From contig OY811979.1 in the NCBI GenBank assembly GCA_963681505.1, positions 6,891,332-6,955,331 of the forward strand: 64,000 nt of DNA, in the 5' to 3' direction. The stretch comes from Eunapius fragilis (taxonomy: Eukaryota; Porifera; Demospongiae; Spongillida; Spongillidae). Numbering within the stretch: position 1 is the stretch's first letter; every line of letters begins with the position of its first letter. A program made the translations under genes and the position numbers. The notes beneath the pieces were generated by a model. That model did not search any database, was not told the DNA's origin, and was given only the letters and a program-made list of their open reading frames with translations. Positions 1 through 64,000 of the stretch are shown in pieces.

Positions 1-708
1 TTGCTTGCAACTACCATATGTAAAATGTATACCGCTGTACAGCCTTTGTATACTGCACTCATTTCAAAGAATCGAGAATATTTTCTGCATACTCCTGAAA
101 CTTATTTGTGGGTGAGCAGTCCATGGAATGACTCTGATCTCCTTATTTATGAAAAGATGCCCCACGGGAATACTAAAAATTTTTACCTTTTGAGAGCAAT
201 AGGACAGGGATTGCATAGCAGGGTGTGGCTGGCATGTTCTTCATCACGAAATGTATGTGCTATAAAATTTTATCTTAAAGAAAATATTAGTGCACCTGTT
301 GATGCAGAACGTGAGGTAAATGTATGGAAGAGATTGGGATTTAATGGATCACGTGTTGTCACATTGGCATCTAGGTGTGCTGTTGTCATGCCATATATGC
401 TGCCATGCAAGACTATGATTGTTGAGGGCTTCGAGGAAATGGCCAAAGCTGCAATTGAGAAATTGTCAAGCTTAGGTTTATGTCACAAAGACATAAGAAT
501 CGACAACTTGGGCTACTACAAAAAAGCTAACAGTGAAGACATATATATATCATTTTTTGATTTGGGGTCTGTTGTTGATTGTGACCAAACTGAAGCAAAT
601 ATTGAGATGAATTTTGAACTTACGAAAGTGTTGGAAAAAGTACGTGCAGTTAGTGGCATACCAACAAAACAAGTACATGATTCATTTGCGGCCAGCAATA
701 CCATCTAA
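1..708 (+). CDS. Protein-kinase-like protein, 3' part
   Basis: The frame is open from the window edge to TAA at 706-708, so the true start is probably upstream; the first base is not an ATG. Over the 235 visible residues a kinase fold can be followed: a glycine-loop-like IGQGLHSRVW near 67-76, the ATP lysine in AIKF (K89), a helix-C-type glutamate in EREV (E105), a catalytic loop HKDIRIDN at 162-169 in place of HRDLKxxN, and DLG at 187-189 in place of DFG. The lobe after DLG is only about 45 residues and I see no APE motif, so the C-lobe is truncated or atypical. The catalytic D164 and N169 are kept, so activity is possible. Kinase-like domains of this divergent type occur in expanded, sometimes effector- or transposon-associated families. 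No function beyond a kinase fold is supported. Confidence 0.55.
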   Translation: MLATTICKMYTAVQPLYTALISKNREYFLHTPETYLWVSSPWNDSDLLIYEKMPHGNTKNFYLLRAIGQGLHSRVWLACSSSRNVCAIKFYLKENISAPVDAEREVNVWKRLGFNGSRVVTLASRCAVVMPYMLPCKTMIVEGFEEMAKAAIEKLSSLGLCHKDIRIDNLGYYKKANSEDIYISFFDLGSVVDCDQTEANIEMNFELTKVLEKVRAVSGIPTKQVHDSFAASNTI

Positions 709-1179
709 ATTATCTTTACTACTGTACTTACACGTATTGTTGTTGGATGTTTAAATTAATTGTGTTGCACAATTATAATAATACATAATACATATACATA
801 GAACTCATATTCAAGAAATTAAATGTTTCATTTGCCATGTCCCTGCATAGTCCTGCATTAGAACAAGTGGGGAACTGAAAAACACTTATTCCTGTACCAT
901 GAAAAGAACCCTGTGCTGATGAAGACGAAGCATTAAATGATCAATTTTATCCGTAGCTCCAACTGTGAAAAGAGATTATGGGGGGCAAACCAAGCCTTCG
1001 TCTTCGAAATGCTTGCAGACTGTTATAGCAAGGAGTTCTCCACATATTGATAACTTTCTCTGATTGTATAGCTAACCAGAAATGGCGGCAAAAAGGCACA
1101 ATTTTAGTGTACAGACAACTTATATATTCACATTGTGCAAGCGCATAAAGATGCATGTACATGTCATGTCAGCGTTCCA
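709..1179. other. AT-rich intergenic DNA
   Basis: I see no convincing coding exon, RNA gene or repeat between the kinase-like stop and the interrupted coding-like segment that follows. Confidence 0.4.
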
Positions 1180-2247
1180 TTACATCATTCCCCTTCTTGT
1201 GAGAGCTCGCCCCGAGTTATGAATAGGGAATAGCACGGAGGCCGTCAATTTCTCGTAGGGTACCTCGGTGCTGGCCGATTCGCCGCCGCATCACGGTTCT
1301 GGGTAGTCTCGTACCCAGACCCAGATTCCCAACAGCTGCGGATGGATTACATCACCGCTACGTGGAAAGTGGGTCTGGCTCATAGGTCGAACTTTTTTGT
1401 TCTGTGGATCCTAGATTTTGGAGAACCAATCAAATCGCAGCCCGTAGTGACGTCACGGTGCTACTTAATTACCGGTGTAATTGCCTTCCATAGCTAGCTA
1501 TAGTAGTACTCTAATTGGAGCCTTCTCCTCGAGGGTGACTGTTTTTAAGGCTTTAATACCCGCTCGGGTCTGAGCAAACAAGCCTCCATGGTGGGCAGGA
1601 ACGTTACAAGGACAAGGACGCGCCCGCGACTGCGCACGGCTAGAAACTCGATGAGAACGGGAGAGGCGAGTGGAAGCCAGGCCGCCTGCCCCAAAAACCT
1701 CAACCTCAACGTTCCTTTCTATCTTTTGGAGCAGCTGCTTGTTGCGTGCTTTCTGGAACTAAATTGTTTAAGGTATACTGTTTCTCATGCTCATGCCACA
1801 GTCATAAAAGGACATGTGCCTGTTGGGTACTTCCTAATTCTTACTAGGCACGCGGTGGAATGCACGTTCTTTCTGTGTTTTGAGCCAGGTAATTAGTTAT
1901 GACGACACGATAATTAGTATATGACGACAAAAAACGACACCCCATTTTTGTGACGTCACAAAGATTGCGTAACACTCAGGATCCACAGAACAAAAAAGTT
2001 CGACCTATGAGCCAGACCCACTTTCCACGTAGCGGTGATGTAATCCATCCGCAGCTGTTGGGAATCTGGGTCTGGGTACGAGACTAGGTTCTGGGCTTGT
2101 TCCGGAATAGCTTCCGGTGCATCTAGCTCTTTCAACGGGTTTAGTGTTGTCTGTTTCCCCATCCATGTCATCATCAAGTTCAGCTGCCGGAGGATTGTTC
2201 TTTGGTTTGGGTAAACCAGCAGCCTTTGATTTGACCGTCACATCCAC
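1180..2247 (-). pseudogene. Coding-like exon split by a MITE insertion
   Basis: On the minus strand a coding-like stretch starts after a plausible acceptor (CGCGCAG near 2248). It reads in one frame to the transposon edge at 2096, with an acidic segment (ELDDDMDGETDN). Removing the inserted element and one copy of its 9-bp target duplication lets the same frame continue from about 1303 through ASTEVPYEKL and SVLFPIHNSGRAL to a TAA near 1180, with one internal TGA just past the junction. I do not recognise the protein. Frame continuity across the insertion is the main argument that it was once coding; it is clearly broken now. Confidence 0.35.
1304..2086. mobile_element. MULE-like non-autonomous TIR element, 9-bp TSD
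   Basis: The element begins TAGTCTCGTACCCAGACCC and ends with the inverse complement, with arms of about 110 bp (1304-1416 and 1977-2086). It is flanked by a perfect 9-bp direct repeat, GGTTCTGGG (1295-1303 and 2087-2095). A 9-bp duplication with long TIRs is typical of Mutator-like elements, which is the basis of the superfamily call. The 560-bp centre has no transposase. The same end sequence recurs at 18206-18277 and 28908-29006. Confidence 0.85.
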
Positions 2248-3491
2248 TGCGCGGAAGTATACCGTATATACAGAGTAGAGCAGACACTGCATACTAAGTC
2301 ATATACGGATACGTATGCAGAAACTCTAGTATCCGGACACATATGGGGACTCGTATGTGAAAAGACTAGTATGAAGAGCAGAATGCTGTGCAGTATTTAG
2401 AGGGGCCGAATGCGGAGTAGTAAGAACGGGAAATGCGGATCGATTTAACAAGTGGAAATACGCATGCCTGTATAAGCTTCTTGTGCAGCATTCATAAAGA
2501 AGCAACGCGCTTGTCTGCGGACAGCTGTGGTGGAGCTACTGTAGCTTTAATCCTTGGTGGCTTGGTCAGCAGGCATCACTGATAATAATCTTTTTTTAAA
2601 AATTAATTATTTTATTTGGTTATCTGTATCACGTGACTAGCACTTAGTTTAATACACGTTCATTTATGCTGCAGATCATCGCGACCTGAGCCTGTTTCTA
2701 TTTTTGTAGTTGGGCTCAAATGTTAAGCGAAGTATATATTTGAACGTGCTTTATAGCTTGAATTGGGTATGGCCAGTCGAATCACTGGTGACTCAGGAAT
2801 GATATAGACTGGGTTATTAACTTTACAAGCTGTATATGTTGTCATGCCTCGTTGTTATGATGCCACGCCCTCTTTTCTTACAACACAAGGTTGTATACAG
2901 ACCCACTTGTGATATAGCCCGATTCAGTGAAGGAAGAACATCAGAGTAGTTTTTTCGCATTCAGCGAGCCGTGAAGCAACGGCAGTTTATAAAGACTAAG
3001 AGGGTATGGCAAATTAATGCCTCCAAGCGTGCCCGTCGTAATTGATAATATTGTTCGTATACCTTTGTGTGAAAGAAACTAGCTGAGTCAACAAAGAGCC
3101 CTGCATGTCTGAATAATAATGTGGTGAAGCAAATATTTCTATACATAGATCTATACTGGTTGTTTATACAATATGACAATATTGTCTCGAACATGTCATA
3201 TACGGTATAGTGTGCGTGTGTGTGTGTGTGATAGTGGGCGGATTTATAATTAACCCTTCAAAATAGGATGATACTCAAATGCTCGTAACAGACCCTGGGC
3301 CTTTCAATTTTACTGTCTATATACGAATTTATGATTTTGGCGCGCAAAAATGGCTGGTGACTCTCCTTGCATGGCTGGCCTAGACCTGAACAGGACTCGG
3401 TAACTTATCTCGATCATTTTTCTGCTTTGTTCCTTTGCGAGGTATGACCTCTACCAACACGGTAATGTACTATTCGTATGTCCTCTTCGTA
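2248..3491. other. Intergenic, nothing recognised
   Basis: This holds a short GT run near 3211-3231 and mixed-composition DNA. I found no supportable gene or mobile-element boundary. Confidence 0.4.
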
Positions 3492-5560
3492 TAGGGTAGC
3501 GTCAGGTATGGTCGCCAGTGCAGGAGTGCTCGCCACTCTTCCTTTCAAACGTGGCGCTAGGGCTTACGTAACGTTTGTATGTCTTGGCACAAAATGGAAG
3601 TAATACTCCTGGGACTCTGTGTTTACGGTACTTTGTTCAAGTTTTATTTACTATTAACGTTTTTGCAAAATAATTATACAAAGTTAGCTACCTCATTTAT
3701 AGGTAAAATGGCGCGGTAAATACCGCACAATTGCTGGCGGGTTCTATTGGTGCAAGTGAGTGTTAGCGAAGTATGTAGCACAGATTGGCGTAAAATCGTG
3801 CTATTATAGAAGAGCAGTTATTTCTGTACAATGTACTTAGCTTTGTTTTAAAATAAACCTTTTGAGTCAAGAATTAGTGAGGGTGGCGAACACTCCAACT
3901 GAATTTACGCTCGTAAGTAGTAGTCGCCAGGGGTGGCGACTACTCCTACCTCCACAAATTATGTCTTTAGGCTTAAATTGGCAACCATTCGGCTCCCAAA
4001 TGTGTCCTATATCTTGAGTGCTAAGCGTTTGAGGTTTGTATGTTGTGGAGGAGTGTTCGCCATAGGGGTACATAACGGGTTGTATCTCATTCCGCATGCG
4101 GTCCTTTCAGCTAAAAGCTTATTAAATGTAGGCCTATAGCATATCAAGCTTAGCTGGAGAGAGTACAGCTACTTCTGCAAATACAGAGAAGATTATCTTG
4201 AACTTAGACCTAGCTTACATATGCTGTACATGCATAAAATGAAGTAATATCATATTGTAGTGTTCTGTAATGGAGTGAGAATTCAGCTGAGAGCATGGAT
4301 GCAGCTCTGAAGGAAGTGAGGGAGGGTAATATGCATCCCTGGGCCTTCGCATGGATGATAACACTATATCTGCATAGCCATTGGCCTTCGTCTGGGGGCC
4401 CCACTTTGCATCCTCACATTTGCCACCACTGTGGATCAAATGTGGACATGCTCAGCACACACAGTTGTCGTTTTAGTGCTGGCCGCCACTTCTACCATGA
4501 CATGCTGAATGAAGGATATTCTGCACAGGGCTTTGTCCTCTGCCAATGTTCCTTCTCAGCTAGAGCCTACTGGTCTTGATCAGATGGTAAGCATCCTGAT
4601 GGAATCACCATGGTACCATGGTCGAATCGAATTGTTGGTTTGGGATGCAATCTGCGTAGACACTTTTGCCACTTCCCATCTATCCATGACAGCCTCTGAA
4701 TTATGTGCAACAGCGAACCAAGCAGAGCAGACCAAGATCATGAAGTACAATTACCTCACTTCCCATGCATACAATTCCTTCACACCTGTTGCCTTTGAAA
4801 CAACTGGAGTGTCGCTCCATTTCTTTCCTATCAGACTTGGGTCACCGCATAGCTAACACCACTGGTGACAAAAGCCCTCTAGCATACCTCCTGCAAAGGT
4901 TTTCTGTTGCCATTCAGAGGGGGAATGCTGCATCTCTCAATTAAATAAAAACTTATGTGACATCTAAAACATGGAGCCTGATAAGGCACTATGCCATTGT
5001 TGATCACATATCATTTGTAACCTGATCCATCTTCTCAGCAACCATAACATTACAGTAGCTAATTAATATTGGCATGGCACTATCTTATAACGGTACATAT
5101 ACTTCAATCCTTAGCTGTATATACAATTTCGGCAGTAAAAGAAGTAGTATGAATGAATGGTCGCCTCCTATACTAGTAACAAATACAAAGTGAAGCTTTC
5201 CTGGGGTGGTTAAAGGCTGCTCCATACTTGATAACTTGGTTGAGCAATGTTGTGTTACAATCCACCTTCCATGCGCTACGTAACAACGAAATACAGGGGG
5301 GTGGCGAGCACTCCTACCATACGTGGCGACAGACCAACCGCACTGGCGACTATACCAGAAATCCGCTTAATTGGATAAAACAGTTGTTTTCTTTCGTACG
5401 GAGCACGTTTTTTGATAAACGAAGCGCTAGTAGTATAGAGTGATAGCTGACGATCTCTTGGGGTCAGGTATGTTTGTATAATTATCCTTCCTGTTTGCTG
5501 TATATTCAAGACAACCGATATCGGCACTCGCGGGTGGCGACCACTACCTACGCTACCCTA
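3492..5560. mobile_element. TIR element of about 2.07 kb with TGGCGA subterminal repeats
   Basis: The left end (TAGGGTAGCGTCAGGTATGG at 3492) and right end (inverse complement of TAGGGTAGCGTAGGTAGTGG at 5560) match apart from small indels. Flanking TA dinucleotides would fit a TA target site. Inside, variants of TGGCGA-N-(N)-ACTCCTACC recur in both orientations near 3520, 3885, 3930, 4050, 5300 and 5530, which look like subterminal transposase-binding repeats. No transposase is visible; the centre carries the retrotransposon tail at 4295-4945. Boundaries are inferred from the inverted ends alone. Confidence 0.45.
4295..4945 (+). pseudogene. Non-LTR retrotransposon C-terminal fragment (zinc knuckle plus endonuclease-like tail)
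   Basis: A broken coding stretch shows a C-x2-C...H...C cluster (CHHCGS...STHSC) followed by a segment moving through at least three frames: LHRALSSANVP, then DGKHPDGITMVPW in another frame, then WDAICVDT, then FTPVAFETTGV and a final AYLLQRFSVAIQRGNA. This order (CCHC-type cluster, a PDG motif, W-D-x-x-V-x-D, then a long helical tail) matches the C-terminal tail of reverse-transcriptase proteins of cnidarian and sponge retrotransposons. The PD...D pair resembles a PD-(D/E)XK nuclease. The reverse-transcriptase domain is absent, so this is a 5'-truncated, frameshifted copy. Confidence 0.6.
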
Positions 5561-5934
5561 CTTATTTGCGTGCGTAAATTATGTGATCTAGGTTGTGCGA
5601 CACATTCAGATTTACTTCTACGAGCTTTGAGTCACATGCTTCTACTTGTGATGCCTCGAGTGCTGAAAAAGGTATGCCGCAAATCAATCGTTGGACGTTG
5701 CTCTGTTTGCTTATGTTTCTTAACCTGTTTCACGCGCAAAAGGAAAGGAGTAATTTGCTGTGTCACTCGGTAGAACAAAAGGTGGTAACCCAAAGGTTAG
5801 CATGTTTTTTTTTCTATTTTTTGCGCATGTGAGTTATGCCTGTTGCATTAATCAGAGAAGGGGTACATCCCCCTCGTTGGAATGCCATATGAAACATCTG
5901 AACCATCGCGTAAGTGGTCGTTTGAACCGTCATA
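5561..5934. other. Intergenic, nothing recognised
   Basis: No supportable gene or repeat is seen between the TIR element and the left edge of the segmental duplication. Confidence 0.4.
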
Positions 5935-6103
5935 TTAAATGAAGTCACTTATAATATACTCCGTAATTTTATAAATGATCAGGGTTAAGATCTTTGTGAA
6001 GGAATTATGGCTTAATATTAAATGACATACCTTCATAAAATGAATAACCAGAGGGCTAAGTTTGTTATTGAATTATGGCTACGGGTTACAGGGGTCTGTT
6101 CAT

Positions 6104-6137
6104 CCCCCTCCCCCCCCCCCCCCCCCTCCCCCCCCCA
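6104..6137. repeat. Poly-C tract
   Basis: A C-homopolymer run broken by two T residues, shorter in copy B (39644-39664). It could form a G-quadruplex on the minus strand and is a likely indel hotspot. Confidence 0.8.
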
Positions 6138-6217
6138 TCCCGTGTGCAGTTATTTACTGGAACAGCACCATGAATGTTCGGTGTAGTGGTGTTGACGAAT
6201 GGTCCCGTTCTTTGTAG

Positions 6218-6310
6218 ATGACTCCTTCATGCTTGGTACCACCAACCGGAAGGGTGACGTGCACCTGCTGATTTACGACGTCAAAGGCAAGCACGGCGGC
6301 TGTGTGGCGT

Positions 6311-6371
<61 letters not shown>

Positions 6372-7004
6372 TTGCACGTTTGCATGTGTGTGTATGTGTG
6401 TGCTTGTATATGTTATTCTGCAATAACAGTATGAAGGTTTCTATTTCCCTCCTGCTGGCTACAGTCTATACATCAGGTGTGTGCCCATATGTGTGGTACA
6501 TGAATGTATATGTGTTGTATGTATGTGCACTGAGGTAATAATATCATGTCATAGAGATAATCTTTTAATGAGATCAATAACTTAACACATATATCTCCAT
6601 GTTACCAGTGTTCCCTGCCTTTTAAAAAATGGAGTTACATTTCCATTAATGGAAGATCACCTCATAGTACCTACATGGGTAAGTTTTCATATGTGAGAGG
6701 TTCTCTCACTGGTTTTTGACATTTTGCCGTTATTTGGTGGTAGATGTGAAGCATAGTTGACACGAACTCTTAAGTTCACAGAGAACCTAATTACCCAGGT
6801 AATAAATGTACCTTAACCCTCTTGTCACCTCCTCACACCCTTGTCACCTCCTCCCCCCTCCTTCCTCTTACTCACCAGCTCTCTGTGGTCCCAGAGCACA
6901 GGCTGTTCAAAGCTCTGGCGGATGGGGAGCTGTTCTGTGAAGGCCTGGACAGCTATGGTGGTGCCATGAAGAAGACCATATGCAGTGGACTGGCAGACAC
7001 TTAG
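6218..7004 (+). CDS. Unrecognised gene, last four coding exons (copy A)
   Basis: Four exons join in one open frame: 6218-6312, 6430-6476, 6609-6678 and 6879-7004 (TAG). Each is bounded by AG and GT, and the phases agree (0, 2, 0 at successive joins). The first reads DDSFMLGTTNRKGDVHLLIY and ends at GCGTGG; the others include YEGFYFPPAGYSLYI, NGVTFPLMEDHLIVPTW, and LSVVPEHRLFKALADGEL ending in SGLADT. The first donor is the start of a long GT microsatellite. Upstream exons are not visible, so the 5' end is outside the duplicated block or lost. I do not recognise the family. The 3' flank to about 7300 is GGT-rich and may be UTR. A matching set is in copy B with one conservative change (I to V). 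Confidence 0.6.
6312..6371. repeat. (GT)n microsatellite at a splice donor
   Basis: An uninterrupted GT run begins exactly at the donor of the first exon. The corresponding run in copy B (39840-39912) is about 12 bp longer. Confidence 0.9.
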
Positions 7005-7899
7005 GGTGTAGTGTGAGAAGCAAGATCTGAGGATTTGTGTGGCTGCTAAGAAGAAACTGAACTAAAAGAGGGGCAAGCTTATACCATACAAGGTACATAT
7101 GTGGCAGCAGTGGGTAGAAGTGGTGGAGATGGTGGTAGTAGTGGTGGTTCTGGTGATGGTGAGAATGGTGTGATGGGGATGGTGGTAGGGATGGGGTGAT
7201 GATGGTGGTATTGATGGTGTGTAGGTAGTGGTAGTGGTGGGAGTGGTTTAATAACATTGTGTTAGTGTAAAGTTGGGAACCAAAGGTACATAATTGCCTC
7301 AACCAACAAACCCTTCTGTGTTGGTTGTGCAGAATGAGCTCTCACTTAATAATATTTCCTCTCCTCCTCCCCTCTGTTGCTGAACGCTCAGATGAGGGAG
7401 TGGTCTGTCTCTGATCCACACTCCCTGATCTGTGGCCGGCTAATAGGAGAACAGGGTGATGTGGATGGACAGAGTCCTTACTGGCCTCTCCGAAGTCCAA
7501 AGTACCCAAGTCAGAGGCAAATGTGTTCCGATAGAATATCCTTAAGAGTGTGGTAGTCATGGAAACTAACCTGCCCCAACTCCAGACCAGAACTGCTGAC
7601 TTGAAGAGAACTGCAGAGAAAGCTTGAAACATGTGATGTAAGCGTGTGATGATGTACATGTATATGGTGTGTGTGGTGGTGGTGTGTGGAGGTGGTATGT
7701 TGGTGTTTGAGACATACATGTGAGAAAAGGTGATGTACGCTGTATGGGGAAGTGGAATATAGAGTTGGTACATGTATTTAAGGTGACAGACATGGTAATG
7801 AGGTGGTATTCAGGCCCGTAGTCAGGGTAGGTTCGGGGAGTTCGAATGAACACCCCCCCTCCCCCTACCCCTCAGAGGATAAAGGTCCTGCACTCCGCT
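7005..7899. other. 3' flank of duplicated gene; GGT-rich DNA
   Basis: 7100-7250 is a degenerate GGT/GAT-rich stretch. Around 7385-7555 either strand could be read as a short exon, but neither is convincing. Nothing else is recognised. Confidence 0.4.
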
Positions 7900-8640
7900 T
7901 ATGCAGCTGGACCCCCTGCCGTCGTGTACCCACTGTAAGCAACTGGAACCCCTACCCCATGAGTCCACTGTGGCAGCTGGACCCCCTGCTCACATGTACC
8001 CACTGTGTAAGCAGCTGAACCCCCTCCCCCACATATGCGTACCCTCATGTACCAACTGTGAGCAGCTGGACCCCCTCCCCCATATATCCACGCCCCCTTG
8101 CTCCCATGTACCCACTGTAAGCAGCTGGACCCCCTTGCCCCCATGTACCTACTGTAAGCAGCTAGACCCCTCTGCCCCCCCATGTACCCACTGTAAGCAA
8201 CTGGCCCCCTTGCCCCCATGTACCACAGTAAGCAGCTGGACCCCCTTGCCCCCATGTACCCACTAAGCAACTGGCCCCCTTGCCCCCATGTACCACAGTA
8301 AGCAGCTGGACCCCTGCCCCGGTGTACCCACTAAGCAACTGGCCCCCTTGCAAATGTACCCACTGTAAGCCCTGCCCCCACATATGACTACCCTCATGTA
8401 CCAACTGCAAGCAGCTGGACCCCCTCCCCCATGTACCCATGCCCCCATGTACCCACTGTAAACAGCTGGACCCCTGCCCCTGTGTACTCACTGTACTCTC
8501 TGCCCCTATGTACTCACTAAGTAGCTGGACCCCTGCACATGCCCCAAAGTACCTACTATAAGCAGCTGGACCCCTGCCCCATGTTCCCACAGTAAGCAGC
8601 TGGACCCCTTGCCCTCATGTACCCATTATAAACCCCCTCT
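7900..8640. repeat. Minisatellite of about 30-40 bp units
   Basis: Degenerate tandem units carry the core AGCAGCTGGACCCCCTGCCC followed by CATGTACCCACTGTA. About twenty units are present. The array is pyrimidine-rich on the plus strand and lacks stops in several frames, which creates spurious open frames on both strands. Copy B (41440-42100) has fewer units around the middle. Confidence 0.9.
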
Positions 8641-8947
8641 CATGAATGCTCTCCTTTTGATCTCTCTAGCCACCAAATGTTTTCCACAAGTTCTGCAAAG
8701 TTTCTGGAGCTGGTATATGTGGTGTTCCATCTAGGCTATGTGACCGAATAAAGCTACTAATACCGCATTATTCATAGAAAAGCAAAACCCTTTATTGTGT
8801 GGTGGAAAAAAAGTATGGCTGGACCTAAATGGTGTTTCTGTATACCTAAATGTGTATAGTTGACAATGCGGCATGCCGACGTTCCTGAGAATTTGTCTGT
8901 GCTTGGTATTATCAGCGTGAAGTACCACCTCTCCCTTACGATATCCA

Positions 8948-9262
8948 TATCAGGACCTACGGTAGTAGGTCCTATGTAGGATTGGCTCCGTAGGCGTGGT
9001 TTTCGATCGAGCGTTAGAAAAAAGAATATACGCTTCGTAGCCACTTGCCAGTCGCTATAAAATCTGCCCAAAACACGCTGCATCTATAGTCTAACGCGCG
9101 ATGTTCGCAACCCTGCCGTTGTCTCCAGACGGTATAGTCGATCCCTCGAATCCGCCATTTTTTTTCTCCTTCTTCTCCTTCTTCTTCTTCTTCTCCTTCT
9201 CCTTCCTTTCGTCAAACCTAACTCAAGTTAGGAAAAGCGGGGGAAAATGATATTTGCACCAA
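8948..9262 (+). repeat. Dispersed hairpin-headed repeat, copy 1
   Basis: It starts with an 8-bp stem and tetraloop (GGACCTAC-GGTA-GTAGGTCC) followed by TATGTAGGATTGG. Near its end are a CTTCTTCTCC-rich run and AACTCAAGTTAGGAAAAGCG. The order hairpin, TATRTAGGATTG, CTTCTT run, AACTC...TAGGAA is shared with the copies at 16618 and 27306, which are otherwise diverged. Confidence 0.65.
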
Positions 9263-9609
9263 AATGTAGCGCTCGATGCGACGTTTCATCCTGTGTGAAT
9301 ACTGAAACTATATTGTTTATATCAGTTTCGATATAAATTAATAAAGAGTGTGCGTGGGTGTATTTTTGCCGATTTATAATAAATGAAGCATACTTGCGGA
9401 TGGACAGATGGATAAGGATCGTAACTAAATGCTTGGACCCATATGTTGTCGGGCTTTCGTCTATACAAATTGCTATTGGAACTTCGATGTATTGCCCCTG
9501 GAGGTCAATAACCATTTGAATCACGCTTTTACTTAGCACGTGATCTTGCACGCGTTCGTTTTTCGTGTGTGCATATTGTATAGTGTGTGTTCTAATATGG
9601 TAGTGAAAC

Positions 9610-10254
9610 ATGCCTAAGCGTCAAAAAAAAATCTCAAAGAGATCGGTAAAATGTGAGCAAAGCATGAACGTAGTCCGGTGGCAAACAAAGCAAAAGCCGA
9701 TAAACGTTACCAGGCGAATTCTGAGCAGAAGTGAGCCGACGAACGACAACGGTACAGAAGAAATCGTGAAGTGAATCGGGTCAGGAAAAGGGCAAGGTAC
9801 AGACCCTCGTCATCCTATTTTAAATTGTATCTTCACATCTATCTACATGTATATACTTGCTTCTTACTGTAGCTATGATGATGACCCATTCAAGACGCTG
9901 GACGGGGCACGGTACGAAAAAGACCCCGCAACGAAGCGAGCAAAGAAATAGAAGAGATCCTGAAGTGAATCGAGTCAAGAAAAGAGCAAGGTACAGACCC
10001 TCGTCATCCTATTTTAATTTGTATATTCTCTTCAAACTGTAGCTCTGATGATGACCATGCGAGACGCTGGACGGGCGCGGTACGAAAAAGACCGTGAGAT
10101 GAAGCGAGCAAGAAAAGACGACGCAGACCTGGGATCGAAGCGAGATGCAGAAAGAGCACGGTGGTACCAAAAATCCCCTGAATCCAAGCGGGTTGGTGAG
10201 CACAAACGCTACCTTGATCATAATGAAACAAGAAGAGCAGTTAAAAGGGCTTAA
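9610..10254 (+). pseudogene. K/R-rich repeat protein with tandemly duplicated exon, broken
   Basis: From ATG at 9610 the sequence encodes lysine/arginine-rich repeats (MPKRQKKISK..., EVNRVRKRA, GARYEKDPATKRAK, SKRDAERARWYQKSPESKR, ending AVKRA and TAA). Two near-identical introns are recognisable, each with donor AAG|GTACAGACCCTCG and acceptor CTGTAG|CT, near 9796-9871 and 9991-10040. The exon between them is therefore a tandem exon duplication. Stops and a one-base shift (near 9949) break the frame. Basic repeat stretches of this kind occur in sponge proteins near transposon helicases, but I cannot name a family. Confidence 0.4.
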
Positions 10255-10509
10255 TAGTCTGGGTCTGATCTAAACACTGCCTCCCAAGTGCTGGAGAATA
10301 AGAAGACGGTGAGTCCATGTATGTAATACTGTATGCTGTAACAAGTACTGTGGTGAAATAACTGAGCATTCTGATGTATAATGTAAATTTAATGACTCTG
10401 GTTTTGTCTCTTTGAACCAAGAGCAGGGTGTATTGTGTGAGGCTTGAAAAGACACTAAATAGCAATAAAACATACAGGAAAAGGTTGTTGAAGATGCACA
10501 CACGAATGG

Positions 10510-10698
10510 TTGGCTGACAAAGTACGCACTAGAATGTTAGCAATCCCTGTTGACACTAATGGCTGGTGTGTTGGGGCTAATGAAATAAAGGATAAAAGTA
10601 AGGGTGAAAGTACTGATCTTCCCAAAAAGTGGCTTTTGAGTGATGAAGATGAAGAGGTAGATATTGTTATAAAAACAAACTTTTCACAATGCCTGTAG
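10510..10698 (+). CDS. Small acidic ORF, uncertain
   Basis: The 62-codon frame starts at ATG and includes LPKKWLLSDEDEEVD. It lies 250 bp downstream of the K/R-rich pseudogene and may be another exon of it. It is conserved without a stop in copy B. There is no recognised domain, and coding status is uncertain. Confidence 0.25.
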   Translation: MADKVRTRMLAIPVDTNGWCVGANEIKDKSKGESTDLPKKWLLSDEDEEVDIVIKTNFSQCL

Positions 10699-12307
10699 CA
10701 GACATTAGAGTAGCACTAGGTGGCTCGATAAATGTTGCCACATTGAATGTGACCTAAATGCAGACATTCTGTGTATGAACACCCCTCAATATAATACCAC
10801 ACAATAGCAGTATAACAATGGTAAGGGAGCGCAGGGGTTTTTTATGGGGTGGTGGTTCTAAACTGGTTGTGAGTACTGCTCCTGGTATCACATGTCATGC
10901 AGGCTAGGGATTAACACTTCATGCCTGCCTCAGCATGCTGATGCTTTGCTTCAGATGCTACATTAACACCTGTAACTGTTGACATAACACTTCAGCTCTA
11001 GCTGGCTTCTCTGACAATGTATCCTGACATGCTGTGCTAGGTAGCATAGGCCAAACATAAATGTGTTCAAGGTTTTTTTTGGAAGGTAATGTGCAAAAGG
11101 TTATATGTACAAATGTGTAATGCTTAGTATAAATACCATATAATTAGCATGTCAGTTTGCTTGGGACGTAGCTATGCTAGCGTATATGCTTCCACAACCA
11201 ATATATACATGAAAAATTAAAATTAGTGTGTCCATGTGCTGATTGATTGTCAAGAGATGAGGTACATGAGTTGAATTAGCGATGGTAGCATATGAACTGT
11301 TATGTCAAACTTAATCATGTATGCTATGCGTATACAGTACAGCATCTAATTGGTGTAGCCTGACTTTCTCATTTTGGTGGAAAGTTGGGTATCAAGCCTA
11401 TACCTTATGCTAACTCTGATTCACAAGTTGTTGTGTATGTATAATACTTCATGCATCCACATGTGAGAAAACTACGAAGTACGAACTCATTACTCAGTGA
11501 ATTATGTGCTATTGGAATAATGATAATTTTACATCAAATATGGCTAGTCATTCCTAGCACCCCAAAAAAGTATGATAGGAGGGAGGACTTTATCAGCATT
11601 GCAATGCATGCAACCATAGTTAATGCGTTCATTTGAAGCCTCACCTCAGGTATGATAAGTTACTTTCCCAGCAGTATATATAAAGGTAATCTCCGAATCA
11701 TTGCTCAGTTGTATGATTCAGCAATGAGACCATAGTATGGGGGTGCAAATATGGTTTGATGTACTTTTCTATTACATACAGATATGGATCCTACAATAGA
11801 AGTTATAGCTGGTATGTACAGCAGCATCGAGGACGAACCCGTTCCTCCTCCACTTGCCACAGCTGATCCGTTCCTCCTGCTCCTGCTCCTCCACTCGCAG
11901 CAGCTGTCCCGTCCCTCCTGCTTCAGTTGAGGCACATTTTTTCCCTCCCTACAGGAGGGGACGTACAAGGCGAGGCGGGTTCTCGTTTAAGAGTTGCACC
12001 TGCTAATTTTTACTAAAAATAAGATGTGTTTTTCAAATAAACATATGAAAAGGCATTATACGTACGCGCGGTGTCACCACAGAAACCTCGCATAAGCACC
12101 CCGGCCTGGTGGGAACTATTGATACAGAAGCAACCTCTCCAAACATCCCCAATGCTCGTTGGGAACCACAATTACGTATCATTATCGAATGCCGACGAAA
12201 TCTTAATGGATTACGTAATTGGATCTTGATATGAATGCACACACGTGTCAGTATGCACAGAAGCCACCTAACCAATCCTTCTACATGGTAGGAAAAAAAG
12301 CAAGGAA
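10699..12307. other. Intergenic part of duplication, nothing firm
   Basis: This is AT-rich sequence. Around 11784-11930 a short plus-strand frame after an AG (MDPTIEVIAGMYSS...) could be an exon but has no recognisable domain. Confidence 0.35.
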
Positions 12308-12648
12308 ACAAGTAAATAAAAATTTCTCTTTGAGAAACAGAGTGGGATGTAGGATTGGGATTGGTGATGTAAAAAGCAAGGAAACAAGACACATTATGGA
12401 TTGGTACCAGAATACTACAAGACGGTCCTACATTTAGCCAAGAACCATGCACTTTGTGAATTTCAATTAACTAAATTTAAGACCGTCTTGTCAGTTGGCC
12501 AAAGTGCATGGTTCTTGGCTAAATGTAGGACCGTCTTGTAGTATTCTGGTACCAATCCATAATGTGTCTTGTTTCCTTGCTTTTTACATCACCAATCCCA
12601 ATCCTACATCCCACTCTGTTTCTCAAAGAGAAATTTTTATTTACTTGT
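12308..12648. repeat. Foldback (palindromic) repeat, 341 bp
   Basis: The arms 12308-12455 and 12501-12648 are near-perfect inverse complements with a loop of about 45 bp. The outer arm begins ACAAGTAAATAAAAATTTCT and continues through a GGATGTAGGATTGG...GGTGATGTAAAAAGCAAGGA module shared with other foldbacks in the window. The inner arm is specific to this copy. In copy B the Ginger transposon sits in the apical loop. Confidence 0.9.
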
Positions 12649-13324
12649 ATAATTTGGCTGCGCGTTATTAAGGAATGCGATTTGAAGAGTGCGCGTATGG
12701 TATAGTCTCTACTACGACGATACACCAGTTATATGGGAGGGATCAACAGGTATTTGATGGTAAAATGAACAAGATACAGCTCACTCAAAAAACGCCATTA
12801 TAATGAGGCCATGGCGCATCTAGCCGCAATGGATTGTTTTGGTTTACGGTATTGTCTAATTATGGACCCTTTTGTCCAGCCGCAAAGGGCTGTGACATAT
12901 GCAACGTTATACAAAAAATTTAATTACTATCGCAGTTAATTATAATATTCAACACTGCCATTAGCTTCAATAACTACAATAAGCAGCATTTCGTTAACAA
13001 ACTCATACATGTATCCACCTCAGGCCAGCCCCACCCCATCCGACGAAGGGTGGATGCGCATCAATTAGCACATAGACGACCAACCACATTTTTGTAAAGG
13101 TGGGTTATGTACAATTGCGGATTTTTACTAAGTCAGAATGGCATATTGTTACTGTTACAGAAGTGGCGGATATGCATCAGTACTATGCTTACATATAGTT
13201 CCATCAATAGTGTCTGGATCAATTGTGGTGCTGCCTTCAGCTGTGGTGCAGTTAGTGGAGTGTCCATGAAGCAGCATGGACATTTAACCCCACTACAATT
13301 GAACACCTTGAACCACTCGACCAT
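12649..13324. other. Right end of duplication copy A, no gene seen
   Basis: The sequence matches 50394-51062. No supportable coding exon was found; a short frame at 13107-13324 simply runs into the array. Confidence 0.4.
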
Positions 13325-16300
13325 GTGTATGTATGTATGTATGTATGTATGTATGTATGTATGTATGTATGTATGTATGTATGTATGTATGTATGTATGT
13401 ATGTATGTATGTATGTATGTATGTATGTATGTATGTATGTATGTATGTATGTATGTATGTATGTATGTATGTATGTATGTATGTATGTATGTATGTATGT
13501 ATGTATGTATGTATGTATGTATGTATGTATGTATGTATGTATGTATGTATGTATGTATGTATGTATGTATGTATGTATGTATGTATGTATGTATGTATGT
13601 ATGTATGTATGTATGTATGTATGTATGTATGTATGTATGTATGTATGTATGTATGTATGTATGTATGTATGTATGTATGTATGTATGTATGTATGTATGT
13701 ATGTATGTATGTATGTATGTATGTATGTATGTATGTATGTATGTATGTATGTATGTATGTATGTATGTATGTATGTATGTATGTATGTATGTATGTATGT
13801 ATGTATGTATGTATGTATGTATGTATGTATGTATGTATGTATGTATGTATGTATGTATGTATGTATGTATGTATGTATGTATGTATGTATGTATGTATGT
13901 ATGTATGTATGTATGTATGTATGTATGTATGTATGTATGTATGTATGTATGTATGTATGTATGTATGTATGTATGTATGTATGTATGTATGTATGTATGT
14001 ATGTATGTATGTATGTATGTATGTATGTATGTATGTATGTATGTATGTATGTATGTATGTATGTATGTATGTATGTATGTATGTATGTATGTATGTATGT
14101 ATGTATGTATGTATGTATGTATGTATGTATGTATGTATGTATGTATGTATGTATGTATGTATGTATGTATGTATGTATGTATGTATGTATGTATGTATGT
14201 ATGTATGTATGTATGTATGTATGTATGTATGTATGTATGTATGTATGTATGTATGTATGTATGTATGTATGTATGTATGTATGTATGTATGTATGTATGT
14301 ATGTATGTATGTATGTATGTATGTATGTATGTATGTATGTATGTATGTATGTATGTATGTATGTATGTATGTATGTATGTATGTATGTATGTATGTATGT
14401 ATGTATGTATGTATGTATGTATGTATGTATGTATGTATGTATGTATGTATGTATGTATGTATGTATGTATGTATGTATGTATGTATGTATGTATGTATGT
14501 ATGTATGTATGTATGTATGTATGTATGTATGTATGTATGTATGTATGTATGTATGTATGTATGTATGTATGTATGTATGTATGTATGTATGTATGTATGT
14601 ATGTATGTATGTATGTATGTATGTATGTATGTATGTATGTATGTATGTATGTATGTATGTATGTATGTATGTATGTATGTATGTATGTATGTATGTATGT
14701 ATGTATGTATGTATGTATGTATGTATGTATGTATGTATGTATGTATGTATGTATGTATGTATGTATGTATGTATGTATGTATGTATGTATGTATGTATGT
14801 ATGTATGTATGTATGTATGTATGTATGTATGTATGTATGTATGTATGTATGTATGTATGTATGTATGTATGTATGTATGTATGTATGTATGTATGTATGT
14901 ATGTATGTATGTATGTATGTATGTATGTATGTATGTATGTATGTATGTATGTATGTATGTATGTATGTATGTATGTATGTATGTATGTATGTATGTATGT
15001 ATGTATGTATGTATGTATGTATGTATGTATGTATGTATGTATGTATGTATGTATGTATGTATGTATGTATGTATGTATGTATGTATGTATGTATGTATGT
15101 ATGTATGTATGTATGTATGTATGTATGTATGTATGTATGTATGTATGTATGTATGTATGTATGTATGTATGTATGTATGTATGTATGTATGTATGTATGT
15201 ATGTATGTATGTATGTATGTATGTATGTATGTATGTATGTATGTATGTATGTATGTATGTATGTATGTATGTATGTATGTATGTATGTATGTATGTATGT
15301 ATGTATGTATGTATGTATGTATGTATGTATGTATGTATGTATGTATGTATGTATGTATGTATGTATGTATGTATGTATGTATGTATGTATGTATGTATGT
15401 ATGTATGTATGTATGTATGTATGTATGTATGTATGTATGTATGTATGTATGTATGTATGTATGTATGTATGTATGTATGTATGTATGTATGTATGTATGT
15501 ATGTATGTATGTATGTATGTATGTATGTATGTATGTATGTATGTATGTATGTATGTATGTATGTATGTATGTATGTATGTATGTATGTATGTATGTATGT
15601 ATGTATGTATGTATGTATGTATGTATGTATGTATGTATGTATGTATGTATGTATGTATGTATGTATGTATGTATGTATGTATGTATGTATGTATGTATGT
15701 ATGTATGTATGTATGTATGTATGTATGTATGTATGTATGTATGTATGTATGTATGTATGTATGTATGTATGTATGTATGTATGTATGTATGTATGTATGT
15801 ATGTATGTATGTATGTATGTATGTATGTATGTATGTATGTATGTATGTATGTATGTATGTATGTATGTATGTATGTATGTATGTATGTATGTATGTATGT
15901 ATGTATGTATGTATGTATGTATGTATGTATGTATGTATGTATGTATGTATGTATGTATGTATGTATGTATGTATGTATGTATGTATGTATGTATGTATGT
16001 ATGTATGTATGTATGTATGTATGTATGTATGTATGTATGTATGTATGTATGTATGTATGTATGTATGTATGTATGTATGTATGTATGTATGTATGTATGT
16101 ATGTATGTATGTATGTATGTATGTATGTATGTATGTATGTATGTATGTATGTATGTATGTATGTATGTATGTATGTATGTATGTATGTATGTATGTATGT
16201 ATGTATGTATGTATGTATGTATGTATGTATGTATGTATGTATGTATGTATGTATGTATGTATGTATGTATGTATGTATGTATGTATGTATGTATGTATGT

Positions 16301-16617
16301 ATGTATGTATGTATGTATGTATGTATGTATGTATGTATGTATGTATGTATGTATGTATGTATGTATGTATGTATGTATGTATGTATGTATGTATGTATGT
16401 ATGTATGTATGTATGTATGTATGTATGTATGTATGTATGTATGTATGTATGTATGTATGTATGTATGTATGTATGTATGTATGTATGTATGTATGTATGT
16501 ATGTATGTATGTATGTATGTATGTATGTATGTATGTATGTATGTATGTATGTATGTATGTATGTATGTATGTATGTATGTATGTATGTATGTATGTATGT
16601 ATGTATGTATGTATGTA
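13325..16617. repeat. Perfect (TGTA)n array, about 3.3 kb
   Basis: The tetranucleotide TGTA repeats about 823 times with no interruption that I can see. Because the unit has no stop in some frames on either strand, it generates 1,100-codon open frames that are not genes. The array begins exactly where homology between duplication copies A and B ends, and it finishes at a hairpin-headed repeat. Confidence 0.98.
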
Positions 16618-16945
16618 TCAGGAACTACGATAGTAGTTCCTATATAGGAATTGACCCGAGTCGTGAAATCATTAAAAAAAACGCGACCCGCGTATAACTC
16701 GCGTACCGAGAAACGGATAGTGTTGCTCTTTGTTGCTATCGAACCAGAAGGCAAAGACTGGCATTTTAATGTTTTGTTCCAGTCTTCAAACTGTTTGCTT
16801 AAAGAGAACAAAAAAGTTCGTGTTTTTCCTCGTCCCCAGGCAATTCTTCTCTGTCGTCGTCGTCTTCTTCTTCTTCTAATTCTCGGGTGAGCATAACTCG
16901 GGATAGGAACGGTTTTAAAGAGCGCAAGTTATATCAATCGCTTTA
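16618..16945 (+). repeat. Dispersed hairpin-headed repeat, copy 2
   Basis: The hairpin is GGAACTAC-GATA-GTAGTTCC followed by TATATAGGAATTG. It then shows GAGAAACGGATAG, TTGCTATCGAACC, a CGTCGTCTTCTTC run and AACTCGGGATAGGAACGGTTTTAAAGA, in the same order as copy 3 at 27306. Confidence 0.75.
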
Positions 16946-17025
16946 GAATCTCCTGGAAAGCCATCTTCAAGTATCAGATGTATGAATAAAGCATAAAACT
17001 GACATACGTAATCATTACGTATGCG

Positions 17026-17757
17026 TAGTGTTAAATAGAAGCGTTCCCATGGCGACATTTACGTATATTTAGAATTGTGCAAACAAAAGAGGAGAGCAGA
17101 CGACGTGTTAGAATTCTCCCGCGTTCCTTACAGTGATCCCAAAACAAAAGCGGGCGTCTGCTCGTGGGGGGGGGGGGGGGGGGGGGGCACTTGCCAGTTA
17201 TTAATAATTGATAAAAAAGGATAATTAAAAAATAGAGGAAACAAGTAAAGAAAAACATTCTCTAACGAGAAAGTTGGTGGGATATAGGAATTGGAGGCAA
17301 TGGATTGGTGGTGTTAAAAGGGAGGGAACAAGGTTTTGAGAAAAGGGTAATGAGACAAAAATCCTATATTGAGCACGTGTAAATGTAACAGAACCAAAAG
17401 AAGTGCTAAATATAGGATTTTTGTCTCATTACCCTTTTCTCAAAACCTTGTTCCCTTCCTTTTAGCACCACCATTGCCTCCAATTCCTATATCCCACCAA
17501 CGTTCTCGTTAGAGAATGTTTTTCTTTACTTGTTTCCTCTATTTTTAATTATCCTTTTTTATCGATTATTAATACTGGAAAGTGCCCCCCCCCCCCCCCC
17601 TCCGCTTCAATTACCGTCACGAGCAAACGCCCGCTTTTGTTTGGGATCACTGTAAGGAACGCGGGAGAATTCTAACACGTCGTCTGCTCTCCTCTTTTGT
17701 TTGCACAATTCTAAATATACGTAAATGTCGCCATGGGAACGCTTCTATTCTACACTA
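17026..17757. repeat. 732-bp palindrome (foldback element)
   Basis: Arms of about 350 bp run from TAGTG at 17026 and back to CACTA at 17757, with a small loop near 17380-17405. Each arm holds an oligo-G/C tract (17166-17187 and 17585-17600), a GCGGGAGAATTCTAACACGT stretch, and the shared module AACAAGTAAAGAAAAACATT...GGGATATAGGAATTGGAGG. The half-copy at 26336-26806 belongs to the same family. Confidence 0.9.
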
Positions 17758-18090
17758 GCATGCGTCGGAGTCGCTGGACTCAGACGACGAGCTGGCTTCT
17801 CTCCTAAGATGAGGATCGGCTGTGACATCGCTTCTCGCTCTTTGCCTTTTTGGCGCGATTGTGAGGGGCTTGCTTCGTACCTCTCGAACCGATAGCTCGT
17901 CAAATAAATACCCATAGCAGATCAGAACACCGTAACCTGTTGGTAAGCTTACGAACGTGTCCCGACCACGGACCACGTCTTCGATGACTCGGAACTGTTC
18001 GTCCTTAACTTTGGCATACCCAATACGTTCACCCGCCGACTGAATCGCACGTATTACCAGTACATCATCCATCTCTAGCCTTACCGCCAT
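17755..18090 (-). pseudogene. RecQ-like helicase N-terminal fragment (Walker A damaged)
   Basis: The minus frame from ATG at 18090 reads a RecQ motif-0-like segment (GYAKVKDEQFRVIEDVVRGR) and then a motif I region, DTFVSLPTGYG. The Walker A continuation, where a GKS-type lysine is expected, is replaced by VLICYG. A basic/serine-rich tail (RQRARSDV, SSSESSDSD) follows to a stop at the palindrome edge. Only the first helicase motifs are present, so it cannot be a working helicase. Its 5' side abuts a TAGTCT-type TIR end. Compare the fragment at 28303, which keeps GYGKS. Confidence 0.6.
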
Positions 18091-18205
18091 AACCGATAAC
18101 TTCGATTGATAACTAGAATATGCAATTAGCGCATACCTCAAATCTGATTGGTCGCTACAACATTCCGGCGCAACTGGACAGAAATTTGATTTGTACAGGA
18201 GGACA

Positions 18206-18277
18206 CCAGACCCACTACTCGCGTAGTCGGTGATGTATTCCATCCGCAGCTGCAATGTGGGTCTGGGTACGAGACTA
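18206..18277. mobile_element. Solo right end of the TAGTCTCGTACCC MULE-like family
   Basis: About 72 bp match the terminal arm of the element at 1304-2086 and end GGGTCTGGGTACGAGACTA at 18277. No partner left end is found upstream, probably because the palindrome at 17026-17757 replaced it. The RecQ fragment lies just inside this end. Confidence 0.7.
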
Positions 18278-18345
18278 GTACAGATACGTACTATATACAC
18301 GCACGCATCACACAGATAAGCACAGTGCCTTGCTCAACACTATTA

Positions 18346-18472
18346 ATAACAAATCATTTCAATTGTAATGTTTGTGATAGGGTGTTTTAGTCATGTTTGT
18401 GATAGGGTGTTTTAGCAGAGGTCTACATATTATCTCTGCTAAAACACCCATTTCAATTGAAATGATTTGTTA
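18346..18472. repeat. Short foldback with internal tandem repeat
   Basis: Outer arms ATAACAAATCATTTCAATTG (18346-18365 and inverse at 18453-18472) enclose an inner 16-bp inverted pair GGGTGTTTTAGCAGAG (18405-18420 and 18434-18449). A 22-bp unit TGTTTGTGATAGGGTGTTTTAG-like is present twice in the left half. Confidence 0.85.
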
Positions 18473-20099
18473 TGAAATAATTCTATTTATAGCACTCAAT
18501 TAGTGACATTGGCAGAAATCGGCTTGATCGACAATTCAGAAGTAAGCGCCAGGTTATATGGGCCTGTTAGTGCACGCAGTAGTCTTTCTATCTGTGTACA
18601 CGTTTCCCCGTGACACGTACTATCTTCGTACATGTCGCGTGCACGACATTAAGTGCGATGGCGTAAACTATGAGTTATCGTGTATATGGTGTACGTGACA
18701 CTGTCGTATTACTATAAGTTCAAGCTCAGTAACACCTAAAGCTTCCCACACGCTGTGATGTATACGAGCTATTGTCACATACGGATAGGCTACCTAGCCA
18801 ATCTCACAAAGCGGGTTCCCAGACCCATTTGTTTACGTCTGTAGTCTGCGAGGTGCCGTTCGGATCCTTGTCAAGTATTGCGTAACATCGAACGACAGTA
18901 GGTATGTGTTAGTAGCAATATGGACTGCAATTAAACTATTATCGCACACACCTGAACGTGCTTCAACGTGCCATACAATCCTTTTGTGCCTCACATACGC
19001 TTCGTACATGTCTTCCTTGGAATAGCTTGTAAGCTTTTATCAGGCATTGCAAATGTGTATAACCTATTTTATGGTGTCCCCACTTGGCCAACTTTTTGCC
19101 AGTGTTCATCATCTTTTAAATAGCAAAGGCATGATGACAGTAAATTAATTTTTAAAATGTACATCTTTGCGAAGGCTGTATAAATAAATTGACACCAGCC
19201 CTCTTCTTGTGCATGATTAATATTACCAGCTTTACCAGCTCAAAGTTCACATTTGCCACTGGCCATGGCTGTTAAATATGGTACACAAATGAACATAGGT
19301 GGTATAAAAAGGATCCTGAATGTTTCAAGATTGTGGCTCTCACAATTTAACCTGGATAAACAAAGTGAATTGTTAAATCCATACACATCTTACACTTTAA
19401 ATTTTTTGTTCACACATACCCACACAAGTGCATGCGTATAATTGGGACTACAAAAATTTTGCATGGAGGGTTTGGATAATCACCATAAAAATATCAGCAT
19501 CACCAAAACAGTGCTTGAAGATTTCACACATGTTTGGATCAACAAGCATTGCAATCAAAAAAATCTGGTGAGGCCAGGGTATGTTGTTATGTCGTTGCTA
19601 CGCTTTTTGTGCATGAGAGGAATTCATGTTTGTAGTCCCGATTATAGAAGCCGCGGCTTGTAATTGCGAGTTTACGGTATATGCAGCAAATGTAGCTTAC
19701 TTTTCACTAAGACATTCCTGTGGTAGTGTTTGATATGTAGTATATACATGTAGATCTAAGTTAAATTTGAGATTCATTCTAACTTAAGCACTAGATGGTC
19801 CTATTTGAACTGGCTATGATACATTGTAACACCCCTGTGATAACTCTACCAAATTCATATAGGAACTTAGGCCCAAATATTTTAAATATTTGGCCAACCA
19901 CTTGAGAATGAAATATGGTGAAAAAAAAAGTGTTAGGCAAGCACCTCACAGAGCACTGATATAAACTGAGTCAAGATTGGGTATGTTCAGCTAACCTTGC
20001 ACTACAACTTCCAATATACCATGGCTATGTTTCATTTTATAACCCATGCTTCTCAATCTCCTGTGTGGTAGAACTTGTCGCTAACATTAAAACGATCCA
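18473..20099. other. Intergenic, nothing recognised
   Basis: No convincing gene was found. A segment near 19255-19395 resembles 21560-21650 (CTCACAATTTAACCTGGATAAA), indicating another low-copy dispersed repeat. Confidence 0.4.
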
Positions 20100-20837
20100 T
20101 GAGGTATAGTACAACATACATGTACAAATCCTATCAAAACCACATTTGTGCCCTTCCACAGAAAAAATATGGAGCACTGTCATCATGTACATTTACAAGT
20201 GTGGGTGTGTGTTTTTGTGTGTGTGTGTTTGTGTGTGTTGCTTATCACAAACACACATACATTTACACAGTGCTTGTGTGTATATTACCAAGATCTGTGT
20301 GCATATGGAAAGAAGGGGTTAATTTGCTAAATAGTTGTCCAGAAGTTATAGAAGTCTCACACACACAAGCACACAAGCATGCAGATACACACATTCTTGG
20401 TGATACAAAAGTGGAATTGTGGTTAATTAATGTGCAAATGTAGGAGGGGCTAATCCTTTGTGTGTGTGTAGCCATGGTGTGTGTGTCTAGACCTATCACC
20501 AAGATCTGTGTGCATATGGAAAGCAGGGTTAATCCTTGTGTGTATGTGCATATCACAAACACACACACATTTACACACATGAGGCTTCTATAACTTTTAG
20601 TCAACTAAAACATATATTTAGCAGATTAACCCCTCCTTTCCATTTGCACACAGATCTTGGTGATATATACGCATACACATAAGCACACAATACCTACTGC
20701 TATTTTATTTTGAAGCTCATATATGGAGGATGGAGGTCGACCTGTGTACACTGTGGGTAGATTGATTGAGAGAAGCAGTGCCTGGTTATACCAGTACATG
20801 TATGCTTCAAATTGAACCCACACTGACTTTGTGATAT

Positions 20838-20875
<38 letters not shown>

Positions 20876-21380
20876 ACGCACACACGCACACACACAAACA
20901 CACACACACACACACACAGGTACTGTTATTTTGTTGGGTATCATACAATCTTTTGATGCCCGCATATGGAGATTGACCTGTGGATAAGCAGTGCCTAACT
21001 GTAGTATGTGTATGCCAAATCCAGTATGCTTGCAAATTGAACCCACACTGACTTTGTGATTTAATACGCACACATAAACACATGCACATACATGCGCACA
21101 CACACACACAGGTACTTATTTTGACCTGTTGGGTATCATACAAGCGTTTGATGCCCATGCATGGAGGTTGACGTGTGGGTGTTGAGCTATACCTAGCTGT
21201 GGTAGCCAAATCCAGTATGCTTGCAAATTTAACCCACACTGACATCGTGTTGTTACACGCACACACAACACACACTCACACACGCACGCACACACACACA
21301 CACATACACACACACGCAGGGCAACACACACACAAATACACATACACACAACACACACACACACACACACACATGGCCTT
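20100..21380. repeat. CA/GT-rich complex repeat block
   Basis: Three diverged units of about 150 bp (near 20700-20830, 20935-21075 and 21120-21250) share GGGTATCATACAA...TTTGATGCCC and AACCCACACTGAC and are separated by CA/GT microsatellites. A second motif, CCAAGATCTGTGTGCATATG, recurs near 20290 and 20500 and in inverse orientation near 20640. Open frames here are low-complexity artefacts. Confidence 0.8.
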
Positions 21381-21639
21381 GTCACATAGCTTCGTTGATA
21401 CACCTACATGCCTGGGGCAGACTTAATTTCTTTACTCCTGCTAAAAATAATATAGGCCTAAATTGTAATTCATTAATTTTGTCAAGGCCACTAGGGCCTT
21501 CCTTAAAAATCACACCCATTTGTCATGGCAGTTTTAAAAAAATGCAAATAAAAATAAACAAAGGTGCACATGTATAAAAAGAACACTTAAGGTTGTGCCT
21601 CTCACAATTTAGAACCTGGATAAAGACAGTGAATTGTAA

Positions 21640-21810
21640 ATATAAAGGGTCAAATAATAAGGGAAAATGTAATAATCCTATATTGTAGGCATTATGTTTG
21701 TGTCTGTATAGGATTATTACATTTCTCTTTATACCCTTGTTTCCTTCCTTTTTACACCACTATTGCCTACCAATCCTATATGCCACCAACTTTCTAGAAT
21801 GTTGTCAATA
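21640..21810. repeat. Small foldback plus shared outer module
   Basis: AATGTAATAATCCTATA (left) and TATAGGATTATTACATT (right) form an inverted pair around 21668-21724. The right side continues into CCCTTGTTTCCTTCCTTTTT and the CACCACTATTGCC...CCACCAACTTTCT module shared with the other foldbacks. Only one outer arm remains. Confidence 0.7.
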
Positions 21811-22507
21811 TCAGGTACTGTTACATATATATATGTGTAAAGCCAATTGTTTAATATTAATTTCTATAGGCCAAACAGACAGAGATGGTCAAAACAAGTT
21901 TCCACCAATGTGTACATATTATTGGGCTACTCATCATGCAAGGTAATTAAGTTATAGTGTGTTGCGAAGGTCAACAGATGAATGCATCTACAGTGATCAG
22001 CAATTTACATTGTATTGTGGTGCAATCTTCTGTAAACACACATGGTTATGTGTAACAATGGTTGGAATGTAAGCTTGAAAATGTTCTATATTCGTCATAC
22101 CATGATTTGCTTGTTTCAATGTTTTCATATTATAAACTTTCCGCTCTTATTTGTGGTAATCCACTAGTTGTCATTATCAGTGCTATTATGAAACCAGGTA
22201 TGGTAAAACCATTGACAATGCTGATCGAACACTTATTTTCATCACATCACTTACCTGTAGTACAGAAATGGTCACCTTATCACATGTTTGGTACTGATAA
22301 AGTCAGTATATAGCCTTGCTTACTAGGCTTTGTTAGTGCTTCGTCATTACTGCTTTGCCTCACCATTGGCAGTGTACTACTAGAGTGGGGAGTACTGTTC
22401 TACTTCAAGAACATGGCTGAATACCAATTGTCCATATCATATAATTAAGACATCCCTCTTCCTACTCTATGTTAATCATATACTGACACATCTTCCCTTC
22501 ATCTCAG
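21811..22507. other. Region upstream of receptor exons
   Basis: A signal-peptide exon ending in phase 1 should lie here or further upstream, but I could not identify it with confidence. Confidence 0.35.
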
Positions 22508-24886
22508 GTGCATGCCAACAGTTCACCCTCAGTTACCCACCTAAGGGTACCTACTCATGTCCTGGAAGCAACATTACATATACCTGTGTTCTTTGCTCAA
22601 GCTTTGCTGGTGTGACCACAGTGTGGAGAGGATCAGCCTTTAACTGTCCCTCCACTGAAAACCATGCAGTAAACCAACTATCACTATCCCAGAAGTCAGG
22701 TGGAGTTGTCAATCCAACTGCTGGCGGATCATGTGGCAATCTCTCAGCTGTGACAACAAATGTCTCCACTGATGGATATTGCTACACATCTGTCCTCACC
22801 ATTCCTGCTGTTCAGGGTCTGAATGGGACCACAGTTATGTGTGTGGATGGTGTTACTGGAGCTGTTGTGGGAAATGGTAGTGTGATTGTGAAGGTGGCAG
22901 GTGGGTGATATGGTGTCTTGACATCTTATAAACAATATGACCAGGGTTTTCTAACTTCCTCTCGGCCTGTGATTGTTTAACATATATGAGCTGCACATTG
23001 TCACTAAGTAATGCTATTATAGTTAACACATACTTGTCCCTCCCAACCTCGACCCCTCCCACTGCTGGTGGTGTTCCTACCAGCTACAATGTCAGTATCA
23101 ATGACAGCAGTAGTCACATGGTCATACCTGATAATGGATCATCACTGTACACGCACACCTTCACTGGACTGATCAGTGACACACTCTACACTGTATCAGT
23201 GGTGGCCATCAACTGTGCTGGGACCAGCAATGCGACATCTGAAACAGAAGTGACATGTAATTAAGTGTTTCTTCCATGGTGTGTGCGAGTACGTGTGAGT
23301 GAGTGCGTGAGTGTGTGAGTGAGTGTGTGTGTGTGGGTGTGCATCACTACATATTCTAACATGTTGCATTGGACCATCTTTCTTGGCTAGTGAAGCTTGG
23401 CTTGATACTTCACCACAGCCACTAAGATCTCAATTGTATCCATATAAGTCTTCATATGGAGGGAAGGGGAGGAGGGGTATCCTCGCAAGCCATCCAGATG
23501 CACACTCCCCGTGTGGGTGTGAGCTATTTCAAGCAGTGTGTACTCTGATCATTGCCTCCATCAAACCATTTCTTCCATTCACAGTGGCACAGCCTCCAAA
23601 CAGTAACAGTATCAGTGTTATGTTTATTCTGTATAGTACCGAGACCCTCCCCCTTCTGTACATCAAGTGGACACCTGTGGTAAGCAATAATATGTCTCAT
23701 GACCCAGTGATGAACCTTTGGTCACCTCCAGGGGGGCAGTGTGACCATGTACACAGTGAGGGTTGTTGGTGATGGTACCTCTGTTGGTGAAGGCACCACT
23801 AACTGTACCACTTCAACATGTCTCTATGTCCAAGAAATCTCTACCTTTGCCACCAGTTATGTCATCTTTATTGCTTCCATAAATGGAGATGGAGATGTGG
23901 GTGCTGCAAATAATTCAACTATTAATGGTTAGTCTATTATACTTAATTAGTTTTTACGGCCAGATCTAAAGTATTATCTCATGGCAAGATCATGCCAAAG
24001 TAATATTTTCCTCATATTTATATATAACTCACTTATTTGATTTCATAGGAGAACTACAATACCATTATCTAACATAACAGAAACGTATGATAATGTATAA
24101 TGAAAATGTATGATCAAATAAGAAACAAAAACACTGTATGTTTAAACATTTACTTCCAGTCATCAACAACATTGCAGTGGTGATTGTCCCGTTAATTTTT
24201 TTCCAGACATGTATGTAATTTTAATGAACAGCAGCATGATTGATTTTGATTTTCCCAGTCATCAACAATTTCACAGTGGTGAACTATGGTGTTTCCAATG
24301 CATCCATTCAATGCACATTTCGGGACAACCAGTCTCTCTACTGCTTGGTGTGCTGCAATACTGATTCAACAGCTCCTCCTAACTCAAGTGTGTACAACAT
24401 CTCCTCTACCAGAGGCAGAGAGGTGACTGTTGACCTTGATGGCCTCACCAGTGGTCAGACTTACTACTGCAAGGCAGCAGCTACCAACAACAATTCCAGT
24501 CCTTACAACTGCACCTCCCCAGGATTTGGTGGTGCTAATGTGTTTATCACCTTAACTACAATGCTAACATCAAAGGACACACCTAACACAGGTGATGATC
24601 TTTGGGCATGAAGACATCAATACCTGTATCATTAATCATTCACACACATTATCTCTGCCCATATTAGGAGTTGAGTTGCCTCTTCCAGGTATATTGCAGT
24701 GCCATTATTCCCTATGTAATGACAACCTCATCTGTTGGCAGACCAGGTGGTGATAATCCTACTTGCCACTCTCCTACCGTTGTGGTGGTGACCATGGTAA
24801 CCATCATGGTCATTTGTGTCCAGAAGATGAGAAAAGATTTATTTCAAACACATGGAAACATTCATGTGCGATTTACATGCTCTTGA
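22508..24886 (+). CDS. Ig/FN3 cell-surface receptor, six-exon model
   Basis: Exons 22508-22900, 23023-23256, 23585-23679, 23732-23927, 24259-24591 and 24747-24886 splice in one consistent frame. All have AG/GT borders, mostly in phase 1. Exon 1 is an Ig-like domain (YSCPGSNITYTCVLC, later TVMCVDG). Exon 2 is the second half of an FN3 domain (GGVPTSYNVSI, YTVSVVAINCAGTSNAT). Exons 3-4 form an FN3 domain split after IKWTPV and resumed at GGSVTMYTVRVVG. Exon 5 is a cysteine-rich, N-glycosylation-rich FN3-like domain (TSGQTYYCKAAATNN). Exon 6 has a short hydrophobic run (TVVVVTMVTIMVICV) followed by KMRK, which would fit a membrane anchor, but this last exon is the least secure. No signal exon was found, and exon 2 lacks the first half of its FN3. 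The protein would sit at the cell surface and bind an unknown ligand. Confidence 0.6.
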
Positions 24887-25199
24887 TTGTACAATTGATT
24901 CACACATCCAACCATGTGATACACACATCATTACCTACAAGGGTGCAAGGTGAATATATTGTTGCACTGGATTCATAATTAAAACTATCCATGAATGCAC
25001 ATGAGGAAGCAGAGGATATTATTGTGGTAGCAGCTGTAACCAAACATGTGTTTATCATTACTGTACATGTATTAATTAATGATATTAATATAAATATATA
25101 TATATAATTAATAAATTGCAAGCTCGGTTTCAGTGTATTATGTAAAATTTATTTTTACATATAGGACTACCTAAACATTATAATTTACAGACAGGCAAT

Positions 25200-26335
25200 A
25201 TACATAGCTGATCCATGAGTTACGACATGTTATGGCAATTAGGGTTAGAAGAGTTACACGACCTTCACTGTGCAAATTTGGAGTCACTGGATCATGAATT
25301 GCGCAACCATGTTGCCACCACTTATGGAATAATAAGAAACTCAGTTCTAAACTCGTCTTCCTACTTTCATTTTGTGTTAGGCTTGGCTATGGACTGTATG
25401 CACGATGGCCTAGAAGGAGTTGTTCAGCTCCAGACAAAAGAAATGTTGCAATACTGCATAAGGAATCGCATGTTTACAGTGGAACAACTCAATCAAAGAC
25501 TGGCTGCATTTGCCTTTAGCAAAAGCGATGCAGCCAATAAACCTACACCATTGTCAATGGAAAAGATACACTCAGATGATGGAAAGCTGTGCGAGTCAGG
25601 TTAGTTTATTAATGTATGCATGTAATGAGTAAAATTTTCCCTTTCTATACTGTAGCGTCATGCACAGATGTGGTGTCTGGCAAGAGCTTTACCACTTTTA
25701 ATAGGTGATCTAGTTCCACAAGAGGATGAAAAATGGAAGCATTTCATCCAGTTGTTGGTCATCATGGAATACATCTTTGCTTCCAACATAACAACATCCA
25801 TGACAAGTGATGTGCAGCAACTGATTGAAATGTATCTTACTGACTTCAAGCGGTTATTTACTCGGCGTCTAACCCCCAAAATGCACTACTTGATTCATGT
25901 TGCTACATGGATGAAAAGGTATATATGATGTATTATTTTGAAAGTGTGTGCTAATGTGCTGAATTAATTATAGGTGTGGACCTATAGTACATTTATGGTG
26001 CATGCGGTTTGAAGCGAAGCACTGTTACTTCAAGTATCTTGCCAGAGTGTCACGCAATTTTAAGAACATTCCCAAGACGTTGGCAACACGACATCAAAGG
26101 TTGTCAGTATGCGAGAAAAGTAACAGTTTTGCATTATATATTTTTAATTAGGTATATGTGCTGGTTGCTCTCGGAGAAGAAGTGGTATTTAAAAGAACGC
26201 ATCCTTTGTGGGAGAGGTACTTGTTATATGTATGAGTGACCTTTTAATATGTATAAATATCGTAGGAAAGCAGTGTGCTCTTGGAGATCTTGACATCGCA
26301 GAACAGATTGTAACCAAAGTGGGGCTAGGAATAAC
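25200..26335 (+). pseudogene. DDE-type transposase pseudogene (MDCMHD...RFEAKH family)
   Basis: Segments on the plus strand read LGLAMDCMHDGLEGVVQL (25380-25430), then after a GTTAG donor QMWCLARALPLLIGDLV with MHYLIHVATWMKR ending at 25918, then after an ATTATAG acceptor near 25973 CGPIVHLWCMRFEAKH and KTLATRHQ. A further piece, KQCALGDLDIAEQIV, precedes the foldback insertion at 26336. This series matches an uncharacterised protein family common in metazoan genomes. H-Y-L...G-P-x-x-H-x-W-x-M-R-F-E-A-K-H recalls the third catalytic acid region of CACTA-type transposases; that link is my inference. The phase between the first two segments does not fit, so the copy is broken. Confidence 0.55.
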
Positions 26336-26806
26336 CTTATCTACATATTTAGAATTGTGCAACAAAAGAGGAGAGCAGACGCGACGTGTTAGAATTCTCC
26401 CGCGTTCCTTACAGTGATCCCAAACAAAAGCGGGCGTCTGCTCGAAGCGGAGGGGGGGGGGGGGGGGGGGAACTTGCCAGTATTAATTAAATCGATAAAA
26501 AATGATAATTAATATAAAAGATAGAGGAAACAAGTAAAGAAAAACATTCTCTAACGAGTCGGAAAGTTGGTGGGATATAGGAATTGGAGGCAATGGTGGT
26601 GTTAAAAGGAAGGGAACAAGGTTTTGAGAAAAGGGTAATGAGACAAAAATCCTATATTGAGCACGTGTAAATGCAACAGAACCAAAAGAAGTGCTAAATA
26701 TAGGATTTTACCCTTTTCTCAAAACCTTGTTCCCTCCCTTTTAACACCACCATTGCCTCCAATTCCTATATCCCATTAACTTTTTCGTTAGAGTTTACTT
26801 GTCTTA
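26336..26806. repeat. Foldback element, asymmetric copy
   Basis: This has the same sequence order as the left arm of the 732-bp palindrome (TTTAGAATTGTGCAA, GCGGGCGTCTGCTCG, poly-G at 26451-26470, AACAAGTAAAGAAAAACATT). The right arm is shortened, ending at GAGTTTACTTGT. It interrupts the transposase pseudogene upstream. Confidence 0.85.
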
Positions 26807-27157
26807 TTAACCTTGCATCCATGCACACAAATGGTCACTATTGTTACTAGACCACACCCAGGTCCAGGAAGTAATAACATGTTAACTACATAGTTCCCGC
26901 CACTCAGCTCAGTGATGCTCTCGTGTACGCCCGCCAAGGTCCGGCCATCATCGTGTCCTGTATGGGAATGGGAGGCAGGCGTAATAGTCCCACCCCCACC
27001 TCCGCCCCCCGCCCCATCCACGTTTCTCGCTGGCGTCATCTTAGAAGGATGAACTTGTCCTCGTCGGTGGGTAGCCTGCAGTGTGTGATGAGGTACCTGA
27101 TCGTATATGCTACTGATATGGATCATTTTCCTGTCAGCGCCATAGGCATCCGGAAAC
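26807..27157. other. Intergenic; glycine-rich minus frame of doubtful value
   Basis: A minus-strand frame with a poly-glycine run is low complexity. I cannot support it as a gene. Confidence 0.35.
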
Positions 27158-27305
27158 TAGTCTGGGGACCCGACTGATGGCTGTACTATCAGTCTGGTGA
27201 CTAGCTCGCTTCCGCTTTGTGCACTACTGCACGAACTCGTGTAGTAGCATGAATCTAATTTGTGCCCCACCTACGAGCATGTATGTCATTAACTAAGTAC
27301 TATCT

Positions 27306-27640
27306 GAACCTGCGTCAGCAGGTTCAATATAGGATTGATTGAGGAGTGATGAATGTCATTAAAATTTTTAAATCGCGTCGGGAGGGACAACGAAGAAACG
27401 GATTGCTTATCACTTTGCAGCTATCGAACGACAACACCAAGATCTACGTTTTCGTGCTAGTTTCATGTCATTAAACTATGCGCTTCCAGACAAACAAAAA
27501 ACCTGCTTCTCGTGCCCATTCCCAAAAAAATTGTTGGTCGTCGTCGTCTTCTTTTCCGTCAAGTATAACTCACGCTAGGAATGGTTTTAAAGAACGGCAA
27601 TGATACCAAACGCTTCAGAATTTACCGGCGCGGTGCCCCT
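27306..27640 (+). repeat. Dispersed hairpin-headed repeat, copy 3
   Basis: The hairpin is GAACCTGC-GTCA-GCAGGTTC followed by AATATAGGATTG. It shows GAAGAAACGGATTG, GCTATCGAACGACAA, CGTCGTCGTCTTCTT and AACTCACGCTAGGAATGG in the same order as copy 2. Confidence 0.75.
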
Positions 27641-27971
27641 TAAGGTCATAATTGAGAAAGAAGCTACAACGAAAAAGTATCATATACGGTATGGGTATAC
27701 TAAATACCTGCGAGCTGTGCATTTAATAATCCTGAAAAATTGAAATAGGCCTATATTTAGCCCATACAACAGACCGTGCACTATATGTTGAGACGTGAGT
27801 GGGCTAAATTTTTTACATACTAGTACGTATTTATTAAAGTTATATAGTAACTTGTGGTCGGGGCAATGCACAAAGTGTTCGTAAGGTATAGACATTTGTC
27901 CATTGCACATCGTTCCTCATCACATTACAGTTATGAAGCTTCGTTGACACGGAGAAAAAAAAACTTATGAA

Positions 27972-28270
27972 ACAAGTAAATAAAAACCTTCTCTAACGAG
28001 AAAGTTGGTGGGCATATAGGATTGACAATGGTGGTGTAAAAAGCACGGAAACAAGTGTGACAGAAATTTTACTGGAAAATTGAAATAGGCCTATATTTAG
28101 CCCACTCACATTTAGGCAGCGCACGCCTGAGAAAATGGGCTAAATATATAGGCCTATTTCAATTTTCCAGTAAAATTTCTGTCACACTTGTTTCCGTGCT
28201 TTTTACACCACCATTGTCAATCCTATATGCCCACCAACTTTCTCGTTAGAGAAGGTTTTTATTTACTTGT
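27972..28270. repeat. Foldback element, 299 bp
   Basis: The arms start ACAAGTAAATAAAAACCTTC (27972) and return at 28270. They carry the shared outer module (AACGAGAAAGTTGGTGGGCA, GGTGGTGTAAAAAGCACGG) and a copy-specific inner arm (GAAATAGGCCTATATTTAGC). A fragment of that inner arm also occurs alone at 27735-27810. Confidence 0.9.
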
Positions 28271-28302
28271 AAGCCATATCTATACCACGTAATAAAATCC
28301 AG

Positions 28303-28470
28303 ATGTTAGTTGATGCTTCCATTACGCTGTGGAAACTTGGGTTTACCGAGATAAAGAGCCTTCAGTTGGATGTAGTTCTAGCTATAGCCACTGGGCAGGA
28401 CGTTTTTGGAGTGTTACCAACTGGATATGGCAAGAGTCTTTGTTATGCCCTGCCTTCCTATTTTGTTTGA
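28303..28470 (+). pseudogene. RecQ-like helicase fragment with intact Walker A
   Basis: A 55-codon frame from ATG at 28303 reads LWKLGFTEIKSLQLDVVLAI, then GQDVFGVLPTGYGKSLCYAL, and stops at TGA 28468. This is the start of a RecQ-type helicase core: a Q/motif-0-like region and the Walker A lysine in GYGKS. Motifs Ia onward are absent, so it is a truncated copy inside the TIR element. The fragment at 17755 aligns with it but lacks the lysine. Confidence 0.65.
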
Positions 28471-28907
28471 CCAACTGTATACTATACACCATTATTGAGG
28501 TACTGGTGTAGGCAGTAAAACATGCATGCACGACCTCCCCTCGAATATCAGTTGCTTCATCTTTTTTCCAAATCGGCATCATCCTCTTCCTCTTTGAACA
28601 GTCTGGGGACTAGTACTGTTTGTGCAGTGATAGGTAAACCGTTATCCACATTACTTCATGAGTGCACAAAACGGATGCGATCAAGTCCCAGACTGATAGT
28701 ACAGCCATCAGTCGGGTCCCCAGACTATCCGAAACGTGGTCCATTGCACCTAGATAATCTATGATTGCACAGAGGAGACACGCTGTTGTCCGTATGCGAG
28801 ACATAGCATGATGGCGCCCCACACCGCACCACGCGACCTACCGTCATGACCACTGTGGTGGCGCGGGAGAGGGGACAAGACTTGTACGTCGCACGTACCC
28901 ATAAGTG

Positions 28908-29006
28908 TAGTCTCGTACCCAGACCCACCCTTACGTAAGCATTATCGCATAGTATTATACATTATGCGATAATGCTTACGTAAGGGTGGGTCTGGGTACG
29001 AGACTA
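28908..29006. mobile_element. 99-bp palindromic MITE of the TAGTCTCGTACCC family
   Basis: Two 44-bp perfect inverse-complement arms beginning TAGTCTCGTACCCAGACCC are separated by an 11-bp loop. A perfect 9-bp target duplication, CCATAAGTG, flanks it (28899-28907 and 29007-29015). It consists only of the transposon ends plus a private inner stem. Confidence 0.9.
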
Positions 29007-29150
29007 CCATAAGTGATAACTGTACACGAAGCTCCGTATGTATACTGGACATGGGTTGGGTTCATTATCCGTGTGCAGAACGTCGCTGTATACATGTAGT
29101 TAGAAGCTTTTCTTTGCGATGGCTCCACTTCAGGTTTCATCGATCATCTC

Positions 29151-29350
29151 NNNNNNNNNNNNNNNNNNNNNNNNNNNNNNNNNNNNNNNNNNNNNNNNNN
29201 NNNNNNNNNNNNNNNNNNNNNNNNNNNNNNNNNNNNNNNNNNNNNNNNNNNNNNNNNNNNNNNNNNNNNNNNNNNNNNNNNNNNNNNNNNNNNNNNNNNN
29301 NNNNNNNNNNNNNNNNNNNNNNNNNNNNNNNNNNNNNNNNNNNNNNNNNN
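29151..29350. other. Assembly gap (200 N)
   Basis: Exactly 200 N residues, the fixed size some scaffolders insert for a gap of unknown length. Adjacency of left and right contigs is therefore an inference of the assembly. Confidence 0.97.
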
Positions 29351-31411
29351 ATCTAAAGGAAGTTCTATCAGTGGCAGACACCTTGATGGTATGATCTGAA
29401 TGAATGCATCCCAGGGGCAGATCCAGGATTTTGGGAAAGGGGAGGTCTGATAAATATATTCACAACTGCAGGAGGTATGCCCCCTCCCGTGACAGCAAGG
29501 GGGTCTGGGGAGCGCTGATAGCCCCACCAGTGGGGTCTGGGGCTTTGCCCCAGCCGCTGTTTTGCTTTTGCGTTTATTTAGCATGAAATTCACAGCGATA
29601 TCCAATACATATACATCACGCGATATCCGGATTACTAGAGCCTGCATGGATGGCGACGAAAAAACTTCATTCTTCACAATGCTATGGTTCCTACTGCTCA
29701 GCAATTAAATTCGTGACGGAAAGCTTTTGTGAATTTGTGACCGAAGCGTGCACGTGACCATGCACCAGCTATTCTATAAACGTTAACGACTCATGTATGT
29801 TTTACTCTAGTATTAGTTTGTTTAGCTCTATAGCTACCTGTTAGGAAAAGAATCTGAGATCCATCCCACTCACGTCTTTTGATCGCTTACCTCAATTGCT
29901 GCTCATACGCATGCACCGATCGCGCGATTAAATACTAATTATCTACATGCACACATGCCGTTATGTTCGAGGATTTAATTAGATTGATATAGACCACGCT
30001 TGGCTAGAACGATTTGCAAGCTTGCAAATCCAAGGATGGTAACATGCAGAACACTGCGTAGATTACAGTATGCATTACGTCATTCTTCATATAGGAAAGG
30101 GGGGGTCCGGACTCCCCCCGCCCCCCCCCCCCCCCCTAAATCTGCCCCTGCATCCACTTCACCAATAACATCAGCATCACGTAATGCAGATACTTGGTGT
30201 AAAGTAAACTGCAGCCCTGGCTGTATTAGGGACTAGTCAAAATCCTCTCTTTTGGAATATTAAGCTAAGATGGCTGACGTGAGGCAAAATTTGATGAAGA
30301 AAATGACAGCAAGCAACAAAGTAATATGTTTTTACAAATTTAGCTAGGCGTACTGCTGTTGGCTCACTTCGTTCTGTACCTTCACGCTCTAAACTTACAA
30401 TGATTGATGGAGGTGTTCTAAGTATGGGACCCTATTGCAGCATCATACGATAGCCATTGGACATCTTTTGCTTGCTTAAGCTTGATTATAGGATCATTCA
30501 GAATTTCCTGAATAGCATGAAGTCCTGCCATTATTATGATAGAACAGAAACAATGACTGTACAGTTTCTTTGAACCTTTTCAAATATGGTATGTTGTCAG
30601 CTGCATGAGCTGCAGCTAGGGCAAGTCAATGATTGATGCAATGGACTGACACAAGACATGGCTGACGCACCTTCAGTTGCGATGCTACTCCACTCACCCT
30701 TCCTACCATAACTGCACAGCCATCACTTCCAAATGAGCGCAGCTTGTTGATGTCAAGTCCATTTGTCTCCATAAAAGCAACTATACCACCCTCAATAGTT
30801 TCTGCTGTACATAGCAATGTCACCTATATGAAGAAATGATGTTTCAATTTTCCCGGATGGAAAGATGTATTTCAATAACTAGCTGCTTCAATACAGATAT
30901 GTCAGTTGATTCATCTGTCATTAGGGAAAGAATGGACTGCACTTTAAGTTATCCAGTTTCTCACTTTCTATGACTGATGAAAGGCACTGCAAAAACTGCA
31001 AAAATCCTTTTACTGATGTAAGTGGCATATCTTCCTATAGAAAGATCATTTAAGTACGAGCATCCAAGACTCTTCACCAAATTGACTAAAGATTCATATT
31101 TAGTTGTGATAGCAATGTCCTCCTTTTCCAACCAGTAGACAATCGTCAATGCACCTATGAGTGCTTCTCTATGAACCAGCGGTCCTTCTGTGCTTTGAGT
31201 CACAGCAATTTTAGAAGCTGCTGAAAGATGCACCTTTGATTTTTTTGTGTCGCTCAATGCAATCCGTGCGGAGGGACGTGCATGGTACAGTTGTCCAGAT
31301 ACCAGAACTGCTGCTCTCCTGGCATTTGCATATTTCACATAGAAGCCCTGTCACGATGCCAGCTGTATCTTCTGTTGGAACTAGCCAGGGATAGTCTTCT
31401 TTCCACAATGA
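29351..31411 (-). pseudogene. ZNF862-like (hAT-derived) transposase, broken and interrupted
   Basis: Read from 31411 downward, a TTF-type zinc-finger region comes first (WLVPTEDTAGIVTGLLCEIC, VPCTSLRTDCIERHKK). After a one-base shift in an A-run near 31246 the frame continues SKVHLSAASKIAVTQSTEG. Next come the hAT core piece GLDINKLRSFGSDGCAVMVG and SVHCINH, a TGA in place of an expected sense codon near 30626, then LALAAAHAADNIPYLKRF, QEILNDPIIKLKQAKDV, and RTPPSIIVSLEREGTERSE. The order matches ZNF862-like proteins and hAT transposases. The MITE at 29412-30150 interrupts the coding line, which resumes (FIQIIPSRCLPLIELPLD) and runs into the gap. Frameshift, stop and insertion make it non-functional as assembled. 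Confidence 0.65.
29412..30150. mobile_element. hAT-like MITE nested in the ZNF862-like pseudogene
   Basis: The ends are CAGGGGCAGATCCAGG (29412) and the inverse of CAGGGGCAGATTTAGG (30150), flanked by CATCC on both sides (29407-29411 and 30151-30155). CAGGG termini suggest hAT, though a 5-bp duplication is short for that superfamily (usually 8 bp). No transposase is visible. The right subterminal region is a C-rich tract. Confidence 0.7.
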
Positions 31412-32253
31412 ACACTACCCTATTTTATGAGCTCCTTTGCGTTTTTTACGTACAGTTGAAATCACTACTTCGCTTGACCTCGTTGTCATTGCTATAACGC
31501 CTGAGCTATTATGCTATGTTGCCTGCTTATATAGTACTAAAAACGTGCTGAGGGGGGTTTTGTCGGGATATAATTAGAAAGATTTAATGATGTAAGGTAT
31601 ATAAATTAAAATTTAAAGAAACCACAGATGACAAAGCAACCAAGTGCTAATTAAATTAATAGCCCACACATTTATCACCTGGAATGTGCCACGCTGTAGC
31701 ATGGAGCTGGAGGAAACAATGATGCTATACCTATGTGTGGTTAATGGGTAGTGCTGCACTGGAGGCATGGAGGGAGATATATGTTTCTGTCGGTTGAACA
31801 CGGTGAATTAGACAGAAACTATGCTCCCTCCATATGTGTGATTGTTGTACAGCACGTGAGGGCCTTGTCGAGCACCAAAAAAGTGACTGCATTTGCTTTC
31901 AAACGATTGCCACATTGTAGAACTGGAGCCATTTCATGTCATCAATAACTGGGAACGAGGCTTAATTTTTTCTGTAAATCGGCCGTAAATGTCCCTTATT
32001 GGATGGTTCCTGCTTGGTTCATACAAAAAAAATCTGAGAAAATGTAAATTAATATCAAAATATCATTACTGGCAATGCCAAAAATAGTTTTGCAACCTTG
32101 AATTTGAACTTTTACAAGTTACCTTCAGTGGAACTATGGTGCGGGAACTTGTGAGAACTAAGCCTGCGCGTTCGTACATTAAGCATACTGGTGAAAGTAT
32201 CTACAAACTCATCAACTTGAAGAACTCTTGTTTCCGGGGTGGCACTGTCTGTT
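31412..32253. other. Intergenic, nothing recognised
   Basis: No supportable gene was found on either strand. Confidence 0.4.
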
Positions 32254-32872
32254 GTTCTTCACTGCTAAAGTCTACTGTCTATATAAGCATCCATTACTTC
32301 TTGCAGTGAACTTAGAGAGCAAACCCACCCCTGGGCACTGGTTGCAACTGCCAAAGTAGTACCCAACACTTGGAGGGTTACAATGCATTGCTGCAAGGTA
32401 ATGGTGATAATGTATCATTGTTCCACCAGTTAACTGCTCAAGCTTACTCCCCATTTGACATTTTGGTGCGGTGACACAGAATGTGTGCCACTAGCTCCTG
32501 CAAGAACACACTTTTTTGGCCTTAGAATAGAAAATTTGATGAATCCAATCTTGGTGTTGTGATTCACTGTAGACCTCTCTTGTAGGTTACACGAGAGGTC
32601 TTTTTCCATCACTACCCACTACTGAAAGAATATATATTTTCCCCAGAGTGACTCTGTCTGAATAATAGAAATTCTTTACTTCTTCAGTTTTGTGAGAGGA
32701 GATAACTGGATCCCTTAGGGTTAGAGCTGCACAGTATACCCTTCTCTGCTGCCAGCTTCTTTGCTTGCCTTGCTGTGTTTTGTGACCTACTTTTTGGTAA
32801 CACTGTCAACACCTTCATTCTGTCACTCTCATGCTGGAACTTATCTTTGAGTTGCTTGCCAAAGCAAAACAA
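32254..32872 (-). pseudogene. Fragmented gene of a widespread metazoan repeat family
   Basis: From 32872 downward the pieces are RMKVLTVLPKSRSQNTARQ and AKKLAAEKGILCSSNPK, then near 32560 IGFIKFSILRPKKCVLAGAS and GTHSVSPHQNVKW. After a frameshift near 32450 come MIHYHHYLAAMHCNPPS and YFGSCNQCPGV. The motif series (LRPKxCVLAGxSGTHS...HQNVK...CNPP...CxxCPG) is one I recall from repetitive uncharacterised proteins in cnidarian and arthropod genomes, presumably transposon-encoded. The copy has frameshifts and a truncated cysteine motif. No function can be assigned. Confidence 0.5.
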
Positions 32873-33619
32873 CCTATTGCATGTTTGTGTCTAACATGCA
32901 CGTACATGTTAAGCATTTGGAGACAGCACAAAAAGCCCTCGAGTTATATCACATTGTTGACCAATGCATATTTGGTCTATTGGGTGCCATTGGCAGCCCA
33001 ATCATAGCAGTAAGTGTACCGCTTCTGTCTCAATCAAGAGAAGACACTGCATGGTGCAAGCTTACAGTCAAGGGTGCTTAACGAGGACCTGGAGGTGTTT
33101 GTGTGTGTTATGTGTGTGTATGTGTTTGTATATGCAGCATTGTCACTCCCTGTTGTAGTCCAACAACGGCAAGGAATTGAATGGTCAATACCAAAACAAT
33201 GATGGCTTGTTAGCACATAGCTTACAATTGTATAAACTGGGTTCTCACTAACACAACTTTGTCATAACACCTTTTATAAAACAGCTCAATGCATATGAAT
33301 CCCACTAAATTATAAATCAAGAGCTACTCATGGGGTGTGTGTTATTTTGTGCTACTATAATTCTCACACTCACATTGGGCTGAGCAGTATGGAGCAAAGC
33401 ACTGGTTGAGATGCCTTTAATAAGATAAAGTAACCATGGTGATACTGACAACATACTAACACTGGTCCCATGGTTACTAGCCCAATGTACGCATTAATAC
33501 CATCCCACACTCACACACGCATTCAGAAACCCATACATACATAAATGCACCTGCAAATACACACAGACGCATGCACACACCACGCGCGCACACACACACA
33601 CACAACTCATTTCTGCACG
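32873..33619. other. Intergenic, nothing recognised
   Basis: It holds a short GT-rich run near 33105 and a CA-rich run near 33585-33605. No supportable gene was found. Confidence 0.4.
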
Positions 33620-33873
33620 CTAACACTGCTGATGTTCCTGGATCTTCCAGTTAGATTCTAAACTAACAGTGTAGCTTGCATAATCAGAAATGCCTCCAAT
33701 AGTTATGGACGTATCAACCATATCCCATGTTCCCACTGTGGTCTCAGAGGTAGTGTTGGTGACGATTACCTTATAACAAACGGGAGCATCCCCATCAATG
33801 GGCGGGGTCCATTTGATGGACAGCACACTTCCACGAAGAGTGGTGTTGACATTGGATGGAGGCCTGGGGACCG
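33620..33873 (-). pseudogene. FN3 domain exon, frameshifted near its end
   Basis: After an acceptor (GCCTGTAG) at 33874 the minus strand reads VPRPPSNVNTTLRGSVLSIK, then WTPPIDGDAPVCYKVIV and ASYTVSLES, a typical FN3 domain (P...W-T-P-P...Y.V...Y.V.V). Near 33660 the frame must shift by one base for the expected ending GRSRNISSVSVQ to be read. This is either a pseudogene or a local sequence error. It belongs with the Ig exons upstream on the same strand (34127 and 35795). Confidence 0.6.
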
Positions 33874-33954
33874 CTACAGGCCAGATAAAGAACCCTGCAG
33901 TACATGTTTCTAAACTGGACTGCGGTAGTGAATATACAAATAACTAGACCTCAT

Positions 33955-33956
33955 AC

Positions 33957-34020
<64 letters not shown>
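33955..34020. repeat. (CA)n microsatellite
   Basis: An uninterrupted CA run of about 64 bp. Confidence 0.95.
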
Positions 34021-34022
<2 letters not shown>

Positions 34023-34126
34023 TGTACCCACAAACATACCAGATACCACACACCTACACACACAACATACCTACAAGCTCTTTGATACATTGCAAGTAGT
34101 CCTGTAGGGGGTGGGGTCATTCCGCC

Positions 34127-34340
34127 CTAACAGATGAGGGCCACAGAGCACCATTGAACCAGGCACTCCCTCTCCAGCACATGGGGTAGGAGAATGGAGT
34201 TTCCTGGGCAGTTAGGTGATAACCTCCACCAAGTCAGTGAGATTTTGCCTGTGACGTGACAGATGCAGGAGACCATTGAGCCTGGGCATACTGGCTCAGT
34301 GTTCATGGTGCAGGACATGACAGGGGACCCAGTTGTGCTG
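34127..34340 (-). pseudogene. Ig-like domain exon, truncated
   Basis: After an acceptor (CACACAG at 34341) the minus strand reads STTGSPVMSCTMNTEPVCPG and SMVSCICHVTGKISLTWWRL, resembling the start of the Ig domain at 22508 (CPGSNITYTC). It stops at CSVALIC without completing the domain. It is probably part of the same decayed receptor as the neighbouring exons. Confidence 0.45.
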
Positions 34341-35794
34341 CTGTGTGAAAGATGGGAGTGACGCAGTGTTCAGTCACAACACGTATAAAATTCCCCCCCC
34401 CCCCTCCCACACACAATCATTTCAATGGACTGTTTCCCCTGCCACTGCAAAATGTTGTTTGACCACTGAGTATAGCAAAATGTACATGAACGACACACAA
34501 GTAAGTAACAGCATAACAGTCAGAGATTATAAAGTCATATGTCATCCAAGGTACAAGCCGTGTTAATTTAACCATGGAAATATCTATGGTTTAACAGGTT
34601 CTGCCCAAGATGGAAGGCTCACTAATTAGATTAACTCCAAGCAGTATTCAGGACAAAGCGATGGGAATCAGCTCATCAGACTACCTCCCACGAAGTAGAT
34701 AAATAAATAGATTCATAGTAGGTAGATGGTTACATAAGTGAATAAGATCATATACATTAGATAATGCATAATAGGAGTTTATATGTGCATATAAATCAAA
34801 ATCAGTTGAAAAATAACTTTATCACCAATGCACAATAAAACTTGTATATAACCTACATGTATGGGGTTCAGGCAGCAAAAAGGGGCATCGTGCATATCAT
34901 AAAAAATTTTCCAGGAAGGAGCATCAAAGTTTGTCGCGTGGAATTATGCATAATCAAAAATTCAAGCCACTGTAAGTCTGTAACTCCACAGACTAATTTT
35001 CAGTGCGTAAGTAAAGAAGATAGCTGTCTCTTATAATTAAAAAATCTGCGCTTTTTGCTACCTCGATCCCATATGGACATGTATGTAAATGGTTTCAAAG
35101 TTCTGTTCAGTGAATCACTGGGGATATAAAACAATTTCACCACGGTAATACAGCGATCATATTAGGGATGGCCAAGAGAAGGTTCCTCTTGGTTGTCCCC
35201 GTCCACTGATCTCATGAATTATCGATCGAATGAAGTCGTGAAACTACAACTACATGTAAGAGAGCACACACTGATATCTTGTGGGGGCTAACGCATAAAT
35301 TCTAGTAACTTCGAGCTCCAATGGTAACTACAACCTTTCAATTTGGATCCAGCTTGGAATCCATCATTTCCCTCCTCTATAATATTCGAGATGTGGCCTC
35401 GCTACGGTCAATCGATTCACAGCAAAAAAAGGCGCAAATCATATTTTGATTTCACAAGTGATCTGTTTTTTCATATTTGAACCAAAGTGATGACAGTTTT
35501 GGTACAGATATAAAATACCATATTATTTGAGGAATCAAAATGTGATTTGCGTCTTTTTTTTTTTTGCTGTGATTTGCTGTTTAATCCGAGATAACAAAAT
35601 AAATGACTACAGAGACTACAATAGCACGGCTGCGATTCTATATTTGCACGACCAGGATATTATTCGGCTGAGACTTGAATATAATACTATGTGTACAGTT
35701 GCATTTCAATACAAACAAACATGGCTTCATTTCGGTCAATCCATTTGTGTTTATCATTTCCAATCTGTGACATGAGATATATCACTACAAAAAC
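34341..35794. other. Intergenic or intronic, nothing recognised
   Basis: AT-rich DNA with a poly-C run near 34392. No exon could be supported. Confidence 0.4.
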
Positions 35795-36272
35795 TTGGCC
35801 GTGCACCGGTATTGACCAGCATGTGAGGTAAGGAGAGGCGCAAACGTCACGGTGAGGGCATACGAGTCCTCAGACGCCTGCTTCACAGCGGTGACGTTTG
35901 AAGTGTTAACCACCTCAGACTGCTGCTGGTCCAAACCAGTGCCAGCGTGAGGTTAAAGGTGGCCCCAACCACTGGAGTGGCAGAGATGTTGCAGGTGGCT
36001 GTGTATGTGTGACCTTCCATAGGGTCCCCTGATGTGGTGACCTGCAGTCCAGCAGTGTTGAAGGAAGTTAAAGTAAGGCGGTGAGTGGGCCAAGAATGCA
36101 GCACATGAAGGGGTCCCCCAGGAAAAACTATATAACATTTTTCACCCTGCTTACCACAAAGGCTGTACAGACAGGCGGGCTTATCTTCCATATCTGTGCA
36201 TACAGCATGTGGAGCTACGTCACCTGATCTTTCTTCACTTCCTGGAAGAACTGCATCTCCATGACAACCCAA
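35795..36272 (-). pseudogene. Ig-like domain exon with frameshift
   Basis: The minus strand reads TAGLQVTTSGDPMEGHTYTA then TCNISATPVVGATFNLTLA. After a shift near 35935 it reads EVVNTSNVTAVKQASEDSYA and LLTSHAGQYRCTAKF. This is a complete Ig fold in two frames, with the GHTYTATC cysteine and the closing AGQYRC cysteine. The receptor is probably a relative of the plus-strand gene at 22508. Whether the shift is biological or a sequence error cannot be told here. Confidence 0.55.
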
Positions 36273-37305
36273 TTTGCACTATCAAATCCTATAGGTAGTT
36301 AGTTCTGAGTGAGATTAGTCCCAAGGTTGGAAAGGTCAGGTCCCCAGACCTCAGCAGACTGCGTGTGTTGCATTATACGTGGTGAATGCCCCCCCCCCCC
36401 CCCCCCCCCAACAGATAATGCTTGATGGAAAAGAGCTTTCCTCTGAGGAGCGGAATATACTCTCAGCGTCATACAATGTACAATGGGAATTCCTGAAGAC
36501 TAGAGTTGCTGTCTTAATTAGCTATGCCTGGCTGTGTCATATGTACGGCTATTGGGTACCATTGAAAAAAAAATCTAGAATACTAGCCGCGTTAAACTTC
36601 AAACGACCACAGTTCTTGAATTTTAGCATGCGGAGACACTGTATTGCATTACACCACCACACCATAAATTACAGATAACTATCTATTCGCCAAACTCACC
36701 TAATACGAACACAATTCTCAATGCGGGTTGCATATTAGTCCACGTGAAATCTGACACAAAGTAAAATTAAAATTAAGTACAGGACCATGTGAATTGGGTT
36801 AAGTTTTTATTTTTGTAATGATGGTGTCATATATATATACTGGTGGGATGAAAGCACAGTACTTATATGCCTGTTCTGAAATGACATCACACTGTGCATG
36901 CATGACTACTGTAGTCAATGACAAAAAAAAAAGGGAGGGAGCAAAATATGAATATACATGTGAATAGCTATATGGTTGCCCAAGGCTTAAACGTACATAC
37001 CACAGTATTATACTAGGGCTGGGGGGGGGGGGGATCGTTTTGTCTTTTGTAAAGTAGTGATGTTGGCTTTGCTTTTGTAAAATAACATGGCTTTTATAAA
37101 ACCCTACCTGAGCTTTCATTTGTCTTAGCTAACCCTGCCCACTGGCACTGAGCTAATTTTCAAATTAACAAATAAAAACATAAATAATGAAGACTGCAGT
37201 GGTGCGATGTGTCTGTGTGAAAAATGTGGTTCAATATAGTTTCATTGGCTAGTGGTACTTTGCTTGAGCAGCTCAAGAGAATGGGAGCAGCCAGCCAATC
37301 AAAGC
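36273..37305. other. Intergenic or intronic, nothing recognised
   Basis: Contains a poly-C run at 36390-36409 and a poly-G run at 37020-37033. No exon was supported. Confidence 0.4.
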
Positions 37306-37433
37306 CTAAGAAAGTGTCCACAGTATATTACCCATCTGGGGAACAGTGGTGCCTTCGATGGGAGTGGGTGTGGTGAGGAGGGGTGAGCAGCGTCCTGGCT
37401 GGCAACTGTAACAGCTGAACCAGCTCATACACT

Positions 37434-37559
37434 GTTCCATGCAGGTCAAAGGCAGCTGAGAACTCTCTTTCCTGCAGCAACAGATGAATGCAAAGAGTTC
37501 CATGCAGGTCAAAGGCAGCTGAGAACTCTCTTTCCTGCAGCAACAGATGAATGCAAAGA
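37434..37559. repeat. 63-bp tandem duplication in a minus-strand open frame
   Basis: Two near-perfect copies of a 63-bp unit (period from 37434 to 37497) lie in an open minus-strand frame (37306-37644), so the duplication adds 21 codons (RKESSQLPLTCMEL-type unit) without shifting frame. The frame could be a receptor tail exon, but no domain is recognised. Confidence 0.75.
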
Positions 37560-37659
37560 TAGCGTAATAATAAACATGTCCAGTACCACAAACCACTGAC
37601 AGTATACTTCTGGAATGTGTGTAGATGTATATTGATATATGCATATCTTAATTAGAGGG

Positions 37660-38254
37660 GGGCCAAATTGTAGCATGTATACATGTACAATAGGGGAAGT
37701 ACCCAACATATATATAAGCTTACATAACAAAATTCTCTACAGCTAATTACAACATACACTACATGATGGGGAGGATCCTCTGCATGCATAACCTCTCCCT
37801 CCCTCTCATCTTATTCCATTTCCCTGTCTGCACCTCTATCACTAGGTGCCTGCTTCAGACACGCTGTGCCAGCTACCAGGCCCTCCTCCCATGAGGGGAG
37901 GGATGAGAGGTACACCCTGACTACCGAGCACCACATGGTTCCCATTCTGCAAGCCCTCGAAGGGGAGGGGGGGCAACCCTTGACACAACAACCAGACCCA
38001 GAGTGAACCCAAACTCACGACCCAGACACTCTCTCCAGGCTGGTTACATGTCCCAGTCTACTCCACACAAGCCTTGAGGAGTGAGGCCACCAACAGGGAC
38101 AGACTCCTCATTGCAGACACCACCTCCTCCAAGCCTCTGTCCACTGCCACACCCATAGCTGTGCCAGTATCCTTTCCTAGGGTGAGTACGGATGGGAGCT
38201 ATACATAATTCCTGAAGGTTGTCTTACACATTGCACAGTTCACACGTGTGTGTG

Positions 38255-38304
<50 letters not shown>

Positions 38305-39469
38305 CTACTCCATCAGTCTGCATAAGAATATACATACGTGTATGTAGCTTGTTGTCAGGCTATAAATGTATATTGTCCACCATGCAGGCATCAAGACAAC
38401 CCAAGTGGCTCAAAAAGTATATGTTTCTATGTTTCCAGAAAGCCTGACACTACTTTTTATGTGTTTACCAATTTGTGTCAAACTGTTACACACTTCGTGC
38501 CTAGGGGCATATAGCTATGAGTGGAGTATTGGTTTTCAATTGAAAGGAAAGCGGGAACTTACAGCTGCAGGTGTACGCATAACGGCGTCCAACGTCTTAG
38601 TCTTTAGAATTGGCTATTCCATTAGTTAATTATACACCCCTACAGATGACAATAAATATCTTGTACGCTAACCGCTAGATTCTTCAAGAACAACGAACAT
38701 AAGCAACGGTGCCATATACATTGCTGGCAAAACATACATTTCAAAATTATAACATTTTATTTACTGGTGATGGGTAATAACTATACACATATCATCTTCC
38801 GTGTACTATCGACACGCCGGTACTGCGCATGGAAATAGTCCGTTTGGTCAGTGTAGTTTCTCATGCAGCAACGTAAACTGCTTATAAAACACTCCACACG
38901 CGCAAGACATACCAGCCACTAGCTAGCGCACATTATACAAACACAAACAATCGCGCGCGCGCACACACACACACACACACACTCAGAAGGTACGCGCGCC
39001 AACACACATACACACTCATGATCAGCAGGTACGCGCGCACAAACACACATACACACACTCAGCACTTACGCGCGCACAAACACACACACACACACGTTCA
39101 GCATAGACTATAAAAACACATACCAGTGGCTATGACTTGGGCTATTTACTCGCAATTAGAAATTGCACATCATATATAACGTAAGGGTGTGGTTACGTTA
39201 GCACATGCCCCTCCCCCACCCCCCCCCGTTCCAGGGAAAATGCTGATAGTTACTGATAGTTAGATATACGGTATTAATGGCGTTCGTAACTTATTTCCGA
39301 AACGCTAATGTCCTAACTATTTGGAATATGGCGTCCCAATTTTTAGATGTCAAATAACGCATCCTACGTTAACATTTTGACAAAAACAATAGCATATTTG
39401 CAATCGCCTAATTGTCATCTATCCAACCATAATACTCTTACTTGGTTTTGAAACATGGGATTTCCTACC
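37660..39469. other. Intergenic with microsatellites
   Basis: A GC-richer stretch at 37840-38180 ends in an AGG|GTGAGT donor-like site and could hold an exon, but its frames are broken. (GT)n lies at 38254-38303. A minisatellite with CGCGCGCACA and ACACACTCAGCA units lies at 38950-39100. Confidence 0.45.
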
Positions 39470-39745
39470 TTAAATGAAGTCACTTATAATATACTCCGTA
39501 ATTTTATAAATGATCAGGGTTAAGATCTTTGTGAAGGAATTATGGCTTAATTTTAAATGACATACCTTCATAAAATGAATAACCAGAGGGCTAAGTTTGT
39601 TATTGAATTATGGCTACGGGTTACAGGGGTCTGTTCATCCCCCTCCCCCCCCCCTCCCCCCCCCATCCCGTGTGCAGTTATTTACTGGAACAGCACCATG
39701 AATGTTCGGTGTAGTGGTGTTGACGAATGGTCCCGTTCTTTGTAG

Positions 39746-39838
39746 ATGACTCCTTCATGCTTGGTACCACCAACCGGAAGGGTGACGTGCACCTGCTGAT
39801 TTACGACGTCAAAGGCAAGCACGGCGGCTGTGTGGCGT

Positions 39839-39913
<75 letters not shown>

Positions 39914-40546
39914 TTGCACGTTTGCATGTGTGTGTATGTGTGTGCTTGTATATGTTATTCTGCAATAACAGTATGAAGGTTTCTATTTCCCTCCTGCTGG
40001 CTACAGTCTATACATCAGGTGTGTGCCCATATGTGTGGTACATGAATGTATATGTGTTGTATGTATGTGCACTGAGGTAATAATATCATGTCATAGAGAT
40101 AATCTTTTAATGAGATCAATAACTTAACACATATATCTCCATGTTACCAGTGTTCCCTGCCTTTTAAAAAATGGAGTTACATTTCCATTAATGGAAGATC
40201 ACCTCGTAGTACCTACATGGGTAAGTTTTCATATGTGAGAGGTTCTCTCACTGGTTTTTGACATTTTGCCGTTATTTGGTGGTAGATGTGAAGCATAGTT
40301 GACACGAACTCTTAAGTTCACAGAGAACCTAATTACCCAGGTAATAAATGTACCTTAACCCTCTTGTCACCTCCTCACACCCTTGTCACCTCCTCCCCCC
40401 TCCTTCCTCTTACTCACCAGCTCTCTGTGGTCCCAGAGCACAGGCTGTTCAAAGCTCTGGCGGATGGGGAGCTGTTCTGTGAAGGCCTGGACAGCTATGG
40501 TGGTGCCATGAAGAAGACCATATGCAGTGGACTGGCAGACACTTAG
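39746..40546 (+). CDS. Unrecognised gene, last four coding exons (copy B)
   Basis: Exons 39746-39840, 39972-40018, 40151-40220 and 40421-40546 match the copy A set in length, phase and splice borders. One substitution in exon 3 changes HLIVPTW to HLVVPTW. The last exon again ends SGLADT before TAG. No stop or shift has arisen in either copy, so both could be expressed if upstream exons exist for each. As in copy A, the family is not recognised and the 5' end is missing from the duplicated block. Confidence 0.6.
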
Positions 40547-41439
40547 GGTGCAGTGTGAGAAGCAAGATCTGAGGATTTGTGTGGCTGCTAAGAAGAAACT
40601 GAACTAAAAGAGGGGCAAGCTTATACCATACAAGGTACATATGTGGCAGCAGTGGGTAGAAGTGGTGGAGATGGTGGTAGTAGTGGTGGTTCTGGTGATG
40701 GTGAGAATGGTGTGATGGGGATGGTGGTAGGGATGGGGTGATGATGGTGGTATTGATGGTGTGTAGGTAGTGGTAGTGGTGGGAGTGGTTTAATAACATT
40801 GTGTTAGTGTAAAGTTGGGAACCAAAGGTACATAATTGCCTCAACCAACAAACCCTTCTGTGTTGGTTGTGCAGAATGAGCTCTCACTTAATAATATTTC
40901 CTCTCCTCCTCCCCTCTGTTGCTGAACGCTCAGATGAGGGAGTGGTCTGTCTCTGATCCACACTCCCTGATCTGTGGCCGGCTAATAGGAGAACAGGGTG
41001 ATGTGGATGGACAGAGTCCTTACTGGCCTCTCCGAAGTCCAAAGTACCCAAGTCAGAGGCAAATGTGTTCCGATAGAATATCCTTAAGAGTGTGGTAGTC
41101 ATGGAAACTAACCTGCCCCAACTCCAGACCAGAACTGCTGACTTGAAGAGAACTGCAGAGAAAGCTTGAAACATGTGATGTAAGCGTGTGATGATGTACA
41201 TGTATATGGTGTGTGTGGTGGTGGTGTGTGGAGGTGGTATGTTGGTGTTTGAGACATACATGTGAGAAAAGGTGATGTACGCTGTATGGGGAAGTGGAAT
41301 ATAGAGTTGGTACATGTATTTAAGGTGACAGACATGGTAATGAGGTGGTATTCAGGCCCGTAGTCAGGGTAGGTTCGGAGAGTTCGAATGAACACCCCCC
41401 CCCCCCTACCCCTCAGAGGATAAAGGTCCTGCACTCCGC

Positions 41440-42100
41440 TTATGCAGCTGGACCCCCTGCCGTCGTGTACCCACTGTAAGCAACTGGAACCCCTACCCCA
41501 TGAGTCCACTGTGGCAGCTGGACCCCCTGCCCACATGTACCCACTGTGTAAGCAGCTGAACCCCCTTCCCCACATATGCGTACCCTCATGTACCAACTGT
41601 GAGCAGCTGGACCCCCTCCCCCATATATCCACGCCCCCTTGCCCCCATGTACCCACTGTAAGCAACTGGCCCCCTTGCCCCCATGTACCACAGTAAGCAG
41701 CTGGACCCCCTTGCCCCCATGTACCCACTAAGCAACTGGCCCCCTTGCCCCCATGTACCACAGTAAGCAGCTGGACCCCTGCCCCGGTGTACCCACTAAG
41801 CAACTGGCCCCCTTGCAAATGTACCCACTGTAAGCCCTGCCCCCACATATGACTACCCTCATGTACCAACTGCAAGCAGCTGGACCCCCTCCCCCATGTA
41901 CCCATGCCCCCATGTACCCACTGTAAACAGCTGGACCCCTGCCCCTGTGTACTCACTGTACTCTCTGCCCCTATGTACTCACTAAGTAGCTGGACCCCTG
42001 CACATGCCCCAAAGTACCTACTATAAGCAGCTGGACCCCTGCCCCATGTTCCCACAGTAAGCAGCTGGACCCCTTGCCCTCATGTACCCATTATAAACCC
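41440..42100. repeat. Minisatellite, copy B
   Basis: The same AGCAGCTGGACCCCCTGCCC-core units as copy A, with about 80 bp fewer in the middle of the array. Long open frames on both strands are by-products of the repeat. Confidence 0.9.
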
Positions 42101-42413
42101 CCTCTCATGAATGCTCTCCTTTTGATCTCTCTAGCCACCAAATGTTTTCCACAAGTTCTGCAAAGTTTCTGGAGCTGGTATATGTGGTGTTCCATCTAGG
42201 CTATGTGACCGAATAAAGCTACTAATACCGCATTATTCATAGAAAAGCAAAACCCTTTATTGTGTGGTGGAAAAAAAGTATGGCTGGACCTAAATGGTGT
42301 TTCTGTATACCTAAATGTGTATAGTTGACAATGCGGCATGCCGACGTTCCTGAGAATTTGTCTGTGCTTGGTATTATCAGCGTGAAGTACCACCTCTCCC
42401 TTACGATATCCAT

Positions 42414-42716
42414 ATCAGGACCTACGGTAGTAGGTCCTATGTAGGATTGGCTCCGTAGGCGTGGTTTTCGATCGAGCGTTAGAAAAAAGAATATACGCTT
42501 CGTAGCCACTTGCCAGTCGCTATAAAATCTGCCCAAAACACGCTGCATCTATAGTCTAACGCGCGATGTTCGCAACCCTGCCGTTGTCTCCAGACGGTAT
42601 AGTCGATCCCTCGAATCCGCCATTTTTTTTCTCCTTCTTCTCCTTCTTCTTCTTCTCCTTCTCCTTCCTTTCGTCAAACCTAACTCAAGTTAGGAAAAGC
42701 GGGGGAAAATGATATT
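42414..42716 (+). repeat. Dispersed hairpin-headed repeat, copy 1B
   Basis: Duplicate of the repeat at 8948, with an identical hairpin and one fewer CTT-type unit in the pyrimidine run. Confidence 0.65.
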
Positions 42717-43069
42717 TGCACCAAAATGTAGTGCTCGATGCGACGTTTCATCCTGTGTGAATACTGAAACTATATTGTTTATATCAGTTTCGATATAAAT
42801 TAATAAAGAGTGTGCGTGGGTGTATTTTTGCCGATTTATAATAAATGAAGCATACTTGCGGATGGACAGATGGATAAGGATCGTAACTAAATGCTTGGAC
42901 CCATATGTTGTCGGGCTTTCGTCTATACAAATTGCTATTGGAACTTCGATGTATTGCCCCTGGAGGTCAATAACCATTTGAATCACGCTTTTACTTAGCA
43001 CGTGATCTTGCACGCGTTCGTTTTTCGTGTGTGCATATTGTATAGTGTGTTCTAATATGGTAGTGAAAC

Positions 43070-43714
43070 ATGCCTAAGCGTCAAAAAAAAATCTCAAAGA
43101 GATCGGTAAAATGTGAGCAAAGCATGAACGTAGTCCGGTGGCAAACAAAGCAAAAGCCGATAAACGTTACCAGGCGAATTCTGAGCAGAAGTGAGCCGAC
43201 GAACGACAACGGTACAGAAGAAATCGTGAAGTGAATCGGGTCAGGAAAAGGGCAAGGTACAGACCCTCGTCATCCTATTTTAAATTGTATCTTCACATCT
43301 ATCTACATGTATATACTTGCTTCTTACTGTAGCTATGATGATGACCCATTCAAGACGCTGGACGGGGCACGGTACGAAAAAGACCCCGCAACGAAGCGAG
43401 CAAAGAAATAGAAGAGATCCTGAAGTGAATCGAGTCAGGAAAAGAGCAAGGTACAGACCCTCGTCATCCTATTATAATTTGTATATTCTCTTCAAACTGT
43501 AGCTCTGATGATGACCATGCGAGACGCTGGACGGGCGCGGTACGAAAAAGACCGTGAGATGAAGCGAGCAAGAAAAGACGACGCAGACCTGGGATCGAAG
43601 CGAGATGCAGAAAGAGCACGGTGGTACCAAAAATCCCCTGAATCCAAGCGGGTTGGTGAGCACAAACGCTACCTTGATCATAATGAAACAAGAAGAGCAG
43701 TTAAAAGGGCTTAA
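43070..43714 (+). pseudogene. K/R-rich repeat protein, copy B
   Basis: This has the same exon-duplication structure and the same stops as the copy at 9610 (MPKRQKKISK start, paired GTACAGACCCTCG donors, AVKRA ending). Small changes such as VRKRA for VKKRA are present. Because both copies share the breaks, the gene was already broken before duplication. Confidence 0.4.
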
Positions 43715-43969
43715 TAGTCTGGGTCTGATCTAAACACTGCCTCCCAAGTGCTGGAGAATAAGAAGACGGTGAGTCCATGTATGTAATACTGTATGCTGTA
43801 ACAAGTACTGTGGTGAAATAACTGAGCATTCTGATGTATAATGTAAATTTAATGACTCTGGTTTTGTCTCTTTGAACCAAGAGCAGGGTGTATTGTGTGA
43901 GGCTTGAAAAGACACTAAATAGCAATAAAACATACAGGAAAAGGTTGTTGAAGATGCACACACGAATGG

Positions 43970-44158
43970 TTGGCTGACAAAGTACGCACTAGAATGTTAG
44001 CAATCCCTGTTGACACTAATGGCTGGTGTGTTGGGGCTAATGAAATAAAGGATAAAAGTAAGGGTGAAAGTACTGATCTTCCCAAAAAGTGGCTTTTGAG
44101 TGATGAAGATGAAGAGGTAGATATTGTTATAAAAACAAACTTTTCACAATGCCTGTAG
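43970..44158 (+). CDS. Small acidic ORF, copy B, uncertain
   Basis: The translation is identical to the frame at 10510. It is possibly an exon of the K/R-rich gene. Confidence 0.25.
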   Translation: MADKVRTRMLAIPVDTNGWCVGANEIKDKSKGESTDLPKKWLLSDEDEEVDIVIKTNFSQCL

Positions 44159-45773
44159 CAGACATTAGAGTAGCACTAGGTGGCTCGATAAATGTTGCCA
44201 CATTGAATGTGACCTAAATGCAGACATTCTGTGTATGAACACCCCTCAATATAATACCACACAATAGCAGTATAACAATGGTAAGGGAGCGCAGGGGTTT
44301 TTTATGGGGGGGTGGTTCTAAACTGGTTGTGAGTACTGCTCCTGGTATCACATGTCATGCAGGCTAGGGATTAACACTTCATGCCTGCCTCAGCATGCTG
44401 ATGCTTTGCTTCAGATGCTACATTAACACCTGTAACTGTTGACATAACACTTCAGCTCTAGCTGGCTTCTCTGACAATGTATCCTGACATGCTGTGCTAG
44501 GTGGCATAGGCCAAACATAAATGTGTTCAAGGTTTTTTTTGGAAGGTAATGTGCAAAAGGTTATATGTACAAATGTGTAATGCTTAGTATAAATACCATA
44601 TAATTAGCATGTCAGTTTGCTTGGGACGTAGCTATGCTAGCGTATATGCTTCCACAACCAATATATACATGAAAAATTAAAATTAGTGTGTCCATGTGCT
44701 GATTGATTGTCAAGAGATGAGGTACATGAGTTGAATTAGCGATGGTAGCATATGAACTGTTATGTCAAACTTAATCATGTATGCTATGCGTATACAGTAC
44801 AGCATCTAATTGGTGTAGCCTGACTTTCTCATTTTGGTGGAAAGTTGGGTATCAAGCCTATACCTTATGCTAACTCTGATTCACAAGTTGTTGTGTATGT
44901 ATAATACTTCATGCATCCACATGTGAGAAAACTACGAAGTACGAACTCATTACTCAGTGAAGTATGTGCTATTGGAATAATGATAATTTTACATCAAATA
45001 TGGCTAGTCATTCCTAGCACCCCAAAAAAGTATGATAGGAGGGAGGACTTTATCAGCATTGCAATGCATGCAACCATAGTTAATGCGTTCATTTGAAGCC
45101 TCACCTCAGGTATGATAAGTTACTTTCCCAGCAGTATATATAAAGGTAATCTCCGAATCATTGCTCAGTTGTATGATTCAGCAATGAGACCATAGTATGG
45201 GGGTGCAAATATGGTTTGATGTACTTTTCTTTTACATACAGATATGGATCCTACAATAGAAGTTATAGCTGGTATGTACAGCAGCATCGAGGACGAACCC
45301 GTTCCTCCTCCACTTGCCACAGCTGATCCGTTCCTCCTGCTCCTGCTCCTCCACTCGCAGCAGCTGTCCCGTCCCTCCTGCTTCAGTTGAGGCACATTTT
45401 TTCCCTCCCTACAGGAGGGGACGTACAAGGCGAGGCGGGTTCTCGTTTAAGAGTTGCACCTGCTAATTTTTACTAAAAATAAGATGTGTTTTTCAAATAA
45501 ACATATGAAAAGGCATTATACGTACGCGCGGTGTCACCACAGAAACCTCGCATAAGCACCCCGGCCTGGTGGGAACTATTGATACAGAAGCAGCCTCTCC
45601 AAACATCCCCAATGCTCGTTGGGAACCACAATTACGTATCATTATCGAATGCCGACGAAATCTTAATGGATTACGTAATTGGATCTTGATATGAATGCGA
45701 ATGCACACACGTGTCAGTATGCACAGAAGCCACCTAACCAATCCTTCTACATGGTAGGATAAAAAGCAAGGAA
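44159..45773. other. Duplicated intergenic DNA
   Basis: Same content as 10699-12307 in copy A; nothing firm recognised. Confidence 0.4.
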
Positions 45774-46350
45774 ACAAGTAACTCTTTGAGAAACAGAGTG
45801 GGATGTAGGATTGGGATTGGTGATGTAAAAAGCAAGGAAACAAGACACATTATGGATTGGTACCAGAATACTACAAGACGGTCCTACATTTAGCCAAGAG
45901 CCATGTACTTTGTGAATTTCAATTAACTAAATTTAAGACCGTTGTCGGAGGATAGGGTGACCCCCCTTTTCGGTGACCCCCCGGTCACTGTATCCTAGGA
46001 TTCTGTGACCCCCGGTCACTGGATCCTGGGATACAGTGACCGGGGGGGTCTTTACATCCTGGGATACGGTGACCCCTCCTGGGATTCGGTGACCCCCCGC
46101 TCATTCCCTTCATCTATTGCTTCATGCATAACCCCTTATAGCGCATATTGCTTACATGTAGACAGTGCACCTTTTAAAGGACTAATTACGACTAGCAGCT
46201 TCCTACTAAATGATCTCGCAAGTTCTCAGGCAAACCTCAACGTTTAGTTCAGTAACTTAAGTCGCTTTGTGACAAGAATAAGAATAAAATATTAATACGA
46301 AAACTCATATGATGCACTGTAATCAGATTGCAAAGTTACTCGGTTACTAT

Positions 46351-46740
46351 CTATTCCATTCTTTTCACAGTTTCATAATGATTTGATATGTTTGTAAGGT
46401 ATATTGCTTCTTGAAAATGCTGAGAGATGCTGCAGTTGACGTTTTCAATAGGAGCATGTTCCAGCCACGTATACTTTCCTCCAGAAATAGCATACACATA
46501 TATCGATGTCTGCAACATTTGTGCAGCTGCAAAGATTTCAATCTCTGTTGCCCAAACAGTTAGTGTATCCATTTTGGATATTTTCAAATATTGGATAATT
46601 GATTCGTGTTCCTTTAAGTAGGATGAAAATTGATCAGCATTGTGGGATAAATATGTCGTTATCAAAGCACGTAGCTCAACATGGTCTTCCTGTGATCCTG
46701 TGATTAATACAGCCAGTGCTCTAAAAAAAGTTTCCATCAC
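46351..46740 (-). pseudogene. OTU-like cysteine protease domain of Ginger, catalytic Cys codon disrupted
   Basis: The minus strand reads a GRIVGDGN segment in one frame and then, shifted, FFRALAVLITG, ELRALITTYLSHNADQF, EIEIFAAAQMLQTSIYVYA, WLEHAP and finally NHYETVKRM before the stop. This is the order of an OTU domain: DGxC-FFRA nucleophile region, helix, I-x-V-Y strand, and the closing H-Y general base. The nucleophile cysteine should lie between N and FF. At that point a run of seven T leaves only one base where a codon is needed, so the frame slips by two bases and the cysteine is lost. The rest is well preserved. An acidic leader (poly-Asp, then VEVVRILADYTILKLEEEL) precedes it. Confidence 0.75.
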
Positions 46741-46794
46741 CTACAATTCTTCCTCTAGCTTGAGGATTGTGTAATCTGCTAAAATTCTGACCAC

Positions 46795-46988
<194 letters not shown>

Positions 46989-46995
46989 GGTATAC

Positions 46996-49900
46996 CTATG
47001 ATTTCTGTTGAGGGAAGATGTACACTTGATTACCCTCTTGTAAAGAATCATAATAATGCAAAAATATAGTAATACCTTTGTCAACTAAGGCAGATGGATC
47101 CTTAATTTCAATTGCCGAATCCTTTTCTAAGAGATCTTTATTCCAAATTCTCCTCTCATTGTATATCCAGTTACAGAATTCATCTAAACTCAATGATGAT
47201 ATTAGCAGGTATGTTGTACCAATAATATTAATTTTTTTAATGTCTACTACTTTAGAAGTACGCCAATACCTCACAAGTTCAACATCTTCAACTGTAGAGC
47301 ACTCTATTGAAGCTGAATTTTTTCTGAATTCATCGAGCTCATCCCATAAATTTTCTGTCAAAACTACAAAATCTCCCCCCATAACTTCCCTCAGTTGGAG
47401 CTCTCCATTGTACTCTCGAAATTTTAACCATGTATCAACCAATAAGTCTCTGCCAATAGCAAATTCACCTTCTTGGATTCCCAGGGACTGTGGCTGTGGA
47501 TAAAAGTATTATATATAACATTAATTTTATTTTACAAAACCTACATCAAAATGTGCATCTTCTTCTGCTCTGTAACAGTGCTCAGCTGCTCCTGTTCTCC
47601 ACAAACGCAGGTAATGTGGGCAATAGAGTTGACTAGTGAGTACACTATGGTCAAATGTCTCATTCCCTTCTTTTGTTTTGGATTCAACTTTATCAACATT
47701 CTGGTTGCTGACTTTGTCCATCAGTGGCTTCTTCTGTTTTCTTAATGTGAAATTAGTTCCTTTGAAAACTTTTAATCTTGCCACATTTACCATTTTTGCT
47801 AATCTTTTCCCAGTTTTTAGGTTTTTTATTTCATAGAGCCCCTTATTCTTGACCTCAACAACTTCATATGGTCCTAAATACTTGTCTAACATTTTGTCCC
47901 CCTTTCTTGAATCTCTTCTAGAATTCCGCATGAGAACAAGTGATCCAACATCAAATTTCTAGAAATTGCATGCATGTAGATGAATGTATTACTACTGCAT
48001 TTAAATACCTCAGTTATTGTTCTTCGTCTATTATAATCTTGGGTGTACCGTTTTTGTGCAGTGCCAATGTTTTGAGAAACTGAACCAAACAATTTATCCT
48101 TAGCTGCTATAAACATTGGGATCTTTTCTTTAATATCATCAAAAGTATATCTTTCATCCTTAGATACGTTTTCAGTGTGTCCAGCAATTTCAATTTCAAT
48201 GGGTAAAATGGCTTTCCTGTTAAAGTCATATATATATATAGTACATTATAAAATGACTCATTTCACTTGCCTGTTATACATAACTTCAAAAGGTGTATAA
48301 CCTGTAGATTTATGTTTTGCTGTACGTATTGCAAACAAAACACTCTCCAAGTATTCATCCCAATTGCTTTGTTCCGTATTGCATAGTTTTAATGAACTGT
48401 GGAGTTGAGTTTCTCCACAAGACCATTGGTCTGGGGATGGTAGGCTGATGAAATTCTATGCTCTGTTCCAAGTTGCTGTTGCAACTCTGCATTAACAGAG
48501 TTGATGAATTTCCGACCTTGGTCTGAAATCATTATCTGAGCACAACCAAAGCTGGATATAGAATATACACATGAGAATTAAGTAAAGAATGGATGATGTT
48601 GGAAGGAACAGACTTACCGACATGTGGTCTTGAAAATAAATCTTGCAACACTGTCAGCATTTTTATTTGCCAGAGCCTCTGCCTCTGGCCATTTGCTGAA
48701 ATAATCTATGAGGGTGACAATATACTTTTTCCCACTTTTTGTCTTAGGAAGTGGCCCAATTATATCAATTCCTATCTGTAAAATATTGACTGGAAAAAAC
48801 ATAGGTAAGTGAAGTAAAAACTGAAAGATGAAAGAAGTGACAAATCACTGACAAATATACAAATGCAATGTAATGAAAGTATTAATTAATTATACACATC
48901 TATAAAAATTGTGTGCATCAGGGATCAAATGAGTATATAATGCAGTTATGCAAATTTACCTGCTTCCAGACTTCAGGCTCTATAGGTATGGGATGTAGAA
49001 CTGACCCAGGCTTAGTAAACTTGTCATTTGTGCGCTGGCATCTTTCACATTTTGAAACAAAATCTTTCACATCATCTGTCATATTTGGTCTCCAGTAAAA
49101 CCTTGAACTTATCTTTTCAAGAGTCTTATCCCTCCCAAGATGGCCACCTGTAGCAAAAATATTGTTTGAAGAACTTTTTTGTAATTCCACTTAATAATAA
49201 AATTTGAATACTAAGTGTTGAATGATGGATTGTGCATTTAACAAATACATGGAAAATTAAGCTGATTAATGTGAATACAAAGATTACCGGTGTCTGAAAA
49301 ATGGCAAGCCTCAAGGATTTTTTGTTTCTCCTCTTCTGATCGAATACAGATTCTCCACTCCTGGTGCACCATTGCTTCTATTCGAGAGCAACTTCTATAA
49401 TACAAAATACCTGCATCACATTTGAAGTTGTTTATGGCCTGTGGGATATAAAATGCAAAATACGTATCATATCCTGAAATCAGCAATGAAAGGAAGAAGG
49501 TAATTAATCGGGGTTTGTGATATTCCAGTATATCTTCCCATAGACATGCATTGGGTGCTTCAATACCAAGTAAACCTGAGCTTTAACCCACGAGGGACTG
49601 TGGTTAAATTTCGGTTCCCCCCCCCCTTCCCCCAAATCAACGTGTACTGGATGAACAAAGAAGTGCAATGAAGACCAATTTAACACCCTCTCGTATTCAA
49701 CCTAAGATAAAAAATCCCCATCCGCACTATATATATATCTCTCTCTCTCTCTCTCTCTCCCCCCCCCCCCCCCCTTTTCCCTAATTCCCCTATACCAGGG
49801 TAGTAGCCGATCATCTGAAAGATGGGGGTCGACATCGTTCTATTTGGGAACCCGACTTATAGCGAGCGGCTGAGCATTAGCCCACATACCACAACAGACG

Positions 49901-50031
49901 TAGCCAGACCACATGCACCTCACACCGCGCGGACAAACCTTTCGTCGGAAATTGCGCTTCTCATTCTTTTCCATCTCCTGTGGATAGGTCTTCTCCGTCA
50001 AAAATCTATATATGTCGTCAAAAGCTTCCAT
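46996..50031 (-). pseudogene. Ginger integrase (DDE transposase), nine exons, one frameshift
   Basis: From ATG 50031 the exons are 50031-49939 (MEAFDDIYRFLTEKTYPQ), about 49701-49580, 49438-49288 (HQEWRICIRSEEEKQKIL), 49147-48960 (GHLGRDKTLEKI and CERCQR, the H2C2 zinc domain), 48775-48618 (IGIDIIGPLPKTKSGKKYI, first Asp), 48551-48271 (IMISDQGRKF, second Asp; HPQTNGLVEKLN, Glu), 48216-48009, 47958-47541 (YLGPYEVVEVKNKGLYEIKN, GPY/F domain) and 47493-46996. Introns are short GT-AG, except that the sixth appears to use a GC donor (ACAG|GCAAGTG). All three catalytic acids are present. Just after EKLN the frame shifts near 48393 before continuing SLKLCNTEQSNWDEYLESVL. The long C-terminal exon is not recognised. 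The exon 2 end is approximate. Confidence 0.8.
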
Positions 50032-50393
50032 TTTGTCAAACACGTGGCTTAAAATTAGTGCGCATGCGATATAGAATCTGATGATTAACATCGGGAGGGG
50101 TCACCCTATCCCACCCCCGGTCACTGTTTCCTAGGGTAGAGTGACCGGGGGGGTCACTGTATCCTAGGATAGAGTGACCGGGGGTCACTGTATCCGGGGG
50201 GTCACCCTATCCTCCGACACCGTCTTGTCAGTTGGCCAAAGTGCATGGTTCTTGGCTAAATGTAGGACCGTCTTGTAGTATTCTGGTACCAATCCATAAT
50301 GTGTCTTGTTTCCTTGCTTTTTACATCACCAATCCCAATCCTACATCCCACTCTGTTTCTCAAAGAGAAATTTTTATTTACTTGTATAATTTG

Positions 50394-51062
50394 GCTGCGC
50401 GTTTTTAAGGATTGCGATTTGAAGAGTGCGCGTATGGTATAGTCTCTACTACGACGATACACCAGTTATATGGGAGGGATCAACAGGTATTTGATGGTAA
50501 AATGAACAAGATACAGCTCACTCAAAAAACGCCATTTTAATGAGGCCATGGCGCATCTAGCCGCAATGGATTGTTTTGGTTTACGGTATTGTCTAATTAT
50601 GGACCCTTTTGTCCAGCCGCAAAGGGCTGTGACATATGCAACGTTATACAAAAAATTTAATTACTATCGTAGTTAATTATAATATTCAACACTGCCATTA
50701 GCTTCAATAACTACAATAAGCAGCATTTCGTTAATAAACTCATACATGTATCCACCTCAGGCCAGCCCCACCCCATCCGACGAAGGGTGGATGCGCATCA
50801 ATTAGCACATAGACGACCAACCACATTTTTGTAAAGGTGGGTTATGTACAATTGCGGATTTTTACTAAGTCAGAATGGCATATTGTTACTGTTACAGAAG
50901 TGGCGGATATGCATCAGTACTATGCTTACATATAGTTCCATCAATAGTGTCTGGATCAATTGTGGTGCTGCCTTCAGCTGTGGTGCAGTTAGTGGAGTGT
51001 CCATGAAGCAGCATGGACATTTAACCCCACTACAATTGAACACCTTGAACCACTCGACCATG
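50394..51062. other. Right end of duplication copy B, no gene seen
   Basis: Same content as 12649-13324; nothing recognised. Confidence 0.4.
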
Positions 51063-51107
51063 CAGGCAGTGCACACCAGTGCCCTACATGGGAGCTCCAG
51101 AGGATGG

Positions 51108-51154
51108 TCAGGCATATGGGACACTGTAGACCACTAAGTGTCCCATATGCCTGA
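51108..51154. repeat. Short perfect hairpin
   Basis: TCAGGCATATGGGACACT (51108-51125) and its inverse complement (51137-51154) form an 18-bp stem with an 11-base loop. It lies just beyond the right edge of the duplication. Confidence 0.85.
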
Positions 51155-51350
51155 ATTCAGTGGGAGGGGCTATTGCACGAATGTCAGCAATGATCTTCTG
51201 TGGGCTCTATTTGGCTGGATGACCACAGGATGGTGATGTTTTAGCCCTTGGTGGTTTAGGGTGAATGTAATTAAGAAAAAGATGATCACAAATGTTTTTT
51301 ATAATGTGTTTCACAATATCAAAAGCAGTGTGCAGGTGTGCAGCTTCCAC

Positions 51351-51632
51351 TCAAAAGGGACTGTGCTTGTAAATGGTGTGTGCTGCTGACCTTGTGCTAC
51401 ATAGCAAGCATTTATCCAGCACAATTTTACAACGGTAGCAGAAGGAAGGAGGGTGAGTGTTAACTATGTAATTGCTGGTGTTAACAGCAAAGACAGTGTA
51501 CAAATGAGCTGCAAACTCTTGGCAGGTATATGAGCTCCTTGTTTTCTTTTCCCTAGCCTCCACCAAGAAGCGGCCACACACTCTGCAACGCTCTTTGACT
51601 TTCGTTATGTGGTGCTCCACCCAAAGCCACAC
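51351..51632 (-). pseudogene. RAG1 N-terminal-like fragment (decayed second copy)
   Basis: The minus frame reads HHITKVKERCRVCGRFL, KTRSSYTCQEFAAHLYTVFA and NTHPPSFCYRCKIVL. It aligns with the first zinc module of the gene at 54640 (KICRICARLC, YSCISYTSDLLIVF, STHPTSFCYLCYQTI) and with vertebrate RAG1 (CRIC...IHPTEFCHNC). After a TGA the next frame offers VPFEWKLHTCTLL, matching the W-x2-H-x3-C segment that follows in RAG1. No RING-like part is found downstream, so this is a truncated copy in opposite orientation to the better one. Confidence 0.7.
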
Positions 51633-51770
51633 CTATTATTCATATAAAACAAATGTCCTAGTTCTGAACATTGTATATATGCTCTCCCACGTGTGTTGTT
51701 GAGTGTTTATAATCACGGATCCTGTTCTGTGGGTTAGTTCGATCGTACACTAAGCTTGAAGTAGACCCAC

Positions 51771-51892
51771 CGAAGTGTGTCTCAGTGTGTCTGGATATGT
51801 ATGTATGTATTAATAATAGCATTCGTTATTTAGTGCATTTATTCTGATTAGTGTATTCTGCTGCATCTTGTATTCCTGTTCATGTATTATTT
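51771..51892 (+). repeat. Solo 3' tail of a non-LTR retrotransposon
   Basis: GTGTGTCTCAGTGTGTCTGG through AGCATTCGTTATTTAGTG and GCTGCATCTTGTATTCCTGT is nearly identical to 61425-61555, where it follows a retrotransposon coding fragment. Here only the tail is left. Confidence 0.8.
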
Positions 51893-52107
51893 CTGTATTA
51901 TTATAAACTTTTATAATTTAATAACACTATACATTATAATTTAAAAAAAAAGTATTAAATTTATAATGACATGCATTTTCCTCTGCAAATGTTGAGGTGA
52001 AGTCTCAAAATGTCTTCGCGTGCTACGGCATCCATACGAAATTTAATGAATAGCAGTAATAAATCACGTGAATAATCAAAGTAAGGGTTCAACAATGGCC
52101 GCTCCCC
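51893..52107. other. 3' flank of Ig receptor
   Basis: AT-rich; AATAA-type motifs are present near 52057 only in the wrong orientation to assign a polyadenylation signal with confidence. Confidence 0.3.
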
Positions 52108-53263
52108 TCAGCATACATGTGGGGTTGCCCCCTTGCGAGGTTTGCTGCAGCATATGATGTACACGCAGAGTGCTACAGTAACCAGCACCAGGGTGGCTCC
52201 ACCCCCTGCGGCAGTACCTACAATCACAGGCAATGGAGAAGTTTGGAAAAGGCGAGGGGTACACCAGGTGATGTTGGGAGCAGGTTGCACAGTAGGAGAG
52301 CAACTAACAGTGATGTTGGCTGATATGGCTGGAAGCATAATGAAATAGCAATCATTCAAATAGGGAGTTTTGATATAATTTAATAACTTACCCTTCTTTC
52401 TTGTGACAGCTAGCCGCATAAAAACACCAGCAGATGGATATGATGGAATAGAGTTCTGAGTCACGATGCATATGTAGGTTCCTCCATCACTGTCCTGAGC
52501 ACCACTCAGTACAAGTGTTCGATGGTCACTGGAGAAGTTCACCGTTGGCTCCTTTAGTTCTGTCCTGTTCCCTCCTGGGCCCAACTTGAACCATGTGATG
52601 CTTGTATTTGGGGGGTCAGGAACACCAGAGACATACACCTTCAGCTGTCCACTGGAGCCTGCCTCAACGCTGATATCATCACAGACTGCATGGACGGCTG
52701 GGTTAGCTGCAAGTGAAGTGCATGTGTGGGAGGGAAAGGTAATACAAATACATACAGTGCTGGATTGATTTTATTTCAGACGCTATTAGTGGTCAAATTA
52801 AACCGTGGGAAGCATATCATACAAGTGAGGGCTGTACATACCACTCACCACTTGTGATGTTAATAGTCACAGACTCATTGGTTGTATTGTCAGAACACGT
52901 GTAGATACCAAGATCACTGTTGGTAAATCTATCCAACACAAGGCGCCTTCCATTTGCCACTGTCTGTATCCAGTAAGCATTAATAGCCAAAGGTCCCGTC
53001 CAACCAACACCAGCTCCATTACTAGAGGTTGTGTTACAGTCCAAGTTATCACTGAAAGTAGTCAGGCCAATCCATGTGGCCAGTCTTTCAACCATCCAGG
53101 ATTGGGTGGGGTTAATGTTTGGAGGGATTGGCTGACGATAGTGATAGATCTGGAGACCTGTGCGAATAAGGGAGTTCACGTGCATGAAAATTGCTCCGTT
53201 TGTGTCCGTTAATAGGCCTACATAACACAAGGACGCTATAATGTACCAACGCCTAATATACAT
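52108..53263 (-). CDS. Small two-Ig-domain type I membrane receptor, complete three-exon gene
   Basis: Exons 53263-52849, 52706-52392 and 52328-52108 join in phase 1 with AG/GT borders to give 316 residues without a stop. The start MYIRRWYIIASLCYVGLL looks like a signal peptide. Ig domain 1 has the paired cysteines in NLDCNTTS and SDLGIYTCSDN. Ig domain 2 has VHAVCDD, a tryptophan in SITWFKLG, and DSDGGTYICIV. A short third segment (ANITVSCSPTVQPAPNITWC) precedes a membrane helix (VIVGTAAGGGATLVLVTVAL...) and a short cytosolic tail KPRKGATPHVC ending at TGA. Several N-x-S/T sites are present. It should act at the cell surface in adhesion or recognition; the ligand is unknown and the tail has no ITAM-like motif. 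An upstream in-frame ATG at 53425 exists, but 53263 gives the signal peptide. Confidence 0.8.
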
Positions 53264-53519
53264 AATCAACCAACGTCTACCGCACGACCTGGGCGGGCAT
53301 ATCATGCTCACTTGTACATGCGCGCGCTCTGACCTCTGACGCAAAGCAAGAAATCGAGGACCAGCTGCAAAGTCCACCAAAAATTCATGGTATGACAGTA
53401 CAACAATGGCGTAGGAACGGTTCAAATAGTGGAGGGGGGTTAAATTATTAATTCATGTTAAGTGGGTGTGGTTATTCGTGGCCGTGCACTTGCTTTGACT
53501 TTGTCGCCATGCAAGGGGC

Positions 53520-54185
53520 TGGGCGGATACAGGATAGAGGGTTGAGACACGCGATACGAAAAACAAGGGGGGGGGGGGGGGGGGGGAAGTGTACGCTTCA
53601 GGCACAATGCGAAATGTGGGGGTGGGGGGGGAGGCTGCTTAGCGAAGAGGGGGAGATACATGCAGCGGCGGATCCAGGGGGGGGGCACTCGGGGCACGTG
53701 CCCCCCCCCCCCCCCCCCCCCTTCATTTATAAATTCATAACTTTTCGGGCCGCATTTTATAATATAGCTGCACGATTGCGCTGTCTATTGATATCCGCAC
53801 GCATGAACTCTACTACTGTACTATATCCCGGGCCCCCCGATACGCGACCATACTCCCCCCCCCCCCCCCCCCCCCCGCCCTTCGTATCGGGCCAGAAACC
53901 GACAGCACCCCCCCCCCCCCCCCCCCCCCCCCGCTCTTCGTTTTGGGCCAGAATCCGACAGCACCCCCCCCCCCCCCCCCCCCCCCCGCTCCTCGTATCG
54001 GGCCATAAACCGACAGCACCCCCCCCCCCCCCCCCCCGCTTTTCATATCGGGCCAGAAGCCGACCCCACCCCCAGCCACACCCACCATCCGTGCCCCCCC
54101 CCCCCCCCAAAACCTGTATCCGCCGCTGGATCATACATGTACCTTATAAACCCCCCTTCCCCTTTTGTATCCGCCACGGCTGTTT
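53520..54185. mobile_element. Nested TIR elements with poly-C/G minisatellite
   Basis: An outer pair (GGGCGGATACAGGATAG near 53522 and TTTTGTATCCGCC near 54162) encloses an inner pair CAGCGGCGGATCCAGG (53662) and the inverse of CAGCGGCGGATACAGG (54129). Between them, four tandem units of about 65 bp each hold TCGGGCCAGAAACCGACAGC and a 19-24-base C run (53855-54050). Neither pair has a clear target duplication. On the minus strand the runs are oligo-G with strong quadruplex potential. Confidence 0.65.
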
Positions 54186-54639
54186 GCGGCTGGAAACTTA
54201 GTTTATAAATAGAATTTTACGGTATTAGTTAACATCCTCTTAGCAACCAGCATAGCAACCAAGTATGCTTCGAAACGCTCGATGTGTCTGGTATCGGGTG
54301 GCAATGTACAAGGTTTGGCACGTAGCATATTGTGGGGCAGTCCTAGATGGATTTCGTGTCCCAAGCACGCAACTTCAGTTTTTGGTTCCTGTCTACTGCG
54401 CACGTGTTTTCTGAGCTACATTTACAACGAGTGGTTCGAGCGGTGTGCATAGAAGGTCACTTTTTCAGCTTCCTGCAGTTTTCCCAGCGATTCTGCCAAC
54501 GTGTCTGTGTTCCTGTGTCATTACACAACACGTATAAAGTAACCAGGTATAATGAGTGTTTTTTTCTCGTATTCTATAATATGGCAAAAATCGTTGACTT
54601 TCACGTAGTTGGAGGTGAGCGCTTGCGTAAAGTCACACA
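54186..54639. other. Upstream region of the RAG1-N-like gene
   Basis: No transposon terminus or promoter element could be identified with confidence. Confidence 0.35.
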
Positions 54640-55491
54640 ATGGCGGAACATGTACACCATTTAGCAAAGATATGCAGGATTTGTGCTAGGCTTTGCACAT
54701 CTACAAGACGCAAAGTACCTATCTACAGTTGTATCTCATATACTTCAGACCTATTAATTGTATTCGGAATAAGTGTCAGCAATGATCTGCCATCCACACA
54801 TCCTACCTCATTTTGCTACTTGTGCTACCAAACCATTGCATCTTATAAGAAGGCACTAGATAGCGGAAGATCATACAATGTGTGCACTGTGGTTTTTGAT
54901 GGTTGGATATCACACAATGACGATGTGTGTAGGGTGTGTGAGCAAGGGAGAAAATGTAATAGGGGAGGGAGACCAAAGAAGATCAAGTTAGATGGTAGAC
55001 CTCCAGAAATTCCAATGAGGAATTTAGTCCATCACATTGGGTTGATAGCACCACCGCTTCTTGTATCATTTACTGAAGAGCCACCCAAATTGGTGGGTAA
55101 TGCATCTAGAGATAGCGCTATGTGTCCACTGTGTCTCGAAGTCCTCAACAGCCCAATTGAGTTAGTTACATGTGGAGCTATAGTATGCTCCAAATGTTGC
55201 TGCTCTTGGCTTGAAGTCAAGCATGAGCTTGTGTGTCCCTGTTGTTATGGGGATCATTTGAAAGATGCTGCTACAATAAGACCACCATGTTGCCTTGCTT
55301 TAGACACACTAAGCAGTATCAGTGTTGCTTGCAGTCGATGCAAAAACAAATTTCCACTATCAGACTACACACCTCATTTGCAAAGCTCATGTCAGTATGT
55401 TCCAGTGGATGGTGTACTTCAAGAGATTCTTCACAATCCTGTGACTGAGCCCCTATCTCCTGTTGAAATGGCGAGTTTTCCAACTCTCTAG
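54640..55491 (+). CDS. RAG1 N-terminal-like zinc-binding protein (transposon-associated)
   Basis: This is a 283-residue open frame from ATG 54640. Residues 12-106 hold the first zinc module: CRIC (12-15), HPTSFCYLC (54-62) and W89-x2-H92-x4-CRVC (97-100), aligned with CRIC, HPTEFCHNC and W-x-P-H...CDIC of vertebrate RAG1. GGRPKK (109-114) is AT-hook-like and recalls the GGRPR of the RAG1 nonamer-binding region. Residues 162-202 are a RING-like domain (C162-x2-C165, C178, C183-x2-C186, C199-x2-C202); the usual RING histidine position is A180. A C2HC finger follows (C231, C234, H246, C251) as in RAG1 after its RING. In RAG1 these parts give ubiquitin-ligase activity and dimerisation. There is no RAG1 catalytic core in this frame; it ends in VEMASFPTL at TAG. 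Decayed exons of a DDE-like transposase follow at 55673-56625. It is either a truncated exon of a transposon gene or a separate zinc protein. Confidence 0.85.
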   Translation: MAEHVHHLAKICRICARLCTSTRRKVPIYSCISYTSDLLIVFGISVSNDLPSTHPTSFCYLCYQTIASYKKALDSGRSYNVCTVVFDGWISHNDDVCRVCEQGRKCNRGGRPKKIKLDGRPPEIPMRNLVHHIGLIAPPLLVSFTEEPPKLVGNASRDSAMCPLCLEVLNSPIELVTCGAIVCSKCCCSWLEVKHELVCPCCYGDHLKDAATIRPPCCLALDTLSSISVACSRCKNKFPLSDYTPHLQSSCQYVPVDGVLQEILHNPVTEPLSPVEMASFPTL

Positions 55492-55495
55492 TTTA

Positions 55496-55662
55496 CTATA
55501 GAAAATTGGCGACGAGGGTGGGATGGAAACGGCACGTTCGTCAGACCCTTTCGACTCTGACGTGGAAAAGTATCGACGACTATAAGGAAAGGTTTGACTA
55601 CTATTGTACGGCCCATGGGATAGCCGACGAAAGGACGAAGGCCTTGTTCTTGGAGTGAAATC
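55496..55662 (+). mobile_element. Gypsy-type LTR retrotransposon fragment (PBS region and gag start)
   Basis: AATTGGCGACGAGGGTGG resembles the junction just inside a 5' LTR of Gypsy elements. It is followed by a broken gag-like start: PFDSDVEK, then (shifted) YKERFDYYCTAHGIADERTK and ALFL. There is no LTR or pol, and it lies between the RAG1-N-like frame and the transposase-like exons. Confidence 0.55.
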
Positions 55663-55672
55663 CAGTATCCAG

Positions 55673-56625
55673 ATGATGGAAGAGATTCTACTCCTAAATC
55701 TTTCTCTATCACCTGAGGAGCTAACAAATTATGCAACTGTGATTCATAGCATTTGCACATACATATGTGAATGATTCATAGCATTTGCACATACATATGT
55801 GAAATGAAAAAGAGGGAAAGTGAACTGGTAAAAATATAGTAAGTAAGCAATAAAATAAAAATTGCAGAAACCTTACTTTTACATGCATCTCAGCTAGCAA
55901 AACTCAATCGTACACTCCAAAAGGTGTTCCACAAAGAAGAAGGTCCCTTTGTCAAAGCTCTTGACAATGCATTGGCCTCCTTCCATGTACAGTGTCAAGC
56001 CTACTATAGTGGTGCATTTGTGGACAACCATGTCCATAGAGCCCTAAAGGCAGGATGAAAATTTTTAAAGATATGTCATGGTAGTTTTCTCTCTATTAGG
56101 TCAGCAACACCGCAACAAAACAACACTGTCCATCACTTTTGAGCGAAGTAGAAGTTATAAGCCAGAAGTATTTAAAGGTACTTACCCTATTTCAGAAGTG
56201 CCATACCACATATGATAAAAATGTGGTTACGGATGTTGAAGTTAATGCTCTAGGTATGTTTAATAAGCAGAAATAAATCCAATTGATTTAATGCTTGTGT
56301 CTACAGAACAAGATATCAGCAACTTTATGCAGTTCTACCGTGTTAATTTTCCCAATGCTACTGTAACCCTTAAAATGCACATACTTGAGTCTCATGTGGT
56401 ACCCTTCTTAAGACGATGGCATTTTGGTTTTGGCTACTTAGGGGAGCAGGGTATTGAAAGCATACATCGTATTTCAATAACCTTGTTCGCACATATAACT
56501 CTGTTAAGCAACCTGCACAGAAATTATTATTAATGTTAAAAGAGCATATGTTACACATAACACCAATTAATGTAGCTGCTAGGCCTGAAGTAAAACACTA
56601 CAAAAAGAAAAGTAAGCAATTTTAG
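55673..56625 (+). pseudogene. DDE-like transposase exons downstream of the RAG1-N-like frame, decayed
   Basis: Pieces in order: MMEEILLLNLSLSPEELTNY (55673 on, with a 33-bp tandem duplication before the stop); exon from 55868 with AKLNRTLQKVFHKEEGPFVK and QCQAYYSGAFVDNHVHRALK; exon 56100-56253 (LLSEVEVISQKYLKVL); exon from 56307 (DISNFMQFYRVNFP, LKMHILESHVVPFLRRW, FGYLGEQGIESIHR). After a one-base shift near 56472 it continues NLVRTYNSVKQPAQKLLLML and KEHMLHITPINVAARPEVK to TAG 56623. The H-I-L-x-x-H-V-V-P-F-L...G-E-Q-G-x-E-S order is a family I recall from cnidarian and sponge repeats. It runs parallel to the RAG1 stretch around its third catalytic acid (SEGNESGNK), so homology to RAG1/Transib-type DDE enzymes is plausible but unproven. 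The donor after RALK is GC rather than GT. Confidence 0.6.
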
Positions 56626-57277
56626 GTGAGTAAATGTCTGCGTATTCATGTATGTTCATTTAATTGTACTGGTGCAATTGCATTTCAGCTGAGATGCTAC
56701 CTGAACGAACCTACATAATGTTTGTATAGTAATTAATACCTTTATGTGCGATTTTGTGATTCACTGTGTAATTATTATGAGTGTTTCACGACTTGTAGGT
56801 AGCCACATTGGATATGCAATATACGGATTAAAAAAAGGTCTCATAACAATTGCTCTGCATAATCTGGTAGCTAACTTGGCTAGCTTTTTAGTTCTTTTAA
56901 ACATTTCCTTAGGAAAACTGCAGGAGTAGCCGTATAATTGAAATACGTTATGTGATTTATGGTCAAACAACGCGTGAAATAATAGAAATTAAAAATCAGA
57001 AAGCACATAAAAACAGAGTCAGGGGACTGCTTCATTCATCTTAAAAGTTTTGAGACGTGGCTACGCTCCCACGCACTTGTAAGCCATTGTGAAGCGACAT
57101 GCCTCCATGGTATCCAAGGAGGTTGCTATGGGAAATTTTTACGCGGCGCGCGCGTACTAAGTTTCCATCGATTCAATGCAATAAAACAGCCGTGCCGCCC
57201 CTGCGATGGTCTCGCTTTTAACCGATCTCAATATAATTTTATTCATAAATATGGGCACAAAATATGAGGGGGCTGAG
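56626..57277. other. Intergenic, nothing recognised
   Basis: No supportable gene or right-hand transposon end was found for the RAG1-N-like element. Confidence 0.4.
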
Positions 57278-58015
57278 CAGTGTTGCCGCAATTACGTATT
57301 TGGCCGTAATCGCCTAATCGCGATATATCGCGATATAAAACCGCGATATTTAATCGATAATAATAACCTCGTGCAATCTGTCAGTGTGTCATTATCATGG
57401 TAAACCTTAACGAAAAGAAACCCGCAATCTTACCACTAAAAGCGATCTGGTTCCTGTGGACCGCAAAAAGCACGTGTGGGAGCATTTTGGGATACTTGCA
57501 AAAGGAATACTCAGCCTCTTCGTGGGTTGTCTGTCTCTGACAAGGCACGACAACACCACTACCAATATCATCCTCTTGCAAACGCACAGGATCGATTTGG
57601 TTAAGGATTGTGGCAAAAAAATAAGATTTTATCTGCATGTGTTTTTAGTATTATTTTTTCATTGTACATAGCGACAAGCGATCGGCCGACGACTGCAGCA
57701 TGCATCTCTGTTACGTCTGTTGCAATGGTTGCATCTGCAAACAAACACGCTGAGAAAAACAAAATAGACCAGTGATTTAGTCATTTAAATGAGTTAGTGT
57801 ATCCATTAGTATCCGAATTGACTAAAGAATATCTAGCTGTTCCAGCATCCAAGGTTCCGTTTTTTCTACCGCAAAGAACATACTACAGAAGAAAAGAGGG
57901 GGTACCCTTCCTGCACGGCAATAAAAATGCATCTTCCTGCGTCACATGCAACTCTATTCTACACCCAGAGAAAGGCCTACTCTCTGTAGCAAGCACATTG
58001 CTCAGATGGTACTAA
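57278..58015 (+). mobile_element. hAT (ZBED-type) internal-deletion derivative
   Basis: CAGTGTTGCCGCAATTACG at 57278 looks like a hAT terminus. A BED-finger remnant follows (KKHVWEHFGILAK, then RHDNTTTN and LQTHRIDLVK, with the cysteine pair lost to a shift). After about 150 bp comes the C-terminal dimerisation region (YPLVSELTKEYLAVPASKVP), so the catalytic core has been deleted. The matching right terminus was not found. Confidence 0.5.
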
Positions 58016-58233
58016 CTATATTCATCCTAGATTTAGCGGGTTTTGCCCAAGCTCTAATTATATTCATTTTTCTAAATAGGGGGTGTTTCTTATTAGGTTC
58101 CTTTTCTCTACACATACACTATACATGTACATGTACATGAAGTATGATTAGTCCAATTAAACAGATGCAAATGCAAACGATGTACACATTACATGTGTGC
58201 CTAGATAGTGTAACACATGTACTAGGAACTCAC

Positions 58234-58383
58234 TTTTTCAGTGCAGGCTTCTGTACCCACATATTTGAGGATTTCTGGTGCCATGAAGCCAGGTGACCCC
58301 TTGAACCCCATAACCCCTCCCGGACCTAGCCGACGACTTATTCCCATGTCAGCAATCTTCACATGGACATTATCTTCACTAGC
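58234..58383 (-). CDS. Protein kinase activation-segment exon (TKL/Roco-like)
   Basis: A 150-bp phase 0-0 exon lies between TTACCCAG (acceptor) and GTGAGT (donor). It reads ASEDNVHVKIADMGISRRL and GSPGFMAPEILKYVGTEACT then EK. DMG replaces DFG, and MAPEIL is the APE motif. G-S-P-G-F-M-A-P-E after a short activation loop is common in tyrosine-kinase-like kinases, including Roco/LRRK relatives. No neighbouring exons were recognised within the window; the TIR element at 58467 lies just upstream, in an intron or at a breakpoint. Both borders are intact, so the gene may be live. Confidence 0.6.
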
Positions 58384-58466
58384 CTGGGTAAATGAATGTA
58401 TATCAAGTGTGAGCAAGTAGTTACAAAATGACATACGCATATCAGCATTAAAATTAACACTAACAA

Positions 58467-59607
58467 CAGGGGCGGCTCGGAACAGTGGACTTCCACACCT
58501 CGGAACAGTGGACTTTTGACATCATTTAGGTTCCCAGATATGATTGCAAAAGTAAACGTGATTAGGCATTGCGGGATGGGGATAGTGTCTACATTGCATA
58601 ACATAGCACTATGTCACATGCAATACTAAAAAAAAAAAAAAGACTTCAAAGTTTATTAGGACCAAAAAGCCAGGCTGCGCGGAATGCAGTGTAGGCTATA
58701 GACAAAATGGACCTTAACTAAGCATGCCTCGCGTGATTGCCTCACGTGATTGTTGTGCCATGCACATGGGTGTCCCCAGCTTTTCTGGTAGGGGGGGGGC
58801 CAGGATAGGGCAAGGGGGCGCCACTTGACAGCCGCGTATACGTTGTCCACTTTCAGCCGATTCAACCAGTGGGGGGGGGGGGGGGGGGGGGGTGCTGTCC
58901 GCTTTCGGCCGATTCAACCGGTGGAGGGGGGGGGGGGGGTGCTGTCCGCTTTCGGCCGATTCAAGCAGTGGGGGGGGGGGGGGGGGGGATGCTGTCCGCT
59001 TTCAGCCGATTCAACCAGTGGGGGGGGGGGGGGGGGTGCTGTCCGCTTTCAGCCGATTCAACCAGTGGGGGTGGGGGGGGGGGGGGGCTGATGTCAGCCT
59101 TCGGCCAATTCAGTCAATGAGGTGTCCGCGCTCTCGGCAGATTCAACCAGTGGACGGTGGATGCTGTCCGCTTTCGGCCAATTCAGCCAGTGGGGGTGCG
59201 CATGTTGTAAACAGGGGGGGGGGGGGGGGGGGGCGCCATTCAGTCCCGAAGGGGGGGGGGGGGGCCATGGCCCCCCCTGCCCCCCCCCTGGGGACGCCCA
59301 TGACGCACACCGTAATAGGTAAGATCAACCGGTGCATGTTGATCGATGCAGACGCATGATATGCATGCATATGATGGAACATGTGCGTTAAGCTTGTAGA
59401 TGTGAAGCTTGTAGATTTTAAGAGCGTGATACTGGAGTAGCATCATGATTTAAGAATGTCATAGGCATGTGACAATTTGTACAATGCTACGCTATCGTAA
59501 TCTTTCCCATCCTGCAACGCACATTTACAATTCCTAAAATAACAATGAATGATGTCAAAAGTCCACTGTTCCGAGGTGTGAAAGTCCACTGTTCCGAGCC
59601 GCCCCTG
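58467..59607. mobile_element. hAT-like TIR element with poly-G minisatellite
   Basis: The ends CAGGGGCGGCTCGGAACAGT (58467) and the inverse complement (59607) form arms of about 60 bp, including CCTCGGAACAGTGGACTTTT. No matching 8-bp duplication is seen, so the insertion may be old. Nested inside are an inverted pair (ATGGGTGTCCCCAG near 58766 and CTGGGGACGCCCAT near 59289) and the poly-G array. Confidence 0.7.
58850..59110. repeat. Poly-G minisatellite, unit about 58 bp
   Basis: Five tandem units of GTGCTGTCCGCTTTCGGCCG, ATTCAACCAGTGG and a 14-24-base G run. The unit resembles the inverse complement of the array at 53855-54050 (GGTGCTGTCGGTTTCTGGCC plus poly-G). Confidence 0.9.
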
Positions 59608-59828
59608 TATTGCATGTATTTAAAATGACCCTTACCATAAAGTGGCCCCCATCTCCCCCATCCAAAAAAAAAGGCCCATGTTTAAGTGCATATATTATCA
59701 GTAACTGTTAATGTTTTCTTTTTTTCAAAGACATGTAGGAGCCAAATTTTCACGGAAGCATTTACAGCTATGGAGATATGATCGTTTAAAGATGAGCTAT
59801 TTTTAATGGGGGGCAGAGAGACTTATAG

Positions 59829-61022
59829 GTGATGCTTTACTACACAATAATTTTTTCATATTGCGATGAACCCTTTGCACGAAAGGTCGGATATGCGATA
59901 AACGTCATGTCTCCCTCCCTTGCTTCTGAGGGCTTGCATTTCTTTGACATTGATGTTCGCCAGTGTTTCTCTGACTGCTTGTCTATTGACCCACCCAACA
60001 CAGCATGGCAACAAGCCCAGTTGTGCTTGAGTAGAGGTGGTCTTGGACTCCGCAGCTTATCCCAGCATTCAGCAGCAGCATATGTAGCTTCCTTTGCAGT
60101 GTCAGGCTATGCAACCAACACAAGCCACCATCTTCTCCAATCAATAGATTGCTTTAATAGCCTGGTTTCTCCAGCTGATGTAACTTCTACTGATGAATTG
60201 CTGACATCACCCAAAAATCAGAAGGAGCTTTCTAGTAGGATTGAACATAGTCAGTTTCATGCACTCTTTGAGTCCTCTTCACTGCCAAATAGGGCACGGC
60301 TATTATCAGTCGCATCCCCTCATGCTGCTTCGTGGCTTTCAGTTGTGCCATCTCCTGGACTCATACTACATCTGGAATCTGCAGAGTTCCAAACTGCAAT
60401 AAAATGGTGGCTTGGGATTGACCTATTCAGTGGGGAGAAATGCCCTTGTTGTCTTACCTTGTCATTAGATCCCTTGGGTCACCACCATGCATTAACTTGT
60501 CGATATAATGGTGACGTGGTCTCTTGCCATAATAGGGTTCGGGATAGTTTTTTTGAGTCTTGTAGGCAGGCGGGTATTGGTGGCCAAATGGAAGTTGGAA
60601 GTGGTTTGGGACATGATGCCCGACGTACAAGGCCAGCTGACGTGCTTGTTCCTAATTGGGTTCTGGGAAAACCTGCAGCTTTTGACATAACTGTCACATC
60701 ACCGCTTACTCCAATTACTCTACATGAAGCGAGTGTGACAAGTGGGTCAACTGCTCAGGTGGCTGAGAACAGAAAACATGCCAGCAATGACACCAAGTGC
60801 TCAGAGCTTGGATGGGTGTGTGTACCTTTGGCAGTTGAGGTATATGGATGTTGGGGTCCTGAAGCACAGACAAACCTTTCTCGACTTGCAGCGCGCCTGG
60901 CAATTAGATTAAATTGTTGCAAGTCCCAGGCCACTTCGGCTCTATATGGCAGGTTAAACCTGGTTCTAGTTAGAGCGAATGCCAGAGCTCTGCTGTCCCG
61001 TTCAATGGCAACTGGATGTTAG
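59829..61022 (+). pseudogene. Non-LTR retrotransposon C-terminal fragment, open
   Basis: A 397-codon open frame, probably truncated at its 5' end, so the first codons are unlikely to be native. Residues 58-90 (AWQQAQLCLSRGGLGLRSLS) are the segment that follows the reverse-transcriptase domain in this family. A zinc-binding cluster CPCC...HHHALTC...H (205-234) is followed by RPADVLVP (268-275) and AAFDITVTSP (284-292), which resemble the P-D...D motifs of a PD-(D/E)XK endonuclease. A long C-terminal helical tail ends in ARALLSRSMATGC. The reverse-transcriptase domain itself is absent. No stop has accumulated, so this is a fairly young insertion. Confidence 0.7.
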
Positions 61023-61149
61023 TCTCCTCACCTTCTCCATTCCAGTGTATTGTTTTTTGTTTAGTAACATTGTGTAACTTAAAACTGTAAATTTTGAATA
61101 TGGAGTATATCAATTATTAATAATTATTTTTATTATAATAATTATTAGG

Positions 61150-61560
61150 GTTAGGAACGGTTGCTGCTGAGCTAAGGAAGCACTCCTAGGGTGGACATGT
61201 ATTCCCCTTGTGGCCGAGTCATATGGAGCCTGGGGCAACGAAGCGATGCAAGCTTTTTCACGGCCTGCATCATACCTTGCCACAAGGACCAACTCCCCTA
61301 AGTCCAAGGTTGTCTGCAGCTTGTATGGCCACCTTAATTTATTGTGCGAGCCAATGCCCGAGCCCTCCTCTTACGATGTGGCTGTTCCCTTCAGGAGGGG
61401 GATAGTTCCTCATTGTCACTTTCATAGCCAGTGTGTCTCAGTGTGTCTGGATATGTATGTATGTATTAATAATAGCATTCGTTATTTAGTGAATTTATTC
61501 TGATTAGTGTATTCTGCTGCATCTTGTATTCTGCTGCATCTTGTATTCCTGTTCATTTCA
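61150..61560 (+). pseudogene. Second retrotransposon tail with 3' UTR
   Basis: GTAGGAACGG-type context leads into ELRKHS, then FPLVAESYGAWGNEAMQAFS and a SLYGHLNL-like piece, all parallel to the end of the previous copy. It runs on to the 3' tail at 61425-61555 that is shared with 51771-51892. Severely truncated. Confidence 0.65.
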
Positions 61561-61678
61561 ATTATAATTATTATTGACAACAGAATACAGTTACAGCAGG
61601 ATAAAAGGACAAACACAATTACATTATAATAAGTATAAATAACTTACAATAGATGCCGCTAACAGACATACAGTTCTT

Positions 61679-62158
61679 CTAACCTATCCAGACATTTTCT
61701 CTCCCCATGATGGCTCTAGCCATTGACCTCACCAGTGACATGCTGAGGTGGCCATAGATGTCACCCAGCATTTTGGGTTTGGGAATGGCCTGGCCGATGG
61801 CAAGTAGATAGGCAAGATGGGAAAAAACACTCTGGGCCTCCTTCCCCCAGTTACCGTATGTTTCTACGGCTAGGGGGATACATTTCCACCCCAACTCCTG
61901 GCATCTGGTGTCATTGGCCACATGCTTTCTAAGTTCAGCAGCATAGGCTGCTGCTCCCACAGATGTACTAGCATTGTTGAGGGTTACTGGTGTAAGGGGT
62001 GAAGCAACAGTAATGTCAAAGGCCACAGGCTTTCCTCTGTCCCATCCCTGAACAAGGACATCCGCAGGGTGAGAGTTAACACGGTCCCTAGTGTGAGAGG
62101 CCAGACCTATGGGCATGCGCATTACAGAACTGAATATGTATATAAGTGTATTGATCAT
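61679..62158 (-). pseudogene. Third retrotransposon tail, opposite strand
   Basis: The minus frame reads HPADVLVQGWDRGKPVAFDI, ELRKHVANDTRCQELGWKC, IPLAVETYGNWGKEAQSVFS and IYGHLSMSLVRSMARAIMG, about 55% like the copy at 59829 by eye. It belongs to a different subfamily of the same retrotransposon. It lacks the zinc cluster and everything upstream. Confidence 0.7.
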
Positions 62159-63588
62159 ATAATTATGAGATACTTCGAGAATTTAAGTGAACTACTGGTC
62201 GTGGCTGTCTCGTAGAGCATAGAGGCGGGTCTAGTGATATTTGGTGACGAGTATTTTCTCCTATATGGAACACAACATTGATGCACTACTTAGTTCTTCT
62301 TTTGCCAATGCGTGTGGTCACAAATTTTATGAAGCACTTTTCAAAGATCTAAAAGTCGCATTTAGTTTGCAATTTGACTATTTCATGCTATTACAGCAAC
62401 CTACGGTCGACAAACGGATAGGCTATTGCAAAAGGTAAAGCGATGTTAGAATATTCATAATGTTTTTCGATCTAGCTCCCAACTCTGTGTTCTCATATAA
62501 TTATCCAAACAACAATACTTTGTGTACAGGGAGATTGAAGATGGACATCAGAGAGCTAGCAGCTACAATCTGTGAGGCAATATGTATTGAGTGTTCCTTG
62601 AGTATCGTTAGCAGATGTACGCTAAGCACGTCATATGCCCCTTCATTGTGCCCATTTGGTCACATACATACCATTTGCTCCACAGAGCCCCTACATATAA
62701 GCCTGGAAGTCGTAAGACCCCCTGCCCCCTATGTATCATTTTCATGTTAGATAACGATTACTGTTCTAACCACGTCATTTCTAGTAGATGTGTTACCGTG
62801 TACTGCATGTTTAGAGTGGTCACGTACTATATGGTGGTTGGTAACAGGTCACCAGCTTAAAGCAAATCACATATACAATTCTTGTGAACAGAGTTATAGG
62901 TGGTTCAACTTTTATTATATCTGAAAGTCATGCCATCCCCGCTGGAAAAGATGACCTGGTAAGCTATCTTGTCCTGAATTGGGTATGAATTATTGTGGTG
63001 TGTGCCCTAACCACAGGGCCAGTAGAGGCATAGTGAAGGCCAGAATAATATCGTTTTCGGCACAATTCTACATGTAGGTCCCATTCCATATCACTTGTGA
63101 TTGGCTGGGAGGAAGAATACAGAGGCTCTATGCCCCAAGATACCATCTTGCTCCTCAGGAACTGTTTCACCATCTCCACCCTCTGCACAGCACCACATTT
63201 TAAATATTGTATGGCTGATTTTTAGAATTTTACATCCTGTAAAATGTTGTAGTATGGAGCCATTGGATCGCTTACCTCCCCCTCTGTTAGCAATAAGACT
63301 TGACTTTATTAACCTCGAATGCCACATAATCTAATTAATCATTCATTACAAGGGGCCAAAGGGGTGTTTTGACAAAGACCTCTCCTCACCTGTACCCACC
63401 CCTTTTATGCTGCTGCAATTCTACGCTCCATGTCTTGTAAAAAAGAGCACATTTGGATTAATATATGAAAACCATAATGTGCAACACTGAATGGTGAAAC
63501 ATGAACAAACAGGTGTGATTAGGGACAAAACATTTACATTAGTAATCGGTTATATTGTAATATAAATATTAATAATGTCCATGCTTAC
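62159..63588. other. Intergenic or intronic, nothing recognised
   Basis: Several short open frames (62241-62860 plus; 62964-63188 minus) show no domain I can name. Some of this is probably intron of the FN3 gene at the right edge. Confidence 0.4.
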
Positions 63589-63936
63589 CTGTATCATTTC
63601 TATAAATATATTTTGCCATATTCCCATTCCCAGCTCCATTGATGGCAAAGAATGTGAACAGAATAGGATAACCATATTCCACGATGGTCTTGTTTATTCT
63701 TCCATTTGCACAAGGACCAGTGAAATCAACTGATGAAGTACAGGTTCGTGGGAAGGTACAGTCTGGATCACTGGGGATGGTATTACATCCATGTATGGTG
63801 ATATTCATACAAAGGGTGTAATTGAATATATCAAAAGTCCAGCCAGTGACATCAAGAGAGTATGGAGCACCCCAGGAGAGTATGAAGGAGGTATTTGAAA
63901 TGGCTACTGAGAAGTTGTATGGGGCATCTAGAGGAC
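63589..63936 (-). CDS. FN3 domain exon of a receptor continuing past the window
   Basis: A 348-bp phase 1-1 exon lies between TTCTAG (acceptor) and GTAAGC (donor). It reads PLDAPYNFSVAISNTSFILS, WGAPYSLDVTGWTFDIFNYT, then a cysteine-rich stretch (LCMNITIHGCN, DPDCTFPRTCTSS) and GYPILFTFFAINGAG. P...F.L.W.....Y.L and Y.F.F.A.N.A.G mark an FN3 domain. Exon phase and cysteine content match the other FN3 exons in the window. Both borders are intact and no stop is present, so the gene may be functional; its other exons lie outside or are not recognised. Confidence 0.65.
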
Positions 63937-64000
63937 CTAGAACGAAAAGGTATAGTTATGTAGTGATGTGTCATGGCATGTTGGTACTTCAAGATTCTGC

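Follow-up and report, generated by a model that had tools for sequence, protein, structure and literature searches.

The window analysed here is a stretch of 64,000 nucleotides from the freshwater sponge Eunapius fragilis. It contains a frame that runs uninterrupted from ATG to stop and encodes 283 amino acids (Table 1), as the initial annotation had it, and the zinc motifs claimed for this frame are indeed there: CRIC at residues 12-15, HPTSFCYLC at 54-62, W-x2-H...CRVC at 89-100 and the GGRPKK patch at 109-114. The module limits within the frame were transferred from a full-length relative, and its final few residues are encoded by an inserted piece of 185 bp. Remnants of transposase exons follow downstream, and the two motifs read there, HVVPFL and GEQGIES, were located at 56393-56410 and 56441-56461, respectively.

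Table 1. Features of the element and of its target site (window positions).
Feature	Position	Strand	Remarks
Non-autonomous element, assigned to Chapaev, 3020 bp	54175..57194	+	Ends common to copies with different flanks; CACGGCTGTTT inverted repeat; flanked left and right by CCGC
Left target site duplication, CCGC	54171..54174	.	Flanks the left end of the element
Right target site duplication, CCGC	57195..57198	.	Flanks the right end of the element
Left terminal inverted repeat, CACGGCTGTTT	54175..54185	+	Subterminal TGGAAACTTAGT at 54191-54202
Right terminal inverted repeat	57184..57194	-	Subterminal TGGAAACTTAGT again inside it, - strand
283-aa open frame	54640..55491	+	RAG1-N-like zinc module, residues ~8-116; GGRPKK patch; RING, ~157-202; C2HC finger, ~230-255
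185-bp LTR-retroelement-like piece	55467..55651	+	Takes the place of the stretch from late exon 1 to early exon 6
Transposase exon 6 remnant	55652..55827	+	32 bp longer than the stretch in the full-length copy: internal tandem duplication
Transposase exon 7 remnant	55885..56049	+	Acceptor dinucleotide lost
Transposase exon 8 remnant	56100..56253	+	Internal deletion
Transposase exon 9 remnant	56307..56625	+	HVVPFL...GEQGIES; third catalytic Glu codon 56456-56458; frameshift beyond the motif

The limits of the element were set by comparing its DNA with that of 30 loci in this genome. The left end (54175) is common to copies lying in different flanks, and so is the right end (57194) for the copies with both ends in hand. 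Both ends read CACGGCTGTTT inward, with a further common 12-mer, TGGAAACTTAGT, inside. A 4-bp target duplication was found in five of the six copies read at both ends (CCGC, GCCC, AGGC, TGTA and TTTC), L010 being the one without a clean duplication. Two other features adjoin the element: dense G or C runs with a repeated unit on its left (53570-54110), similar arrays of which match in L019 and L021, and exon-like frames on the minus strand (52108-53452), which on visual inspection resemble a protein with immunoglobulin-type domains and a transmembrane stretch.

Between the two coding parts, a Gypsy fragment and about 180 bp had been proposed. A 185-bp LTR-retroelement-like piece does lie at this place: it resembles an LTR end plus the sequence beyond, it recurs in the genome with the spacing of LTR retroelements, and its first 40 bp occur again at C20:5506202/5510777, as direct repeats separated by about 4.6 kb. 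The assignment to Gypsy, on the other hand, was not confirmed, as two translated pieces around the insert gave no Pfam match. Compared with a full-length copy, the window copy is missing positions 2328-3954 of the latter, including both catalytic aspartate codons and the DUF1280 exons, and only the Glu codon remains of the catalytic triad.

Full-length copies with the same ends lie on C23 (4467 bp) and C2 (4464 bp) and are 99.91% identical to each other. In the C23 copy, nine exon-like frames joined at predicted introns of 46-87 bp (GT-AG, apart from one GC-AG) give a single protein of 987 amino acids; the C2 copy, joined likewise, gives 986, with one histidine fewer and no internal stop. From its N-terminus on, this protein carries a zinc module of the RAG1 type, then a RING, a C2HC finger and a DDE core, and its RING and C2HC finger resemble the dimerization domain of RAG1. 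The DUF1280 model (PF06918) matches the core with 68.5 bits, for a cut-off of 25. D486, D556, C593/C596, H906/H911 and E932 are kept in all 20 aligned sequences, the C(2)C and H(4)H motifs lying between the second D and the E. The zinc frame and the decayed transposase, whose link had been positional in the initial annotation, therefore belong to the same transposon, as full-length copies in the same genome join both within one predicted spliced frame and possess inverted repeats and 4-bp duplications.

These copies bear directly on another reading of the locus, namely that it represents a sponge class of the N-RAG-TP type, in which a RAG1-N-like protein stands alone, merely near unrelated transposase debris. 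The Aplysia N-RAG-TP is described as composed entirely of RAG1-N-like sequence (PMC8355894), and the window copy is like it, by description rather than by sequence, in that only the RAG1-N-like frame is intact, in a form that occurs at seven places. However, the full-length copies with the same ends hold both parts, and the debris corresponds to the 3′ portion of these copies, to which it is 93% identical and with which it shares the end. For the window copy, which stems from a full Chapaev by deletion, this reading is thus refuted by the full-length copies, and we hold it to be highly improbable.

The genome also harbours a second family, L032, which is 40-63% identical to the first stretch by stretch; its parts are arranged in the same order, and some stop codons interrupt the stretches that align. 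Comparison of the two families by codons in two exons gave a dN of 0.32 and a dS of 2.98 in one, and a dN of 0.30 with a dS that could not be computed in the other, a pattern such as would be expected for a constrained protein. In all, the genome contains at least 155 matches to the zinc protein and at least 131 to DUF1280, counted per fragment. A frame of 1907 amino acids around the match at C14:2031000 was rejected as an artefact; this stretch contains N.

How close is the 283-aa protein to RAG1? The Pfam model RAG1_imp_bd matched its residues 38-107 with 29.9 bits (cut-off 23.3, E 5.4e-7), and three Pfam RING models matched residues 161/162-202, all under their own cut-offs. Taken alone, the protein matched PDB sequences only weakly, with an E of 8.4e-4 for the BRCA1 RING and of 0.006 for a fragment of the RAG1 N-terminus (21wb). 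A profile of 24 relatives, which contained no RAG1 sequence, matched RAG1 (PDB 6oem, 9jpu) at residues 102-382, in a single collinear stretch, with an E of 5.8e-28. The same profile matched the RING-less RAG1 N-terminal fragment with an E of 3.7e-11, and its top RING outside RAG1 was that of RNF125 (E 7.6e-14). In the alignment to RAG1, the CRxC, the HPxxFCxxC, the Trp-His-CxxC stretch, the RING cysteines and the next finger are paired in order. Since the match forms one stretch and the motifs are paired in order, the homology spans the N-terminal third and not the RING alone. As judged from these comparisons, the zinc part and the N-terminal third of RAG1 are homologous, as had been suggested; with RAG1_imp_bd above its cut-off and RAG1 (5.8e-28) ahead of RNF125 (7.6e-14), it is more than a generic RING protein. 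The RING fold by itself is not diagnostic: for the RING unit, TRAF6 and LNX scored near RAG1, and in a Foldseek search six chains of this kind (LNX, TRAF5/6, RNF125) ranked above 1rmd.

To which class does the full-length transposon belong? Chapaev elements are described as having 5′-CAC ... GTG-3′ termini and target duplications of 3-4 bp, with a 3-bp TWA duplication in Chapaev3 (PMC4079192). DUF1280 has been assigned to Chapaev, in one clade with RAG1 (PMC3985635), and a DDE triad with C(2)C and H(3-4)H is given as common to EnSpm, Mirage, Chapaev, Transib and RAG1 (PMC12730594). The sponge family has CAC...GTG inverted termini, a 4-bp target duplication, DUF1280 and a DDE core with C(2)C/H(4)H; the TWA duplication of Chapaev3 is absent among the five target duplications read. 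Transib ends are CAC-type. The initial annotation had recognized a DDE-like transposase, which is indeed a decayed DDE enzyme, but the PF06918 match, taken with what is reported in PMC3985635 and PMC4079192, indicates that it should be named a DUF1280/Chapaev enzyme. We conclude, with high confidence, that the feature derives by deletion from a Chapaev (CMC-group) cut-and-paste transposon and is non-autonomous.

A Chapa domain together with a RING has been described in Chapaev transposons of lancelet and sea anemone (Kapitonov & Koonin 2015, PMC4411706). The sponge transposase has likewise a RAG1-N-like zinc domain followed by a RING, in addition to the DUF1280 DDE core; it differs, in a comparison made by description and not with Repbase sequence, by its sponge lineage and its spread ORF1-only derivative. 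A Chapaev with a RAG1-N-like zinc domain and a RING is therefore an already known kind, because Chapaev with Chapa and RING has been published (PMC4411706) and DUF1280 has been assigned to Chapaev (PMC3985635). The additions made here are a sponge as host, the evidence from profiles and from the fold, and a front-only derivative that has been amplified. Literature searches listed no report of these, nor of a sponge Chapaev with a RAG1-like front, one of the queries being a poor test.

The core was also compared with RAG1 by structure, using a predicted model of a homologue (35% identical) from Ephydatia muelleri, a demosponge of the order Spongillida. This model has a RAG1-like fold, RAG1 rows ranking above Transib, and suggests, through this homologue rather than the window's own family, that the core of the sponge family is RAG1-like in fold. 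The alignments to PDB chains that bear the NBD start at model residue ~231 and RAG1 residue ~391, with a larger rmsd, and those to chains without it start at ~289 and ~459, respectively. By sequence, the comparison of 14 sequences with the mouse RAG1 NBD (hhalign) was negative, with a probability of 0.35% and a score of 11.1, below the best of 100 shuffles. The DDE profile by itself found neither RAG1 nor Transib by sequence, giving chance coiled-coil matches only. The region of the third acid, which had been read as parallel to that of RAG1, is in register with RAG1 residue 962, but the similarity is not significant alone. With vertebrate RAG1, the sponge family thus shares the zinc motifs, the RING and the zinc finger, which are collinear along RAG1 residues 102-386, and the fold predicted for the core of the homologue, whereas its target duplication is of 4 and not 5 bp and its core is not significantly similar by profile.

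The N-terminal homology to RAG1 and the RAG1-like predicted core, with RAG1 rows ranked over Transib, could also be taken to mean that the element belongs to the RAGL/Transib lineage proper, as a sponge RAG1-like transposon. The predicted core fold is common to both, and so are the C(2)C and H(3-4)H motifs (PMC12730594). However, the target duplication reported for Transib/RAGL is of 5 bp (PMC8355894) and none of this length was seen among the copies read, whose duplications are of 4 bp. Furthermore, Transib is described as devoid of the N-terminal region (PMC8355894, PMC7204232), the best model for the sponge core is DUF1280, which is Chapaev according to PMC3985635, and the 987-aa protein shows no match with an E of 1 or less to PF12940, the RAG1 core family. 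A search of the genome with PF12940 gave no match, but neither did the control, so that absence is not established. Membership in the RAGL/Transib lineage is, in our opinion, extremely unlikely, and we retain the assignment to Chapaev.

A search with the full protein returned 43 proteins, many of them from Ephydatia muelleri (up to 91% identical locally), the others from sea urchins, sea stars, a crinoid and lancelets, with two weak ones from Caenorhabditis. Among 50 proteins of at least 540 amino acids, scanned with two home-made models whose own seeds were among the scanned proteins, 15 have the zinc module and the RING and 7 the zinc module without the RING (at least 20 bits); many of the remaining ones may stem from gene models that are incomplete. 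A tree was built from 19 cores, and in it the 4 rows without RING fall in two separate places among 12 rows with RING, which implies two changes on a tree with a midpoint root, an open backbone and two long-branched RING rows. P0040, which had no motif, was dropped from this tree, and P0020 and P0037 were entered whole. The tree agrees with, and does not prove, a RING-bearing ancestor followed by losses. RAG1 is not part of it, because the protein search with profile A3 for RAG1/RAG1L, in which the best 7990 candidates by shared words were scored, gave 24 proteins, none named RAG1.

The junction seen in the window was found at seven places in the genome, and the shortened form itself has therefore been copied. 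One of these places (C9:6697497) lies within an inverted duplicated block, which leaves at most six separate insertions. Window 53001-56988 corresponds there to G000:C9:6696189-6700037 (L001), inverted and about 248 kb away on the same contig, with 100% identity over 54133-56988 and 99.1% over 53001-53662, the C-rich stretch of about 470 bp between the two being missing from L001. As the element and its left flank are both present in L001, the two copies are not separate insertions, and the pair is either a segmental duplication or an assembly duplicate. A second deletion form, in which window 55466 is joined to 56365 through about 365-394 bp, was observed in L008, L010, L012 and L013, each with at least one stop codon in the matched zinc frame. 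L022 and L023 (C18, ~80 kb and ~93 kb) are two oppositely oriented occurrences, about 13 kb from each other, of a copy 82% similar to the element; their scores are equal, as are their stop counts, and they look like an inverted duplication near the contig end.

Is the 283-aa protein of the derivative kept by selection, as a trans-acting regulator of the transposon or a gene domesticated by the host? Truncated P-element repressors are an example of such trans-acting regulators. The frame has its ATG and no stop at five of the seven places, two of these being identical duplicates, and is undamaged in four of the six distinct sequences; dN/dS between the derivatives and the full-length copy is below 1 (0.34-0.61). 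On the other hand, dN/dS between derivatives, the broken L011 and L015 being left out, lies between 0.9 and 1.8 for five of the six pairs (dN 0.0126/dS 0.0111 and dN 0.030/dS 0.017 being examples), whereas the members of the sixth pair are one silent change apart. ORF1 differs among the derivatives about as much as the neighbouring parts, and damage has occurred: a zinc cysteine is lost in L003, the start codon in L011, which also has a shifted stretch, and the frame in L015. The 3′ end of L003, 19-22% different, was not used, this copy being interrupted there. On account of the dN/dS between derivatives, the similar divergence of ORF1 and its surroundings, and the damaged copies, the intact frame of the window is most readily accounted for by the young age of the copy, not by a retained function, and is probably a drifting passenger; maintenance by selection appears quite unlikely. 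We read the values of 0.34-0.61 as constraint in the full-length lineage, and because of them neutrality is not shown on every comparison.

By analogy with RAG1 and Transib, the full-length protein would form a dimer in which two CAC ends are paired, and its RNase H-like site would cut these ends and insert them into new DNA at positions 4 bp from each other. The dimer would be held together by the zinc/RING part, which could also act as an E3 ubiquitin ligase. In the window copy, a retroelement-like scrap may have filled an internal gap, perhaps through interrupted repair after excision, with the loss of both catalytic aspartates. Having kept the ends and most of exon 1, this copy would be mobile only with the transposase of the full-length copies, which presumably drove the spread to seven places.

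In conclusion, both parts are found within one sponge transposon, in nearly identical and apparently intact copies, in a lineage outside the cnidarian-bilaterian animals, and the window copy shows a route by which internal deletion can lead to an element that encodes the front part only. The family also offers an enzyme for testing the role of the RING and zinc module in transposition. Finally, the sponge element bears on the competing accounts of the origin of the RAG1 N-terminal third, one being the recombination of Transib with a separate N-RAG-TP (retold in PMC8355894) and the other descent from an ancestor shared by Chapaev and Transib (PMC4411706). As a tentative extension, which we consider possible but rather doubtful, the complete RAG1 domain order would be present in Chapaev as early as in sponges, with a counterpart of the NBD (a common GGxP motif and three helices immediately ahead of the core). 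The N-terminal third and the NBD of RAG1 would then have been inherited with the core from one ancient transposase, Transib would be a stripped-down form, and front-only elements like N-RAG-TP would be deletion derivatives, never the donors of a separate gene.
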